Below, in pieces: positions 1 to 64,000 of a DNA stretch of 64,000 nucleotides. The stretch is from Methyloversatilis sp. RAC08 (GTDB lineage Bacteria; Pseudomonadota; Gammaproteobacteria; Burkholderiales; Rhodocyclaceae). Location: assembly GCF_001713355.1 (NCBI RefSeq), contig NZ_CP016448.1, forward strand, positions 3,472,001 through 3,536,000, read 5' to 3'. A program made the translations under genes and the position numbers. A model generated the notes under the pieces. That model had not been told where the DNA came from and searched no databases. It saw only the letters and a program-made list of their open reading frames with translations. Within the stretch, counting starts at the first letter, position 1. Each line of letters begins with the position of its first letter.

Positions 1-1012
1 CGGCATCATCGTGATCGCTGCGACCAACCGGCCGGACGTGCTCGATCCCGCGCTGCTGCGCCCGGGCCGCTTCGACCGTCAGGTGGTGGTGCCGCTGCCG
101 GATATCCGCGGTCGCGAACAGATTCTTGCGGTGCACATGCGCAAGGTACCGCTCGCACCGGACGTCAAGGCGGAAATCATCGCCCGCGGTACGCCGGGTT
201 TCTCCGGCGCCGACCTGGCCAACCTTGTCAATGAGGCGGCGCTGTTCGCTGCGCGCGGCAACAAGCGCGTGGTCGACATGGAAGATTTCGAGCGCGCCAA
301 GGACAAGATCATCATGGGTGCCGAGCGCCGCACCATGGTCATGGACGAGGAAGAAAAGCGGAACACCGCCTATCACGAGTCCGGCCACGCCGTCGTCGGC
401 ATGCTGCTGCCCAAGTGCGATCCGGTCCACAAGGTGACGATCATCCCGCGTGGTCGTGCGCTGGGCGTGACGATGTCGCTGCCCGAAAAGGACCGCTACA
501 GCTACGACAAGGAATACTGCCTGCAGCTCATTTCGATGATGCTGGCGGGGCGCATCGCGGAAGAGATATTCATGCACCAGATGACCAACGGGGCGGCGAA
601 CGACTTCCAGCGCGCGACCGATCTGGCCCGCAGGATGGTGACGCAATGGGGCATGTCGGATCTGATGGGCGCCATGGTGTACGGCGAGGAAGAGGGCGAG
701 GTGTTCCTAGGCCGTTCGATGGCCACCCACCGCAATATGTCGGAAACGACCATGCAGCGCGTCGATGCCGAAATCCGCCGCATCATCGATGATCGTTACG
801 CCGAAGCGCGACGCCTGCTCGAGGAGAACCGCGACAAGGTCGAGGCGATGACCCAGGCGCTGCTGGACTTCGAAACCATCGACGCCGACCAGATCGATGA
901 CGTGATGAACAGCCGGCCGGTCCGCCCGCCGAAGCCCACGTCGCGTCCGCCGAAGCCGTCGGCCGACAGCAATACGCCGGGCGCTGCCCCGAGTGCCGCC
1001 GCGCCGGCCTGA
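1..1012 (+). CDS. ftsH: ATP-dependent zinc metalloprotease FtsH (C-terminal part, 5' end outside window)
   Basis: Membrane-anchored AAA+ protease that degrades membrane and regulatory proteins. The reading frame is already open at the first bases, so the N-terminal membrane segments and Walker motifs lie upstream; about 337 residues are visible. The visible part starts in the AAA+ second region of homology (AATNRPD, then LRPGRFDR with the arginine fingers). The zinc-protease motif HESGH follows near bases 375-390, and the third metal ligand is in [15 protein letters not shown]. The tail is Pro/Ala-rich, as is common in betaproteobacterial FtsH. A strong terminator follows. Identity is certain; only the start is missing. 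Confidence 0.97.
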
Positions 1013-1035
1013 CCGGCGCTGCGCTGCAACCCCGA

Positions 1036-1064
1036 CCGGAGGCTGATGCCTCCGGTTTTCTTTT
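1036..1064 (+). terminator. Rho-independent terminator after ftsH
   Basis: An 8-bp perfect stem (CCGGAGGC paired with GCCTCCGG) closes a TGAT loop and is followed by TTTTCTTTT. It sits directly between ftsH and folP, so folP needs read-through or its own promoter. Confidence 0.9.
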
Positions 1065-1073
1065 GTGAGCGCC

Positions 1074-1931
1074 ATGAACGCACCTTCTGCCGCCCGAAGC
1101 TTTCACTGCGGTGACTACCGCCTTCCGCTCGACCGCCCGCTGATCATGGGCATCGTCAATGCCACGCCGGATTCATTCTCGGGCGACGGCGTGGCCTTCG
1201 ACCTTGAACGCGCCGTGGCGCAGGCTCGACAGTTCATCGCCGATGGCGCCGATGTGCTGGATATCGGTGGCGAATCCACCCGTCCGGGCTCCGATCCGGT
1301 ATCTGCGCAAGAAGAGCTGAGTCGGGTCGTACCGGTCATCGAAGCGCTGTCCGGCCTGGGCGTGCCGCTGTCGATCGACACCTGGAAACCGGAGGTGATG
1401 CGGGCGGCTCTGGCCGCGGGCGCGTCGCTGGTCAATGACATCAACGGCCTGCGCGCATCCGGCGCGCTGGACGTTGTCGCGGCGACCGATGCCGGTGTTT
1501 GCATCATGCACATGCAGGGCACGCCGCAAACCATGCAGCTTTCGCCGAGTTATGCCGATGTATGCCGTGAGGTGACTGATTTCCTTCTGCAAAGCGCCCG
1601 GCGGGCGCAGGATGCGGGCGTTGACCGGTCGCGCATCATGCTCGATCCGGGTTTCGGTTTCGGCAAGACCTCGGCGCACAACCTCGAATTGATCCGGGGG
1701 CTGACCGATCTGGCCGGATGCGGTTACCCGTTGCTGGTCGGCCTGTCCCGCAAATCCGTGCTGGGGCGGCTGACCGGGCGTCCGGTCACGGATCGCGTGG
1801 CTGCCAGTGTGGCGGCGGCGCTTGCGTCCGTTGCGCGGGGTGCATGGATGGTACGGGTACACGATGTGGCGGCGACGCGCGATGCGCTGGCTGTCTGGCA
1901 GGTCGCAGGGGTTTTCCCGGACCGCCCTTGA
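1074..1931 (+). CDS. folP: Dihydropteroate synthase
   Basis: Condenses 6-hydroxymethyl-7,8-dihydropterin diphosphate with p-aminobenzoate in folate synthesis; target of sulfonamides. TIM-barrel family signatures appear in order: [72 protein letters not shown] and RVHDVA. About 285 residues, the family length. The start is ambiguous between ATG 1074 and GTG 1065; the GTG abuts the U-tract of the preceding terminator and neither has a good Shine-Dalgarno, so the ATG is chosen. glmM follows after 13 bases, the usual betaproteobacterial pairing; folK of the same pathway is at 25186-25734. Confidence 0.96.
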
Positions 1932-1944
1932 GGAGACGAACAAG

Positions 1945-3300
1945 ATGTCGAGACGTTATTTCGGTACTGATGGCGTGCGTGGCCGTGTCGGTCAGGCGCC
2001 GATCACCCCCGATTTCGTGATGCGGCTTGGCTATGCAGCCGGACGCGTGCTGGTGGCCACCGAACACCTGCCAGCCGGTGAGCACCCGGCGGTGCTGATC
2101 GGCAAGGACACGCGGGTGTCGGGCTACATGCTCGAAGCCGCCCTGGAAGCAGGCTTTGCTGCAGCCGGGGTCGACACCATGCTGGCCAAGGTGGTGCCGA
2201 CACCGGCCGTCGCCTATCTGACACGTGCGCTGCGCCTGCAGGCAGGCGTCGTGATCAGCGCCTCGCACAACCCGTTCGAAGATAACGGAATCAAGTTCTT
2301 CTCCGCGCGCGGCACCAAGTTGCCCGACGAGGTCGAACTGCAGATCGAGGCACTGCTCGACGAACCGATGGGCTGCATGGAGTCGTCGCGACTGGGCAAG
2401 GCGCGCCGCATCGAGGATGCGCCGGGCCGTTACATCGAATTCTGCAAGAGCACCTTCCCGACCGAACTCGATCTGCGCGGGCTGAAGATCGCGCTCGACT
2501 GCGCGCACGGTGCAGCGTATTCGATCGCGCCCAAGGTGTTCCACGAACTGGGTGCCGAGGTCGTGTGCGTCGGCTGCAGCCCGAACGGCATGAACATCAA
2601 TGACGGCGTGGGTGCCACGGCGCCGGCATCGCTGTCGGAGGCGGTCCGCACTTTCGGTGCGGATATCGGCATCGCGCTGGACGGCGACGCCGACCGCCTG
2701 ATGATGTGCGACGCTTCCGGTCGCATCTACGATGGTGACGAACTGCTGTACGTGATCGCCGGCCAGCGGCTGCGCGAAGGCCGGCTGAACGGTGTGGTCG
2801 GCACGCTGATGACCAATCTGGCGCTGGAGCACGCACTGCACGAAATGGGTGTCGGTCTGGCCCGCGCCAAGGTCGGCGACCGCTACGTGCTGGAAGCGCT
2901 GCACAAGCAGGGCTGGCGCCTGGGTGGCGAGAATTCGGGTCACATCATCGACCTCGATCGCCATACGACGGGTGACGGCATCGTCGCGGCACTGCAGGTG
3001 CTGGCGGCGCTGCGCTCGCAGGACGTGAGTCTCGATCAGGCCTGCTCCGGACTGAAGCTCTATCCGCAGAAGCTCGTCAATGTGAAGCTGCGCCCGGGAT
3101 TCGACTGGTCCAAGGCGCCGATCATCGATCAGACGCGCATCGAAGTCGAAGGTGAACTGGCCCAGCGTGGTCGCGTGCTGCTGCGTCCGTCGGGCACCGA
3201 GCCATTGTTGCGCGTCATGGTCGAAGGGCAGGATGCGGCGGAAGTCGGTCGGCTCGCGATGCGCCTGGCCGAAGTCGTCAGATCCGCGATGGCTGCCTGA
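1945..3300 (+). CDS. glmM: Phosphoglucosamine mutase
   Basis: Interconverts glucosamine-6-phosphate and glucosamine-1-phosphate for UDP-GlcNAc, peptidoglycan and LPS synthesis. 451 residues, the family length. It opens with [12 protein letters not shown]. The phosphoserine loop is [12 protein letters not shown] (Ser about residue 107), the metal loop is DGDADRL, the sugar-binding loop GGENSGH, and the phosphate-binding loop [14 protein letters not shown]. The start is set by AGGAGA at 1931-1936, 8 bases before the ATG; a longer in-frame extension upstream lies inside folP and is rejected. Probably co-transcribed with folP and ended by the terminator below. Confidence 0.97.
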
Positions 3301-3325
3301 CGACGCAGAGCGGTCTTCATCCGGA

Positions 3326-3365
3326 AATGCCGCCTCCGCTCCTGCGGGGCGGCATTTTGTTTTTG
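3326..3365 (+). terminator. Rho-independent terminator after glmM
   Basis: A 9-bp stem (AATGCCGCC, 3326-3334, with GGCGGCATT, 3348-3356) is followed by TTGTTTTT. It separates glmM from the sulfhydrylase gene. Confidence 0.85.
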
Positions 3366-3435
3366 CTGCACCGCTTTTGTGCATGATGCCCGTCGCGTGT
3401 AGATTTCCGCCCTTAACGTCAGGGAGGACACGACC

Positions 3436-4707
3436 ATGCGTCTCGACACGCTCGCCATTCACGCCGGCTATTCGCCGGACCCCACCACCAAGGCGGTGGC
3501 GGTGCCGATCTATCAGACCACCAGCTACGCCTTTGACGACACCCAGCACGGGGCCGACCTGTTCGATCTCAAGGTGAAGGGCAACATCTACACCCGCATC
3601 ATGAACCCGACCAGCGATGTGCTGGAGCAGCGCGTCGCCGCGCTCGAGGGCGGCATCGGGGCGCTGGCGCTGGCCTCAGGCCAGGCGGCGATCACCTACG
3701 CGATCATGACCATCGCCGAAGCGGGCGACAACATCGTCGCCACCTCGGCGCTGTATGGCGGCACCTACAATCTGTTCGCGCACACGCTGCCGCAGTACGG
3801 CATCGAGGTGCGCTTCGTCGATGCGGCCGATCCGGCCTCGGCGGCGGCGAAGATCGATGCGCGCACCAAGGCGGTATTCTGCGAGTCGATCGGCAATCCG
3901 CTCGGCAACGTGGTCGACTTCGCGGCCTTCGCCGACGTGGCGCACCGCGCCGGCGTGCCGCTGATCGTCGACAACACCGTGCCGTCGCCCTGGCTGACAC
4001 GGCCGATCGAGCACGGCGCCGACATCGTCGTGCATTCACTGACCAAATACATGGGCGGTCACGGCACCAGCATCGGCGGCATCATCGTCGACGGCGGCCG
4101 TTTCCCGTGGACCGAGCACAAGGCGCGCTTTCGCCGGCTGAACGAGCCGGAAGTGAGCTATCACGGCGTGATCTACACCGAGGCGCTGGGGCCGGCGGCC
4201 TACATCGGCCGGGCACGCACGGTGCCGCTGCGCAACATGGGCGCAGCGATCTCGCCATTCAACAGTTTTCTGATCCTGCAGGGACTCGAAACACTGGGTC
4301 TGCGCATGGAACGACACTGCGAGAACGCCACCGCGGTGGCCCGTCATCTCCAGGCGCATCCCAAGGTCGAATGGGTCAATTACGCGGGGCTGCCTGAGCA
4401 TCCGAGCCATGGTCTGGTGCAGCGCTATTTCGGTGGCAAGGCGTCCGGTCTGCTCACCTTCGGCGTCAAGGGAGGCCGTGAGGCCGGCGCGCGCTTCCAG
4501 GACGCGCTCAAGCTGATCACCCGCCTGGTCAATATCGGCGACGCCAAATCGCTGGCCTGCCATCCGGCCTCGACCACTCATCGCCAGCTGTCGCCGGACG
4601 AACTGAAGCGGGCTGGCGTGTCGGAAGACATGGTGCGCCTGTCGATCGGCATCGAGCACATCGACGACATCGTGGAGGATCTGGAACAGGCGCTGCAGAC
4701 GGTCTGA
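3436..4707 (+). CDS. metY: O-acetylhomoserine (or O-succinylhomoserine) sulfhydrylase
   Basis: PLP enzyme of the Cys/Met metabolism family that makes homocysteine from an activated homoserine and sulfide (direct sulfhydrylation route to methionine). 423 residues, matching MetY (about 420-430) better than the shorter MetZ. Visible motifs: TLAIHAGYSPD near the N-terminus, YTRIMNPTSDVLEQRVA, LASGQAAITYA (PLP phosphate region), the VDNTVPSPWLTRP segment, and HSLTKYMGGHGT with the Schiff-base lysine at about residue 204. The start has a strong AGGGAGG Shine-Dalgarno. Acetyl versus succinyl donor cannot be read from sequence alone. Single gene with its own terminator-bounded context. Confidence 0.9.
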   Translation: MRLDTLAIHAGYSPDPTTKAVAVPIYQTTSYAFDDTQHGADLFDLKVKGNIYTRIMNPTSDVLEQRVAALEGGIGALALASGQAAITYAIMTIAEAGDNIVATSALYGGTYNLFAHTLPQYGIEVRFVDAADPASAAAKIDARTKAVFCESIGNPLGNVVDFAAFADVAHRAGVPLIVDNTVPSPWLTRPIEHGADIVVHSLTKYMGGHGTSIGGIIVDGGRFPWTEHKARFRRLNEPEVSYHGVIYTEALGPAAYIGRARTVPLRNMGAAISPFNSFLILQGLETLGLRMERHCENATAVARHLQAHPKVEWVNYAGLPEHPSHGLVQRYFGGKASGLLTFGVKGGREAGARFQDALKLITRLVNIGDAKSLACHPASTTHRQLSPDELKRAGVSEDMVRLSIGIEHIDDIVEDLEQALQTV

Positions 4708-4734
4708 TGACGGTCGGAAGGGTGGTTCGATGAA

Positions 4735-4771
4735 TTGTTACACCTTCACATGGCTGTAACAAAGTCTTCAT
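4735..4771 (+). promoter_or_regulatory. Pho box and overlapping inverted repeat upstream of pstS
   Basis: CTGTAACAAAGTCTTCAT at 4754-4771 fits the PhoB site layout: two CTGTNAT-like 7-mers separated by 4 bases. The first half also belongs to an exact 8-bp inverted repeat, TTGTTACA (4735-4742) with TGTAACAA (4755-4762). It lies about 50 bases before pstS, consistent with PhoB activation under phosphate starvation. PhoB binding is inferred. Confidence 0.7.
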
Positions 4772-4820
4772 AGACTGCGCAGGTCGCATCGAAAACGATG
4801 ACACCCTACGGAGACTACTG

Positions 4821-5819
4821 ATGAACGTACGCAAGATCGCCACCCTGACCGCCGCCCTTGGCGCTCTGTTCGCTTCCGGCTCGGCTCTGGCTCAGGAGTT
4901 GATCAAGATTGACGGTTCCAGCACCGTATTTCCGGTGACCGAAGCGGTTGCCGAAGAATTCCAGAAGGCCAAGAAGGGCAAGGTTCAAGTCACGGTCGGC
5001 ATTTCCGGCACCGGTGGCGGTTTCAAGAAGTTCTGCCGCGGCGAAACCGCGATCCAGAACGCGTCGCGCCCGATCCTCGAAAAGGAAATGGCGGACTGCA
5101 AGGCCGCCGGCATCAAGTATGTTGAACTGCCGGTCGCCTTCGACGCGCTGACTGTCGTGATGAACCCGAAGAACACCTTCCTGAAGCAGGCGACCGTCGA
5201 AGAGCTGAAGAAGATGTGGGAGCCGTCTGCCCAGGGCAAGATCACCAAGTGGAACCAGGTCAATCCGGCCTGGCCGGATGCGCCGATGAAGCTGTTCGGC
5301 GCGGGCGCCGACTCGGGTACTTTCGACTACTTCACTGAAGCCATCGTCGGCAAGTCGAAATCCAGCCGCGGCGACTTCACCGCCTCGGAAGACGACAATG
5401 TGCTGGTGCAGGGCGTGTCGCGCGACGTGAATGCGATCGGCTACTTCGGTTATGCCTACTACGCGGAAAACCAGGACAAGCTGAAGGCTGTCCCCATCGT
5501 CAATCCGAAGACCGGCAAGCCGGTTCTGCCGTCACTCGAAGCGGTGATCGCCGGTGATTACCAGCCGTTGTCGCGCCCGATCTTCATCTACGTGAATGCG
5601 GCCGAAATCAGCCGCCCGGAGATCAAGGAATTCGTCGAGTTCTACCTCAACGAAAGCGAAGAACTGGTGAAGGAAGTGAAGTACGTGCCGCTGACCAAGG
5701 CCGACTACAAGCACGCGCTCGACAACTTCACCAAGAAGCGCACCGGCACTGCCTTCGGTGGTGTGGCCGAAGTGGGCGTAACGGTGTCGGAACTGCTCAA
5801 GCGCGATCCGAAGGAATAA
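4821..5819 (+). CDS. pstS: Periplasmic phosphate-binding protein PstS
   Basis: High-affinity phosphate receptor of the Pst ABC importer. 332 residues. The N-terminal signal peptide (positive MNVRK, hydrophobic core, cleavage about SALA-QE near residue 24) exports it. The phosphate-binding loops are visible: DGSSTVFPVTEAV right after the signal, SGTGGGFKKFCRGE, and GAGADSGTFDYF. A TACGGAG-like Shine-Dalgarno precedes the ATG, and a Pho box lies upstream. The terminator immediately downstream should make PstS more abundant than the membrane components, as expected for a binding protein. Confidence 0.96.
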   Translation: MNVRKIATLTAALGALFASGSALAQELIKIDGSSTVFPVTEAVAEEFQKAKKGKVQVTVGISGTGGGFKKFCRGETAIQNASRPILEKEMADCKAAGIKYVELPVAFDALTVVMNPKNTFLKQATVEELKKMWEPSAQGKITKWNQVNPAWPDAPMKLFGAGADSGTFDYFTEAIVGKSKSSRGDFTASEDDNVLVQGVSRDVNAIGYFGYAYYAENQDKLKAVPIVNPKTGKPVLPSLEAVIAGDYQPLSRPIFIYVNAAEISRPEIKEFVEFYLNESEELVKEVKYVPLTKADYKHALDNFTKKRTGTAFGGVAEVGVTVSELLKRDPKE

Positions 5820-5834
5820 AGCAGGCGCAGAGAT

Positions 5835-5861
5835 GCCCCGGGCGCAAGTCCGGGGCTTTTT
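5835..5861 (+). terminator. Terminator between pstS and pstC
   Basis: A 7-bp stem GCCCCGG (5835-5841) with CCGGGGC (5850-5856) is followed by five T. It sits inside the pst operon and likely acts as a partial terminator that lowers pstCAB relative to pstS. Confidence 0.8.
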
Positions 5862-5893
5862 GCTGTCCAGTCGCCGCAACTGCCCGCGGCCGA

Positions 5894-5899
5894 TAGAAT
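5894..5899 (+). promoter_or_regulatory. Possible -10 element (TAGAAT) for pstC
   Basis: TAGAAT lies 11 bases before the chosen pstC ATG and after the pstS terminator. No good -35 is seen about 17 bases upstream, so this is a weak call. If real, pstCAB has its own start and a very short leader. Confidence 0.3.
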
Positions 5900-5910
5900 G
5901 AGCGCCCCAA

Positions 5911-6867
5911 ATGTCCGCCAACGCCCCGCCCATGTCAGCACCTTTGTCGAGTGCGCCCGATACGGTCAGCGACCGCCTGCGCAAGCGCGCATCCCGTCAC
6001 GTCAAGGAAAGGCTGATCGAATTCGTCCTGTTCGCGGCCGCGTCGGTGTCAGTGATCACGACGATCGCCATCGTCTATGTGCTCGTCAGCGAGTCGCTGA
6101 TGCTGTTCGAACACGTGTCGCTGTGGGACTTCCTGACCGACACGCAATGGACCCCGCTGTTCGACGATGCCCACTACGGCATCATGGTGCTGCTGTCGGG
6201 CACGCTCACCAGTTCTTTTGTCGCCCTGGCGGTGGCTTTGCCGCTGGGTACCATCATCGCGATCTACCTGTCTGAATTCGCGTCATTCCGGACGCGCGAA
6301 ATAGCCAAGCCTTTCCTCGAACTGCTCGGCGGCGTTCCGACCATCGTCTATGGCTACTTCGCGCTGACCGTGGTCACGCCGATACTGCAGATATTCTTCC
6401 CGGAACTTCCCGGCTTCAGCCTGCTGTCGGCAGGTCTGGTCATGGGCATCATGATCATTCCCTACGTCAGTTCGCTGTCGGAAGACGCGATGCGCGCGGT
6501 ACCGATGAGCCTGCGCGAAGGTTCGTATGCCATGGGCGCCACGCGTCTGCAGACTGCGCTGCGCACCGTGGTGCCGGCGGCGACGTCCGGCATCGCTTCG
6601 GCCTACATCCTCGGCATTTCGCGCGCGGTTGGCGAAACGATGATTCTTGCCGTCGCGGCCGGCATGCAGCCGAATCTCACGCTGAATCCGACCGAACCGG
6701 GCGCGACCATCACGTCCTACATCGTGCAGGTGGCGCTGGGTGACCTGCCGCACGGCTCGATCGGCTACCAGACGATCTTTGCCGCCGGCCTGATGCTGAT
6801 GTTGCTGACCCTGTGTTTCAACCTGCTTGGCTACTACCTGCGCAAGCGCTTCCGTGAGGTGTACTGA
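5911..6867 (+). CDS. pstC: Phosphate ABC transporter permease PstC
   Basis: Inner-membrane subunit that forms the phosphate channel with PstA. 318 residues with six predicted membrane segments, starting around residues 40-65 after a cytoplasmic N-terminus. The binding-protein-dependent permease coupling region is visible (MRAVPMSLREGSYAMGATRLQT followed by RAVGETMILAVAAG). ATG 5911 is used; ATG 5932 is an alternative. pstA starts 3 bases after its stop, so the two are co-translated. Confidence 0.95.
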   Translation: MSANAPPMSAPLSSAPDTVSDRLRKRASRHVKERLIEFVLFAAASVSVITTIAIVYVLVSESLMLFEHVSLWDFLTDTQWTPLFDDAHYGIMVLLSGTLTSSFVALAVALPLGTIIAIYLSEFASFRTREIAKPFLELLGGVPTIVYGYFALTVVTPILQIFFPELPGFSLLSAGLVMGIMIIPYVSSLSEDAMRAVPMSLREGSYAMGATRLQTALRTVVPAATSGIASAYILGISRAVGETMILAVAAGMQPNLTLNPTEPGATITSYIVQVALGDLPHGSIGYQTIFAAGLMLMLLTLCFNLLGYYLRKRFREVY

Positions 6868-6870
6868 GCG

Positions 6871-7794
6871 ATGAATCAACAGGATATCCAGGCCATCCGG
6901 GCCATCATCACGCGCCACAAGCGCTGGGACCTGCTGTTCGGGCTGATCGGTGTGCTCGCCCTGATGGTCGGCGTGCTCACCTTCACTGCGCTGTTTGCGG
7001 ACATGGCGATGAAAGGGTGGGAACGCCTCGACTACGATTTCATGACGAACTTCCCGTCGCGCCGTGCGGGCAGCGCCGGCATCCTGTCGGCGTGGGTCGG
7101 CACCATCCTGGTCATGCTCGTGACCGCGATGTCTGCCGTGCCGCTGGGAGTCGCCGCCGGCATCTATCTGGAAGAGTACGCGCCGAAGAACTGGGTGACC
7201 GACATCATCGAAATCAATGTGACCAACCTCGCCGGCGTGCCGTCCATCGTCTATGGCCTGCTGGCGCTCGGCTTGTTCGTCTACAAGTTCGGTTTTGGCC
7301 AGAGCGTGCTGTCGGCCGGCCTGACATTGGGCTTGCTGATTCTGCCTGTCGTCATTGTGGCAACCCGCGAATCGATCCGTGCCATTCCGCAGATGGTGCG
7401 TGAAGGCTCGTATGCCTGCGGCGCGACGACCTGGCAGACGGTAAAGGACCACATCCTGCCGTATTCGAGCGCCGGCATCCTGACCGGCATCATCATCGGC
7501 ATGGCGCGCGCGATCGGTGAAACCGCGCCCATCATCACGATCGGCGCATTGACCTTCATCGCTTTCCTGCCGCCGTCGCCGATCGGCGAGGTTGCGCCCT
7601 ACATCAACTTCGACTGGCTGTTCGCACCCTTCACGGTGATGCCGATCCAGATGTTCAACTGGACATCGCGCCCGGAAGCCGCCTTCCAGGCCAACGCAGC
7701 CGCCGCCGGATTCGTGCTGGTGCTGATGACGCTGGCCATGAACGGCACTGCAATCTGGCTGCGCTACCGTCTGCGCCGCAACATCAAGTGGTAA
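6871..7794 (+). CDS. pstA: Phosphate ABC transporter permease PstA
   Basis: Second membrane subunit of the Pst importer. 307 residues, six hydrophobic segments. The permease signature runs from [17 protein letters not shown] to [16 protein letters not shown], the same pattern as in PstC. GTGAGGT about 10 bases upstream can serve as Shine-Dalgarno. It sits between pstC and pstB in the expected order. Confidence 0.95.
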
Positions 7795-7828
7795 GCGGCT
7801 TCGCCCCCTGCATTCTGAGAGATCCGAC

Positions 7829-8614
7829 ATGAATACCGTGACCGACGCAAAAATCGCCATCAAGGCCGAGGTGCAGAACCTCGATTTTCACTACGGTGCC
7901 TTTCATGCCCTCAAGGGCATCAACATGCCGGTGCATGAAAAGAAGGTGACGGCGCTGATCGGCCCGTCGGGTTGCGGCAAGTCGACGCTGCTGCGCTGCT
8001 TCAACCGCATGCACGACCTGTATCCCGGCAACCGCTACGACGGCAAGATCCTGCTGCATCCGGACAACACCAATCTTCTCGACCAGGAAGTCGATCCGAT
8101 CGAGGTGCGCATGCGCATCAGCATGGTGTTCCAGAAGCCGAATCCGTTTCCCAAGTCGATTTACGAGAATGTCGCCTACGGCCTGCGCGTACGCGGCGAA
8201 AAGCGTCGTTCGGTGATCGACGAGCGGGTCGAAGAAGCGCTGCGCGGCGCGGCACTGTGGGAAGAGGTCAAGAACCGCCTGAACGAGCTGGGCGCCAATC
8301 TGTCCGGTGGTCAGCAGCAGCGGCTGTGCATCGCGCGCGCACTGGCGACCGACCCGGAAATCATCCTGTTCGATGAACCCACATCGGCGCTGGACCCGAT
8401 CGCCACCGCCAGCATCGAGGAACTGGTGACCGAACTGAAGGACAAGGTGACCATCCTGATCGTGACGCACAACATGCAGCAGGCGGCGCGCGTCAGCGAC
8501 TACACCGCCTACATGTTCATGGGCGAACTGATGGAATTCGGCCTGACCGACCAGATATTCATCAAGCCGCAGCGCAAGGAAACCGAGGACTACATCACCG
8601 GTCGATTCGGCTGA
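7829..8614 (+). CDS. pstB: Phosphate ABC transporter ATP-binding protein PstB
   Basis: ATPase that powers phosphate uptake. 261 residues. Walker [11 protein letters not shown]-loop [20 protein letters not shown] signature [15 protein letters not shown], Walker [14 protein letters not shown] and the H-loop IVTHNMQQA are all present. The pst set ends here: no phoU follows, unlike in many proteobacteria, so PhoU (if present) is encoded elsewhere. Confidence 0.97.
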
Positions 8615-8663
8615 CCTGCTGCTGCCAGACGTGCGAACCCCGGATTTTTGCGCGGCCATGCGC

Positions 8664-8669
8664 TAGAAT
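8664..8669 (+). promoter_or_regulatory. Possible -10 element for tpiA
   Basis: TAGAAT about 40 bases before the tpiA start, in the 90-base gap after pstB. The -35 region is poor, so confidence is low. Confidence 0.35.
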
Positions 8670-8705
8670 CCGCGGTTTTGCTTTTGGCAGGTGACTGTGG
8701 CGGCG

Positions 8706-9461
8706 ATGCGAACACTGGTCGTAGGCAACTGGAAGATGCATGGCTCGCAGGCGGCGAACGCCGATCTGCTCAAGGCCTTGCGCAATGCGCCGGCCCCGGG
8801 CTTCCCGGTGGTGGTCTGCGTGCCGTACCCCTATCTGCAACAGGCGGCCGAACTGCTTGCGGGGTCCCATGTCGGCTGGGGTGCCCAGAACCTGAGCGAG
8901 CATCTGAAAAACGGCGCCTACACGGGCGAAGTATCGGGCGCGATGCTGGCGGATTTCCACTGTCAATACGTACTCGTGGGCCACTCCGAGCGGCGTGCGC
9001 TGTACGGCGAGAGCGACGAACTGGTCGCCGCCAAGACAGAAAGCGCGCTGGCATCCGGCCTGATTCCGATTGTTTGCGTCGGCGAAACACTGGACGAGCG
9101 CGAACGTGCCGTGACCGAGTCGGTGGTCGAGCGGCAGCTCATTGCGGTCCATGAGCGCATCGGAAGCGAGGCCCTGGCGCGCTGCGTGATCGCCTACGAG
9201 CCCGTGTGGGCCATCGGCACCGGCGTGACGGCCACGCCGGCGCAGGCGCAGGCGGTACACGCCTTCATTCGTGCGCGCCTTGAAGCACTGTGCGGTTCGG
9301 CAGTCGCAGCGCGCACATCGATTCTTTATGGCGGCAGTGTCAAGCCGCAAAACGCAGCCGAACTTTTCAGCCAGCCTGATATTGACGGCGGTCTTATTGG
9401 CGGCGCGGCGCTGGTGGCGGGGGATTTCCTCGCCATCGTTGCAGCTGCTGCTGCATCCTGA
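8706..9461 (+). CDS. tpiA: Triosephosphate isomerase
   Basis: Interconverts dihydroxyacetone phosphate and glyceraldehyde-3-phosphate in central carbon metabolism. 251 residues from ATG 8706, the family length. Catalytic residues are visible: Lys about 10 in GNWKMHG, His about 93 in GHSERR, Glu about 165 in AYEPVWAIGTG, with phosphate-binding YGGSV and GGALV near the end. GTG codons at 8691 and 8697 are possible alternative starts in the same frame. secG follows after 9 bases, a conserved pairing. Confidence 0.97.
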   Translation: MRTLVVGNWKMHGSQAANADLLKALRNAPAPGFPVVVCVPYPYLQQAAELLAGSHVGWGAQNLSEHLKNGAYTGEVSGAMLADFHCQYVLVGHSERRALYGESDELVAAKTESALASGLIPIVCVGETLDERERAVTESVVERQLIAVHERIGSEALARCVIAYEPVWAIGTGVTATPAQAQAVHAFIRARLEALCGSAVAARTSILYGGSVKPQNAAELFSQPDIDGGLIGGAALVAGDFLAIVAAAAAS

Positions 9462-9470
9462 GGTGATTTG

Positions 9471-9836
9471 ATGGGCATCGTTTTTTCAGTCGTACTTTCG
9501 GTCCACGTTCTGGTCGGCATTGCGGTGATCGTTCTTGTGCTGTTGCAGCATGGCAAGGGCGCAGACATGGGGGCCGCGTTCGGCGGTGGTGCGTCGGGCA
9601 GCCTGTTCGGCTCGTCCGGTTCGGCCAACTTCCTCAGCCGTGCCACCGGTGCGCTGGCGGCAGTGTTTTTCTGCACCAGCCTCGGCTTGAGCTACATTGC
9701 GACCAACCAGCCGCGCTCCGGCGCCAGTTCGGTCATCGACGCAGCCAAGGGGGTGACGGTTCCTGCCGTGCCGGCCGCGCCTCAGGCGCCCGAAGTGCAG
9801 AATCCCGATTCGAAGGCTGCCGATATTCCCAAGTAG
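9471..9836 (+). CDS. secG: Protein translocase subunit SecG
   Basis: Small membrane partner of SecYE in the Sec translocon. 121 residues with two membrane segments (about residues 2-22 and 53-73) around the conserved loop LLQHGKGADMGAAFGGG. The C-terminus is longer and Ala/Pro-rich, as in other betaproteobacteria. GAGGTGA just before the ATG is a Shine-Dalgarno with rather short spacing (4 bases). Confidence 0.95.
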   Translation: MGIVFSVVLSVHVLVGIAVIVLVLLQHGKGADMGAAFGGGASGSLFGSSGSANFLSRATGALAAVFFCTSLGLSYIATNQPRSGASSVIDAAKGVTVPAVPAAPQAPEVQNPDSKAADIPK

Positions 9837-9848
9837 GTTTCGGCTGAT

Positions 9849-9878
9849 GTGAAACGCGCTATACTCCGCGCGTTTCAC
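9849..9878 (+). promoter_or_regulatory. Inverted repeat enclosing a -10-like box upstream of nuo
   Basis: GTGAAACGCG (9849-9858) and CGCGTTTCAC (9869-9878) form a perfect 10-bp inverted repeat. The 10-base spacer carries TATACT (9860-9865), a good -10 hexamer; the -35 region is weak. It may be the nuo promoter within an operator, or a hairpin ending secG transcripts, although no T-tract follows. Confidence 0.45.
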
Positions 9879-9982
9879 GCTGCAGTGCAACGTGATGCAG
9901 GGTTCATCCGCCCCTGTGTCGATGCCGGCCCCGGACTACTCGCCGTGTCGCCGGAACTGTTTTTACGCATGAACAACCCGTC

Positions 9983-10339
9983 ATGTTGATCGAATATTTC
10001 CCGGTCCTTCTGTTCATCCTGATCGGCGTCGCCTTCGGTTTCGTGCCGATGCTCGCCGGCAAGCTCGTCGGGCCCAGTCGCCCCGACCCCGAAAAGCTGT
10101 CCCCCTACGAATGTGGCTTCGAAGCGTTCGAAGATACGCGGATGAAGTTCGACGTCCGCTATTACCTCGTGGCCATTCTGTTCATCCTGTTCGACCTTGA
10201 AATCGCCTTTCTCTTCCCGTGGGCCATCGTGCTCGAAGAGATCGGCATGTTCGGTTTCGTGGCGATGATGATCTTCCTCGGCATCCTCGTTGTGGGGTTT
10301 GTCTACGAATGGAAGAAGGGCGCACTAGACTGGGAATGA
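9983..10339 (+). CDS. nuoA: NADH-quinone oxidoreductase subunit A
   Basis: Membrane subunit of complex I near the quinone site. 118 residues with three hydrophobic helices and the conserved loop [22 protein letters not shown] carrying the family cysteine. First gene of a complete nuoA-N operon that runs to 24635. The 146-base gap after secG contains a promoter-like palindrome. Confidence 0.97.
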
Positions 10340-10390
10340 ACACGCTGGCTGTTCCCCCCGGTACTTGCAGTTTTTTCGACGGATTGAGCG

Positions 10391-10867
10391 ATGAGCATTG
10401 AAGGTGTACTGCAGGAAGGCTTCGTCACGACGCAGCTGGACAAGCTGATCAACTGGACGCGCACGGGCTCGCTGTGGCCGATGACCTTCGGTCTGGCCTG
10501 TTGTGCCGTCGAAATGATGCAGGCCGGTGCGTCGCGCTACGACCTTGACCGCTTCGGCATCGTGTTCCGTCCCAGCCCGCGCCAGTCCGATCTGATGATC
10601 GTCGCCGGCACGCTGTGCAACAAGATGGCCCCGGCGCTGCGTCGTGTGTATGACCAAATGCCCGAGCCGCGCTGGGTGCTGTCCATGGGGTCATGCGCCA
10701 ACGGTGGCGGTTACTACCATTACTCCTATTCCGTGGTGCGCGGCTGTGATCGCATCGTGCCGGTGGATGTCTATGTGCCGGGCTGTCCTCCGACAGCCGA
10801 GGCGTTGATTTACGGTCTGGTGCAACTGCAGAACAAGATTCGCCGCACCAGCACGATCGCGCGTTGA
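10391..10867 (+). CDS. nuoB: NADH-quinone oxidoreductase subunit B
   Basis: Carries the terminal N2 [4Fe-4S] cluster that reduces quinone. 158 residues. The N2 ligands are visible: adjacent Cys 37 and 38 (GLACCAVE), Cys about 102 (GSCANGG) and Cys about 132 (PGCPP). nuoC starts 5 bases after its stop. Confidence 0.97.
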
Positions 10868-10872
10868 ACATC

Positions 10873-11475
10873 ATGAGCTCACGGCTTGAATCCCTGCGCG
10901 AGACATTGCTCGCGCAGTTCGGCGAACGCATCCGGACAACGACGTCCGCGCTCGGCGAACTGACACTGGAAGTCGGTTCCGCCGACTATCACGACATGGC
11001 GCTTGCGCTGCGCGACCACGCAGACGTGCCGTTCGAACAACTGATCGACCTGTGCGGCATCGACTATTCGACGCATGCGACACGCTCTTCAGGTGCGCGC
11101 TATGCGGTGGTGTGCCACCTGATGTCGGTGGCGTCCAACCTGCGCCTGCGCCTGCGCGCGCTGATCCAGGACGAAGATTTTCCGGTGATCGCGTCGGTCA
11201 ACGACATCTGGCCGGCGGCCAACTGGTTCGAGCGCGAGGCGTTCGACCTGTTCGGCATCATGTTCACCGGCCACGGCGACCTGCGCCGCCTGCTGACCGA
11301 TTACGGTTTTGTCGGCCATCCGTTCCGCAAGGATTTCCCGATTTCCGGTCATGTCGAAATGCGCTACGACCCCGACCAGAAGCGCGTCATCTATCAGCCG
11401 GTCAGCATCGCACCGCGCGAAGTCACGCCGCGCGTCGTGCGCGAAGAGCATTACGGGGACGTCGGTCATGGCTGA
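10873..11475 (+). CDS. nuoC: NADH-quinone oxidoreductase subunit C
   Basis: Peripheral-arm 30-kDa-type subunit. 200 residues from ATG 10873; an earlier in-frame TTG overlaps the nuoB stop and is rejected. The family signature ERE(A)FDLFGI..TGH.DLRR(L)[15 protein letters not shown] is clear near residues 115-155. It is separate from nuoD, not fused. Its last 8 bases overlap the nuoD start. Confidence 0.96.
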
Positions 11476-12721
11476 AATCCGCAACTACACGATGAATTTC
11501 GGGCCGCAGCATCCGGCGGCTCACGGTGTGCTGCGTCTGGTGCTCGAACTCGACGGCGAAGTCGTGCAGCGCGCCGATCCGCACATCGGCCTGTTGCATC
11601 GCGGCACCGAAAAGCTCGCCGAAACGCGCACCTGGATCCAGAGCGTGCCGTACATGGACCGGCTCGACTACGTGTCGATGATGTGCAACGAGCACGCCTA
11701 CTGCATGGCGATCGAGAAGCTGCTGCAGCTCGAGGTGCCGGAACGTGCGCAGTACATCCGCGTCATGTTCGACGAAATCACGCGCATCCTGAACCACCTG
11801 CTGTGGCTGGGCGCGCATGCGCTCGACGTCGGTGCGATGACGGTGTTCCTGTACGCGTTCCGCGAGCGCGAAGACCTGATGGACGCCTATGAGGCCGTAT
11901 CCGGCGCGCGTCTGCATGCCGCCTACTATCGGCCGGGCGGCGTCTATCGCGATCTGCCGGATTCGATGCCGAAGTACGAACTGAACAAGTTCAAGAATGC
12001 CGATGCCATCAAGCGGCTGAACGAGAACCGCAGCGGCTCGATGCTCGACTTCCTGCAGGACTTCACCGACCGCTTCCCGCGCTATGTCGATGAGTACGAA
12101 ACCCTGCTGACCGACAACCGCATCTGGAAGCAGCGTCTGGTCGACATCGGCATCGTGACGCCGGAACGTGCCAAGGCACTCGGTTTCACCGGCCCGATGC
12201 TGCGTGGTTCGGGCATCGCCTGGGATCTGCGCAAGAAGCAGCCGTATGAAGTGTATGACCGCATGGATTTCGACATCCCGATCGGCACCAATGGCGACAG
12301 CTACGACCGCTACCTGGTGCGCATCGAGGAAATGCGCCAGTCGAATCGCATCATCCGTCAGTGCATCGACTGGCTGCGCGTCAATCCCGGCCCGGTCATC
12401 ACCGAGAACCACAAGGTGGCACCGCCGTCGCGCGAAGCGATGAAGGGCAATATGGAAGAGCTGATCCACCACTTCAAGTTGTTCACCGAAGGCATCCACG
12501 TACCGGAAGGCGAATGCTACGCGGCGGTGGAACACCCGAAGGGCGAGTTCGGCATCTATGCGGTGTCCGACGGCGCGAACAAACCCTACCGGCTGAAGAT
12601 TCGCGCCCCCGGTTTTGCGCATCTGGCCGCGATGGATGAAATGTCGCGCGGCCACATGATTTCCGACGTGGTCGCCATCATCGGCACGATGGACATCGTG
12701 TTCGGCGAGATAGACCGGTAA
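11468..12721 (+). CDS. nuoD: NADH-quinone oxidoreductase subunit D
   Basis: 49-kDa-type subunit that forms the quinone pocket with NuoB. 417 residues from ATG 11468, the exact family length; a longer in-frame upstream extension lies within nuoC and is rejected. Motifs: [27 protein letters not shown], the YLDRLDYVS-like segment (here [11 protein letters not shown]), and C-terminal FGEIDR. Confidence 0.97.
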
Positions 12722-12739
12722 GAGATCGATGAGTGATCG

Positions 12740-13237
12740 ATGAGCATGGACAGAATGACTTTCACGCTGACTGAAGCGTCGTGCGCGGCGATTGACCGCG
12801 AAGTCGCGAAGTACCCCGAAGGCCAGGCCATTTCGGCGGTCATGGCCGGCCTGCGCATTGCGCAGGAACAGAACGGCTGGCTGTCGCCGGACGCGATCGA
12901 AGCGGTGGCGCAGCATCTGCGCATCCCGCCGATGGCGGCGATGGAAGTGGCGACCTTCTACAACATGTATGACGTCAAGCCGGTCGGCCGCTGGAAGGTC
13001 ACGGTCTGCACCAATCTGCCCTGTGCGCTGTCGGGTGGCGAGCAGGCGGCCGAATACGTGAAGGAAAAGCTCGGCATCGGCTTCAACGAAACGACACCGG
13101 ATGGCCGCTTCACGCTGAAGGAAGGCGAGTGCATGGGCGTTTGCGGTGACGCGCCGGCCATCATCGTCAACAACACGCGCCTGTGCAGCTGGATGACCCG
13201 CGAACGCATCGACGCACTGCTGGACGAACTCAAATGA
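12740..13237 (+). CDS. nuoE: NADH-quinone oxidoreductase subunit E
   Basis: 24-kDa-type thioredoxin-fold subunit holding the N1a [2Fe-2S] cluster. 165 residues. Ligands Cys about 90 and 95 (VCTNLPCAL) and Cys about 131 and 135 ([11 protein letters not shown]). ATG 12740 is taken; ATG 12746 or 12755 are possible. The stop overlaps the nuoF start (ATGA). Confidence 0.96.
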
Positions 13238-14568
13238 ATGCCGCGACCGAACTGCCCGTGATCCTGCTCGCAGGGCTGGATGGCGACCGGACCTGGGGTC
13301 TGGCCGACTACGTGAAGCGCGGCGGTTACGCTGCCCTGCGCAAGATTCTCGAAACCGGCATGACGCAGGAACAGGTCATCGCCGAAGTGAAGAAATCCGA
13401 CCTGCGCGGCCGCGGCGGCGCAGGTTTCCCGACGGGCCTGAAGTGGAGCTTCATGCCGCGCCAGTTCCCGATGGACAAATACGTCGTGTGCAATTCCGAC
13501 GAGGGCGAACCGGGAACGTTCAAGGACCGCGACCTGCTGCGCTACAACCCGCACATGGTCATCGAAGGCATGATCATCGCCGGATACGCGATGGGTTGCA
13601 GCCGCGGCTACAACTACATCCACGGCGAAGTGTGGACCTTGTACACCCGCTTCGAGGAGGCGCTGGCCGAAGCGCGCGCCGCCGGTTTCCTCGGCAGGAA
13701 CATCATGGGCAAGGGCTTCGACTTCGAGCTGTTCGCGCACCACGGCTGGGGCGCCTACATCTGCGGCGAAGAAACCGCATTGCTCGAATCGATCGAAGGC
13801 AAGAAGGGGCAGCCGCGTTTCAAGCCGCCGTTCCCGGCCAGTCACGGTCTTTACGGCAAGCCGACGACGATCAACAACACCGAAACGTTTGCCGCGATCC
13901 CCTGGATCATTGCGAACAGCGGCGAGGCTTTCCTCGCGCTGGGCAAGCCGAACAACGGCGGCACCAAGATATTCTCGGTGTCCGGTCACGTCAATCGTCC
14001 GGGCGTGTATGAGATTCCGCTCGGCACGCCGTTCGCCACATTGCTCGACATGTGCGGCGGCATGCGCGGCGGGCGCAAGCTCAAGGCGGTCATTCCGGGC
14101 GGTTCATCCGCACCGGTGCTGCCGGCCGACGTCATGATGGACTGCACGATGGATTACGACGCCATCGCCAAGGCAGGTTCGATGCTGGGTTCAGGCGCGG
14201 TCATCGTGATCGACGAAAGTGCCTGCATGGTGAAGTCGCTCGAGCGCCTGTCCTATTTCTATCACGAGGAATCGTGCGGCCAATGCACGCCGTGCCGCGA
14301 AGGCACCGGCTGGCTGTACCGCATGGTGCACCGGATCGAGCACGGTCAGGGCCGTCCGGACGACCTCGATGTACTCGACAACGTCGCCACCAACATCGCC
14401 GGCCGCACCATCTGCGCCCTGGGCGACGCGGCGGCGCTGCCGGTCAAGAGCTTCATCAAGCATTTCCGCTCCGAGTTCGAATATCACATCGAACACAAGC
14501 GCTGCCTCGTCCCGGTCGACGTGCAGCGCGAAGGCAGCCGTATCTACGTGGACCACGCAGCATGCTAG
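13234..14568 (+). CDS. nuoF: NADH-quinone oxidoreductase subunit F
   Basis: 51-kDa subunit that oxidises NADH through FMN and passes electrons to the N3 [4Fe-4S] cluster. 444 residues from ATG 13234, which overlaps the nuoE stop. FMN/NADH sites: [13 protein letters not shown] and [15 protein letters not shown]. Cluster ligands: [12 protein letters not shown] plus the downstream Cys in TICALGD. Confidence 0.97.
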
Positions 14569-16889
14569 AGATCGAAATCGACGGCCAGAAGCTGGAAGTG
14601 CCGGACGGCAGCACGGTGATGGACGCCGCCAACCGTCTGGGCGTGCACATCCCGCATTTCTGCTATCACAAGAAGCTGTCCATCGCCGCCAATTGCCGCA
14701 TGTGCCTGGTGCAGGTCGAGCGCGCGCCCAAGCCGCTGCCGGCGTGTGCCACGCCGGTCACCAACGGCATGAAGGTGCAGACGCATTCGGATCAGGCCAT
14801 CACCGCGCAGAAGGGCGTGATGGAGTTTCTGCTGATCAACCACCCGCTCGACTGCCCGATCTGCGATCAGGGCGGCGAGTGCCAGTTGCAGGATCTGGCA
14901 GTGGGCTACGGCGCATCGGCGTCGCGCTATCAGGAAGAAAAGCGCGTCGTGTTCAACAAGAACCTCGGCCCGCTGATTTCGACCGACATGACGCGCTGCA
15001 TCCACTGCACGCGCTGTGTGCGTTTCGGACAGGAAATCGCCGGTGTCATGGAACTGGGCATGGCGAACCGCGGCGAGCATTCGGAAATCATGGCCTTCGT
15101 CGGCCACACGGTCGATTCCGAGCTGTCCGGCAACATGATCGATCTGTGCCCGGTCGGCGCGCTGACCTCCAAGCCGTTCCGCTATTCGGCCCGCACCTGG
15201 GAACTGTCCCGTCGCAAGACGGTGAGTCCGCACGACAGCCTCGGTACCAATCTGGTGGTGCAGGTCAAGCATGATCAGGTCATGCGCGTGCTGCCGCTGG
15301 AGAACGAAGAGGTCAACGAGTGCTGGATTTCCGATCGCGACCGCTTCTCGTATGAAGCGCTGAACGGCGATCAGCGCCTGACGAAGCCGATGATCAAGCA
15401 GGATGGTCAGTGGCTGGAAGTCGATTGGCAGACCGCGCTTGAATACGTTGCCAACGGGCTGCGTCGTGTGGCGCGCGACCATGGCGCCGGCAAGATCGGC
15501 GTGCTGGCCGCTCCGTATTCGACCACCGAAGAACTGTATCTCGCCGGCCAGCTGGCACGCGGGCTCGGGGGCAACATCGATCACCGCCTGCGCCAGAGTG
15601 ATTTTTCGCTCGACGGCAAGCTTTCCGGCGCACCCTGGCTGGGCATGAAGATCGCCGACGTGTCGAAGCTCGACGCCGCACTGGTGGTCGGCAGCTTCCT
15701 GCGCAAGGATCACCCGCTGATCGCCCAGCGTCTGCGTCAGGCCGCGCGTCACGGTACCCACGTCAGCGCACTGGGTGTCGATGGCAGCGACTGGCTGATG
15801 ACGCTGTACGAACGCATCACCGTCGCGCCGTCGGCGATGGCTGCCGAACTGGCCGCGCTGGTGCGCGCCGCAGCGCAGATCCGCAGCGTTGCCGTGCCGG
15901 CTGGTGTCGAAGCCGGCCCGGTGACGGATGGCGGGCTGCGCATTGCACAAAGCCTCATTGACGAAGGCGAGGGCGGTCGCGCGATTTTCCTCGGCTCGGT
16001 CGTGCAGCAGGCGAGCAATGCCGCCGAGCTTCATATATTGGCGCAGGCACTGGCCGACATCACCGGCGCACAGTTCGGCTATCTGGTCGAAGCGGCCAAC
16101 AGTGTCGGCGCTCAGGTAGTGGGCGCGCAATCGGGCCTGAATGCGCACGACATGCTCGCGGCCGGTCTGCACGCCGTGGTGCTGCTCAATACCGAACCGG
16201 AAGTGGATTCGGCGAATCCGCCCGCCGCACTTGCCGCGCTGCGGGCAGCCGATACGGTGATCGTGATGTCGCCGTTCAAGACCGGCCTGGATTACGCCGA
16301 CTGCCTGCTGCCGATTTCGCCCTTCACCGAAACCTCCGGCACCTACGTGAGCTGCGAAGGCCGCATCCAGAGTTTCCATGCCGTCGTGCGCCCCAGGGGC
16401 GACAGCCGTCCGGCGTGGAAGGTGTTGCGTGTGCTCGGCAGCCTGCTCGAATTGCCGGGTTTCGATTTCGACACCTCGGAAGCCGTGCGCGACAAGGCGC
16501 TGTCCGGCGCAACCGGCTGGCTGCCCGATGCGGCGCTGGGCAATGTGGCGACGGGCGTCAGTCTGGCGAGCACCGCGTCGCCGGACGGGCTGCAGCGCGT
16601 GGCTGACTTCCCGATCTACCGCAATGACGCCACGGTGCGTCGTGCGCCCGCACTGGCTGCCGCACGCGACTCCGCCGTGCCGGTTGCCCGCATGCACAGC
16701 GCAACGGCTGCGCAGTTCGGTCTGGCGCCAGGCAAGCGGGTACGCCTGCACGGCGCGGCGTCGTCCTGCGAACTGGATCTGGCGCTCGATGACACGGTGC
16801 CGGCCGATTGCGTCCGCGTGGCGGCCGGCTGGCCGCAGACGGCGGCACTGGGCAGCCTGACCGGCACCCTGACAGCGGAGGCCGTGTAA
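14562..16889 (+). CDS. nuoG: NADH-quinone oxidoreductase subunit G
   Basis: 75-kDa subunit, 775 residues from ATG 14562 (overlaps the nuoF stop; a longer in-frame upstream extension is inside nuoF). The N-terminal ferredoxin domain has the [2Fe-2S] ligands in [17 protein letters not shown]; then the [15 protein letters not shown] segment and [16 protein letters not shown] with [15 protein letters not shown] supply [4Fe-4S] clusters. The rest is a molybdopterin-oxidoreductase-like domain without evident cofactor role. Confidence 0.96.
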
Positions 16890-17956
16890 TGGACGCGCTG
16901 CTGCAACCCGTGCAGGACCTGCTCGGCGCCGCCTGGCTGCCGGTATGGACCGTGGTCAAGATCTTCGCGATCATCCTGCCGCTGCTCGGCTGTGTCGCCT
17001 ACCTGACGCTGGCCGAGCGCAAGATCATCGGCTGGATGCAGGTGCGCAACGGCCCGAACCGCGTCACCTTCTTCGGCATCAAGTTTCTGGGCGGTCTGGC
17101 GCAGCCGATCGCCGACGGCCTGAAGCTGCTGTTCAAGGAAATCGTGCTGCCGTCGGCATCGAGCAAGATGCTGTTCGTGCTGGCTCCGGTGCTCGCCCTT
17201 GCGCCTTCGCTGGCCGCCTGGGCGGTGATTCCGTTCAGTGAAGGCATGGTGCTGGCCGACATCAATGCCGGCCTGCTGTACATCATGGCCATCACGTCGA
17301 TGGGGGTGTACGGCGTCATCATCGCCGGCTGGGCGTCGAATTCGAAGTACGCCTTCCTCGGCAGCCTGCGTTCCGCCGCGCAGATCGTCAGCTACGAAAT
17401 CGCCATGGGCTTTGCGCTGGTGACCGTGCTGATGGTGTCGCAGAGCCTGAACCTGTCGGACATCGTGCGCGGGCAGGGCGAGGGCATGTTCGCCGACATG
17501 GGTGTCGGTGTGCTGTCGTGGAACTGGCTGCCGCTGCTGCCGATGTTCGTCGTCTACTTCATTGCCGGCGTGGCGGAAACGAATCGCTCGCCGTTCGACG
17601 TCGTCGAAGGCGAGTCGGAAATCGTGGCCGGTCACATGATCGAGTATTCGGGCATGGCGTTCGCGCTGTTCTTCCTGGCCGAATACGCGAACATGATCCT
17701 GATCGCCTGCCTCACGTCGATCATGTTCCTTGGCGGCTGGCTGTCGCCGGTGGGTTTCCTGCCTGACGGCATCTTCTGGCTCGCCGCCAAGACCTCGTTC
17801 TGCCTGTTCTTCTTCCTGTGGCTGCGTGCGACGTTTCCGCGCTATCGCTACGACCAGATCATGCGTCTGGGCTGGAAGGTGTTCATTCCCGTCACCATCG
17901 TGTGGCTCGTGTTCATCGGCGGCTGGATGATGTCCCCGCTGTCGATCTGGAAGTGA
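16889..17956 (+). CDS. nuoH: NADH-quinone oxidoreductase subunit H
   Basis: ND1-type membrane subunit linking the quinone pocket to the proton pumps. 355 residues and eight or so membrane helices. Conserved loops: [26 protein letters not shown], and [20 protein letters not shown]. The ATG shares its A with the nuoG TAA, and GCGGAGG upstream is a good Shine-Dalgarno. Confidence 0.97.
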
Positions 17957-17966
17957 AGGACGCGTC

Positions 17967-18455
17967 ATGGGATCGATGAAAGACATGTTTGGCGGTCTGA
18001 TGCTGACCGAACTGCTGAAGGGCATGGCGCTGACCGGCCGTCACCTGTTCGCACGCAAGATCACCATCCAGTTTCCGGAAGAGAAGACGCCGCAGTCGCC
18101 GCGTTTCCGCGGCCTGCACGCTCTGCGCCGCTACCCCAACGGCGAAGAGCGCTGCATCGCGTGCAAGCTGTGCGAAGCGGTGTGCCCTGCAATGGCCATC
18201 ACGATCGAATCCGACCAGCGCGACGACGGCACGCGTCGTACCACGCGCTACGACATCGATCTGACCAAGTGCATCTTCTGCGGTTTCTGCGAAGAAGCCT
18301 GTCCGGTCGATGCCATCGTCGAAACGCGCGTGCTCGAGTACCACGGCGAGAAGCGCGGCGACCTTTACTACACCAAGCAGATGCTGCTCGCGGTCGGTGA
18401 CCGCTATGAAGGCCAGATCGCCAGCGACAGGGAAGCGGACGCGAAATACCGCTGA
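17967..18455 (+). CDS. nuoI: NADH-quinone oxidoreductase subunit I
   Basis: Ferredoxin-like subunit with clusters N6a and N6b. 162 residues. Two CxxCxxCxxxCP motifs: Cys 63/66/69/73 ([12 protein letters not shown]) and Cys 102/105/108/112 ([12 protein letters not shown]). GAAGGA 6-7 bases upstream supports ATG 17967. Confidence 0.97.
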
Positions 18456-18522
18456 CGGGTGCCGGTCCGCGCGCCGTTGCGCGGGCGGTACTTCAGGGAA
18501 CGGATAAAAACGACATATATAG

Positions 18523-19128
18523 ATGATGGATTTCCATACTGCAGTCTTCTACTTTCTCGCCACGATTCTGGTGCTGGCGTCGCTGCGCGTGATCACCGCG
18601 CGCAACCCGGTGCACGCGGCGCTCTATCTCGTGCTGGCCTTCTTCACGGCGGGTGGCGTGTGGATGCTGCTGCGCGCCGAGTTTCTCGCCATCGCGCTGG
18701 TGCTGGTCTATGTAGGTGCGGTGATGGTGCTGTTCCTGTTCGTCGTGATGATGCTGGACATCAACATCGAGCGCCTGCGCGAAGGCTTTTGGGCAAATCT
18801 GGTGCCCGGCCTGATCGTCGCCGGCCTGATGCTGGCCGAAATGGTCGCGGTGCTCGGCGCACGCTACTTCTCGGCGGCCGGAGCGCCGGCGCCGGAAGCC
18901 CCGGCGGCCGACTACAGCAACACCAAGGAACTGGGCCGGCTCATCTATACCGAGTACGTGTATCCGTTCGAGCTGGCGGCGGTCATCCTGCTGGTGGCCA
19001 TCATCGCCGCCATCGCGCTGACGATGCGCAAGCGCAAGGACACCAAGTTCCAGGACCCGGCGAAGCAGATCGCGGTGCGCCGCGAGGACCGCATCCGCCT
19101 GGTGTCGATGCCGGCCGAAAAAGACTGA
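18523..19128 (+). CDS. nuoJ: NADH-quinone oxidoreductase subunit J
   Basis: ND6-type membrane subunit of complex I. 201 residues with five hydrophobic helices; the conserved [15 protein letters not shown] and [19 protein letters not shown] segments are visible, with a charged C-terminal tail. Start at ATG 18523 or the next codon, 18526. Confidence 0.95.
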
Positions 19129-19145
19129 GAAACGAAGCGCACGAC

Positions 19146-19466
19146 ATGACATCACTGCTCTCCCTATCGCTGTCCCACTTCCTGGTGCTCGGTGCGCTGC
19201 TGTTCGCGATCAGCGTCGTCGGCATCTTCCTGAACCGGAAGAACCTCATCGTGCTGCTGATGGCGATCGAACTGATGCTGCTGGCGGTGAACATGAATTT
19301 CGTCGCCTTCTCGCATTACCTGGGCGACCCGTCCGGCCAGATCTTCGTTTTCTTCATCCTCACCGTAGCCGCCGCGGAATCCGCGATCGGGCTGGCCATC
19401 CTCGTGGTGCTGTTCCGCAACCTGAACACCATCCACGTCGATGATCTCGACAGCCTGAAAGGTTGA
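19146..19466 (+). CDS. nuoK: NADH-quinone oxidoreductase subunit K
   Basis: ND4L-type subunit with two membrane-buried glutamates used in proton transfer. 106 residues, three helices. Conserved [20 protein letters not shown] and [16 protein letters not shown] carry the key Glu residues. A longer in-frame upstream extension overlaps nuoJ and is rejected. Confidence 0.96.
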
Positions 19467-19471
19467 GCGAC

Positions 19472-21559
19472 ATGACCTCGATGCAAAAGCTCTATCTGCT
19501 CGTCCCGCTCGCACCGCTGATCGGCGCGATCATCGCCGGTCTGTTCTGCCGCGTCATCCCGCGCTGGGTGGCACACAGCGTCACCATCCTCGGCGTCGCG
19601 GTGTCGCTGGTCGCGTCGTGGGTCATCTTCCAGGACGTGCAGGCCGGCAACAGTTTCAACGGTGCGCTCTACACCTGGGCGACCAGCGGCAGCCTGACGA
19701 TGGAAATCGGTTTCCAGATCGACAAGCTCACCGTGATGATGATGCTGGTCGTCAATTTCGTGTCGCTGATGGTGCACCTCTACACCATCGGCTACATGGC
19801 GGAAGACCCCGGCTACAACCGCTTCTTCTCCTACATTTCGCTGTTCACCTTCTCGATGCTGATGCTCGTCATGAGCAACAACTTCGTGCAGCTGTTCTTC
19901 GGCTGGGAGGCGGTCGGTCTGGTGTCCTACCTGCTGATCGGCTTCTGGTTCAAGCGCCCGACCGCGATCTACGCCAACCTGAAGGCCTTCCTGGTGAATC
20001 GCGTCGGCGATTTCGGCTTCCTGCTGGGCATCGGCCTGATCGCCGCCTACGCCGGCACGCTCAACTACGCCGAAGTGTTCGCCAAGCGCGAGGAACTGGT
20101 CGCGATGACGGTGGCCGGCACCGACTGGCCGCTGCTGACGGCCGTGTGCATCTGCCTGTTCATCGGCGCGATGGGCAAGTCGGCCCAGGTTCCGCTGCAC
20201 GTCTGGCTGCCGGATTCGATGGAAGGCCCGACGCCGATTTCCGCGCTGATCCACGCGGCGACGATGGTGACGGCCGGCATCTTCATGGTGACCCGCATGT
20301 CGCCGCTGTTCGAGCTGTCGGAGACCGCACTGTCCTTCGTGCTGGTGATCGGCGCGACGACGGCGCTGTTCATGGGCTTCCTCGGCATCATCCAGAACGA
20401 CATCAAGCGCGTGGTCGCGTACTCGACGCTGTCGCAGCTCGGCTACATGACGGTGGCGCTCGGTGTGTCGGCCTACTCGGCGGCGGTGTTCCACCTGATG
20501 ACGCACGCCTTCTTCAAGGCGCTGCTGTTCCTCGGTGCCGGCTCGGTCATCATGGGCATGCACCACGATCAGGACATGCGCAACATGGGCGGCCTGTGGA
20601 AGTACATGCCGATCACCTGGTTCACGTCGCTGCTCGGTTCGCTCGCGCTGATCGGCGTGCCCTTCCTGTCCGGCTTCTACTCGAAGGATTCCATCATCGA
20701 GGCGGTGCATTTCTCGACCATCCCCGGTGCGGGCTATGCCTACTTCTGCGTCGTCGCCGGTGTGTTCGTGACCGCCTTCTATTCGTTCCGGATGTACTTC
20801 CGCGTATTCCACGGTCCGGAAAACTTCGGCAAGGCGCATCACGACCATCACGACGCGCCTGCGCACGACGCGAAGGCGGCGCACGCCGCGAAGGATGATC
20901 ACGCCCATGCGGCTCACGGTGACGATCACGCGGCGCACGACGACGATCACGCCGATGAACACCACGGCCTGGCACCGGGCGAAAAGCCGCACGAGTCACC
21001 CTGGGTGGTGTGGCTGCCGCTGGTGCTGCTGGCGATTCCGTCGGTCGGCATCGGCTTCTGGACGGTGCAGCCCATGCTGTTCGGCGACTGGTTCTCCGGC
21101 GTCGTCGAAGTGCTGCCGCAACACGACACGCTGGCCGAACTTGGCAAGCACTTCACCACCGCGACCGGCATGGCACTGCATGGTGTGACCGCGCTGCCTT
21201 TCTGGCTGGCTCTGGGTGGCGTGGTACTGGCCTGGATCATGTACATCGCGATGCCGTCGCTGCCGGGTCGCGTCGCGCCGATCTTCCGCCCGATCAACAC
21301 GCTGCTCGAAAACAAGTACTACTTCGACAAGTTCAACGAAGTGGTGTTTGCCGGCGGCGCGCGTGCGCTCGGCCGCGGACTGTGGGCCGCCGGTGATCGC
21401 ACCGTGATCGACGGCGTGCTGGTCAATGGCTCCGCTTCGGCCGTCGGCGCCTTCGCGCGCCTGGCGCGTGGCATCCAGACCGGTTACATCTACCGCTACG
21501 CTTTTGCAATGGTGATCGGCGTCTGCCTGTTGCTGCTGTGGAGGCTGGGCTTCAAGTGA
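19472..21559 (+). CDS. nuoL: NADH-quinone oxidoreductase subunit L
   Basis: Antiporter-like proton-pumping subunit of complex I with the long lateral helix. 695 residues from ATG 19472. Mrp-family motifs: FFGWEAVGLVSYLLIGFW, GKSAQVPLHVWLPDSMEGPTP, and HAATMVTAGIFMVTR with the functional Lys/His. Odd feature: residues about 456-500 form a His/Asp-rich insert (14 His and 11 Asp in 44 residues by my count) in a loop between membrane helices. Confidence 0.96.
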   Translation: MTSMQKLYLLVPLAPLIGAIIAGLFCRVIPRWVAHSVTILGVAVSLVASWVIFQDVQAGNSFNGALYTWATSGSLTMEIGFQIDKLTVMMMLVVNFVSLMVHLYTIGYMAEDPGYNRFFSYISLFTFSMLMLVMSNNFVQLFFGWEAVGLVSYLLIGFWFKRPTAIYANLKAFLVNRVGDFGFLLGIGLIAAYAGTLNYAEVFAKREELVAMTVAGTDWPLLTAVCICLFIGAMGKSAQVPLHVWLPDSMEGPTPISALIHAATMVTAGIFMVTRMSPLFELSETALSFVLVIGATTALFMGFLGIIQNDIKRVVAYSTLSQLGYMTVALGVSAYSAAVFHLMTHAFFKALLFLGAGSVIMGMHHDQDMRNMGGLWKYMPITWFTSLLGSLALIGVPFLSGFYSKDSIIEAVHFSTIPGAGYAYFCVVAGVFVTAFYSFRMYFRVFHGPENFGKAHHDHHDAPAHDAKAAHAAKDDHAHAAHGDDHAAHDDDHADEHHGLAPGEKPHESPWVVWLPLVLLAIPSVGIGFWTVQPMLFGDWFSGVVEVLPQHDTLAELGKHFTTATGMALHGVTALPFWLALGGVVLAWIMYIAMPSLPGRVAPIFRPINTLLENKYYFDKFNEVVFAGGARALGRGLWAAGDRTVIDGVLVNGSASAVGAFARLARGIQTGYIYRYAFAMVIGVCLLLLWRLGFK

Positions 21560-21662
21560 TGGGGTGCGGGCGGTGCAGCTGCCGCCTGCTGCGTGTGATT
21601 CAAGGGAGTGCTTCTGCACAGCCGGCCGGACCGGTCGTTGAGCAAGCCAGACAAATAAAGAA

Positions 21663-23141
21663 ATGACCGATATTCCCCTTCTCAGTCTCGCCATCTGGTT
21701 GCCGATTGCTGGCGGCCTGCTGGTGCTGGCCAGCGGCGATGGCCGCAACGTCGCGTTCTCGAAGCTGATCGCGCTGGTGACCGCGATCTTCGGCTTCCTG
21801 ATCACGATTCCGCTCTACACCGGCTTCGATCCATCGAGTGCGTCGATGCAGTTCGTCGAGCTGATGCCGTGGGTGCGCGACTACAACATCAACTACCACC
21901 TCGGTGTCGACGGCATTTCGATGCCTTTCGTCATCCTGAACAGCTTCATCACGCTGCTGGTGATCATGGCGGGCTGGCAGGTGATCGAAACCAAGGTGTC
22001 GCAGTACAACGCGGCCTTCCTGATCATGTCGGGCCTGCTGAACGGCATCTTCTCGTCGCTCGACGGCATCCTGTTCTACGTCTTCTTCGAATCGTCGCTG
22101 ATCCCGCTCTACCTGGTGATCGGCATCTGGGGCGGCAAGAACCGCGTCTACGCCGCGTTCAAGTTCTTCCTCTACACGCTGCTCGGCTCGCTGCTGATGC
22201 TGATCGCACTGCTCTACCTGTTCCACAAGAGCGGCAGCTTCGGCATCCTCGACTGGCACCGCGAGCCGCTGGCGATGGCGGCGCAATCGCTGATCTTCTG
22301 GGCCTTCTTCGCGAGCTTTGCGGTGAAGGTGCCGATGTGGCCGGTGCATACCTGGCTGCCGGACGCCCACGTCGAGGCGCCGACCGGCGGTTCGGCGGTG
22401 CTGGCGGCGATCGGCCTGAAGCTGGGCGCCTATGGTTTCCTGCGCTTCTCGCTGCCCATCGTGCCGGATGCAGCAACCCACTTCGCGCCCATCGTCATCG
22501 GTCTGTCACTGATCGCGGTGATCTACATCGGGCTGGTTGCGCTGGCGCAGACCGACATGAAGAAGCTGGTCGCGTACTCGTCGATTTCGCACATGGGTTT
22601 CGTCACGCTGGGCTTTTTCATCTTCAATCCGCTTGGTGTAGAGGGCGCGCTGGTGCAGATGATTTCGCACGGCTTCGTTTCGGCAGCGATGTTCCTGTGC
22701 ATCGGCGTGCTGTACGACCGCATGCACACCCGCAACATCGGTGACTACGGCGGCGTCGTGAACACCATGCCCAAGTTTGCCGCCTTCTTCCTGCTGTTCG
22801 CGATGGCCAACGCCGGTCTGCCGGCGACGTCCGGTTTCGTCGGCGAATTCATGGTGGTGCTCGGCGCGCTGCAGTTCAACTTCTGGACCGGTTTCGCCGC
22901 CGCCACCACGCTGATCCTGGGCGCGGCCTACACGCTGTGGATGTACAAGCGCGTCATCTTCGGCGCGGTCGCCAACAGCCATGTTGCCGAACTGAAAGAC
23001 ATCAACGCCCGCGAAATGCTGATCCTCGGCGTTCTTGCCGCATGCACCCTGGCCATGGGCATCTGGCCGCAACCGGTGACTGAAATCATGCACGCGACCG
23101 TGAACCAGCTGCTGGGACACGTTGCCGTTGGCAAGCTCTGA
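21663..23141 (+). CDS. nuoM: NADH-quinone oxidoreductase subunit M
   Basis: ND4-type proton-pumping subunit. 492 residues, about 14 helices. Conserved FFESSLIPLYLVIGIWGG (key Glu), KVPMWPVHTWLPDAHVEAPT, and YSSISHMGFVTLG. It follows nuoL after a 103-base gap that contains a small GC-rich hairpin but no clear promoter. Confidence 0.96.
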   Translation: MTDIPLLSLAIWLPIAGGLLVLASGDGRNVAFSKLIALVTAIFGFLITIPLYTGFDPSSASMQFVELMPWVRDYNINYHLGVDGISMPFVILNSFITLLVIMAGWQVIETKVSQYNAAFLIMSGLLNGIFSSLDGILFYVFFESSLIPLYLVIGIWGGKNRVYAAFKFFLYTLLGSLLMLIALLYLFHKSGSFGILDWHREPLAMAAQSLIFWAFFASFAVKVPMWPVHTWLPDAHVEAPTGGSAVLAAIGLKLGAYGFLRFSLPIVPDAATHFAPIVIGLSLIAVIYIGLVALAQTDMKKLVAYSSISHMGFVTLGFFIFNPLGVEGALVQMISHGFVSAAMFLCIGVLYDRMHTRNIGDYGGVVNTMPKFAAFFLLFAMANAGLPATSGFVGEFMVVLGALQFNFWTGFAAATTLILGAAYTLWMYKRVIFGAVANSHVAELKDINAREMLILGVLAACTLAMGIWPQPVTEIMHATVNQLLGHVAVGKL

Positions 23142-23153
23142 CGGACACACAGA

Positions 23154-24635
23154 ATGAACTTCCCACTGCCTGACCTCTATCCCGCATCGGCCGAAATCTT
23201 CGTGCTGGTGATGGCCTGCGTCGTGTTGCTCGCCGACCTGTTCAAGTCCGAGCGCCAGAACTGGCTGCCCTACATCCTCACGCTGAGCACACTGGTCGGC
23301 GCCTTCGTCATCCAGGTCGCGACGGCCGGAGCGGACACGACGCTGACCTTCAGCGGCATGTTCGTCGACGATCGGCTGTCCGACGTGCTGAAGAGCTGCC
23401 TGTATCTGACGGTGTTCGCAGTCGTCATCTACAGCCGCGGTTACCTCGAAGTGCGCGGCATGGAACGCGGCGAGTACTACCTGCTCGTGCTGTTCGCCAC
23501 GCTGGGCATGCAGGTGATGATTTCCGCCAATCACTTCCTGACGCTCTATCTCGGCCTCGAACTGCTGTCGCTCGCGCTGTATGCGCTGGTGGCGCTTGAT
23601 CGAGACTCGGCGCGTTCGACCGAAGCGGCGATGAAGTACTTCGTGCTCGGTGCGCTGTCTTCGGGCCTGCTGCTCTACGGCATGTCGATGGTGTATGGCG
23701 CGACCGGCACGCTCGAGATATCGGCCATCGCGCGCAAGCTGTCCGACCCGACCACCAATATGGAAGTGCTGCGCTTCGGCCTCGTGTTCCTGGTCGCCGG
23801 CCTCGCGTTCAAGATCGGCGCCGTGCCGTTCCACATGTGGATTCCCGACGTCTATCACGGTGCGCCGACGCCGATCACGCTGCTGATCGGTTCGGCGCCC
23901 AAGCTGGCCGGTTTCGCGATGGCGATCCGCCTGCTGGTCGACGGACTGCCGACGCTGGCCGATGAATGGCAGCAGATGCTGATGCTGCTGGCGGTGCTGT
24001 CGATCGCGCTCGGCAACATCGTCGCCATCGCACAGACCAATCTGAAGCGCATGCTGGCCTATTCGACCATTTCGCACATGGGCTTCATGCTGCTCGGTCT
24101 GGTCAGCGGCGTCATCGAGCTGCGCGCGTCCGGCGACATCCATCTTTCGTACGCCTTCGGCAGCGCGATGTTCTACACCATCGCCTATGTGCTGATGAGC
24201 GCCGCCGCCTTCGGCGTGCTGCTGCTGCTGACCCGTGCCGGGGTCGAAGCCGAGGAACTGGACGACCTGAAGGGGCTGAACAAGCGCAGCCCGTGGTTCG
24301 CCGCGGTGATGATGATGGTCATGTTCTCGATGGCCGGCATCCCGTTCTTCATCGGCTTCTTCGCCAAGCTGGCCGTGCTGCAGGCGGTCGTCGCAGCGGG
24401 TTATCTGTACGTCGCCGTGTTCGCGGTGATGATGTCGCTGATCGGTGCCTATTTCTATCTGCGCGTCGTCAAGCTGATGTACTTCGATGCGCCGCAGGAT
24501 GAAGCACCCATCGTGGCATCGACCGAAATGCGCGCGCTGCTGTCGGTCAATGCACTCGCGATCGCGCTGATCGGCCTGATGCCGCAGTCCCTGCTTTCGC
24601 TGTGTGCCTCCGCACTGGGGCAGACGCTGAAGTAA
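23154..24635 (+). CDS. nuoN: NADH-quinone oxidoreductase subunit N
   Basis: ND2-type proton-pumping subunit and last gene of the nuo operon. 493 residues. Motifs: [39 protein letters not shown], and [13 protein letters not shown]. Its TAA overlaps the ATG of the NUDIX gene, so the hydrolase is translationally coupled to complex I. Confidence 0.96.
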
Positions 24636-25183
24636 TGAAGGATCCCCTGATCGAAACCACGGTGGACAGTCGTCAGGTGTACGACGGCGTGCTGCTCAAG
24701 GTTTATCAGGATCAGGTGGCGCTGCCGGATGGCACGCAGGCGGTGCGCGAATACATCCGCCACCCCGGGGCGGTGGTGATCATCGCGGTGCTGCCGGACG
24801 GCAACATGCTGTTCGAGCGCCAGTTCCGCTACGGCCCGCGCTGCACCTTCATCGAATTTCCCGCCGGCAAGATCGATCCGGGCGAGCCGCCCGAGCAGAC
24901 GGCTGTGCGCGAACTGCGCGAGGAAACCGGTTACGAAGCCGACGAATGGTCGCATCTGGGCACGATGCATCCGTGCATCGGCTACTCGGACGAACGGATA
25001 GAAATCTTCCTCGCGCGTGGTCTGCGCCATGTCGGCGCCAATCTTGACGCAGGCGAGTTTCTGGAAGTGATTCCGCTGTCGCTGGAAGCCGCGATGTCGG
25101 CTGTCTGGCGCGGCGAACTGACGGATGCCAAGACGCTGTCGGCCCTGATCTGGGCCCAGCGGGTGTTCAGGCAGGGGTTCTGA
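24635..25183 (+). CDS. NUDIX hydrolase, probable ADP-ribose pyrophosphatase
   Basis: 182 residues from ATG 24635. The NUDIX box is visible around residues 84-107 (GEPPEQTAVRELREETGYEA), preceded by the FIEFPAGKIDPGE segment typical of NudF-like ADP-ribose diphosphatases. It likely splits ADP-ribose or related nucleotide sugars. It is attached to the end of the nuo operon, as in many betaproteobacteria. Substrate is inferred from family resemblance only. Confidence 0.85.
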   Translation: MKDPLIETTVDSRQVYDGVLLKVYQDQVALPDGTQAVREYIRHPGAVVIIAVLPDGNMLFERQFRYGPRCTFIEFPAGKIDPGEPPEQTAVRELREETGYEADEWSHLGTMHPCIGYSDERIEIFLARGLRHVGANLDAGEFLEVIPLSLEAAMSAVWRGELTDAKTLSALIWAQRVFRQGF

Positions 25184-25185
25184 GG

Positions 25186-25734
25186 TCAGAAACCCTGAGC
25201 GGCGGTCGGCACCACGCTGCCGACGGCAAGCCGCACCATCATCGCATCGGCAATGCGCGATATCGGCTGATCCTGGCAGTGCGCCAGAAACGCACTTGCC
25301 GGACCCAGTCCCGGAATCTCCAGCTCGGGTGACACTTCCAGCAGCGGCAGCAGTACGAAGGCACGCAGGTGCGCGCGCGGATGCGGCACGTTCAGCGTGT
25401 CGGTGCTGATCTGCCGGTCGTCGTACAGCAGTACGTCCAGATCGAGGGTGCGCGGCGCGTTCAGGAACTCACGCACGCGACCGTGCGTGCGTTCGATGCC
25501 GAGCAGTGCATCCAGCAGCGCCTGTGGTTCGAGTGTCGTGCGCACACGCGCAATGGCGTTGATGAAGTCGGGCTGGTTGTCGTAGCCGATCGGCGCCGTG
25601 CGGTACAGCGACGAACGACGCTCCAGCGTGATGCCGGGGGTGGCGGCGATTTCATCGAAGGCGGCCAGCACCTGCGCTTCCGGATCGGCGAGATTGCTGC
25701 CCAGACCGATGTGGGCAATGCTGTCGCGGCTCAT
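25186..25734 (-). CDS. folK: 2-amino-4-hydroxy-6-hydroxymethyldihydropteridine diphosphokinase
   Basis: Transfers pyrophosphate from ATP to hydroxymethyldihydropterin, the step before FolP. 182 residues. Motifs: HIGLGSNLADPEAQV, YRTAPIGYDNQPDFINA, and RTLDLDVLLYDDR, plus VPHPRAHLRAFVLLPL. It converges with the NUDIX gene with only 2 bases between the stops. Confidence 0.96.
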   Translation of the reverse strand: MSRDSIAHIGLGSNLADPEAQVLAAFDEIAATPGITLERRSSLYRTAPIGYDNQPDFINAIARVRTTLEPQALLDALLGIERTHGRVREFLNAPRTLDLDVLLYDDRQISTDTLNVPHPRAHLRAFVLLPLLEVSPELEIPGLGPASAFLAHCQDQPISRIADAMMVRLAVGSVVPTAAQGF

Positions 25735-25897
25735 GGCGTGTTCTTTTCAGGTTCAACGTATCGACGGACTTTAGCACCGCTGCGTGCTGCAGCCCGGCTG
25801 GCTCACCCGCGGCGACACCAGGCTGCTCCGGCGCCGGGGCGCTGAAGCCGGCGTGCGGATCAGCCTGCCACCGAACAGGCGCACCGCCGCCGTGGTG

Positions 25898-26344
25898 TCA
25901 CACGCGCGAGCGCATCAGGCGCGCCTTTTCTCGCTCCCAGTCGCGTTCCTTCTCGGTTTCGCGCTTGTCGAACTGCTTCTTGCCCTTGGCCAGCCCGATT
26001 TCCAGCTTGATGCGGCCGCGGGTGTAGTGCAGGTTCAGCGGCACCAGCGTGTAGCCGGCGCGCTCGACCAGGCCGATCAGCTTGCTGATCTGTTCGGCGT
26101 GCAGCAACAGCTTGCGGCTGCGCGTCGCGTCCGGATGGATGTGGGTCGACGCAGACAGCAGTGGCGATACATGCATGCCGATCACGAACACCTCTTCGCC
26201 CTTCAGCACGACATAGGCTTCCTTCAGCTGCGTGCGGCCGGCGCGGATGGCCTTGACCTCCCAGCCTTCCAGCACCAGTCCGGCCTCGAAGCGTTCTTCG
26301 ATGAAGTAGTCGTGAAACGCTTTCTTGTTTTCGGCGATGCTCAT
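25898..26344 (-). CDS. smpB: SsrA-binding protein SmpB
   Basis: Binds tmRNA and helps rescue stalled ribosomes. 148 residues. Conserved [29 protein letters not shown], and the C-terminal [17 protein letters not shown] tail that enters the mRNA channel. It is divergent from ratA, the standard proteobacterial arrangement. No tmRNA gene was found nearby. Confidence 0.97.
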
Positions 26345-26446
26345 GTCGGGTAACCGGTGACCGGGGAATCTGCTGCAGTGGCTTGAACGAGAGGCTGCGC
26401 GAGAGGACGCCGCACAGCTAGAATTGCGATTTTACCTTCTGAAGAC

Positions 26447-26887
26447 ATGGCCGAAGTCCGAAAAACCGTGCTCATCGAGCGCAGCGCGGAACAGATGTTC
26501 AGGCTGGTCGACGGTGTCGAGCATTACCCCGAGTTCCTGCCCTGGTGCGGCGGCAGTGAAGTCATCGAACGCACCGATACGCTGACGCGTGCGCGCATCG
26601 ACATCAACTACCACGGCGTGAAGGCGCATTTCGCGACCGCCAACGCCAAGATCTTCCCGCACAGCATGACCATACGGCTGGTCGAAGGGCCCTTCAAGTC
26701 GCTCGACGGCACCTGGGCCTTCACGCAGCTGGGCGATGCGGCATGCAAGATCGAATTCAACCTGCGTTACGAGTTTTCCAGTCGCCTGATCGAAAAGGTG
26801 GTCGGCCCGGTGTTCAGTCATATCGCCAATACGTTCGTCGAGGCTTTCGTGAAGCAGGCGGACCGCATCTACGGAAAGGTGGCCTGA
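26447..26887 (+). CDS. ratA: RatA-family START/COQ10-like protein
   Basis: 146 residues, SRPBCC/START fold of the Coq10-RatA family; RatA in E. coli inhibits ribosome subunit association, while homologues bind ubiquinone. Visible: [27 protein letters not shown] and [12 protein letters not shown]. It is divergent from smpB and followed by ratB after 1 base. Whether it acts as a toxin or in quinone biology cannot be told here. A TAGAAT -10-like box lies at 26419-26424. Confidence 0.9.
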
Positions 26888-26888
26888 C

Positions 26889-27224
26889 GTGAGTGCAAGC
26901 ATCCGCGTCCAGGTCATTTACGCCTTGCCCGAGCGGCAGGACCTCGTGACCATCGAATTGCCCGAAGGGGCCACTGCCGTGCAGGCGGTCGAAGCGTCCG
27001 GCCTGCTGCAGAAGTATCCGGACATCGATCTCGCGCGCAACAAGCTGGGGGTGTTCGCGAAGCTGGTCAAGCCGGATCAGTTGCTGCGCGATCGTGACCG
27101 GGTGGAAATCTACCGCGCGCTGATCGCCGATCCGAAGGAAGTGCGCCGTCAGCGCGCAGCCGAAGGCAAGGTGCTGAAGAAGGGCGGTGGCGAGCGGGGT
27201 GGCGAGGCAGAGCCGGCTGCCTGA
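26889..27224 (+). CDS. ratB: RnfH/RatB-family ubiquitin-like protein
   Basis: 111 residues from a GTG start one base after the ratA stop. The beta-grasp family pattern is visible ([24 protein letters not shown], then [19 protein letters not shown]). Companion of RatA in the conserved smpB/ratAB neighbourhood; function is poorly known. The C-terminus is a short basic Gly-rich tail. Confidence 0.9.
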
Positions 27225-27258
27225 GCGCCGCCTCCGGCACGCCGCATGACCTGTACCG

Positions 27259-27699
27259 CTACCTGCACCACTCCGACACCGACTGCTGTGCTTCGGCGGT
27301 TTCCGTCGCCCGCGTCGCGTCGTCGATGAATTCGCGTTCGCCCTGCGCGTTGTAGCGCACGATGCGCTGACCGGATTGCAGCGCCGCCAGCTTGTTGCGG
27401 GCGCGCGTGCAGTTGGCGTCGGCCTTTTCCTTCTCTGCTCTTTCCTTGGCCGCCTTGGATTCCTCTGCCGCGGCGGCTTCGCGTCGCTGCTGGAAGCCCT
27501 GCAGCTTTTCCTGCAGGTTGCCGTTGGACGTGTCGGCTGAGGGAGGTGCGACCTTCACGTCCTTGCGGATCGCGTTCGCACCCGGCGGCGGGCTGTCCGA
27601 AAACACCGGATTGCCTTTTGCATCCTTGTATTGATAGACCTGTGCAGTCGCGAGCAGCGGAAAGCACGTCAGGGCGATCAGGACTAGTCGGAAATACAC
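27259..27699 (-). CDS. Secreted DUF4124-domain protein
   Basis: 146 residues. Signal peptide [20 protein letters not shown], then the DUF4124 core [21 protein letters not shown], an Ala/Glu/Lys-rich coiled coil (about residues 60-100), and a C-terminal segment with one Cys pair (NCTRARNKL and EWCR). The GTG start has AGGAG 8 bases upstream. Probably periplasmic; function unknown. It is divergent from guaB. Confidence 0.85.
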
Positions 27700-27782
27700 G
27701 TCAGAAACTCCTGCCCGGAATGAGTGAAGGCAATGCGGTGATCGCCGCAGGCGCCTGCTGCAGCCAGCTGCGTCGAGCGGCG

Positions 27783-27788
27783 TATAAT
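27783..27788 (+). promoter_or_regulatory. Promoter -10 box of guaB
   Basis: A consensus TATAAT hexamer 27 bases before the guaB ATG. The -35 region about 17 bases upstream is weak, so an activator or a strong -10 start is likely. Confidence 0.65.
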
Positions 27789-27815
27789 ACGTTTTTGACA
27801 GATTGGAAAGTAGTC

Positions 27816-29276
27816 ATGCGTGTTATCCAGAAGGCGCTGACCTTCGATGATGTGCTGCTCGTGCCGGCACATTCGAGTGTTCTGCCACGCGATGTAAGCC
27901 TCAGTACCCGTATTTCCCGCAACATCCACGTCAATCTCCCCCTGCTGTCGGCCGCGATGGACACCGTCAGCGAAGCGCGTCTTGCGATCGCGCTGGCACA
28001 GGAAGGCGGCCTCGGCATCATTCACAAGAACATGACGGCCAAAATGCAGGCGGCTGAAGTGTCGAAGGTGAAACGGTTCGAAGCCGGCGTGCTGAAGGAT
28101 CCGATCACCATCTCTCCGGACATGACGGTTCGCGAGCTGCTCGGGTTGACACGCAGTCACCGCATTTCCGGTTTTCCGGTGCTCGACGGCCCGCGTGTGG
28201 TGGGCATCGTGACCAACCGCGACCTGCGTTTCGAAACCAATCTCGACCAGCCGGTGGCGCGCATCATGACGCCGCGCGAACGCCTGATCTTCGTGCATGA
28301 AGGCGCTTCGCTCGACGAAGCGCGCACGCTGATGCACCGCAACCGCCTCGAACGCGTGCTGGTGCTGGGCGAAAACGACACGCTGCGCGGCCTGATCACG
28401 GTCAAGGACATGCTGAAGTCGACCGAACACCCGCTGGCCGCCAAAGACCCGCATGGCCGGCTGCGCGTCGGCGCGGCCATCGGCGTCGGCGAAGGCACCG
28501 AAGAGCGCGCTGCGGCGCTGGCCGAAGCCGGCGTTGACGTGATCGTCGTCGATACGGCGCACGGTCACTCGCAGGGCGTGCTCGACCGCGTGCGCTGGGT
28601 CAAGCGCACCTTTCCGCATCTGGACGTGATCGGCGGCAACATCGCCACAGCCGACGCGGCTCGCGCGCTGGTCGACGCGGGGGCCGACGGCGTCAAGGTC
28701 GGCATCGGCCCAGGCTCGATCTGCACCACGCGCATCGTCGCCGGTGTCGGCGTGCCGCAGATCACCGCGATCGACAACGTGGCGACCGCGCTGGCGTCGA
28801 CCGATGTACCGATGATCGCCGATGGCGGCATCCGCTACTCCGGCGATATTTCGAAAGCCATCGCCGCCGGCGCCAACGCAGTCATGCTGGGCGGGCTGCT
28901 GGCCGGCACCGAAGAGGCACCGGGCGAAATCGAACTGTTCCAGGGCCGCTCGTACAAGTCCTACCGTGGCATGGGTTCGCTGGGCGCGATGCAGCAGGGT
29001 GCAGCCGACCGCTACTTCCAGGATCCGGCGTCGAACGCCGACAAGCTGGTGCCCGAAGGCGTCGAAGGCCGTGTGCCCTACAAGGGCCCGGTGGTCAATG
29101 TGATCACCCAGCTGATGGGCGGTCTGCGCGCGTCGATGGGCTATTGCGGCTGCTCGACGGTTGACCAGATGCGCAGCACCGCGCAGTTCGTCGAAATCAC
29201 GTCGGCCGGCATCCGCGAGTCGCATGTGCACGACGTGCAGATCACCAAGGAAGCGCCGAACTATCACGTTGAATAG
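27816..29276 (+). CDS. guaB: Inosine-5'-monophosphate dehydrogenase
   Basis: Oxidises IMP to XMP, the first committed step to GMP. 486 residues from ATG 27816; longer in-frame upstream sequence is non-coding. N-terminal [14 protein letters not shown], then two CBS domains (about residues 95-200), the catalytic loop [11 protein letters not shown] with the active Cys, and the flap region [14 protein letters not shown]. guaA follows. Confidence 0.97.
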
Positions 29277-29393
29277 ATGCAAGTTTCAAGATGCAAGTCG
29301 CAAGATGCGCCTTGCAAACTGAGTCGTGCCATTTCCCGGCGGGTCGCGTGACCTGCCGTTTTTTCTTCAATCTTGTCACTTGAATCTTGCATC
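29276..29393 (+). terminator. Terminator inside a GATGCAAG-type inverted repeat between guaB and guaA
   Basis: CGGCGGGTC (29337-29345) pairs with GACCTGCCG (29350-29358, one G-T pair) and is followed by TTTTTT. This hairpin lies between GATGCAAG (29276-29283, repeated at 29290-29297) and CTTGCATC (29386-29393), so the whole spacer can fold into a larger stem. It suggests differential expression of guaA and guaB. Confidence 0.7.
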
Positions 29394-29402
29394 TGGTCTG
29401 AA

Positions 29403-31007
29403 ATGCACAACAAGATCCTCATCCTCGATTTCGGCTCCCAGGTCACCCAGCTCATCGCGCGCCGTGTGCGCGAAGCGCATGTCTATTGTGAAATCCACCC
29501 GGCCGATGTCAGCGACGACTTCGTGCGCGGCTTCGGTGCGCAGGGCGTCATCCTGTCCGGCAGCCACATGTCGGCCTATGAGGAAGAGACCGACCGCGCG
29601 CCGCAGGCGGTTTTCGAGCTGGGCGTGCCGGTGCTGGGCATCTGCTACGGCATGCAGACCATGGCGCAGCAGCTGGGCGGGCGGGTCGAGGCGGGCACGG
29701 TGCGCGAATTCGGCTACGCCGAGGTGCGCGCGCGCGGCCACACGAAGTTGCTCGACGGCATCGAGGATTTCCGCACCGAGCAGGGCCACGGCATGCTCAA
29801 GGTGTGGATGAGCCACGGCGACAAGGTGACCGAGTTGCCGCCCGGCTTCAAGCTGATGGCGTCCACCGACAGCTGCCCGATCGCCGGCATGGCCGACGAA
29901 GACCGCCGTTTCTATGGCGTGCAGTTCCACCCCGAAGTGACGCACACGGCGCGCGGCGCCGACATCCTGCGCAAGTTCGTCATCGACGTCTGCGGCTGCG
30001 CCGCCGACTGGATCATGGGCGACTACATCGAAGAGGCGGTCGCGCGCATCCGCGAACAGGTCGGCGACGAAGAAGTCATCCTGGGCCTGTCCGGCGGCGT
30101 CGATTCATCGGTCGCGGCGGCGCTGATCCACCGCGCGATCGGCGACCAGCTCACCTGCGTATTCGTCGATCACGGCCTGCTGCGCCTCAATGAAGGCCAG
30201 ATGGTGATGGACATGTTCGTCGGCCGGCTGCACGCACGGGTGATCCACGTCGATGCGTCCGACCAGTTCCTCGGTCACCTGAAGGGCGTCAGCGATCCGG
30301 AAGCCAAGCGCAAGATCATCGGCCGCGAATTCGTCGAAGTGTTCAAGGCCGAGGCGGCGAAGCTGAAGGCGGGCGGCGACGGACACAAAGGCGCGTCCTT
30401 CCTCGCCCAGGGCACCATCTACCCGGACGTGATCGAGTCCGGCGGCGCCAAGAGCAAGAAGGCGACCGTGATCAAGTCGCACCACAACGTCGGCGGCCTG
30501 CCGGAAAAGCTCGGCCTCAAGCTGCTCGAGCCGCTGCGCGAACTGTTCAAGGACGAAGTGCGCGAACTGGGCGTGGCCCTCGGCTTGCCGCGCGACATGG
30601 TGTATCGCCACCCCTTCCCCGGCCCGGGCCTGGGTGTACGCATACTCGGCGAAATCCACCGCGAGTACGCCGACCTGCTGCGCCGCGCCGACGCCATCTT
30701 CATCGAAGAACTGCGCAACACCATCGACCCGGCCAGCGGCAAGAGCTGGTACGACCTCACCAGCCAGGCCTTCGCGGTGTTCCTGCCGGTGAAGTCGGTC
30801 GGCGTCATGGGCGACGGCCGCACCTACGAGTGGGTCGTCGCGCTGCGCGCCGTGCAGACGCAGGACTTCATGACCGCCCACTGGGCCGAGCTGCCGCACA
30901 GCCTGCTCGGCCGCACCAGCAACCGCATCATCAACGAGGTGCGCGGCATCAATCGGGTGGTGTACGACATTTCGGGCAAGCCGCCGGCGACGATTGAGTG
31001 GGAGTGA
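29403..31007 (+). CDS. guaA: GMP synthase (glutamine-hydrolysing)
   Basis: Makes GMP from XMP. 534 residues. The N-terminal class I amidotransferase has [18 protein letters not shown], the nucleophile in [11 protein letters not shown] and the GVQFHPEV His/Glu pair. The synthetase half has the P-loop [14 protein letters not shown] and ends [10 protein letters not shown]. The last codons resemble integration sites used by islands that insert at guaA, and accessory DNA begins right after the stop. Confidence 0.97.
30996..31007 (+). other. Candidate attL at the guaA 3' end
   Basis: GAGTGGGAGTGA, the last codons of guaA, is repeated with one mismatch at 39253-39264. The guaA 3' end is an established island integration site, and a decayed integrase gene starts about 230 bases downstream. 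The site assignment is inferred. Confidence 0.45.
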
Positions 31008-31031
31008 ATTGACGTTTTCTGGGGACTATCG

Positions 31032-31268
31032 TCAACTATCGCCGGCCAGCACCTCACTCAGGTTGGCGGTAGAACTGACGGTCGGATGAAGAATCTCCCG
31101 TTTACTATCGAGACCAAACAGGTCTTCGACGGTATGTATCTCCTCTGAAAAGCCTGTTTCATGCGGCTTTCCAGCCATAAGCAGGTCTCCTGGCACTTGA
31201 CGGAAAAAGCCGTCAGGAACAGGGGGAAAAACCTCGATGCTTACCGACATCGCGTTACGCGACCTCAA
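31032..31268 (-). CDS. Small hypothetical protein
   Basis: 78 codons on the minus strand between guaA and the integrase remnant, overlapping the start of that remnant by about 30 bases. An internal Met (31250) would give 72 residues beginning MSVSIEVFPPVPDGF. No domain is recognised. It may be a remnant or not a gene at all. Confidence 0.22.
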   Translation of the reverse strand: MRSRNAMSVSIEVFPPVPDGFFRQVPGDLLMAGKPHETGFSEEIHTVEDLFGLDSKREILHPTVSSTANLSEVLAGDS

Positions 31269-32008
31269 TCCTAAGTCATTGACTTGCTAGGATTCCGACT
31301 GAGATGGCATGTGCGAGTCGGTATCGCCCGTCGGTACCGTCGCCTTCCGTTACGATTGTCGTCTCAATGGCCGGCAGGAAACTCTGACCATCGGCCGTTA
31401 AGGGAAAGCGGGCATCTCGCTGGCCTCGGCACGTGAAAAATTGGGCGACGCCAAGAAGGCCGGCGCCCAAGGCAAGTCCCCGGCGCACGAGAAACAACGC
31501 GAGCATCGCCGGTTGACGGCTGCAAGAACTTCGGCTGAATGACCGCCCGATGGCTTGCCAGCGAAAAAATGGGCGACATACGCGCGCGACGCGCAAGAGA
31601 ACCCTCGATCGGGAAATCCTGCCGGCGTTCAAGAACCGGCTGCTCAACGATACCGGCGCCGATGACCTCCCCGCCTTGCGTGGCAAGGGAAAGGCGCTTG
31701 GCGCACCTGCCACCGTCTTGCATGTCCGCGACATCGTGAAGCAGATCGATGCCTTCGCTATCCTGCGGGGCGAGGAGGAGGACAACCCGGCTGACGGCAT
31801 TGGCGCGGCTCCCATCGAGACCTTCGTGCTCAAGGAACGGGGGATGTCACCGATGGAGATCCGCTTGTTGTATCGGCAGATGGAGTCGGTGGTGATATAT
31901 CCGACCATCCGCCTGGCGTTGCGCATGATCGTGCTGACGCTGGTGCGCAAGAGCGTACTGATCGAAGCGACTTGGTGGACCGAGGTTGATTTCGAGAACG
32001 TGACCTAG
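31237..32008 (+). pseudogene. Decayed P4-type tyrosine recombinase (integrase)
   Basis: The first codons read MLTDIALRDLNPKS, the usual P4-type integrase N-terminus, after an AGGGGG ribosome site. The same frame continues with recognisable family segments (GTVAFRYDCRLNGRQETLTIGR, GISLASAREKLGDAKK) interrupted by TAG, TGA and TAA stops. After at least two frameshifts it resumes as WTARWLASEK, RATRKRTLDREILPAFKNRLL, and ALRMIVLTLVRKSVLIEATW, which holds the first catalytic Arg. The His-x-x-Arg and Tyr boxes are absent. Lying next to guaA, it is what remains of the enzyme that inserted an island there. Confidence 0.8.
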
Positions 32009-32140
32009 ACGATTTCGGAGTCACGGGTGAAGGGGCGCAAGGTGATGCGTTCAGGGAAGTCGGATGGACTAGCAATGGCCATCCTCTTGTGCCGACCGCA
32101 CGCAAGCGAAGCGCGCAGGCCCGAAGCTGGAAGCCGGGCC

Positions 32141-32199
32141 GAAGGCGTCAGCCGAGCGGAGCGAGGGAACGATGGAAGCCCGAAGGGGGCGAGACGCCA
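32141..32199 (+). repeat. GC-rich dispersed repeat, copy 1
   Basis: Begins GAAGGCGTCAGC and ends GCGAGACGCCA, with GGCGTC and GACGCC as inverted ends. A shorter copy lies at 39373-39411. It is part of the otherwise gene-free 32009-32221 stretch between the integrase remnant and the insertion sequence. Confidence 0.5.
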
Positions 32200-32221
32200 G
32201 GACCGCAGGGCAGGGGGGGGT

Positions 32222-33808
32222 GCGGACGAATTCTTGGACGGATTAAGCCGCGATCCCCAGGCTCCTGCGGTACCCGACGGGGCTAAGGCCGCCGAGTGAA
32301 ATCTTGATCCGCGCTTCGTTGTACCAACGGATGTAGGCGTCCAAGGCCACAACGAACTCGTTGATGGTCGTCGATAATCAATCGCGCTGGAAGAACATTT
32401 CGGTCTTCATACGACCGAAGAAGCCCTCGCATGCGGCGTTGTCTGGCGAGCCCCCCCTTTCTCGACATCGAGCGAACCAGCTTCGCCTCAGCGATCCGGC
32501 TCAGCCAGCCTGGCCACCGATAGTGGCCGCCACGATCGGAATGCACCAGAGGGCGATCGTCGCTGGCAGCAACCTTTCGATGGCGGCGTCCAGCATCGTG
32601 TTGACCAATTCGGCGTCCGGTCGCGTGCCGATGGACCAACTGACGACCATGCCATCGAAGCAATCGATGATTGGCGACAGATACACCTTGCCCGCCGGGA
32701 TCTGGAACTCGGTGATGTCGGTCAGCCACTTCTCGTTCGGTGCACCGGCGCTGAAGTCGCGGTTGAGCAGGTTCTCGGGTGCCGGACTGATCTCGCCCAT
32801 GTACGAGCCGTATCGACGACGCTTGCTCGTCGCGGCAACCAGGCACTCGTGCTTCATCAGGCGCCGCACGACCTTCTCCGAGATGTTGACGGACTGAACG
32901 CTCAAGGAGGCCTTGATACGCCGGTATCCGTAGCAGCGGTAGTTGCGCTCGAAGATGTCCGTCATGGACTGACGTACCTCGGCGTACTTGTCGGCCACCT
33001 GGAGGCGGGCCCGATGGTAGAAGTAGGAGCTGCGTGGCAAGCCTACTTCGCAGAGCAGTTCAGACAGCGTGTAGGCCTGTTTCAAGGCATCAACCAGCTG
33101 CGTCTTCTCCCGATTCGTCAGGTGCTGCAGGTCGATGCCCAGTTCTTTTTTTAGGAGTTCGTTCGCCTTCTTCAGCACGTCCTTCTCGAACTGCAGGCGC
33201 CTGATGTCTCGCTGAAGCGTCTCAAGCTGCTGTTGCAGTTCGGTGCGATCAGAATCTGCCGGGGCTTCTTGCTGGTGCTTCATGGGTGCGGATGCTTCGT
33301 GGCCGAGTAACTGATTCGCCCACTTGTACAGTGATCCCCGAGACACGCCTAGATCATCAGCCACAGCCTGTGCGCTTGCTGGTCGCATACACAAGGCGAT
33401 GACAACGGACTGCTTCGCTTCAGGCGTCAGCGCCGGGGATCGACCAACGGCGCGCGTGCGACTGTGCGGATGCATTTCTTGGAGCCATGCAGAGAGCAAC
33501 GACCTCGAGGGATAGCCCAGCGCCTTAATCGTGGCCGCGATGCAGCCGCCGTGCTCCAGGTAGTGCTCGACGGCTCGCTCCTTGTGCGCCTGCGAGTATC
33601 TCGGCGGGCGAACGTAGCCGGCGGGCAAGTCGAGTCGCTGCTCGTACTCGCGATACCAGCTCTTGAGCGCGTTCTTCGTCGGGTAGCCGAGCTGATGAAT
33701 GGTCAAGCCGACCCGCTTGCCCAGCTTGATGTAGAGCTGCACGGCCCGAAGCCGGTCCTCGTATGAATACATGAACTACCCTCCAAGGTAGTCCAAGAAT
33801 TCGTCCGC
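32222..33808 (-). mobile_element. IS3-family insertion sequence, inactive
   Basis: Bounded by exact 18-bp inverted repeats, GCGGACGAATTCTTGGAC at 32222-32239 and its complement at 33791-33808, each flanked outside by a G (or C) tract that may extend the repeat. About 1.6 kb with one transposase reading region on the minus strand that is broken. No target-site duplication could be assigned because of the homopolymer flanks. Confidence 0.85.
32243..33772 (-). pseudogene. IS3-family transposase, frameshifted
   Basis: The first 400 or so codons are intact: two N-terminal helix-turn-helix units (LGYPTKNALKSWYREYEQ, LGYPSRSLLSAWLQE), a coiled coil, then the start of the rve/DDE core with the first Asp in WLTDITEF. 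Near 32570 the frame shifts by one; the next Asp (VHSDRGGHY) is in another frame. A second shift at a G tract around 32448-32455 and a TGA in place of the usual Trp codon follow before the CEGFFGR catalytic Glu region and the ending. At least three lesions make it dead. Confidence 0.85.
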
Positions 33809-33815
33809 CCCCCCA

Positions 33816-34088
33816 GTGGGTCAATTCTGGGTGGTCGTCAATAGTGTTCTGAGTCAGATGGGAACACTCGTGGTGCATCGCCTCACAAATGATCGGGACC
33901 GCGAGGTTGTCGAACGCGCATGCGGCGAAATCGACCGATCGGCATCTTCGTTTCTGCCCAATCTGAAGCCCGGAGAGGCTGCGATCATCGGCGCCGATTT
34001 CCCCATCCCGTTGACCATTCAAGTCTTCCCGCCGAGCGCGAAGCCTCTTTCTGACGGCCCCAACTACCAGACCCACTGGAAGGTTTAG
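33816..34088 (+). pseudogene. C-terminal fragment of a HerA/DUF87-like ATPase
   Basis: About 90 codons starting at the right end of the insertion sequence. SVLSQMGTLVVHRLTNDRD followed by KPGEAAIIGADFPIPLTIQV matches the end of bacterial HerA-like translocase ATPases (the sensor-like segment and terminal strand). The Walker motifs and the rest of the gene are missing, and they are not found on the other side of the insertion sequence, so this is more than a simple insertion. HerA proteins often partner SIR2 or DUF4297 effectors in phage defence. Confidence 0.65.
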
Positions 34089-34394
34089 TTCTATTGGCGC
34101 TGCATCGCGATGAAAGCCCGGCAGCCCCCGAGCCCGACGGCGCGCCGCTCGGGTACACAGTTCGGCTCCGTCAAATTCAATTGTCTGTGCCCGAGCTGAT
34201 GCGCCTGGGGACCGAAAAATCTTTTTGTTACTATTCTTCAGGGGTCGCCGCAGGGCATGCGGCGTAAGGGGACAAGGCCCCAGTCAGTGACAGCTCAGCG
34301 AGACATCACGGATGTGTCGATGGCTGGCTTACCCTCTTAGAGAAAGTGCCACCGGCAGTTCAATTGACAGAAAAATCGACATGGGGACTTGAGT
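34089..34394 (+). other. Intergenic stretch upstream of the ABC-3C-like operon
   Basis: About 300 bases without a gene. It contains a short inverted repeat (CCCGAGC 34127-34133 with GCTCGGG 34147-34153) and A/T-richer DNA around 34220-34245. I see no confident promoter, though one is expected here for the following operon. TTGACA at 34364-34369 has no matching -10 before the start codon. Confidence 0.4.
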
Positions 34395-35618
34395 ATGGCC
34401 GAGGCTTCCGCCGATCAATACGCCGCGGGCGAGCAAGGCTTGGGATACATCTATCAGCCTCGCTTCGGTCTGCTGAAGCTTTTGCAACTGCCGGAAAGTA
34501 CGTCGATCCTGATTGAAAAGGACGATGACCTTGACTTCATCGACAAGGATGGTGTCAAGACCCTGGCCTCTCTCAAGCACAAAGGGGTCGGCGATCGCCT
34601 GACGGACCTGTCCACGGATTTCTGGAAGTCCGTCCGTATCTGGCTGGTCCGCTACAACCGCGATGGACGTAGCGAGGCCAGCCTTCGCTTCTTTTTGTTT
34701 TCGACCGGCACTGTTTCAAGCACGTCCTTCTTGCAGCGCTTCCTGTTGGAAGCGCCTTCGGAAAGCAGCGAGGCTACGTCGCTGTCAAAAATCGCGTCCG
34801 ATGTCCTTGCCAAGACCGAATCGAAACTCATCAGTTCAATCGCCGAAGAGTTTCACAAGCTCAACGACGACGAGCAAGAAGATTTTCTCTCGCGCATCGT
34901 GATCTTTGATGGCGGACCTCGCATCGAGGATGTGCCATCAATCATCAAAGACCAGCACATGCGAAGCATCCAACGTGACAACCGAGATGCCATCTTTGAG
35001 CGTCTCGAAGGTTGGTGGAATGACACCATCGTCAATCTGCTGGTCGGAAAGCGCACCGAGCCAATCTTCGGCTACGAGGTCTCAGACAAGCTTTCCTCAT
35101 TTGCCGAGGAGTACAAATCAGACAACCTCCCGATCACATTCAGAGGGAAGGTGCCGGCTGGAGAAATCGACGCAGACAACGATCCACGGCTTTTCGTTGT
35201 GCAACTGCGAGAAATTGGTGTTGCCTCCAACCGCATCCGCAACGCTATCCTCGATTACTACCGGGCTTTCGAGCAGCGATCTTCCTGGGCTCGCGAGAGC
35301 CTCCTGATTTCGGGGGAAATGGAAGAGTACGAAGACCGCCTTGTCGATGAATGGAGCCGCTATCGGGACGTGGTGTTCGAAGAACTCGATGAAGAAAGCG
35401 CCGATGCGGTTCTTCTGGACGCAGGCAAAGCACTGTATCGCTGGGTTGACCTGGAGAGTGGCAACAGCAGCAGCCTTCGCATCAGGGAGCGCGTGACGGA
35501 ACCCTACGTGGTCCGTGGAGGATTTCATATTCTTGCAAACAGCCGGCCGCTTCCAAGGGTGTACTGGCATCCCCGCTTCCTTGATCGTGTCCGTCAGGTG
35601 TTGGGAGCTGTGGAATGA
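34395..35618 (+). CDS. Putative effector of an ABC three-component (ABC-3C) system, DUF4297/Cap4-like nuclease N-terminus
   Basis: 407 residues from ATG 34395 (GGGGAC 6 bases upstream). The N-terminus (AAGEQGLGYIYQPRFGLLKLL, then IEKDDDLDFID and TLASLKHKG) has the layout of restriction-endonuclease-fold domains of the DUF4297/Cap4 type: Glu 41, Asp 44/45 and a Lys pair 61/63. The C-terminal half is helical and Glu/Arg/Trp-rich (DYYRAFEQRSSWARESLL, YEDRLVDEWSRYRDVVF), like the C-terminal recognition modules of ABC-3C effectors. Codons are more A/T-rich than in neighbouring core genes. Its stop overlaps the next start (ATGA). Nuclease role is inferred. Confidence 0.7.
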   Translation: MAEASADQYAAGEQGLGYIYQPRFGLLKLLQLPESTSILIEKDDDLDFIDKDGVKTLASLKHKGVGDRLTDLSTDFWKSVRIWLVRYNRDGRSEASLRFFLFSTGTVSSTSFLQRFLLEAPSESSEATSLSKIASDVLAKTESKLISSIAEEFHKLNDDEQEDFLSRIVIFDGGPRIEDVPSIIKDQHMRSIQRDNRDAIFERLEGWWNDTIVNLLVGKRTEPIFGYEVSDKLSSFAEEYKSDNLPITFRGKVPAGEIDADNDPRLFVVQLREIGVASNRIRNAILDYYRAFEQRSSWARESLLISGEMEEYEDRLVDEWSRYRDVVFEELDEESADAVLLDAGKALYRWVDLESGNSSSLRIRERVTEPYVVRGGFHILANSRPLPRVYWHPRFLDRVRQVLGAVE

Positions 35619-36103
35619 AACGATGGGATCAACGGCCATTCGAAGTCAGAAATCTTTTCAATCCCGCCTTCTGTGGCCTTGTGTTGTTCAGAGCATTGCT
35701 GGGCTATGAGGAAGAGAACCCAGATGGCATGCCATTTTCTCTCGCACTGCTCGTGTTACCGCTGTGTCTGCAGAAAGACGCTCGTCAAGTGATCGCGGGA
35801 AACTCTCGCAGCTATCTGCTGAAAATCGTCGAGAAGAATCCTCAGCTACTGGTCGGCTTCGCCGCGCGGACCAGCGACATGTTGCCATTCGCACTGGAGG
35901 CTTTCGGCTTGCTGATGGAGCGGGGATGTTTTGTCGTATCGCAGGATGGCCGGTTGAAGACCGTACCGGGCCGGGTTCGAAAGTCGGTGACAGGGACTGA
36001 CGAATCGGTTTCCTGCCAGCGTGTGGCACGCATCGTTGGAAAAGAATTTGCCCGCATCGCAGACCGCGTGACGGTGTACACGACCTTTGGAATACGCCCA
36101 TGA
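35615..36103 (+). CDS. ABC-3C middle component
   Basis: 162 residues. It begins WDQRPFEVRNLFNPAFCGLVLFRALLGYEE, the hallmark opening of 'middle component' proteins that sit between the effector and the ABC ATPase; the rest is helical with a possible winged-helix (ALEAFGLLMERGCFVVS). It overlaps both neighbours by 4 bases, so all three are translationally coupled. It probably bridges effector and ATPase; no catalytic motif is seen. Confidence 0.75.
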   Translation: MKRWDQRPFEVRNLFNPAFCGLVLFRALLGYEEENPDGMPFSLALLVLPLCLQKDARQVIAGNSRSYLLKIVEKNPQLLVGFAARTSDMLPFALEAFGLLMERGCFVVSQDGRLKTVPGRVRKSVTGTDESVSCQRVARIVGKEFARIADRVTVYTTFGIRP

Positions 36104-38061
36104 AGATCAAGTCGATTCATATCTACAGCCACGACGGCCAGCGTCGAGATCTTCAGTTCAAGGTGGATGGCCTGAACGTCATCACCGGGCGCTCCTCCAC
36201 CGGAAAATCAGCACTCTCTGAGATTGTTGAATACTGCATGGGGCGCTCGACCTTCAATGTCCCCGAAGGCATCATTCGCGACAAAGTGGCTTGGTTCGCT
36301 GTGATCTATCAGTTCCCCCAGGAACAGGTTTTGATCGCGAAGCCCACGCCAACAGCTGGTGGGACGAGTTGTAGCACCGCCATGCAGCGACGGGGAAGTC
36401 AGCTGGCAGCCCCTGATTTCAAGGATCTGGTGGTCAATACCGATGACGATGCGGTGGTTGCACTGCTGTCACGGTTGCTCGGCATTCCTGAAAATCGAAC
36501 CGATGTCGCGATTGAGCATAGCCGAGAGAGCTATGACGCGAACGTCAAACACACCTACTACTACCTCTTCCAGAAGCAAGGCATTGTCGCGAACAAGGAT
36601 CAGCTTTTCTATCGCCAGAATGAAGGGTTTCAGCCACAGGCAATCCGCGACACGTTGCCGATACTTCTTGGCATTTCTTCCAGTGATCGGTACGAACTGG
36701 AAGTCAAGCTGCGCGCTGCCCAGCGGGAACTGAAGCTCAACGCCAAGCTACTGGAGCAAGCCCGCGACGACATAGACACGTCCCAGCAAAAGGGCATCGG
36801 TCTTTTCTCGGAGGCCAAGACAGTCGGCATCATTGGGCTGGAGAACCAACAGGCGGGGGCTGATGGTGTGATCGACGCCTTGCGTACTGCCTTGGAATGG
36901 AAGCCAGCCTCGATTCCCGAGGACGACGGTCACCGAATTTCTCGGCTCGAAGAGGAGATCGGCCAGCTACGCAAGGATCGACGCGAGGTTCAGTCCAAGA
37001 TTGATGCCGCTCGCCAGTTTTCGAAGCAGGCCGGCGGTTTTGAGAGCGAGGCGCTCGAGCAGAAAGATCGGCTCGCTTCCATCAAAGCTCTTCCCAAAAA
37101 CCCTGAGACGGGTGAATGGCAATGGCCATTCTGCGAAGCGAATTTGGCCTTGGAGTCTCCTGTCGCGAAAATGCTTCTCAACGAACTGACGACGCTCGAT
37201 GAGGAGATGAGCATCGTGGCCGGGCAACGCCCCAAGCTGGAGGCTTACCTGGCCGAACAGGATGACAAGGTGCGAGAAGTCGTAGACGCGATCAAGAGCA
37301 AGGAAGCCGAACTATCAGCGGCGATCGCCGCGAATGAAGTGATTGCGCAAATGGGGACGCGCAACAATGCGGCTGCACGGGTTGTTGGTCGCGTTAGCCT
37401 GTTTCTAGAGAACCTCGTCCCCAATGCGGAGCTTGCCTCGCGTGAGGCAGAGCAGCGCCGCCTTAAGTTCAAGGTCGAAGAACTGGAGAAAAAAGTTGGC
37501 GCCGACGACAGCCATGACCGACTGATTTCCATCTTGAACAACATCTCGGCGCAGGTGTCACGCTACATCCAGACCTTCGAAGCGGAGTTCAGTGCCTTCC
37601 CCGCACGGCTCGATCTCAACCATCTCACCATCGTCTTTGATCGTCCAGATCGTCCGGTACCGATGAGTCGAACCGGCGGCGGTGAGAATCATCTGGCATA
37701 TCACCTCTCGGCATTGTTGGCTCTGCATCTCTTCGCCGCGGAGAATAACTGCCCGATTCCTCAGTTTCTGCTCATTGACCAGCCAACCCAGGTTTATTTC
37801 CCGTCGGAGAAGGTCTATCAGGAAGCAGATGGGTCTGTTCAGAAAACGGAAGCGGACGCCGATCTGGCGGCGGTGCGCCGATTATTCGAACTGTTGCTGA
37901 AATTCACGCAGGATGACGTGCCTGGCTTTCAACTCATCGTGACCGAACACGCGAACCTTCGAGATCAATGGTTCCAGGATGCTTTGGTTGAGCAGCCTTG
38001 GACGAAGCCTCCAGCACTGGTACCGGAAGACTGGCCTTTGCTGCCACGGTCATCGTCGTGA
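36100..38061 (+). CDS. DUF3732-type ABC/SMC-like ATPase of an ABC-3C system
   Basis: 653 residues. Walker A GRSSTGKS at residues 30-37; long coiled coils about residues 230-330 and 380-500; signature-like SRTGGGEN near residue 527; Walker B FLLIDQPTQVYFP near 555-565; H-loop VTEH near 610. Glutamine replaces the usual catalytic Glu after the Walker B Asp, apparently typical of DUF3732. The hinge has only one Cys (PFCEAN), so a zinc hook is unlikely. In ABC-3C systems this ATPase is thought to sense nucleic-acid perturbation and license the effector. Start overlaps the middle component. Confidence 0.8.
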   Translation: MKIKSIHIYSHDGQRRDLQFKVDGLNVITGRSSTGKSALSEIVEYCMGRSTFNVPEGIIRDKVAWFAVIYQFPQEQVLIAKPTPTAGGTSCSTAMQRRGSQLAAPDFKDLVVNTDDDAVVALLSRLLGIPENRTDVAIEHSRESYDANVKHTYYYLFQKQGIVANKDQLFYRQNEGFQPQAIRDTLPILLGISSSDRYELEVKLRAAQRELKLNAKLLEQARDDIDTSQQKGIGLFSEAKTVGIIGLENQQAGADGVIDALRTALEWKPASIPEDDGHRISRLEEEIGQLRKDRREVQSKIDAARQFSKQAGGFESEALEQKDRLASIKALPKNPETGEWQWPFCEANLALESPVAKMLLNELTTLDEEMSIVAGQRPKLEAYLAEQDDKVREVVDAIKSKEAELSAAIAANEVIAQMGTRNNAAARVVGRVSLFLENLVPNAELASREAEQRRLKFKVEELEKKVGADDSHDRLISILNNISAQVSRYIQTFEAEFSAFPARLDLNHLTIVFDRPDRPVPMSRTGGGENHLAYHLSALLALHLFAAENNCPIPQFLLIDQPTQVYFPSEKVYQEADGSVQKTEADADLAAVRRLFELLLKFTQDDVPGFQLIVTEHANLRDQWFQDALVEQPWTKPPALVPEDWPLLPRSSS

Positions 38062-38080
38062 CCAGAAGTAGGGAAGAGGC

Positions 38081-38890
38081 ATGACGACCAAGATTCCGAA
38101 CTCCGTCATTGGTGCCGTTTCGTCTGTTCTCGCCGAGCACTACTACAGCCACTCGACACTGAACTCCCTGTTTATGGAGAGTGGTGCTCCGGGAGGCGTG
38201 CCCGAAGGAAACTGCGAAACGAAGTGCAGCAGTTGGCTTCGACGCTGCAACGATGATCCCACCGCCGATCCCATGCGAGTGCTTGGCCAGGTCATCCAGA
38301 AGTTCATGGACCTGGAGCCCAACGACTGGGATCAGAAGATTGGCCCCGGCCAGGAGCGCATCCGAGCCAGCTTGGCCAAGAACCAGTTGACCTATCAGAT
38401 GAACGGGTTCATCACTCTGGGAGGGGCGAGCCCGGCTGCAAAGTCACTCGCAGATTTTTTCAAGGCGGGCGACTTTTCGTCCATCGAAGCAGAGTTCGAA
38501 CGTGCCATCTCCCAAGTTGATCGCGATCCGCACGCGGCGATCACGGCATCCAGTGCCATCATTGAAGCGCTGTGCAAGACCTACATCGAGACGCGCCAGT
38601 TGGACATGCCAACCGTTCAGACCATCGGCCCGCTTTGGAAAGTGGTGCAGCAGCATCTTGGCCTGAACATTGATCGCACCCTGCAAGATGACCAAAAAAG
38701 AATCTTGCAAGGCCTTGCTTCCATCGTCGATGGCGTTGGCGCTTACAGGACTCACATTGGGTCGGCACATGGACGCGGCGTCGAGCCGCCCAGAATCGTG
38801 GCGTCTGAGGCGCGTTTGGCTGTCTATGCATCGCACACCGTCGTGATTTTCGTGATGGAGCGCTGGCTCGGCGCGATTCGGAGGGTTTGA
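38081..38890 (+). CDS. Abortive-infection (Abi_C-type) family protein
   Basis: 269 residues, 19 bases after the ATPase gene, with a GGGAAGAGG ribosome site. The N-terminal half is unassigned; the C-terminal half has the Abi_C layout: AITASSAIIEALCKTYIE, then GVGAYRTHIGSAHG (residues about 218-232) and a closing helix with EARLAVYASHTVVIFVMERW. The same R-x-x-x-x-x-H-G pattern resembles RNase-like motifs of HEPN-type proteins. Position and spacing suggest it is the fourth gene of the operon. Function as a defence effector is inferred from the family name. Confidence 0.7.
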   Translation: MTTKIPNSVIGAVSSVLAEHYYSHSTLNSLFMESGAPGGVPEGNCETKCSSWLRRCNDDPTADPMRVLGQVIQKFMDLEPNDWDQKIGPGQERIRASLAKNQLTYQMNGFITLGGASPAAKSLADFFKAGDFSSIEAEFERAISQVDRDPHAAITASSAIIEALCKTYIETRQLDMPTVQTIGPLWKVVQQHLGLNIDRTLQDDQKRILQGLASIVDGVGAYRTHIGSAHGRGVEPPRIVASEARLAVYASHTVVIFVMERWLGAIRRV

Positions 38891-39252
38891 ACGGCCAGCG
38901 GCACAGGGCAATGGATTAGGCGGACGCCATGTGAGCAGCTGGTGCCGTCGACGTCAACAGAGGATCTGGTTCAAGGGCAGTTGATCGCGTTACCTGAGTT
39001 ACCTGGGTCTCGCTGGCGCCACACGCGAGATTCGAGCAGAAAATGACACCTAGTAATGACAAGCTGCGACGTTCTTCGGTATCTTTTGGCTGGATTGATG
39101 ATGAAGTCAAAAACGTCGCTTCCCCGCAAATCGCTCCATCTCCCGCGCCAGCAAAAGATCTGCGTTCCTGACGGTAAAAGCGACGGTACAGACCCATGTT
39201 GATCACAGCCAAGTCCTTTAACCATGCGGGCTTGGACGGCCTGTTGATGATG

Positions 39253-39264
39253 GAATGGGAGTGA
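39253..39264 (+). other. Candidate attR-like copy of the guaA end
   Basis: GAATGGGAGTGA reads Glu-Trp-Glu-stop, as the end of guaA does, with one synonymous difference. It is in direct orientation 8.26 kb from the guaA end. The similarity upstream is weak, so chance cannot be excluded. Confidence 0.4.
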
Positions 39265-39372
39265 CGTGCGCCTGTATCAGACCTTCACGACTCGGTAAGT
39301 AGAAGGGAACAGCAAGCTAGCCCACCCGCCACGCTCCGTTGCCGGATTGGCAAGCGCAGCGCGGGCTCGCGC

Positions 39373-39411
39373 GAAGGCGTCAGCGATGGGAGCCGAAGGG
39401 GCGAGACGCCA
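39373..39411 (+). repeat. GC-rich dispersed repeat, copy 2
   Basis: GAAGGCGTCAGCGATGG at the left and GGGGCGAGACGCCA at the right match the ends of the 32141-32199 copy, with the middle shortened. GGCGTC/GACGCC can pair as a hairpin. Confidence 0.5.
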
Positions 39412-39515
39412 TGGGCGGTTCGATGCGCAGCACGACAGCGCGACCCGGCCATGCCGGGTGACGCTTGGGGAAGTCCAGGCGCTTCGACATGGTCTCGTAG
39501 AGCAGCAGCGCTTTA

Positions 39516-39585
39516 TTCACTGCGCAGTAAATATTGTCGAAACGCCGAATGTTCACTAAAATCGGCTTATTTACTGCACAGTAAA
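39516..39585 (+). promoter_or_regulatory. Promoter flanked by two palindromic operators for the AbiE-like pair
   Basis: TTCACTGCGCAGTAAA (39516-39531) and TTTACTGCACAGTAAA (39570-39585) are near-identical 16-bp palindromes. Between them sit TTGTCG (39534-39539) and TAAAAT (39557-39562) with 17-base spacing, a good sigma-70 promoter, plus a half-site TTCACTAAA at 39552-39560. This fits negative autoregulation by the DNA-binding antitoxin starting at 39600. Confidence 0.7.
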
Positions 39586-39599
39586 CAACCGCTAGACCC

Positions 39600-40697
39600 A
39601 TGATGCTCGAGTCTTCTCTGACCGAACGGCAGCTGATCACGCAGTTCCTCGACGCCCTCCGAGAGCTGCCGGAGGTGCATGCAGACCTGGATCATTTGGA
39701 GCCTATCGGTTCGACCGCCGATCGCAGGCATGACGCGCAGATCGACCTGCAGGTAGCGGGCAAGTCCTTCATCCTGCTGGTGGAGGCCAAGAAGGCTGTG
39801 TATCCGCGAGACGTTCGGCAGATGATCTGGCAGCTCCGAGAGGCCAGCTACGGCCGGCTCAGGGGGCACGGCAAGGAACCACTGTCACTACTGGTCGCCG
39901 AGTCCATCTCCCCCGGCGCCAAGGAACTGCTCAGAGATGAGCACGTCGGGTACTACGACAGCGGCGGCAGCATGTATTTGCCTGCGCCGGGGGCCTACTT
40001 CTACATCGACAAGCCTCCGCCAAAGACCCTCGCAAAGTCGGTTCGGTCCCTGTTTTCCGGGCGACGCGCGCAAGTGCTTCACGCCGTGCTGGCCCAACAT
40101 CAGGACTGGTTCGGCGTAAAGGAACTGGCCCAACGGGCAATGGTGTCACCTGCCACAGCCTCCCAGGTGCTGACGGAGCTTGAGCGTTTCGACTGGCTGG
40201 TGTCGCGCGGGCAAGGGCCGAGCAAGGAACGCCATCTTCGCGAGCCCGCAGCTCTGCTGGATGCTTGGGTGAAGCAACTCGCATCGATCCGCCCCGCGAA
40301 CCTTCGTCGCTATTACGTGCCGGGCACTAAAGCGGACCAGTTGCTGGAGCGGGTCGGCGAAGTCTTCGACGCCCATGAAGCCGGATACGCGATCAGTCAC
40401 GAAGCCGCGGCACAGCGCTATTCCCCATTCCTCTCCGGCGTTTCCCAGGTGCGCGCCCGGCTGCTGAGCGGCTCCAACGCCGATGCGGCCATGGGTGAAC
40501 TGGGCGCACGTGTGGTCGACGAAGGCGCCAACCTGGCCATCATCGAAGCTAAGTCGCCCGGCGACTTGCTCTTTCGCGAACGAGTCGGCGGCATATGGCT
40601 GGCCAGCCCGGTACAGGTCTATCTCGATCTGCTGCGCGGTGAAGGCCGCTCCAAGGAAATGGCCGAGCACCTACGCAAGGAAAGGATCGGCTTCTGA
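39600..40697 (+). CDS. AbiEi-type antitoxin-like DNA-binding protein with REase-like N-terminus
   Basis: 365 residues (ATG 39600 or 39603). A central winged helix-turn-helix is visible (WFGVKELAQRAMVSPATASQVLTELERFDWLVSRG, about residues 170-205), as in type IV antitoxins of the AbiEi/COG4861 type. The N-terminus has an Asp 49 ... Glu 62-x-Lys 64 arrangement (IDLQVAGKSFILLVEAKK) resembling PD-(D/E)xK folds. The stop overlaps the start of the nucleotidyltransferase gene (TGATG), the usual order antitoxin then toxin. Twin operators lie upstream. Confidence 0.72.
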   Translation: MMLESSLTERQLITQFLDALRELPEVHADLDHLEPIGSTADRRHDAQIDLQVAGKSFILLVEAKKAVYPRDVRQMIWQLREASYGRLRGHGKEPLSLLVAESISPGAKELLRDEHVGYYDSGGSMYLPAPGAYFYIDKPPPKTLAKSVRSLFSGRRAQVLHAVLAQHQDWFGVKELAQRAMVSPATASQVLTELERFDWLVSRGQGPSKERHLREPAALLDAWVKQLASIRPANLRRYYVPGTKADQLLERVGEVFDAHEAGYAISHEAAAQRYSPFLSGVSQVRARLLSGSNADAAMGELGARVVDEGANLAIIEAKSPGDLLFRERVGGIWLASPVQVYLDLLRGEGRSKEMAEHLRKERIGF

Positions 40698-41593
40698 TGG
40701 CCAAACCCGCAACGCTCGACGGCTACAGCGACCGGTACACGCTCGATTGCGAACGCGTCCTCGTGACGTTGCTGCGCGGACTGGGGCCGTGGAAGGACTC
40801 GGTCTACCTGGTCGGCGGCCTCACCCCGAGGTACCTGGTCGCCGCTCGACCGCCCGCAGTCCCAGCGCATGCGGGCACCCTCGATGTCGACATCGTGATC
40901 GACCTGCAGATCCTCGCTGACACCGAGGCGTATCACACGCTAGAGGACAACCTCAAGAAGATGGGCTTCGAGCGCGCCGAAAATGACGCCGGTAAGAAGC
41001 TCTCCTGGCGTTGGCAAGCTCGCACCGAACACGGTGCACTTATGGTGTTGGAGTTGCTCGCAGATGCACCTGATATCGCCGGCGGCAAGGTGCAGCCGCT
41101 GCCGACCGAGGGCACGATCTCGGCGTTAAACATCCCGCATTCGTCGATCGTCTTTGACCTCCATCAGGTCACCGAGATCCAGGCCGAACTGCTTGGCGGC
41201 AACGGCGTGGCAACCGAGAAGGTCAAGCACGCCAACCTGGTCAGTTTTACGTGCTTGAAGTCGTTTGCGTTCGATCAGCGCTTCGAGCGCAAGGATGCGC
41301 ATGACCTGATCTATTGCATCGAGCACGCACCCGAAGGGTTGGACGCGGCAGCCGCGGCTTTTCGTCAGGAGGTTGCAGGCAAACACAGTGCCGTGGTCGA
41401 AGCCTCGCTGGCGACCCTGCGCAGCCGCTTCGCGGGCGACGAAAAGACCGAGGGCTATCGAAAGGACGGCCCAGTATCGGTAGCCAAGTTCGAGCTGGGT
41501 GAGGACGATGAGCCGGAGCAGCGTGAGGCGAGGGCGTTGCGGCAGCGGCAGGCGAGCGATTTGATTGAGCAACTCCTTGCTCGAATCGGATAA
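40697..41593 (+). CDS. AbiEii-like nucleotidyltransferase (putative type IV toxin)
   Basis: 298 residues. The nucleotidyltransferase core is visible: VYLVGGLTPRYLV (Gly 40-41) followed by TLDVDIVIDL (Asp 63 and 65). A later segment SFTCLKSFAFDQRFERKDAHDLIYCIE holds the Lys and Asp typical of AbiEii-like and related substrate-binding parts. Coupled by overlap to the antitoxin. In the family such enzymes can modify tRNA ends to arrest growth; here that is inferred. Confidence 0.7.
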   Translation: MAKPATLDGYSDRYTLDCERVLVTLLRGLGPWKDSVYLVGGLTPRYLVAARPPAVPAHAGTLDVDIVIDLQILADTEAYHTLEDNLKKMGFERAENDAGKKLSWRWQARTEHGALMVLELLADAPDIAGGKVQPLPTEGTISALNIPHSSIVFDLHQVTEIQAELLGGNGVATEKVKHANLVSFTCLKSFAFDQRFERKDAHDLIYCIEHAPEGLDAAAAAFRQEVAGKHSAVVEASLATLRSRFAGDEKTEGYRKDGPVSVAKFELGEDDEPEQREARALRQRQASDLIEQLLARIG

Positions 41594-41629
41594 ACGATCA
41601 AGTAGAAGAACGCATAAGAGGAGTAGCCC

Positions 41630-41848
41630 ATGACAGTCAGCATCCACAATCCCGATCAATACATGGCCAGTCTGCGGCAGATCATTGCCCAGGGGCGGAA
41701 ACGGATTGGCTTGCTGGTCGGAGCGGGTGAACCAGCCGGCATCTTCCCGCCCGGCAGCGACAAGCTGAATCGCCCCGTTTTTCGCGGAGCCCGTCGGGTT
41801 AAGTCAGGCCTCCACCGATACGCCGCGTGTGGTTTATTGTCGTTTTAA
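41630..41848 (+). pseudogene. N-terminal fragment of a SIR2-like protein
   Basis: A good ribosome site (GAGGAG) precedes the ATG. The first 38 or so residues, SIHNPDQYMASLRQIIAQGR then KRIGLLVGAGEPAGI, match the opening of bacterial SIR2 NADase effectors, including the GAG nucleotide motif (usual GAGAP; here GAGEP). After about 41745 similarity stops and the frame runs out at 72 codons. SIR2 effectors commonly pair with HerA ATPases, whose C-terminal remnant is at 33816-34088. Confidence 0.6.
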
Positions 41849-41851
41849 AAA

Positions 41852-41926
41852 GATCACTATGAGTGATCATTTTTACTAGTGACCAAACCTTCAGGCATTG
41901 GCGAAAGTTCACTAAGCCTGTATTTT
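41852..41926 (+). promoter_or_regulatory. Operator and promoter of the second AbiE locus
   Basis: GATCACTATGAGTGATC (41852-41868) is a perfect palindrome with a 3-base centre. TTGGCG (41898-41903) and TATTTT (41921-41926), 17 bases apart, form a promoter whose start would fall at about the ATG (41934), giving a leaderless message. The coding start itself repeats the operator half ATGAGTGATC. Confidence 0.6.
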
Positions 41927-41933
41927 GAGCACC

Positions 41934-42755
41934 ATGAGTGATCAAAAGTCAGGAAAATTGAACCGCCTGCTGGCTGAACTGAGCGACACGCGCCTGATAT
42001 CGAGTCGCTGGCTGCGGGCGCATGGCTACTCCAACAGCCTCGTCGCGCGCTATGTGGGCAGCGGCTGGCTGGTGTCGCCGGTACGCGGCGTCTACCTGCG
42101 CAAGGGCGGCCACCTGCAGTGGGAGGGTGTGGTGCGCAGCTTGCAGGTCGGTGAGGAGATGCCGCTGCATGTCGGCGGCCGCTTCGCGCTGAGCCTGCAG
42201 GGGCATGAGCACTACCTGCGTCTGGGCGATGCCGGAACAATCACGCTGTATGGGCCGGAGCGGCCACCGGGTTGGCTTGGCAAGCTGCCGTTGGCGCAGC
42301 GTTTCGAATTCCTGGGCAAGGGGGCGTTCGATCTGCCGCTGGTGTCGTTCGCAGCGCAAGTGTCCGAGGAGGCGCTGTCCGGGCAGGGGCTGGCGTGGCA
42401 TCAGGCCGCACCGGGCACCGGCGCGCTCGTCTGCTCTACGCCCGAGCGCGCCATGCTGGAGCTGTGCGATGGCATCGCGGATGCAACGTCGGTCTACGAG
42501 GCCGATGCGCTGATGCAGGCCATGACTACGCTGCGGCCGCAGCGGGTTGGTCTGCTGCTGCGTCACTGCCGCAGCATCAAGGCCAAACGGGTTTTCCTGG
42601 CGCTGGCCGAGCGCCATCGGCATGCGTGGCTGCCGCATGTGCCGCTGGAGGGCGTCGATCTGGGCCGGGGAAAGCGCGCGCTGGTGCCTGGCGGTCGCCT
42701 GCATCCGACCTACCACATCACCTTGCCGGGAGATCTCGATGAGCACCTGGCTTGA
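41934..42755 (+). CDS. Type IV toxin-antitoxin system antitoxin AbiEi
   Basis: 273 residues from ATG 41934. The N-terminal winged helix (LNRLLAELSDTRLISSRWLRAHGYSNSLVARYV, GWLVSPVRGVYLR) and the following AbiEi_3-type domain (HVGGRFALSLQGHEHYL, TPERAMLELCDGI) are those of AbiEi antitoxins that repress their own operon. It overlaps the next gene by 17 bases. The operator overlaps or precedes its start. Confidence 0.85.
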   Translation: MSDQKSGKLNRLLAELSDTRLISSRWLRAHGYSNSLVARYVGSGWLVSPVRGVYLRKGGHLQWEGVVRSLQVGEEMPLHVGGRFALSLQGHEHYLRLGDAGTITLYGPERPPGWLGKLPLAQRFEFLGKGAFDLPLVSFAAQVSEEALSGQGLAWHQAAPGTGALVCSTPERAMLELCDGIADATSVYEADALMQAMTTLRPQRVGLLLRHCRSIKAKRVFLALAERHRHAWLPHVPLEGVDLGRGKRALVPGGRLHPTYHITLPGDLDEHLA

Positions 42756-43302
42756 TCGGTGGGACCGGCGCTATAACGACCGGGTCCGGTTGCTGGTCGA
42801 AATCCTTCCGGTGCTGGCACAGGAGCCGCGATTCGCGCTCAAGGGCGGTACGGCCATCAATCTGTTCGAGCACGACCTGCCGCGGTTGTCGGTAGATATT
42901 GATCTGGCCTGGTTGCCGGTGAATGACTATGTCGAAGACGCAATGCTGATCGCCGAAGCGCTCGGGCGGCTGGCCGACAGTCTGCGCGCTCGGCCCCTGC
43001 AATTGCAGGTGCAGTTGTCAGCAGGCGAGGGTGCAGGCGTCACGCGCCTGGTGGCCAGTCGCGGTCGTGCGCGTGTGCAGATCGAGACAACGCCGGTCAT
43101 GCGCGGTTCGGTGCATCCCGTGCGTAACATGGTGGTGCGTCCCAGGGCGCGATTTCGCATCGGAGACCAAGACATGGATTGCAGGATGATGGCCTTGTGC
43201 CGACCGGCACAGGGTGATCGGACAGGCCAGCGTGAAGCTCAGGCCTCCTACTTACTTGTATCCCAGAAGGCACGCGCCAGCGTAGCCTCAAGTGTCGCCT
43301 GA
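42739..43302 (+). pseudogene. Type IV toxin AbiEii, C-terminally truncated
   Basis: 187 codons versus about 290-300 for the family. The nucleotidyltransferase core is present: FALKGGTAINLFEHDLPRLSVDIDL with Lys 35, Gly 36-37, and Asp 53 and 55. After about residue 137 (VVRPRAR) the sequence no longer resembles the family, and the C-terminal domain is missing. The junction is near 43150-43200, where a 12-bp repeat shared with 32087-32098 occurs. Probably inactive, leaving an orphan antitoxin. Confidence 0.75.
43195..43206 (+). repeat. Direct repeat at the right edge of the accessory region
   Basis: TTGTGCCGACCG here and at 32087-32098; both are preceded by ATGGCC (directly here, with 6 extra bases in the other copy). 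It marks the breakpoint of the AbiEii gene. Confidence 0.35.
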
Positions 43303-43342
43303 CCGGCGCACGTTTCTTTCACTTCACCGGGACACCCACGCC

Positions 43343-44125
43343 ATGCTTAAGGACAAGACCGCACTCGTTACCGGCTCCACTTCGGGCATCGGCCTGGGCA
43401 TCGCTCACGGCCTGGCTGCGCAGGGCGCCAACGTGATTCTCCATGGCTTCGGCGATCCGGCCGCGATGGACCGTCTGAAGGACGAATTCGCCGAGCGTTA
43501 CGGCGTCCGGGTCCGCTACGACGGTGCGGACATGCGCTGGCCCGAAGCGATCGAGGCCATGATGGCCGGGGCGCTGGCGGAGTTCGGCTGCATCGATCTG
43601 CTGATCAACAATGCGGGTGTTCAGCATGTGGCGCCGGTGGATGAGTTTCCGGTCGAACAGTGGGATGCCATTCTCGCGATCAACCTGACGGCCGTCTTCC
43701 ACACCACGCGGCTTGCATTGCCGGCCATGAAGAGCCGGGGTTTCGGCCGCATCGTCAACATCGCCTCCGCGCATGCGCTGGTGGCCAGTCCTTACAAGTC
43801 GGCCTACGTCGCGGCCAAGCACGGCGTGGCCGGGCTCACCAAGTCGGTGGCGCTCGAAGTGGCCGAAGCAGGCATCACCGTCAATGCGGTCGCCCCGGGC
43901 TACGTGCGGACCCCGCTGATCGACGCGCAGATCCCGGACACCGCCAAGGCTCGCGGCATCAGCGTCGAGGCGGTCGTCCGCGACGTGCTGCTGGCGGTAC
44001 AGCCGACCAAGAAGTTCGTGACGGTCGAGCAGGTCGCTGCGCTGACGTGCTTCCTGTGCAGCGACGATGCCGCCTCGATCACCGGCGCTGTGCTTCCCGT
44101 GGATGGCGGCTGGACGGCGCATTGA
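43343..44125 (+). CDS. bdhA: D-3-hydroxybutyrate dehydrogenase
   Basis: Short-chain dehydrogenase that oxidises 3-hydroxybutyrate to acetoacetate in PHB turnover. 260 residues. Cofactor loop TGSTSGIGLG, NNAG, catalytic Ser 142 (NIASAHA), Tyr 155 and Lys 159 (AYVAAKHG), and the 3HBDH-specific QIPDTAKARGI segment. ATG 43343 is chosen; earlier in-frame codons extend into the accessory junction. It is the first core gene right of the island. Confidence 0.94.
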   Translation: MLKDKTALVTGSTSGIGLGIAHGLAAQGANVILHGFGDPAAMDRLKDEFAERYGVRVRYDGADMRWPEAIEAMMAGALAEFGCIDLLINNAGVQHVAPVDEFPVEQWDAILAINLTAVFHTTRLALPAMKSRGFGRIVNIASAHALVASPYKSAYVAAKHGVAGLTKSVALEVAEAGITVNAVAPGYVRTPLIDAQIPDTAKARGISVEAVVRDVLLAVQPTKKFVTVEQVAALTCFLCSDDAASITGAVLPVDGGWTAH

Positions 44126-44224
44126 GCGCTCGGCGGGCGCGCTGACCCGGTGACGCCAGCGTAGAAAGCGTTCGTTGCCGATCGATGCGCAATGCAGACC
44201 CGGCCTGTGTGCGGCGACTCCGGT

Positions 44225-45226
44225 TCAGCGATGGCCCGGGCTCAAGGAGCGCCGTGACCGCGTGCGCAGCGCGCCCGCACTCCACAGCGTCATCAGTCCC
44301 GCCAGCAGCATCGCCCAGGTGCCCGGCTCCGGGATCGGCGCCGTGACGGCGGGGTTGGTCAGCAGGCCGGCGTCGCCGGTCAGCGCATAGCCCTGCGGCA
44401 GCAGGATGCTCAGCGTGCCGGTATTGAAGCCGTCGACCGCGCCCCACGACTGGCTGTAATCGAGCGGTCCGCTGACCGGAATCAGCGGCTCGGGCGAAAC
44501 CTGGGTGAACAGGTTGGCGATCAGCTGGAAGTTCTGGCCCGGAAGGAGGCTCATCGTCAGTCGCAGTTCGCCTGCGACGTTGTCCATGGCCTGGCTGCCG
44601 ACCGTGTAGCTCGCGCCGTCGTAATCCTCGACCACCTGCACGAAGCCGGGCTCGAAGTAGCGCTTGACGGTGCTGCCGGACACGTTGACCGCCTCGGCAT
44701 CGAGCAGGTCGGTGCGGAAATCCATCGCTGCGGCGTATTCGACATTGGTGAATGCCACCGTCGAAGAGGGCAGGGCGACGGTCAGCGTCGCCCCCAGCAG
44801 GTGAAACACATTGCCGCTGTAGGTGTGAAAGGCGCCGTCGAAGTTGAACACGAAGGTCACATCGACCGCGCCCCCCGCTACATCGCCGACCACCGCTGCC
44901 GTCGTTTGCACCTGACCGAGGGCATTGCCGATCAGGGCATCCGGAATGCCCGGCACACCGCGCGAATCGACTTCGCTGAATACGCGGATGACACCGTCGC
45001 TGTCATTGGCCTGGGACTTCGACACGATGGTGACCCCGCCTGCGGACATGAATGGCGTGCCGTCGAGATTGAGCGACTGCAGTCCGCTGCCGAGCACCGT
45101 CTGGACCGTGCCGGGCGCCGTGTCAGGGCCGCGCTGCACCAGCGTTGCGGCACTGGCGGAAAACGGGATGACGGCCAGCGCGATCAGCAGGCCGGTCAGA
45201 TGCAGGGAGGGGCGTCGGGAAACCAT
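44225..45226 (-). CDS. PEP-CTERM sorting-domain surface protein
   Basis: 333 residues from the ATG at 45226, preceded by AAAGGAG. N-terminal signal peptide ending about SASA-ATL. The mature part is beta-rich with no recognised enzymatic domain. The C-terminus carries the exosortase signal: PIPEPGTWAMLLAG, a hydrophobic helix, then the Arg-rich tail RTRSRRS. It is expected to be processed by EpsH and exported to the surface or matrix. A sigma-54-type promoter lies upstream. Longer in-frame upstream sequence lacks a ribosome site. Confidence 0.88.
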   Translation of the reverse strand: MVSRRPSLHLTGLLIALAVIPFSASAATLVQRGPDTAPGTVQTVLGSGLQSLNLDGTPFMSAGGVTIVSKSQANDSDGVIRVFSEVDSRGVPGIPDALIGNALGQVQTTAAVVGDVAGGAVDVTFVFNFDGAFHTYSGNVFHLLGATLTVALPSSTVAFTNVEYAAAMDFRTDLLDAEAVNVSGSTVKRYFEPGFVQVVEDYDGASYTVGSQAMDNVAGELRLTMSLLPGQNFQLIANLFTQVSPEPLIPVSGPLDYSQSWGAVDGFNTGTLSILLPQGYALTGDAGLLTNPAVTAPIPEPGTWAMLLAGLMTLWSAGALRTRSRRSLSPGHR

Positions 45227-45314
45227 TGGAAAGCTCCTTTTGTTTGATCCATGCGGGGGCAGAAACCTGGCTTGGGCGCGGCAGTCATGCATCTGCGGGC
45301 GACGTCCGCCCTGC

Positions 45315-45330
45315 AGCAAGATGTGCGCCA
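45315..45330 (-). promoter_or_regulatory. Sigma-54 promoter of the PEP-CTERM gene
   Basis: Read on the minus strand, TGGCGCACATCTTGCT fits TGGCACR-N4-TTGCW with GG and GC exactly 10 bases apart. It faces the PEP-CTERM gene, giving a leader of about 80 bases. PEP-CTERM genes are commonly under RpoN and the PrsK/PrsR pair. Confidence 0.65.
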
Positions 45331-45594
45331 GGCGTGCCGGCCAGCCATGGTTTTCAATGCTTTGCGTACGAGGGAATTTGTAATGCCGTCAAGCAGGCGG
45401 TCCGCTGTAAAGCGTTCCGACACCCCGCGCACCGGTCGGCCCGGCCCGGCTCGTGCAGGGCACTGCCATGCTGTCGTGTCGGGCAATCGTTTTCTGTAAA
45501 AAAGGAAAACTACGGGTTTCCCGGCGGATTTCGGGTTGCGTACCGGCGCCATCGCGGTGCAAGCTAGCCAGCCTGTCACATCATTGCCTGTCAC
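45331..45594. other. Divergent intergenic region with an 11-bp direct repeat
   Basis: No gene. GCCTGTCACAT occurs at 45571-45581 and again at 45586-45596, the second copy running into the ATG of the REC-HD-GYP gene. A GTTTTC/GAAAAC inverted pair lies near 45489-45510. No clear sigma-70 promoter was identified. Confidence 0.4.
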
Positions 45595-49987
<4,393 letters not shown>

Positions 49988-50085
49988 GTGGCAAATTGCA
50001 GGAAACGCGGCACACTGTGACCTGTCCAACGTAAGAATTTGTAAGCCATCCCTCTCTTCCTGGCCAGCAAACTGCCCGTTCCGAA

Positions 50086-51069
50086 ATGCGCCTTCGCGTA
50101 GTGTCTCGATCCATCATTCTGCTGGTTGCCTGCATGGCGCTCGCTGCATGCAGCGGGCCGCCAGACCTGCCGTTGCGGGTCGGCCTCAATCCATGGCTGG
50201 GCTACGATCCGCTCATTCTGGCGCGCGAGCGCGGTCTGACCGATCCGGCCGACCTGCGCATCGTCGAACTCGAATCGAGCAGCGAAAGTGCGCGGCAGCT
50301 GCGCAACGGGCTGCTTGACGCGGCCGGCCTGACGCTGGCGGAAGCGATCGAACTGGCAAGTTCGGGCGTGGACATCAAGGTCATGGCCATCCTCAGCCTG
50401 TCGAAGGGGGCCGACGCGGTGGTCGCGCAGCCAGGTTTCGCGAGTGCTGCTGCACTGAAAGGTGCGCGCATCGGCATGGAAAACGGCGCGCTGGCCGACG
50501 TCATGTTGCAGCGCCTGCTCGAAGCGGGCGGCCTGCAGCGCGATGCGCTGTCGCTCTTCATGCTGCCGGTGGTCGAACACGAGGCTGCGCTGACACGCGG
50601 TCGTGTCGATGCGGTCATCACCTTCGAGCCAGTCCTGTCCAGCCTCGTGGCAGCCGGTTACCGCGTGCTGCTCGACAGCGCCGACATGCCGGGCGAGGTG
50701 GTCGACGTGCTGGTGATCCGCAGTGACGCGCTGGGTGCCCGGCCAGCCCAGGCACGCGCCCTGCTGCGCGCCTTCGAGGACGGCCGGCTGGCGCTGCTGG
50801 CGCAGCCGGAGGCGGCCGCGGGCACGCTGGCGGCCGGCACCGATCTGGACACGTCGTCCTACCTTCGCGCACTTGGCCAGGTCCGCCTGCTGGCGCTGGA
50901 AGACAGCGTGGTGCTGTTCGATGCGGTGCCCGAGGCCCGCGTGCTGGCGCTCGGACAGCTGATGGCCGACCTGAAGGCCAGTCAGCGCGTGATGGCTGAG
51001 CCCGACTGGACAAAATTGTTCGACGGCCGCGTTGCGGCGGATGTTCTGGCGGCGAGGCAACGGCCATGA
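50086..51069 (+). CDS. ABC-type substrate-binding lipoprotein (NitT/TauT-like)
   Basis: 327 residues. Lipoprotein signal peptide with lipobox LAAC (Cys about residue 21). The mature protein resembles SsuA/NMT1-type binding proteins: VGLNPWLGYDPLILARERG, ALKGARIGMENGALADVM, DAVITFEPVLSSL. No permease or ATPase gene accompanies it; its stop overlaps the start of a sensor kinase with a periplasmic domain. It may therefore present a ligand to that kinase. The ligand is unknown. Confidence 0.82.
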   Translation: MRLRVVSRSIILLVACMALAACSGPPDLPLRVGLNPWLGYDPLILARERGLTDPADLRIVELESSSESARQLRNGLLDAAGLTLAEAIELASSGVDIKVMAILSLSKGADAVVAQPGFASAAALKGARIGMENGALADVMLQRLLEAGGLQRDALSLFMLPVVEHEAALTRGRVDAVITFEPVLSSLVAAGYRVLLDSADMPGEVVDVLVIRSDALGARPAQARALLRAFEDGRLALLAQPEAAAGTLAAGTDLDTSSYLRALGQVRLLALEDSVVLFDAVPEARVLALGQLMADLKASQRVMAEPDWTKLFDGRVAADVLAARQRP

Positions 51070-54000
51070 CGCTGCGCCTGCCCGCCCGCACGCTGGTGCC
51101 GCTGCTCATCACCGTGGTGGCGCTGGTGATGGTCGGTCTCGACCACATGCTGCAGCGGGCGGACTACCGCCTGCGCGTGGAACAGGAGCAGCAACAGCTG
51201 CTGGTCGAGCGGCTGGGCATCGAACAGTCGAATCTGGATCAGCTCATCGTGCAGAACAGGCCGTTGCAGCTGCGCCGTGCCGTCGCCGAACTGGGCCTGC
51301 GTCCACACCTGACGCACGCCTACCTGACCGCCCCGGGCGGGCGCGTCATCGGCTCGCTTGCGCGTGCCGACCTGGGGCAGTCGCTGTCGGACATCCTCGC
51401 GGCCGACACACGCGGCGGCGCGGCGCTGCTGGATGCGCCGCGCGCGCCCGACAACTCGCTGCTGGTGCAGGTGGATGCCTCGCGCACCGCGCTGACCGGC
51501 CTGATGGCACTTGAAGGCGGCCACCAGCTTTTCGTGCGGTCGGACCTCACCCAGCCGTTCAGTCAGCGACTGCATGCCAGCCGGGTCGAACTGTGGCGGC
51601 ATGCGGTGCTGATCCTGTGCTGGTCCTTGCTGCTGTCGCTGTTCCTGCACCTGATCTGGTTCCGTCGCGCTGCGCAGCTGACCAACGCTGCGCGGGCGTT
51701 CGGACAGGGCCGGCTCGACACCCGCGTCGATCTCGGCGGGCGCGACGAACTTGCGGAGATCGGTTCCGCATTCAATGACATGGCGGTGCGGCTGCAGGCG
51801 CAGCATGCTGCGTTGCTGGACAGCGAGCGGCTGTTCCGCGCGATGTACGAACAGGTGGGCGTGGGTGTGGCGCGCATCGACAGCCGTCTCGGCCACTTCA
51901 TGTCGGCGAACCGCAAATACCGCGAAATCATGGGCTACGACGACGCTGAAATGCGTAGCCTGGATGTCATGCGTGTCACGCATCCGGAGGATCTCCCGCG
52001 CAATCTGGCGCTGCTCGACTCGCTAAAGAGCGGTGAGATCCGCGAGTTCTCGATCGAGAAGCGGGTGTTCCACAAGGACGGTCGCGTCATCTGGGTCGCG
52101 CTGAGCGTGTCGCCGCTGTGGGCGCCCGGAGCCGAACCGGACTACCACCTCGCGGTCATCCAGGACATCACGGCGCGGCGCGAGGCGGAACAGGCGCTCA
52201 AGCTGGAGCGGAACCGCCTGAGCGCAGCCGAGCACATCGCGGGCCTGGGCAGTTGGGAGTTTCATGTGGCCAGCGGCGGGGGCTGGTGGTCGGAGCAGAT
52301 GCATGCGTTTTTCGGTCTCGATCCAGCTGATGGCGTTCCCGAACCCGAACAGTTCCTGAACAGGCTGCACCCGGATGACCGTGATCGGGTGGCTGGCGTG
52401 ATGGGCCTGCTCGCACAGGGCGCGACCGAAGTGCCGCTCCATGTCTATCGCACTTCGCCGGATATCGGGCCTGTGCGCCACCTGCGGCCCAGCGTGCAAA
52501 TGGTGCCTGACGATGACGGAGGCGTCATTACGTACGTCGGAACGCTGCTCGACGTCACGTATCAGTTCGAAGCCGAGCAGGCCTTGCGCGCGTCCGAGGA
52601 GCGCCTGCGCGCGACGCTGGAACAGGCACCGAATGTGGCGGTTCAGTGGTTCGACGCACAAGGCCGTGTGCTGTACTGGAACAGTGGGTCGACCCGGCTG
52701 TACGGCTGGCATCCGGACGAGGCGATCGGGCGCGGCATCGACACCCTGATGCACACGCAGGAAGAGGCCGACGCTTTCCGCGACTCGTTTGCGCAGATCG
52801 TGCACAGCGGACAGTCGATCGGACCGTCCGAGTATCTGGTCCGACATCGCGACGGCTCGCCGCGCTGGATCGAAGCGACGCTGTTCAGCATCCCCGGGCT
52901 GGACAAGGAACCGATCATGGTCTGCATGGACGTCGACATCACCGCTCGCCGCAAGGCCGAACTTGCGGTCGAGCAGGAGCGTACCCACCTGCGGACGCTG
53001 TTTGCCACGCTGCCGGATCTGGTGTGGCTCAAATCTCCGGAGGGCATTTTTCTGTCTTGCAATCGGCAGTTCGAGCGTCTGTGCTGCCGGGCCGAAGCCG
53101 AACTGCTCGGCCGGACCGATTACGACGTGTTCAGCAAGGAAGAGGCCGACTTCTTCCGCAGCCATGACGAACGCGCGATGCGCTCCGGTCAGAAAAGCGT
53201 GAACGAAGAATGGGTGACCATGCAGGACACCGGGCAGCGGGTGCTGCTGCAAACCATCAAGACGCCGATGCACGATGCCGGCGGCACGTTGGTCGGTGTG
53301 CTCGGCATCGCCCGCGACATCACCGAGTTTCGTCAAACGCAGGACACCCTGCGCGAGCTCAACCGTGACCTCGAACAGCGTGTCGCCGAGCGCACGCAGG
53401 CGCTGTCCGATGCGATGAAGGAGCTGGAATCCTTCTCGTACGCCGTGTCGCATGACCTGAAGGCGCCCTTGCGCGGCATCGATGGCTACAGCAAGATCCT
53501 GCTCGAGGATTACGGCGACCGCCTGGACGAACAGGGGCAGCGCTTCCTCGCCAACATTCGCAACGGCACACGCCAGATGCATGCCCTGATCGAGGATCTG
53601 CTGGCCTACTCGCGCATGGAGCGGCGTTCGCTCGAGGCGAGCCGGGTCGACCTCGGCGAGGTCATGCGCAGTGTGCTGAACCGTCGCAGCGACGAAATCG
53701 CAGCGGCTTCGGTGCAGATCGTGGGTGAGGTACCGTCCATTACCGTACGAGCCGATCATCAGGGAGTCGAAATGGTGCTTCGCAACCTGCTGGACAACGC
53801 GCTGAAGTTCAGTCGCGATGCCGATCCGGCCATCGTCACGCTGCATGCGGTCGTGCAGGACGGGCGCGCGCATCTGAGCATGCGCGACAACGGCATCGGC
53901 TTCGACATGAAATACCACGAGCGGATATTCGAAATCTTCCAGCGCCTGCACCGCAACGAAGATTTCTCGGGCACCGGGGTGGGCCTTGCGCTGGTGCGCA

Positions 54001-54086
54001 AGGCCATGCAGCGCATGGACGGCCGCGTCTGGGCAGAAAGCGCACCGGGCGAGGGTGCCACCTTCCATCTGGAGTTTCCGGCATGA
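51066..54086 (+). CDS. Membrane sensor histidine kinase with HAMP and multiple PAS domains
   Basis: 1006 residues. TM1 about residues 10-27, a periplasmic domain of about 150 residues, TM2 about 180-200, HAMP (RLDTRVDLGGRDELAEIGSAF), then four PAS segments (about 255-770), a coiled coil, HisKA SYAVSHDLKAPLRGID (His about 795) and HATPase (NLLDNALKFSRD near 905, GTGVGLALVRK near 975). The phytochrome-like SHDLKAPLR kinase type commonly signals to Rcp1-like single-domain regulators, one of which follows with a 4-base overlap. Confidence 0.93.
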   Translation: MTLRLPARTLVPLLITVVALVMVGLDHMLQRADYRLRVEQEQQQLLVERLGIEQSNLDQLIVQNRPLQLRRAVAELGLRPHLTHAYLTAPGGRVIGSLARADLGQSLSDILAADTRGGAALLDAPRAPDNSLLVQVDASRTALTGLMALEGGHQLFVRSDLTQPFSQRLHASRVELWRHAVLILCWSLLLSLFLHLIWFRRAAQLTNAARAFGQGRLDTRVDLGGRDELAEIGSAFNDMAVRLQAQHAALLDSERLFRAMYEQVGVGVARIDSRLGHFMSANRKYREIMGYDDAEMRSLDVMRVTHPEDLPRNLALLDSLKSGEIREFSIEKRVFHKDGRVIWVALSVSPLWAPGAEPDYHLAVIQDITARREAEQALKLERNRLSAAEHIAGLGSWEFHVASGGGWWSEQMHAFFGLDPADGVPEPEQFLNRLHPDDRDRVAGVMGLLAQGATEVPLHVYRTSPDIGPVRHLRPSVQMVPDDDGGVITYVGTLLDVTYQFEAEQALRASEERLRATLEQAPNVAVQWFDAQGRVLYWNSGSTRLYGWHPDEAIGRGIDTLMHTQEEADAFRDSFAQIVHSGQSIGPSEYLVRHRDGSPRWIEATLFSIPGLDKEPIMVCMDVDITARRKAELAVEQERTHLRTLFATLPDLVWLKSPEGIFLSCNRQFERLCCRAEAELLGRTDYDVFSKEEADFFRSHDERAMRSGQKSVNEEWVTMQDTGQRVLLQTIKTPMHDAGGTLVGVLGIARDITEFRQTQDTLRELNRDLEQRVAERTQALSDAMKELESFSYAVSHDLKAPLRGIDGYSKILLEDYGDRLDEQGQRFLANIRNGTRQMHALIEDLLAYSRMERRSLEASRVDLGEVMRSVLNRRSDEIAAASVQIVGEVPSITVRADHQGVEMVLRNLLDNALKFSRDADPAIVTLHAVVQDGRAHLSMRDNGIGFDMKYHERIFEIFQRLHRNEDFSGTGVGLALVRKAMQRMDGRVWAESAPGEGATFHLEFPA

Positions 54087-54526
54087 ATCTCGCGACCCGT
54101 CAGCCGTCAGCGGCCCCGCCCATCCTGCTGGTCGAAGACAACCCGGTCGATATCGATCTGACCTGCCGCGCCTTCGCGCGCGACCCGCTGGCCGGTCCGG
54201 TCAGCGTGGCGCGGGATGGCGAAACGGCGCTCGATTTCATGCAGCGCTGGGACAAGGGCGAGCCGCCGCCTGCGCTGATCCTGCTCGACATCAACCTGCC
54301 GGGCGTCAATGGCTTCGAGGTGCTGCGCCAGCTGAAGCGCCATCCGGTGCATCGCAGCATTCCGGTGGTGATGCTGAGTTCGTCGGCGGAACACCGTGAC
54401 CTGCTCGATGCCTATTCGCTGGGCGTCAATTCCTTCATCGTCAAGCCGGTGGATTTTGATCGTTTCGTCGAAGCGGCGGGCCAGATCGGACGATACTGGT
54501 TCGAACTCAACCAGCCGCCGATCTGA
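54083..54526 (+). CDS. Single-domain response regulator (Rcp1-like)
   Basis: 147 residues, receiver only: [18 protein letters not shown], phospho-Asp in ILLDINLPGVNGFEVL, and the Lys in FIVKPVDFD. It is coupled to the kinase upstream (ATGA) and its stop shares a base with the next start (TGATG). It is a shuttle from the kinase to another protein, possibly the GGDEF-EAL protein next door. Confidence 0.93.
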   Translation: MNLATRQPSAAPPILLVEDNPVDIDLTCRAFARDPLAGPVSVARDGETALDFMQRWDKGEPPPALILLDINLPGVNGFEVLRQLKRHPVHRSIPVVMLSSSAEHRDLLDAYSLGVNSFIVKPVDFDRFVEAAGQIGRYWFELNQPPI

Positions 54527-57500
54527 TGCGCATCCTCTACGCAGAAGATTCGGAATTTGATGCCGATCTGACGCAGCGTGCGCTGCGCCGCAGCGGCAGC
54601 GTACTTGACATAGAAATCGTGCCCACGCTGGAGGACGCGCGTCAGCGTCTCGCCCGGGCTGGTGTCGACCTGCTGCTGACCGACCTCAAGCTGCCCGACG
54701 GCAGCGGGCTCGAATTGCTGGCTCACATCAGGGAACACGCCCTGCCGGTCGCGGTGGTGGTGCTGACCGGGTCGGGCGACGGCAGTTCGGCGATTGCCGC
54801 GCTGAAGGCGGGTGCCGACGACTACCTCATCAAGTCCGGCTCCTACCTCGAACGGTTGCCGCGCGTGCTTGACGCCGCCTTGCTCAGGCACCGTTCGATG
54901 TCGGCGCGGTGCGACCGGCCGATCCGCGTGCTGTGCGCCGAATCGAGCCTTGAAGATGTGGAACTGATGCGCGGTCACCTCCTCAAGCATGCGCCGCAGA
55001 TCCGGCTGGAAAGCACCGGCGGCACCGATGCGGTGATCAGCCGGCTGCAAGCCGGCCCGGAAGCCGAAGCGACTTTCGACGTGCTGCTGATCGACGCGCT
55101 GCCCGATGAAACGACAGGGCTCGACCTCGTGAAGCTGATCCGCAGCGAGCGCCAGCTGTCCCTCCCCATCGTCATGTTGGCGGGTCAGGACAGCGAGCAG
55201 CTGGCATCCAGCGCCTTGCATCTGGGTGTCGACGACTATCTGGTCAAGCATCCCGGCTATCTGTTCGAGCTGCCGGCCACGCTGGAGAAAGTCCATCGCC
55301 GGGCCGAGCTGGTGCTTGAGAGCGAACGTCTCAACGCCACCAACCAGCGCATGTCGCAACTGCTCGCGGCCAGTCCGACCATCGTCTACAGCCTGCGCGA
55401 GCAGGACGGCGAGTACCAGTCGTCATGGGTCAGCGAAAACGTGACCCGCATTCTTGGCTATACGGTGGCCGAAGTACTGGCGCCAGGCTGGTGGCAGGCC
55501 GGCCTTCATGCGCAGGACCGGAATACAGCGCTGGCGCGCTCCGAAGGTCTCCTGCTGGACGGACAGCTCAGCCTCGAATATCGATTCCGGCGGCGTGACG
55601 GCAGCGAAATCTGGGTCCGCGACGAGTTGCGACGGGTTGGCCAGAGCGGTGATTCCGGTGCCGAATTCGTGGGCTCCTGGACCGATGTCAGCGCCGACAA
55701 GCGCGTCGCGCTGATCGGCGAGGCGCGTGCCGAAGTGCTCGACCGCATCGTTGCGGCCGAGCCGCTGTCCGTCATTCTCGAGGCGATTGCGCTGCGCATG
55801 CAGGCGATCGAGCCGGCAACGCGCGTATCGATCCAGCTGCTGCATGAAGTGAGCGGCCGGCTGGTGAATGGCGCTGCGCCCTCGCTGCCCGAGCGCTATC
55901 TGCAGGCGATAGAAGGTGTGCTGCCAGGCCCGGGCACCGGCTCCTGCGGCACGTCGGCGTGGTCGGGCGAAACTGTGCTGGTCGAGAACGTGTTCGAGCA
56001 CCCGTACTGGGCGCCATATGTCGAGCTGGCGCGGCTGGGTGGCTTCAGTGCCTGCTGGTCGGTCCCCTACAAGGACAAGGACGGGCGTGTGCTCGGTACC
56101 TTTGCGCTCTATCACGACACCCCCTGCCTGCCGGACGCTGCGCAGCTTGAGCTGATCAACGATTTCAGCCGCATCACTGGCCTGGCGGTTCAGAAGGTGC
56201 GCGCAGCCACCGCGCTCAGGCAGGCCGGAGCGGTGTTCGAAAGCACGCGTGACGGCATCTTCATTACCGATCTCGAGGCGCAGATCGTCGCCGTCAATCG
56301 AGCATTCACCCATATCAGCGGCTACAGCGAGTTCGAAGCCATCGGCCAGACACCGCGCATGCTGCAGTCGGGACGCCACGACGAGCGGTTCTACCAGGTC
56401 ATGTGGTCGACCGTTCTGGCCAGCGGCAACTGGCAGGGCGAAGTATGGAACCGGCGCAAGAATGGCGAGCTTTACCAGCAGCTGCTCACCATCAGCACGG
56501 TGCGCAACGAAGCCGGCGCGCCCAGTCACTATGTTGCCGTCATGACCGACATCAGCCAGCTCAAGCGCTCGGAAGCCAAGCTCGACTATCTGGCCCACCA
56601 CGATCCGCTGACCGATCTGCCGAACCGACTGTTGATGCAATCGCGCATCCAGCACGCCATCGAACGTGCCGCACGCAGCCGTTGCCATCTTGCGCTGCTG
56701 TTCATCGATCTGGACCGCTTCAAGAACGTGAACGACAGCCTGGGCCATCCGGCCGGCGACGAACTTCTGGCCGCGATTGCGAAGCGGTTGCGCAGCCGGC
56801 TGCGCGAGGTGGATACGCTGGCCCGGCTCGGTGGCGACGAATTCGTGCTGCTGATCGAGGAAATGACGGTGCCGGAAGACGCCGCCATCGTCGCGCAGAT
56901 GCTGATCGACCTGCTGACGGCGCCGTTCAGTCTGTCCCAGGGGCGCGAGATCTACATCGGCGCGAGCATCGGCATTTCGGTGTTTCCGGACGACGGCCGC
57001 ACTGTGACGGAGCTGATCCAGCATTCCGATGTGGCGATGTACCAGGCCAAGGAAGCCGGGCGCGGCGCGTTCCGCTTCTACACCGAAGCGATGAGCCGCG
57101 CCGCGCAGGACCGGCTGCATCTGGACACGCGGCTGCGCCGCGCGCTGGAGCGCGGCGAATTCACGCTGCACTACCAGCCGCAGATCGACATGGCCACCGG
57201 TCGGCTGACCGGTGCCGAAGCGCTGGTGCGCTGGATCGATCCGGAAGAGGGCGTCATTTCACCGGCGCGCTTCATACCGGTGGCGGAAGAGACCGGTCTG
57301 ATCGTGCCGATCGGCGAGTGGGTGCTGCGCACGGCCTGTGCCCAGGTGCGCGCGTGGCGCGATGCCGGTCAGGTCCTGACGGTGGCGGTCAACCTGTCGG
57401 CACGCCAACTGCAGCAGGCTGATCTCGCCCAGCGCGTGGCCGCATTGATGGCGGAATTCGGCATCGGTCCGGACTGGCTCGAATTCGAACTGACCGAATC

Positions 57501-57873
57501 GATGCTGGCCGGCGAACAGGCCTCGACCGAACTGCGGCTGCGCGAGCTCAAGGCGCTCGGCATTGCGCTGTCGATCGATGATTTCGGCACCGGCTATTCG
57601 TCGCTGGCCTATCTGAAGCGTTTTCCGATCGACGTGCTCAAGATCGACCAGAGCTTCGTGCGCGACATCCCGCACGACCGCAATGACATGGAAATCGCCG
57701 CCACGATCATCGCCATGGCGCACACGCTGAAACTGCGCGTCGTGGCCGAAGGTGTCGAAACCCCCGAACAGCTGGCGTTCCTGAAGGAGCGCGACTGCGA
57801 TGCCTGGCAGGGTTATCTGTACAGCAAACCGCTGCCCGGCGAAGAATTCGCGTTTCGTTTCCTGCAGGGCTGA
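54526..57873 (+). CDS. REC-REC-PAS-GAF-PAS-GGDEF-EAL cyclic-di-GMP protein
   Basis: 1115 residues, no membrane segment. Receiver 1 (ILYAEDSEFDADLT; LLLTDLKLPDGSG), receiver 2 (VLLIDALPDETTG near 188), PAS about 280-400, GAF about 405-555, PAS about 565-680, GGDEF with an intact RLGGDEFVLL (about 768) and EAL with GAEALVRW (about 896), FELTES, DDFGTGYSSL, LKIDQSFV and EGVETPEQ. Both catalytic sites look complete, so it could make or break cyclic-di-GMP. It ends the coupled run from the lipoprotein gene. Confidence 0.94.
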   Translation: MRILYAEDSEFDADLTQRALRRSGSVLDIEIVPTLEDARQRLARAGVDLLLTDLKLPDGSGLELLAHIREHALPVAVVVLTGSGDGSSAIAALKAGADDYLIKSGSYLERLPRVLDAALLRHRSMSARCDRPIRVLCAESSLEDVELMRGHLLKHAPQIRLESTGGTDAVISRLQAGPEAEATFDVLLIDALPDETTGLDLVKLIRSERQLSLPIVMLAGQDSEQLASSALHLGVDDYLVKHPGYLFELPATLEKVHRRAELVLESERLNATNQRMSQLLAASPTIVYSLREQDGEYQSSWVSENVTRILGYTVAEVLAPGWWQAGLHAQDRNTALARSEGLLLDGQLSLEYRFRRRDGSEIWVRDELRRVGQSGDSGAEFVGSWTDVSADKRVALIGEARAEVLDRIVAAEPLSVILEAIALRMQAIEPATRVSIQLLHEVSGRLVNGAAPSLPERYLQAIEGVLPGPGTGSCGTSAWSGETVLVENVFEHPYWAPYVELARLGGFSACWSVPYKDKDGRVLGTFALYHDTPCLPDAAQLELINDFSRITGLAVQKVRAATALRQAGAVFESTRDGIFITDLEAQIVAVNRAFTHISGYSEFEAIGQTPRMLQSGRHDERFYQVMWSTVLASGNWQGEVWNRRKNGELYQQLLTISTVRNEAGAPSHYVAVMTDISQLKRSEAKLDYLAHHDPLTDLPNRLLMQSRIQHAIERAARSRCHLALLFIDLDRFKNVNDSLGHPAGDELLAAIAKRLRSRLREVDTLARLGGDEFVLLIEEMTVPEDAAIVAQMLIDLLTAPFSLSQGREIYIGASIGISVFPDDGRTVTELIQHSDVAMYQAKEAGRGAFRFYTEAMSRAAQDRLHLDTRLRRALERGEFTLHYQPQIDMATGRLTGAEALVRWIDPEEGVISPARFIPVAEETGLIVPIGEWVLRTACAQVRAWRDAGQVLTVAVNLSARQLQQADLAQRVAALMAEFGIGPDWLEFELTESMLAGEQASTELRLRELKALGIALSIDDFGTGYSSLAYLKRFPIDVLKIDQSFVRDIPHDRNDMEIAATIIAMAHTLKLRVVAEGVETPEQLAFLKERDCDAWQGYLYSKPLPGEEFAFRFLQG

Positions 57874-57921
57874 TCGCACCTGACTGCAAGCCTTAGTGGC
57901 GCGCCTGTTGGAGCAACGGCC

Positions 57922-58004
57922 TGTGGGAGCGGCGGCCTCGCCGCGATCGAGCAGCGATGGTCGATGATCAGCGTGCACATCGCGGCGAGGCCGCCGCTCC
58001 CACA
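57922..58004. repeat. 26-bp perfect palindromic (REP-like) element
   Basis: The 26 bases at 57922-57947 (starting TGTGGGAGCGGCGG) are the exact reverse complement of 57979-58004, around a 31-base loop. Elements beginning TGTGGGAGCGGC are common dispersed palindromes in proteobacteria. It can also fold as a strong transcript end for the signalling operon. Confidence 0.85.
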
Positions 58005-58328
58005 GGGAAGCTCCCACAGGGAAGCTCCCACAGGGAAGCTCCCACAGGGAAGCTCCCACAGGGAAGCTCCCACAGGGAAGCTCCCACAGGGAAGCTCCCA
58101 CAGGGAAGCTCCCACAGGGAAGCTCCCACAGGGAAGCTCCCACAGGGAAGCTCCCACAGGGAAGCTCCCACAGGGAAGCTCCCACAGGGAAGCTCCCACA
58201 GGGAAGCTCCCACAGGGAAGCTCCCACAGGGAAGCTCCCACAGGGAAGCTCCCACAGGGAAGCTCCCACAGGGAAGCTCCCACAGGAAGCTCCCACAGGC
58301 AAGCTCCCACAGGCAAGCTCCCACAGGG
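57996..58328. repeat. 14-bp tandem repeat array, about 23 copies
   Basis: Unit GCTCCCACAGGGAA. Twenty perfect copies run from 57996 to 58275, then one 13-base copy (58276-58288), two copies with GGC for GGG (58289-58316) and a partial copy. The first unit overlaps the right arm of the palindrome, so the array looks like an amplification of its edge. Frames through it give only low-complexity peptide and are not genes. The gap 57874-58354 holds nothing else. Confidence 0.95.
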
Positions 58329-58354
58329 CGGCCGCCCTGCCGGGTGGTGGGTGG

Positions 58355-59014
58355 TCACCCGGCGATGTTCTTGTCCTTGAACCGGCACAGGTCGTTGATG
58401 TTGCACTGGCCGCACAGCGGCTTGCGTGCGGTGCAGGTATAGCGGCCGTGCAGGATGAGCCAGTGGTGGGCGTGGTCCATGAATTCCGTCGGCACCACCT
58501 TGAGCAGCGCCTGTTCGACGGCGACCACGTCCTTGCCGGGCGCGAGGCCGATGCGGTTCGAAATGCGGAAGATGTGCGTGTCTACCGCCATGGTCGGCTG
58601 GCCGAACACGATGTTCAGCACCACATTGGCCGTCTTGCGGCCGACGCCGGGCAGCGCTTCGAGCGCGGCGCGGTCATTCGGCACTTCGCCACCGTGCTTC
58701 TCCAGCAACTGATGCGACAGCGACACGACGTTCTTCGCCTTGGCGCGGAACAGACCGATGGTCCTGATGCAGTCCTCGACGCCCGCGACACCGAGGCTGA
58801 CCATCGCTTCCGGCGTCGGCGCCGCAGGAAACAGCCGGCGCGTGGCGACATTCACGCCCTTGTCGGTCGCCTGCGCCGACAGCACCACCGCGACCAGCAG
58901 CTGGAACGGCGAGCCGTACTCGAGATCGCTTTTCGGATGCGGGTTGGCGGCGCGCCAGCGCTCGAACATCGTCTGGATGTCGGCGCGCGCGAGCTTGCTG
59001 ACCCGTGCCCCCAT
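58355..59014 (-). CDS. nth: Endonuclease III
   Basis: DNA glycosylase/AP lyase for oxidised pyrimidines. 219 residues. Helix-hairpin-helix LPGVGRKTANVV with the catalytic Lys (about 127), Asp (about 145) in AVDTHIFR, and the iron-sulfur cluster ligands Cys about 194, 201, 204 and 210 (CTARKPLCGQCNINDLC). A longer in-frame upstream extension runs antiparallel to nothing real and lies in rsxE. The start overlaps the rsxE stop, the conserved rsx-nth arrangement. Confidence 0.96.
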   Translation of the reverse strand: MGARVSKLARADIQTMFERWRAANPHPKSDLEYGSPFQLLVAVVLSAQATDKGVNVATRRLFPAAPTPEAMVSLGVAGVEDCIRTIGLFRAKAKNVVSLSHQLLEKHGGEVPNDRAALEALPGVGRKTANVVLNIVFGQPTMAVDTHIFRISNRIGLAPGKDVVAVEQALLKVVPTEFMDHAHHWLILHGRYTCTARKPLCGQCNINDLCRFKDKNIAG

Positions 59015-59706
59015 CAGGCAGAGGCCGTTTCCGCCGGTGCGTGCGGCGCCGCCGGACGGGCGGCCGCGGCGCGCGCCACCCAGGCGTTGCGCGCGGCGAT
59101 CAGCAGTCCGAGCAGGATGAAGGCGCCAGGCGGCAGGATGGCAACCAGCAGGCCTTGGTAGTCGTCCCCCAGAAGCTTGAGCGCCTGCGCGCCCGGAATG
59201 ATCATGTCGATGCCCGAAAAAAGCGTGCCCGCGCCAATCAGTTCGCGTGCGCCGCCCAGCAGGGCCAGCACCCACAGCAGGCCGATACCCATCGCGGCGC
59301 CATCCCACGCGGCGGCCAGCGGCGAATTCTTTGCCGCGAAGGCTTCCACCCGCGCCAGCACGATGCAGTTGGTGACGATCAGCGGAATGAAGATGCCCAA
59401 CACCAGATACAGCTCGTGCAGCCAGGCATTGAAGGCGAGGTCGAGGCAGGTGACCAGCGCCGCGATGATCAGGATGAACACCGGGATGCGGATATCGTAC
59501 GGAATCAGCGTACGCAGCGCCGCCACGGCGCCGCTGGCCAGCGCCATGACCAGCACGGTCGCCAGCGCAAGGCTGACGGCATTGACCAGCGTGTTGCTGA
59601 CGGCCAGCAGCGGACACAGGCCAAGCAACTGCACCAGGGCGGTGTTGTTCTCCCACAGGCCCTTGCGACCGATGTCGCCATAAGCGGTACGTTCTTCAGG
59701 ATTCAT
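59014..59706 (-). CDS. rsxE: Electron transport complex subunit RsxE/RnfE
   Basis: Membrane subunit of the Rnf/Rsx ion-pumping ferredoxin:NAD(+) oxidoreductase. 230 residues from the ATG at 59706 (AAGGA 10 bases upstream; a GTG at 59715 is possible). About six helices; conserved GLWENNTALVQLLGLCPLLAVS and VLGIFIPLIVTNCIVLARVEAF with the membrane Cys residues that bind the intramembrane cluster. The C-terminus is Ala/Pro-rich. Confidence 0.94.
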   Translation of the reverse strand: MNPEERTAYGDIGRKGLWENNTALVQLLGLCPLLAVSNTLVNAVSLALATVLVMALASGAVAALRTLIPYDIRIPVFILIIAALVTCLDLAFNAWLHELYLVLGIFIPLIVTNCIVLARVEAFAAKNSPLAAAWDGAAMGIGLLWVLALLGGARELIGAGTLFSGIDMIIPGAQALKLLGDDYQGLLVAILPPGAFILLGLLIAARNAWVARAAAARPAAPHAPAETASA

Positions 59707-59798
59707 CGTGAGCACATCCTTTCATGCACCGCAGGTTATCGCGGAGCGGTCTGATCGGGGCCGGTGAAGGTCGGTCCGGAGCCCGCCGTCCACAGCCT

Positions 59799-60608
59799 TC
59801 ATTCAACGTTATCCGGATTTTCCGCGTCCATCCGCGGCGCCCCCTTTTTCGCAAACACCTTGCCCGCGTCGGCGCCAGTCGGCAGGCCGAACAGCGCCTC
59901 GCGCGCCGGGGCGATCGCCGCCACGGCGCGCCCCGTGGCACGGATCACGGCGCGCGGAGAAATCGTCGCACCCGTCATGTAGGCGAAGTCGCCACCGTCC
60001 TTGCGCACGGTCCAGTTGCCCGCCTGCGCGGTGTCACGGCCGACGAACTGGGCGATCCACTTCGGCGTGGCGCGGTCCTTGGCCGGGTCGATATAGTCGC
60101 CCAGACCCGGCGTCTCCTTATGCGCAACGACCCGCACGCCGCCCAGCGTGCCGTCGGCGCGCAGCGAGATCAGCAGCCGGATCGCGCCGCTGTAGCCGTC
60201 GGGCGCCTGCGCCTCGAACACCAGCGCCACCGGATCGGCGCCGCGCCGCGCGCGGTGCAGCGTGACCGGGCCGGCAATGCCGAGCGCCGGCAGCGCCGGC
60301 AGTTGCACGGTGTCGGTCAGCAGCGCGTTGTCGTAGTCGCCGTGCGGCAGAACCTGGGCGATCAGCTCCAGACGGCGTGCTTCGACCGATGCGCGGATCG
60401 GCTCGCGAGTGGCTTCGAAGGTGAGTGCCATCAGCGCGGTGAAGATGAGCGTGAAGGTGCCGAGCAGCAAGGCCGATCGCGCGGCAGTGCCTGCTGCACT
60501 GGCCGGTGGCGCCAGTTCATGCGGCGCCCGCCCGCCCGGTGCCGCCCCGGCCGGTGCCGGATCGACGGCCGGTGACGTCGCCGGCATGTCGCGTTCCGCA
60601 TCGCTCAT
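59799..60608 (-). CDS. rsxG: Electron transport complex subunit RsxG/RnfG
   Basis: 269 residues. N-terminal Pro/Ala-rich cytoplasmic segment, one membrane anchor (about residues 46-66), then the periplasmic FMN-binding domain with TGATISPRAV, where FMN is attached to the second Thr. It overlaps the rsxD stop by 4 bases. An 84-92 base gap separates it from rsxE, without a clear promoter. Confidence 0.93.
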   Translation of the reverse strand: MSDAERDMPATSPAVDPAPAGAAPGGRAPHELAPPASAAGTAARSALLLGTFTLIFTALMALTFEATREPIRASVEARRLELIAQVLPHGDYDNALLTDTVQLPALPALGIAGPVTLHRARRGADPVALVFEAQAPDGYSGAIRLLISLRADGTLGGVRVVAHKETPGLGDYIDPAKDRATPKWIAQFVGRDTAQAGNWTVRKDGGDFAYMTGATISPRAVIRATGRAVAAIAPAREALFGLPTGADAGKVFAKKGAPRMDAENPDNVE

Positions 60609-61621
60609 CGCGCACCTCCGTCCGGAGGCTCGACCTTGTGGCCGAACACCGGCGGCTGGGTCTTGATGTCGATCAGCGGCACGCAGATGTTCAGCAGCAG
60701 CACCGCGAAGGCGATGCCGTCCGGGTAGGCGCCGAAGGCGCGGATCAGCCAGGCGATGAGCGCGATGCCCGCAGCGAAGATCAGTTTCCCGCGCGGCGTC
60801 GTGGCGCCCGACACCGGATCGGTCGCAATGAAGAAGGCACCCAGCATGGTGCCTCCGGCCAGCAGGTGGAAGGCCGGACTGGCATGGTGCGATGGGTCGA
60901 TCAGCCAGGCCACGCCGGACACGATGGCCATGGCGCCGAGGAAGGCGACCGGTATGTGCCAGGTGATGATGCGCAGCGCGAGCAGCAGCAGGCCCCCGGC
61001 GCCCCAGGCCAGCGCGACCCATTCCCAGCCGGCGCCGGCCACGTGGCCGAAAGCCGGTGACTGCATCACCGCGGCGACATCGGCGTTGCCGAGCAGCCCG
61101 GTGCGCAGCGCGTCCAGCGGCGTTGCGCCGGTGACCGCGTCGAGCATGCGCTCGCCGCCGAACACCCAGTGCAGCTGTGTGGCGGCGTCGCTGCCCTGCA
61201 GTCCGGGCCACTGCGACATCAGCGCCGGAAAGCTGATGATCAGCACGCAGTAGGCCAGCATGGCCGGGTTGAACGGGTTCTGGCCGAGGCCGCCATACAG
61301 GTGCTTGCCGATGACGATCGCGAACGACGTGCCGATGACGATCATCCACCAGGGCAGCAGCGGCGGCAGACACACCGCGATCAGCCAGGCCGTGACCAGC
61401 GCGCTGCCGTCGCCCAGTGCGCGTGCCACCGGGCGGCGGCGCAGCGACAGCATGGCCGCTTCGCAAACCAGCGCAGTGGCGCTGGCGATCGCGATCTGCA
61501 GCAGCAGGCCGATGCCGAACAGCCACACCTGCATCGCGATGGCCGGCAGCATGGCGACGAGCACGGTCACCATGACGCGGCGCACGCTGGTGTTCTGGCG
61601 GAGATAGGGCGAGTTGTACAT
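60605..61621 (-). CDS. rsxD: Electron transport complex subunit RsxD/RnfD
   Basis: 338 residues, about nine membrane helices. Conserved SPYLRQNTSVRRVM at the start, KHLYGGLGQNPFNPAM, and the covalent FMN site TGATPLDAL. It lies between rsxC (100-base gap) and rsxG. Confidence 0.95.
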   Translation of the reverse strand: MYNSPYLRQNTSVRRVMVTVLVAMLPAIAMQVWLFGIGLLLQIAIASATALVCEAAMLSLRRRPVARALGDGSALVTAWLIAVCLPPLLPWWMIVIGTSFAIVIGKHLYGGLGQNPFNPAMLAYCVLIISFPALMSQWPGLQGSDAATQLHWVFGGERMLDAVTGATPLDALRTGLLGNADVAAVMQSPAFGHVAGAGWEWVALAWGAGGLLLLALRIITWHIPVAFLGAMAIVSGVAWLIDPSHHASPAFHLLAGGTMLGAFFIATDPVSGATTPRGKLIFAAGIALIAWLIRAFGAYPDGIAFAVLLLNICVPLIDIKTQPPVFGHKVEPPDGGAR

Positions 61622-61721
61622 CGGAGTCCGGGGTGGTCGGCAGGGCAGTCGGTTCGGTACTGCCCGGGGCAGTCGCGGGTCAGCTCAAGGGGTCGGGTCA
61701 GGGGGGCGGGCAATTCCGGGC

Positions 61722-63386
61722 TCACTCGGTGGGCGCGTCGCTCCCGCTCAGTTCCGATGCGCGCTTGCGCCGTTCCTCGGCAGCGTCGATCTGCGCCTGC
61801 TGGGCCGGCGTCAGCGCATCGGTATTCTTCGCCGCGACCGCCTCCTTCTGCGCCCTGGCGCGCGCCATGGCTGCTTCGATCAGCGCTTTCTTCGGGTCGT
61901 CCGCGGGCGCTGGTGCTGCGTCGGCCACACCGTCGGTCGGCTTGACCGCCGGCTTGACGGCATTGCGTGCCGCAAGCTTGGCGGCCTTCTCTTCCTTTTC
62001 GCGATCGGCCCGCCAGTTGCGGAATTCGAAGCGTTCGCGCGCCGAATCGGCGGCATCCTTGTCGCGTTCGCGCGCCCAGATTTCGCTCTTGGCGTAGCGG
62101 TAGTAATCGACCAGCGGGATGTGCGACGGGCACACGTAGGCACAGCAGCCGCATTCGATGCAGTCGAACAGCTTGTATTCCTGTGCCCGGCCGAAGTTGC
62201 GCGCCCGCGAATGCCAGTAAAGCTCGAATGGTTGCAGGTCGGCCGGGCAGGCGCGCGCGCACTCGCCGCACCGTATGCAGGGCAATTCAGGTTCCGGCGG
62301 TGGGAACAGCATCGGCGACGAGGCGAGCAGGCAATTGGTGGCCTTGACCACCGGGGCGTCGATGTTGGGCAATGGAATACCCATCATCGGGCCACCCATG
62401 ATGAGCTTGTCGGTGTCGGGCTTGAGGCCGGCGGCGGCGAACAGGTACGCGATCGGCGTGCCGATGGCGACGTCGAAATTGCGCGGCCGCTCGACATTGC
62501 CGGCCACAGTGACGATGCGCCGGGTCAGCGGTTCGCCATGCTCCAGTGCGCGCCACACGGCGAGCGCGGTGGCGACGTTGAAGCACTGCACGCCGTAATC
62601 GGTCGAGCGGCTGCCGTGTGGCACCTCGATGCCGGTCAGCACGCGGATCAGCTGCTTGGCACCGCCGGCCGGGTAGCGCGTCGGCACCACGACGACTTCG
62701 AGCGAGGCGTGGCCCAGCGCCTGTGCGGCGGCCTTCAGTGCGGCAGCGGCTTCCGGCTTGTTGTCTTCCAGCGCCACCAGCACCTGCTTCGCGGCCAGCA
62801 TGCGCTGCATGATCAGCGCGCCGCGCAGGATGTTGTCGGGCTCGGCACGCATCAGCATGTCGTCGCAGGTGATGAAGGGCTCGCACTCGGCACCGTTGAT
62901 CACCAGCGTGTCGGTGTGACCGGACTTGCCGGGATTGAGCTTCAGATGGCTCGGAAACACCGCACCGCCGAGACCGACCACGCCGGCATCGCGCAGGAAA
63001 TCGCGGATTTCGCCAGGCGCGGCAGCGTGCCAGTCGAACGGCTCGCGCTCGATCGCCGCGTCCAGCCCGTCCGGTTCGATCACGACGGCCGGCGACGACA
63101 GGCCCGACGCATGCGGCATCGGCCGCGGCTCGATGGCGACCACGCGTCCCGACGTGGGCGCATGCACCGCGCTCGACACATTGCCGTCGGCCGCGCCGAT
63201 GCGCTGGCCGCGCAGCACCGTGTCGCCCACGCTCACCAGTGGTCGCGGCGTACCGCCGATGTGCTGGTGCAGCGGAATGACGAGCTGCGGCGGCAGCGCC
63301 AGGCGGGCGATCGGTTCGCGCGTCGATGGCGACTTGTTCGGGGCGGGCTTGACGCCGCCGTTGAACGAAAAGAGCTTGCTCAGCAT
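61722..63386 (-). CDS. rsxC: Electron transport complex subunit RsxC/RnfC
   Basis: 554 residues. NuoF-like NADH/FMN domain (LINGAECEPFITCDD-type segment at INGAECEPFIT), then two [4Fe-4S] motifs CIRCGECARACP and CIECGCCAYVCP. The C-terminal extension is Ala/Lys/Glu-rich and shorter than in enterobacterial RsxC. It starts one base after the rsxB stop. Confidence 0.95.
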   Translation of the reverse strand: MLSKLFSFNGGVKPAPNKSPSTREPIARLALPPQLVIPLHQHIGGTPRPLVSVGDTVLRGQRIGAADGNVSSAVHAPTSGRVVAIEPRPMPHASGLSSPAVVIEPDGLDAAIEREPFDWHAAAPGEIRDFLRDAGVVGLGGAVFPSHLKLNPGKSGHTDTLVINGAECEPFITCDDMLMRAEPDNILRGALIMQRMLAAKQVLVALEDNKPEAAAALKAAAQALGHASLEVVVVPTRYPAGGAKQLIRVLTGIEVPHGSRSTDYGVQCFNVATALAVWRALEHGEPLTRRIVTVAGNVERPRNFDVAIGTPIAYLFAAAGLKPDTDKLIMGGPMMGIPLPNIDAPVVKATNCLLASSPMLFPPPEPELPCIRCGECARACPADLQPFELYWHSRARNFGRAQEYKLFDCIECGCCAYVCPSHIPLVDYYRYAKSEIWARERDKDAADSARERFEFRNWRADREKEEKAAKLAARNAVKPAVKPTDGVADAAPAPADDPKKALIEAAMARARAQKEAVAAKNTDALTPAQQAQIDAAEERRKRASELSGSDAPTE

Positions 63387-63387
63387 G

Positions 63388-63966
63388 TCAGGCCGCTTCC
63401 TTCGCCGGCAGGGTTGCCGGCTGCACCTTCAGTTCGAACACCGGGTAGCGCCACTTCCAGTTCTCGACCGTTTCGGCCACCGGCACCATGTCGATGCAGT
63501 CGGCCGGGCAGGGCGGCACGCACAGTTCGCAGCCGGTGCACAGGTCGGCGACGATGGTGTGCATCTGCTTGGCCGCACCGACGATGGCGTCCACCGGGCA
63601 GGCCTGGATGCACAGGGTGCAGCCGATGCAGGTCGCCTCATCGATGACCGCCACCGACTTCGGCTTTTCGACGCCGTGTTCGGCATTCAGCGGCTTGTAT
63701 TCGCGGCCCAGCAGATCGGCCAGCTTGCGCACGCCTTCGTCGCCGCCCGGCGGGCACTGGTTGATGTCTGCGTCGCCGCCGGCGATCGCCGTGGCGTAGG
63801 GCTTGCAGCCGGGGTAGCCGCACTGGCCGCACTGCGTCTGCGGCAGGATGGCGTCGATCTTGTCGACCAGCGGGTCACCCTGTGTCTTGAACAGCACCGA
63901 TGCCGCGCCCAGCGTCGCACCGAGCACCAGCGCCAGACCGGCCATGACGATCAGCGCGGTGATCAC
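63388..63966 (-). CDS. rsxB: Electron transport complex subunit RsxB/RnfB
   Basis: 192 residues from a GTG start overlapping the rsxA stop (GTGA). N-terminal membrane anchor (residues 3-25), a 4Fe-4S domain with Cys 46, 49, 54 and 71, and two ferredoxin motifs (Cys 113/116/119/123 and 143/146/149/153). It delivers electrons into the membrane complex. Confidence 0.95.
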
Positions 63967-64000
63967 GAATCCAGCCCTGCAAAACCCATGAAGGCAAGGC
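63963..64000 (-). CDS. rsxA: Electron transport complex subunit RsxA/RnfA (last 11 codons)
   Basis: On the minus strand the end of the window reads [11 protein letters not shown] and stop, matching the conserved C-terminus of RsxA (AFMGF-GL). The stop overlaps the rsxB start. The rest of the gene lies beyond the window. Confidence 0.75.

Follow-up and report, generated by a model that had tools for sequence, protein, structure and literature searches.

Replication-polarised tandem arrays at the outer edges of REPINs in Methyloversatilis sp. RAC08

Results

The array at the window locus

The DNA analysed here is a stretch of 64,000 nucleotides (the window) at positions 3,472,001-3,536,000 of the genome of Methyloversatilis sp. 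RAC08 (G000), which consists of one contig of 3,937,190 bases. A palindrome followed by a tandem array lies there between a gene that we take, from its sequence, to code for a GGDEF/EAL-type regulator and one that is presumably nth (endonuclease III; Table 1). As the first is on the plus strand and the second on the minus strand, the two genes are convergent and the array stands between two gene ends. The array contains 24 exact heads (GCTCCCACAG) at 57996-58328 in a 14-bp unit, and TRF describes it with a period of 14, 23.9 copies, 98% matches and a score of 645, which makes it a minisatellite or VNTR in the sense of tandem units of at least 10 bp. With at most one mismatch allowed, CTGTGGGAGC was found 31 times in the window when 5.8 matches were expected, and at least 31 were reached in 0 of 100 shuffles. 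The spacing between heads is 14 in 20 perfect steps that adjoin the palindrome, followed by 13, 14 and 14, and the final two spacers read GGCAA in place of GGGAA, so the variants are distal. An earlier note on this DNA had described a 14-mer array with variants at its distal end, starting within the right arm of a palindrome, and both points hold, the first unit sitting in the arm at 57979-58006. The palindrome is also perfect, as claimed there, although not of 26 bp: its arms (57920-57947 and 57979-58006) are 28 bp long, 100% complementary and 31 nt apart.

Table 1. Features at the array locus, in window coordinates
Feature	Position	Strand	Basis
Upstream gene	54526..57873	+	ORF; convergent with nth
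Degenerate 16-bp duplication on the origin side, 2.2 copies, running into the left REP	57903..57938	+	TRF
Whole REPIN, 87 bp	57920..58006		Inverted repeat and predicted fold
Left REP: head CCTGTGGGAGC and small hairpin GCGGCG-GCCT-CGCCGC; origin-side end	57920..57947	+	Inverted-repeat arm; hairpin predicted
REPIN loop, 31 nt	57948..57978		Inverted repeat
Right REP at the terminus-side end, with its head as first array unit	57979..58006	-	Inverted repeat; dnaA and GC skew
REP-edge array, 24 heads, unit CTGTGGGAGC-TTCC (14 bp, toward the REPIN)	57996..58328	-	TRF and motif matches
Distal variant units: a step of 13 bp followed by two units that have GGCAA as spacer	58286..58328	-	Read from the sequence
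nth, neighbour anchoring the orthologous-site comparison	58358..59014	-	ORF; convergent

The units are contiguous and identical, without the unique spacers of similar length that separate the repeats of a CRISPR. A search of viral contigs with the array unit gave 0 matches, as did Rfam over the whole window. An effect on termination, as raised in the earlier note, is at most conjectural, and a role as terminator is unsupported: no intrinsic terminator, with its GC-rich stem and subsequent T run, was matched at the REPIN or the array in a search of 57750-58450, the two terminator-like matches in this interval (57839-57851 and 58338-58364) both lie outside the array, and the flanking genes are convergent. 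Coding function is likewise unsupported. Long ORFs cross the array on both strands (57813-58442), which a stop-free 14-bp unit permits, and automatic annotation may call spurious proteins there.

The palindrome belongs to a REPIN family

CTGTGGGAGC followed by GCGGCG-GCCT-CGCCGC constitutes a REP with a GTGG head, and the two inverted REPs form a REPIN, whose predicted single-strand DNA fold (plus strand) has -49.5 kcal/mol and a z of -11.8. The heads face outward and lie 50-110 bp apart, as in the 100 such elements examined. The family has many copies, with 225 matches to GTGGGAGCG-N8-11-CGCGA in G000 against 1 in the reversed control, and 226 heads followed by NNCNNC against 1 in the control. 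Furthermore, the genome has a RAYT gene beside elements of the same family, intact and between REPINs (G000:C1:415159; 147 aa, NF047646, 136 bits with a cut-off of 80). The window tag is GTGG instead of the GTAG of the REP superfamily, whose definition may admit GTGG; in G000, 1 GTAG-type match stands against 225 of GTGG type. Across the 100 REPINs, the loops are themselves oriented unevenly relative to the replication fork (66 vs 29, p=1.9e-4, with 5/100 unclear). REPINs are directly adjoined by an IS110-family element (transposase of 321 aa, NF033542, 192 bits) at several G000 loci, including L165 (G000:C1:413426-414709), L155, L149, L117, L110 and L111, and also in one G012 stretch; the available text of PMC1525189 reports insertion of IS elements at REPs.

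Arrays lie nearly always on the terminus side of REPINs

Head pairs separated by 2-15 nt occur 265 times in G000 and 0 times in the control. One plan was found in 89 head clusters, consisting of a REPIN core with extra heads outward only, oriented like the adjacent head, and the linkers mostly differ between the two sides of a REPIN and between loci. The 100 REPINs of G000, examined within 40% of the chromosome by mismatch search, comprise 81 from 0-2.98 Mb, taken from the matches listed, and 19 from 2.98-3.94 Mb, a part scanned nearly whole. Their extra heads (142 left, 113 right) come near the whole-genome totals of head pairs (148 and 117), so long exact-head arrays were hardly missed; below 2.98 Mb, arrays whose heads are altered may have escaped the sample. 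Tandem repeats with a unit of 5-30 bp and a start no more than 25 nt from the stem were counted as arrays and scored. For fork direction, dnaA lies at 2,005,180, away from the contig start and at a switch of the GC skew from negative to positive, and the skew flips back near 3.836 Mb; since a dif-site pattern gave 0 matches, the terminus was set at this flip. From dnaA and GC skew the fork runs rightward at the window, which puts the window array on the terminus side.

Of the 200 sides of the 100 REPINs, 41 carried an array with a score of at least 40, of which 38 faced the terminus and 3 the origin (p=1e-8); the 38 are not fully independent, since 31/38 of their units are distinct. The window array is an outward extension of one REPIN end, one of 41 such arrays. 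The earlier note had recognised neither the REPIN nature of the palindrome nor the genome-wide occurrence of the arrays and their polarity relative to the replication fork. Placing the terminus at the contig end changed the counts to 39 vs 2, and other cut-offs gave 27 vs 1 (at least 60) and 44 vs 17 (at least 20). When exact heads were counted, terminus and origin sides had 18 vs 0 arrays with at least 5 heads, 22 vs 1 with at least 4, 28 vs 9 with at least 3 and 37 vs 37 with at least 2. The origin-side exceptions at the score of at least 40 are at 1,261,937, where the unit has REP-stem letters, at 3,752,925 and at 3,861,840, just beyond the skew-defined terminus; the part scanned nearly whole (2.98-3.94 Mb) had 9 vs 2.

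According to simple gene calls (open frame and GC3), the terminus side was preferred between convergent genes (20 vs 3; 45 REPINs) and between divergent ones (6 vs 0; 17 REPINs), which means that transcription direction is not the explanation; the remaining contexts gave 9 vs 0 (co-directional), 2 vs 0 (head-on) and 1 vs 0 (unclear). Array side follows the fork and not the loop orientation, as REPINs with loops concordant with the fork had 29 vs 1 and discordant ones 9 vs 2, the latter set alone with a two-sided p of 0.065. Array score showed no dependence on the distance from the origin (Spearman 0.015, p=0.88).

Anatomy of the arrays

Among the 38 terminus-side arrays, the period is 13-16 bp in 27 and 5-7, 12, 19-21 or 30 in the others. 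All 38 start 0-7 nt from the stem edge, and 23 of them at 0, within the 0-25 allowed. Mismatches to the array's own consensus numbered 7 in proximal and 51 in distal halves, with more of them distal in 12 of the 14 unequal arrays (p=0.013), more proximal in the other 2, and equal numbers in 24. Linkers between exact heads that do not begin with GG or GA were found in 27/41 cases on the terminus side and 6/41 on the origin side (p=3.8e-6), and 35/41 origin-side duplications have REP-stem linkers. The linker TTGC occurs on 5 sides and TGTTCC on 4, at loci that are unlinked and whose REPIN loops differ, and both recur in arrays of G000 and G012. Very short terminus-side units also exist beside REPINs, of 5 bp in about 38 copies and 6 bp in about 11 (G000:C1 2,496,042 and 2,079,935).

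The symmetry of the REPIN is related to the presence of an array. When the 21-nt arms are identical, 31/58 REPINs have a terminus-side array, compared with 6/32 for arms with 1-2 differences and 1/10 for arms with more, that is 31/58 vs 7/42 for identical and non-identical arms; this link could reflect REPIN age. Where the origin-side head was lost or mutated, 2/8 had arrays.

Related genomes

Among 61 related genomes, head pairs were present in 8, all of the same genus, with 157 in G012, a close relative, and 1 to 9 in the six remaining positive genomes. Genomes of the genus rich in GTGG REPs can lack them almost completely, as seen from the numbers of REPs and head pairs in G002 (323/0), G001 (222/1), G011 (182/0), G004 (145/2) and G005 (129/1). 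Pairs of GTAGGAGC were absent from the 12 other genomes, and G007 carries 309 GTAG-type REPs. With the same method, 0/28 REPIN sides sampled in G001 and G002 had arrays vs 39/172 in G000 (p=0.0018). Identical arms were found in 2/14 REPINs of G001/G002, a small sample, vs 58/86 in G000, and host factors too could separate these genomes. Among the matches listed, triple heads were also found in Pseudomonas, Luteibacter and others, and many, not all, of those viewed in other genera stand beside REPIN-like elements.

The site downstream of nth was compared at 10 of 13 nth loci, that of G000 included. In G012, of another species, one head and no REPIN core is found where G000 has 24 heads, and the flank abutting the distal-most head of G000 abuts this single remaining head. 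The extra G000 units therefore sit between the original head and the stem. The earlier note expected such arrays to vary between strains; the difference in copy number seen here is one between species. A lone head is present in G003, other REPs in G007, G009 and G008 and no clear REP in G010, and a different gene lies downstream in G001, G004 and G011.

Units or copy numbers mostly differ between G000 and G012 at orthologous sites: AGGC vs TCTTGC near 538 kb, TTCC x24 vs none at the window, and none vs 18 heads near 1.4656 Mb. At the site near 3.5826 Mb the two genomes share one core sequence and both carry, on the terminus side, an array of 13-bp units, homogenised to a different unit in each. 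Near 3.178 Mb both have the unit TGGCTGCCCTGTGG in nearly equal copy number, and this almost unchanged array counts against rapid turnover. Arrays of G012 placed by synteny to G000 were on the terminus side in 10 cases and on the origin side in 1 (score at least 40, p=0.012), in stretches picked for known head pairs and leaving out runs of N. By GC skew of 20-kb stretches, G012 had no bias (6 vs 9 with at least 2 heads, 3 vs 3 with at least 4). At orthologous REPIN sites of the two genomes the flanks are kept and the loop type or orientation is often swapped, for example near G000 1,453,658.

Discussion

The terminus side of a REPIN is the side that Okazaki synthesis copies just before meeting the element. 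The best explanation of the arrays, to which we give a probability of about 0.7, is that lagging-strand synthesis stalls at the REPIN hairpin and slips backward by one unit, so that the array grows on that side. On the lagging template, while it is single-stranded, the REPIN would form a strong hairpin, and the polymerase would stall at the hairpin base with a REP head at the nascent 3' end. This end could then unpair, realign backward on an earlier head-like template and be extended again, adding one unit. New units would arise beside the hairpin, while old ones move outward and decay. A stall at the hairpin base with backward realignment would account for the side on which arrays lie, for their start point and outward direction, for the uniformity of the proximal units and for the association with identical arms. 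The earlier note had proposed slippage-driven growth from the palindrome edge, a proposal that gains support here, more from the genome-wide pattern than from the single locus. With less certainty, the far-side head, having the sequence of the nascent end, may compete with it for the template, and the closing hairpin may peel the nascent end off. A more specific version, which we offer tentatively, is that the symmetric REPIN works as a cis-acting, one-way generator of minisatellites. In each round of replication, units could then be added solely at the end that lagging-strand synthesis reaches ahead of the hairpin, as the far-side head, being identical in sequence to the nascent end, would zip this end away from its template. 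Throughout the genome, array side would record fork direction, and the array itself would be a layered record of growth whose youngest units stand beside the hairpin. There is no sign of a cell function, and the array looks like a by-product of REPIN shape.

Three observations find no explanation in the model: TTGC and TGTTCC reappear at loci that are unlinked, short duplications with linkers derived from the stem show no polarity, and REPIN cores are exchanged at orthologous sites. Linker recurrence counts against pure local slippage, which does not predict it, and the unbiased two-head pairs (37 vs 37) together with the stem linkers on the origin side point to a second, non-polar process that makes short duplications. 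Hairpin slippage, as published, gives mainly deletions, which also counts against a model of expansion, as do the 2 arrays at REPINs whose origin-side head is lost or mutated and the array near 3.178 Mb that differs little between G000 and G012. Snap-back synthesis was considered as a source of linkers (TTCC, TGTCC) and was not adopted, as TTGC and TGAGACC do not fit.

RAYTs are relatives of Y1 enzymes, and a RAYT acting on the single-stranded lagging template might cut and rejoin at heads and so leave them in tandem, or insert REPINs that already bear an array at one end. Such an origin seems unlikely to us. It would agree with the intact RAYT amid same-family REPINs, with the fork bias of loop orientation itself and with identical linkers recurring at unlinked loci, but site-specific cleavage would not be expected to give starts spread over 0-7 nt or units of 5-7 bp without most of the head. 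Moreover, the fork sets the array side even in discordant REPINs (9 vs 2), orthologous cores with different units in two species indicate that arrays change in place, and sister species with RAYT-like genes and 129-323 GTGG REPs show 0-2 head pairs. A leading-strand or fork-restart event, in which the fork stalls past the REPIN or reverses and copies the sequence just beyond it again, predicts the same terminus-side position as lagging-strand slippage; since hairpins are expected chiefly on the lagging template, and since restart alone accounts neither for starts at 0-7 nt nor for the newest-looking units beside the hairpin, we regard it as improbable.

Ordinary tandem-repeat slippage or unequal recombination, acting independently of hairpin and replication direction, could produce perfect short repeats, some with locally homogenised variants, as are seen here. 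No side preference would follow from it, whereas 38 vs 3 was observed, and apart from the array at the REPIN no tandem array in the 64-kb window exceeds 2.4 copies, so that little weight can be given to this reading. Even less can be given to an assembly artefact: the copy number of one array is checkable by reads alone, but the genome is a single contig with many loci of different units, the same architecture is present in G012, and distal ends carry graded variants.

The arrays, and the slippage proposed for them, resemble several known systems. In the available text of PMC4134008, hairpin replication slippage likewise involves a stall at the hairpin base, unpairing of the 3' end and realignment on a direct repeat, and several polymerases, among them E. 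coli Pol III, are described as stalling with misalignment of the nascent end; there the outcome is deletion across the hairpin between flanking repeats, while here realignment would be backward and expansion one-sided. Single-strand transposition of IS200/IS605 on the lagging template (PMC6006769, as far as its available text goes) shares the dependence on strand and fork; it is transposition with specific cleavage, whereas the arrays have variable start points. The GGGAATC heptad arrays of Xanthomonas, as described in the available parts of PMC4692102, are also short, intergenic and genome-wide, with lengths that vary among species, and often come in two close, convergent arrays, a further likeness; they differ in their one fixed unit and in showing, according to the authors, no leading/lagging preference. 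GTAG-type REP families are similarly end-tagged palindromes with many copies, dimers and reported tandem reiteration in the accessible text of PMC3733652, which contains neither tag-only arrays nor fork polarity; the tag here is GTGG.

REPINs are already known, as are clusters of tandem REPs whose orientation depends on the chromosome arm (PMC3116915) and slippage at hairpins (PMC4134008). Searches of an open-access library turned up nothing on arrays of the REP edge or on their polarity relative to the fork, subscription papers and preprints being outside the scope, and replication-polarised REP-edge arrays are apparently new. The origin and start sites of new minisatellites have so far been inferred mostly from plasmid constructs or individual loci; the genome studied here contains 41 arrays with the same architecture, different units and a side bias of 38 vs 3, together with a close relative for comparison, and the lagging-strand hairpin model becomes directly testable in natural DNA. 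In addition, array side provides a new marker of fork direction, and REPINs gain a consequence beyond their own copying.

The REPINs of Pseudomonas fluorescens SBW25 (Bertels and Rainey 2011, PMC3116915) are likewise paired inverted REPs in a genome with a RAYT. In the available text of that paper, tandem REP arrays are forward at about 2 Mb and reverse at about 4 Mb, that is, opposite on the two chromosome arms, and what is repeated is the whole REP or REPIN with its flanks (spacings of 72 and 112 bp). In RAC08, on the other hand, the REP edge with a short linker (5-30 bp) is repeated outward from a single REPIN and the fork sets the side. Tandem clusters of whole REPINs or alternating REPs, with periods near 190, 134 and 108 bp, were also observed, at G000:C1 406,903-407,609 and 460,069-460,478 and on contigs C2, C6, C14 and C15 of G007.
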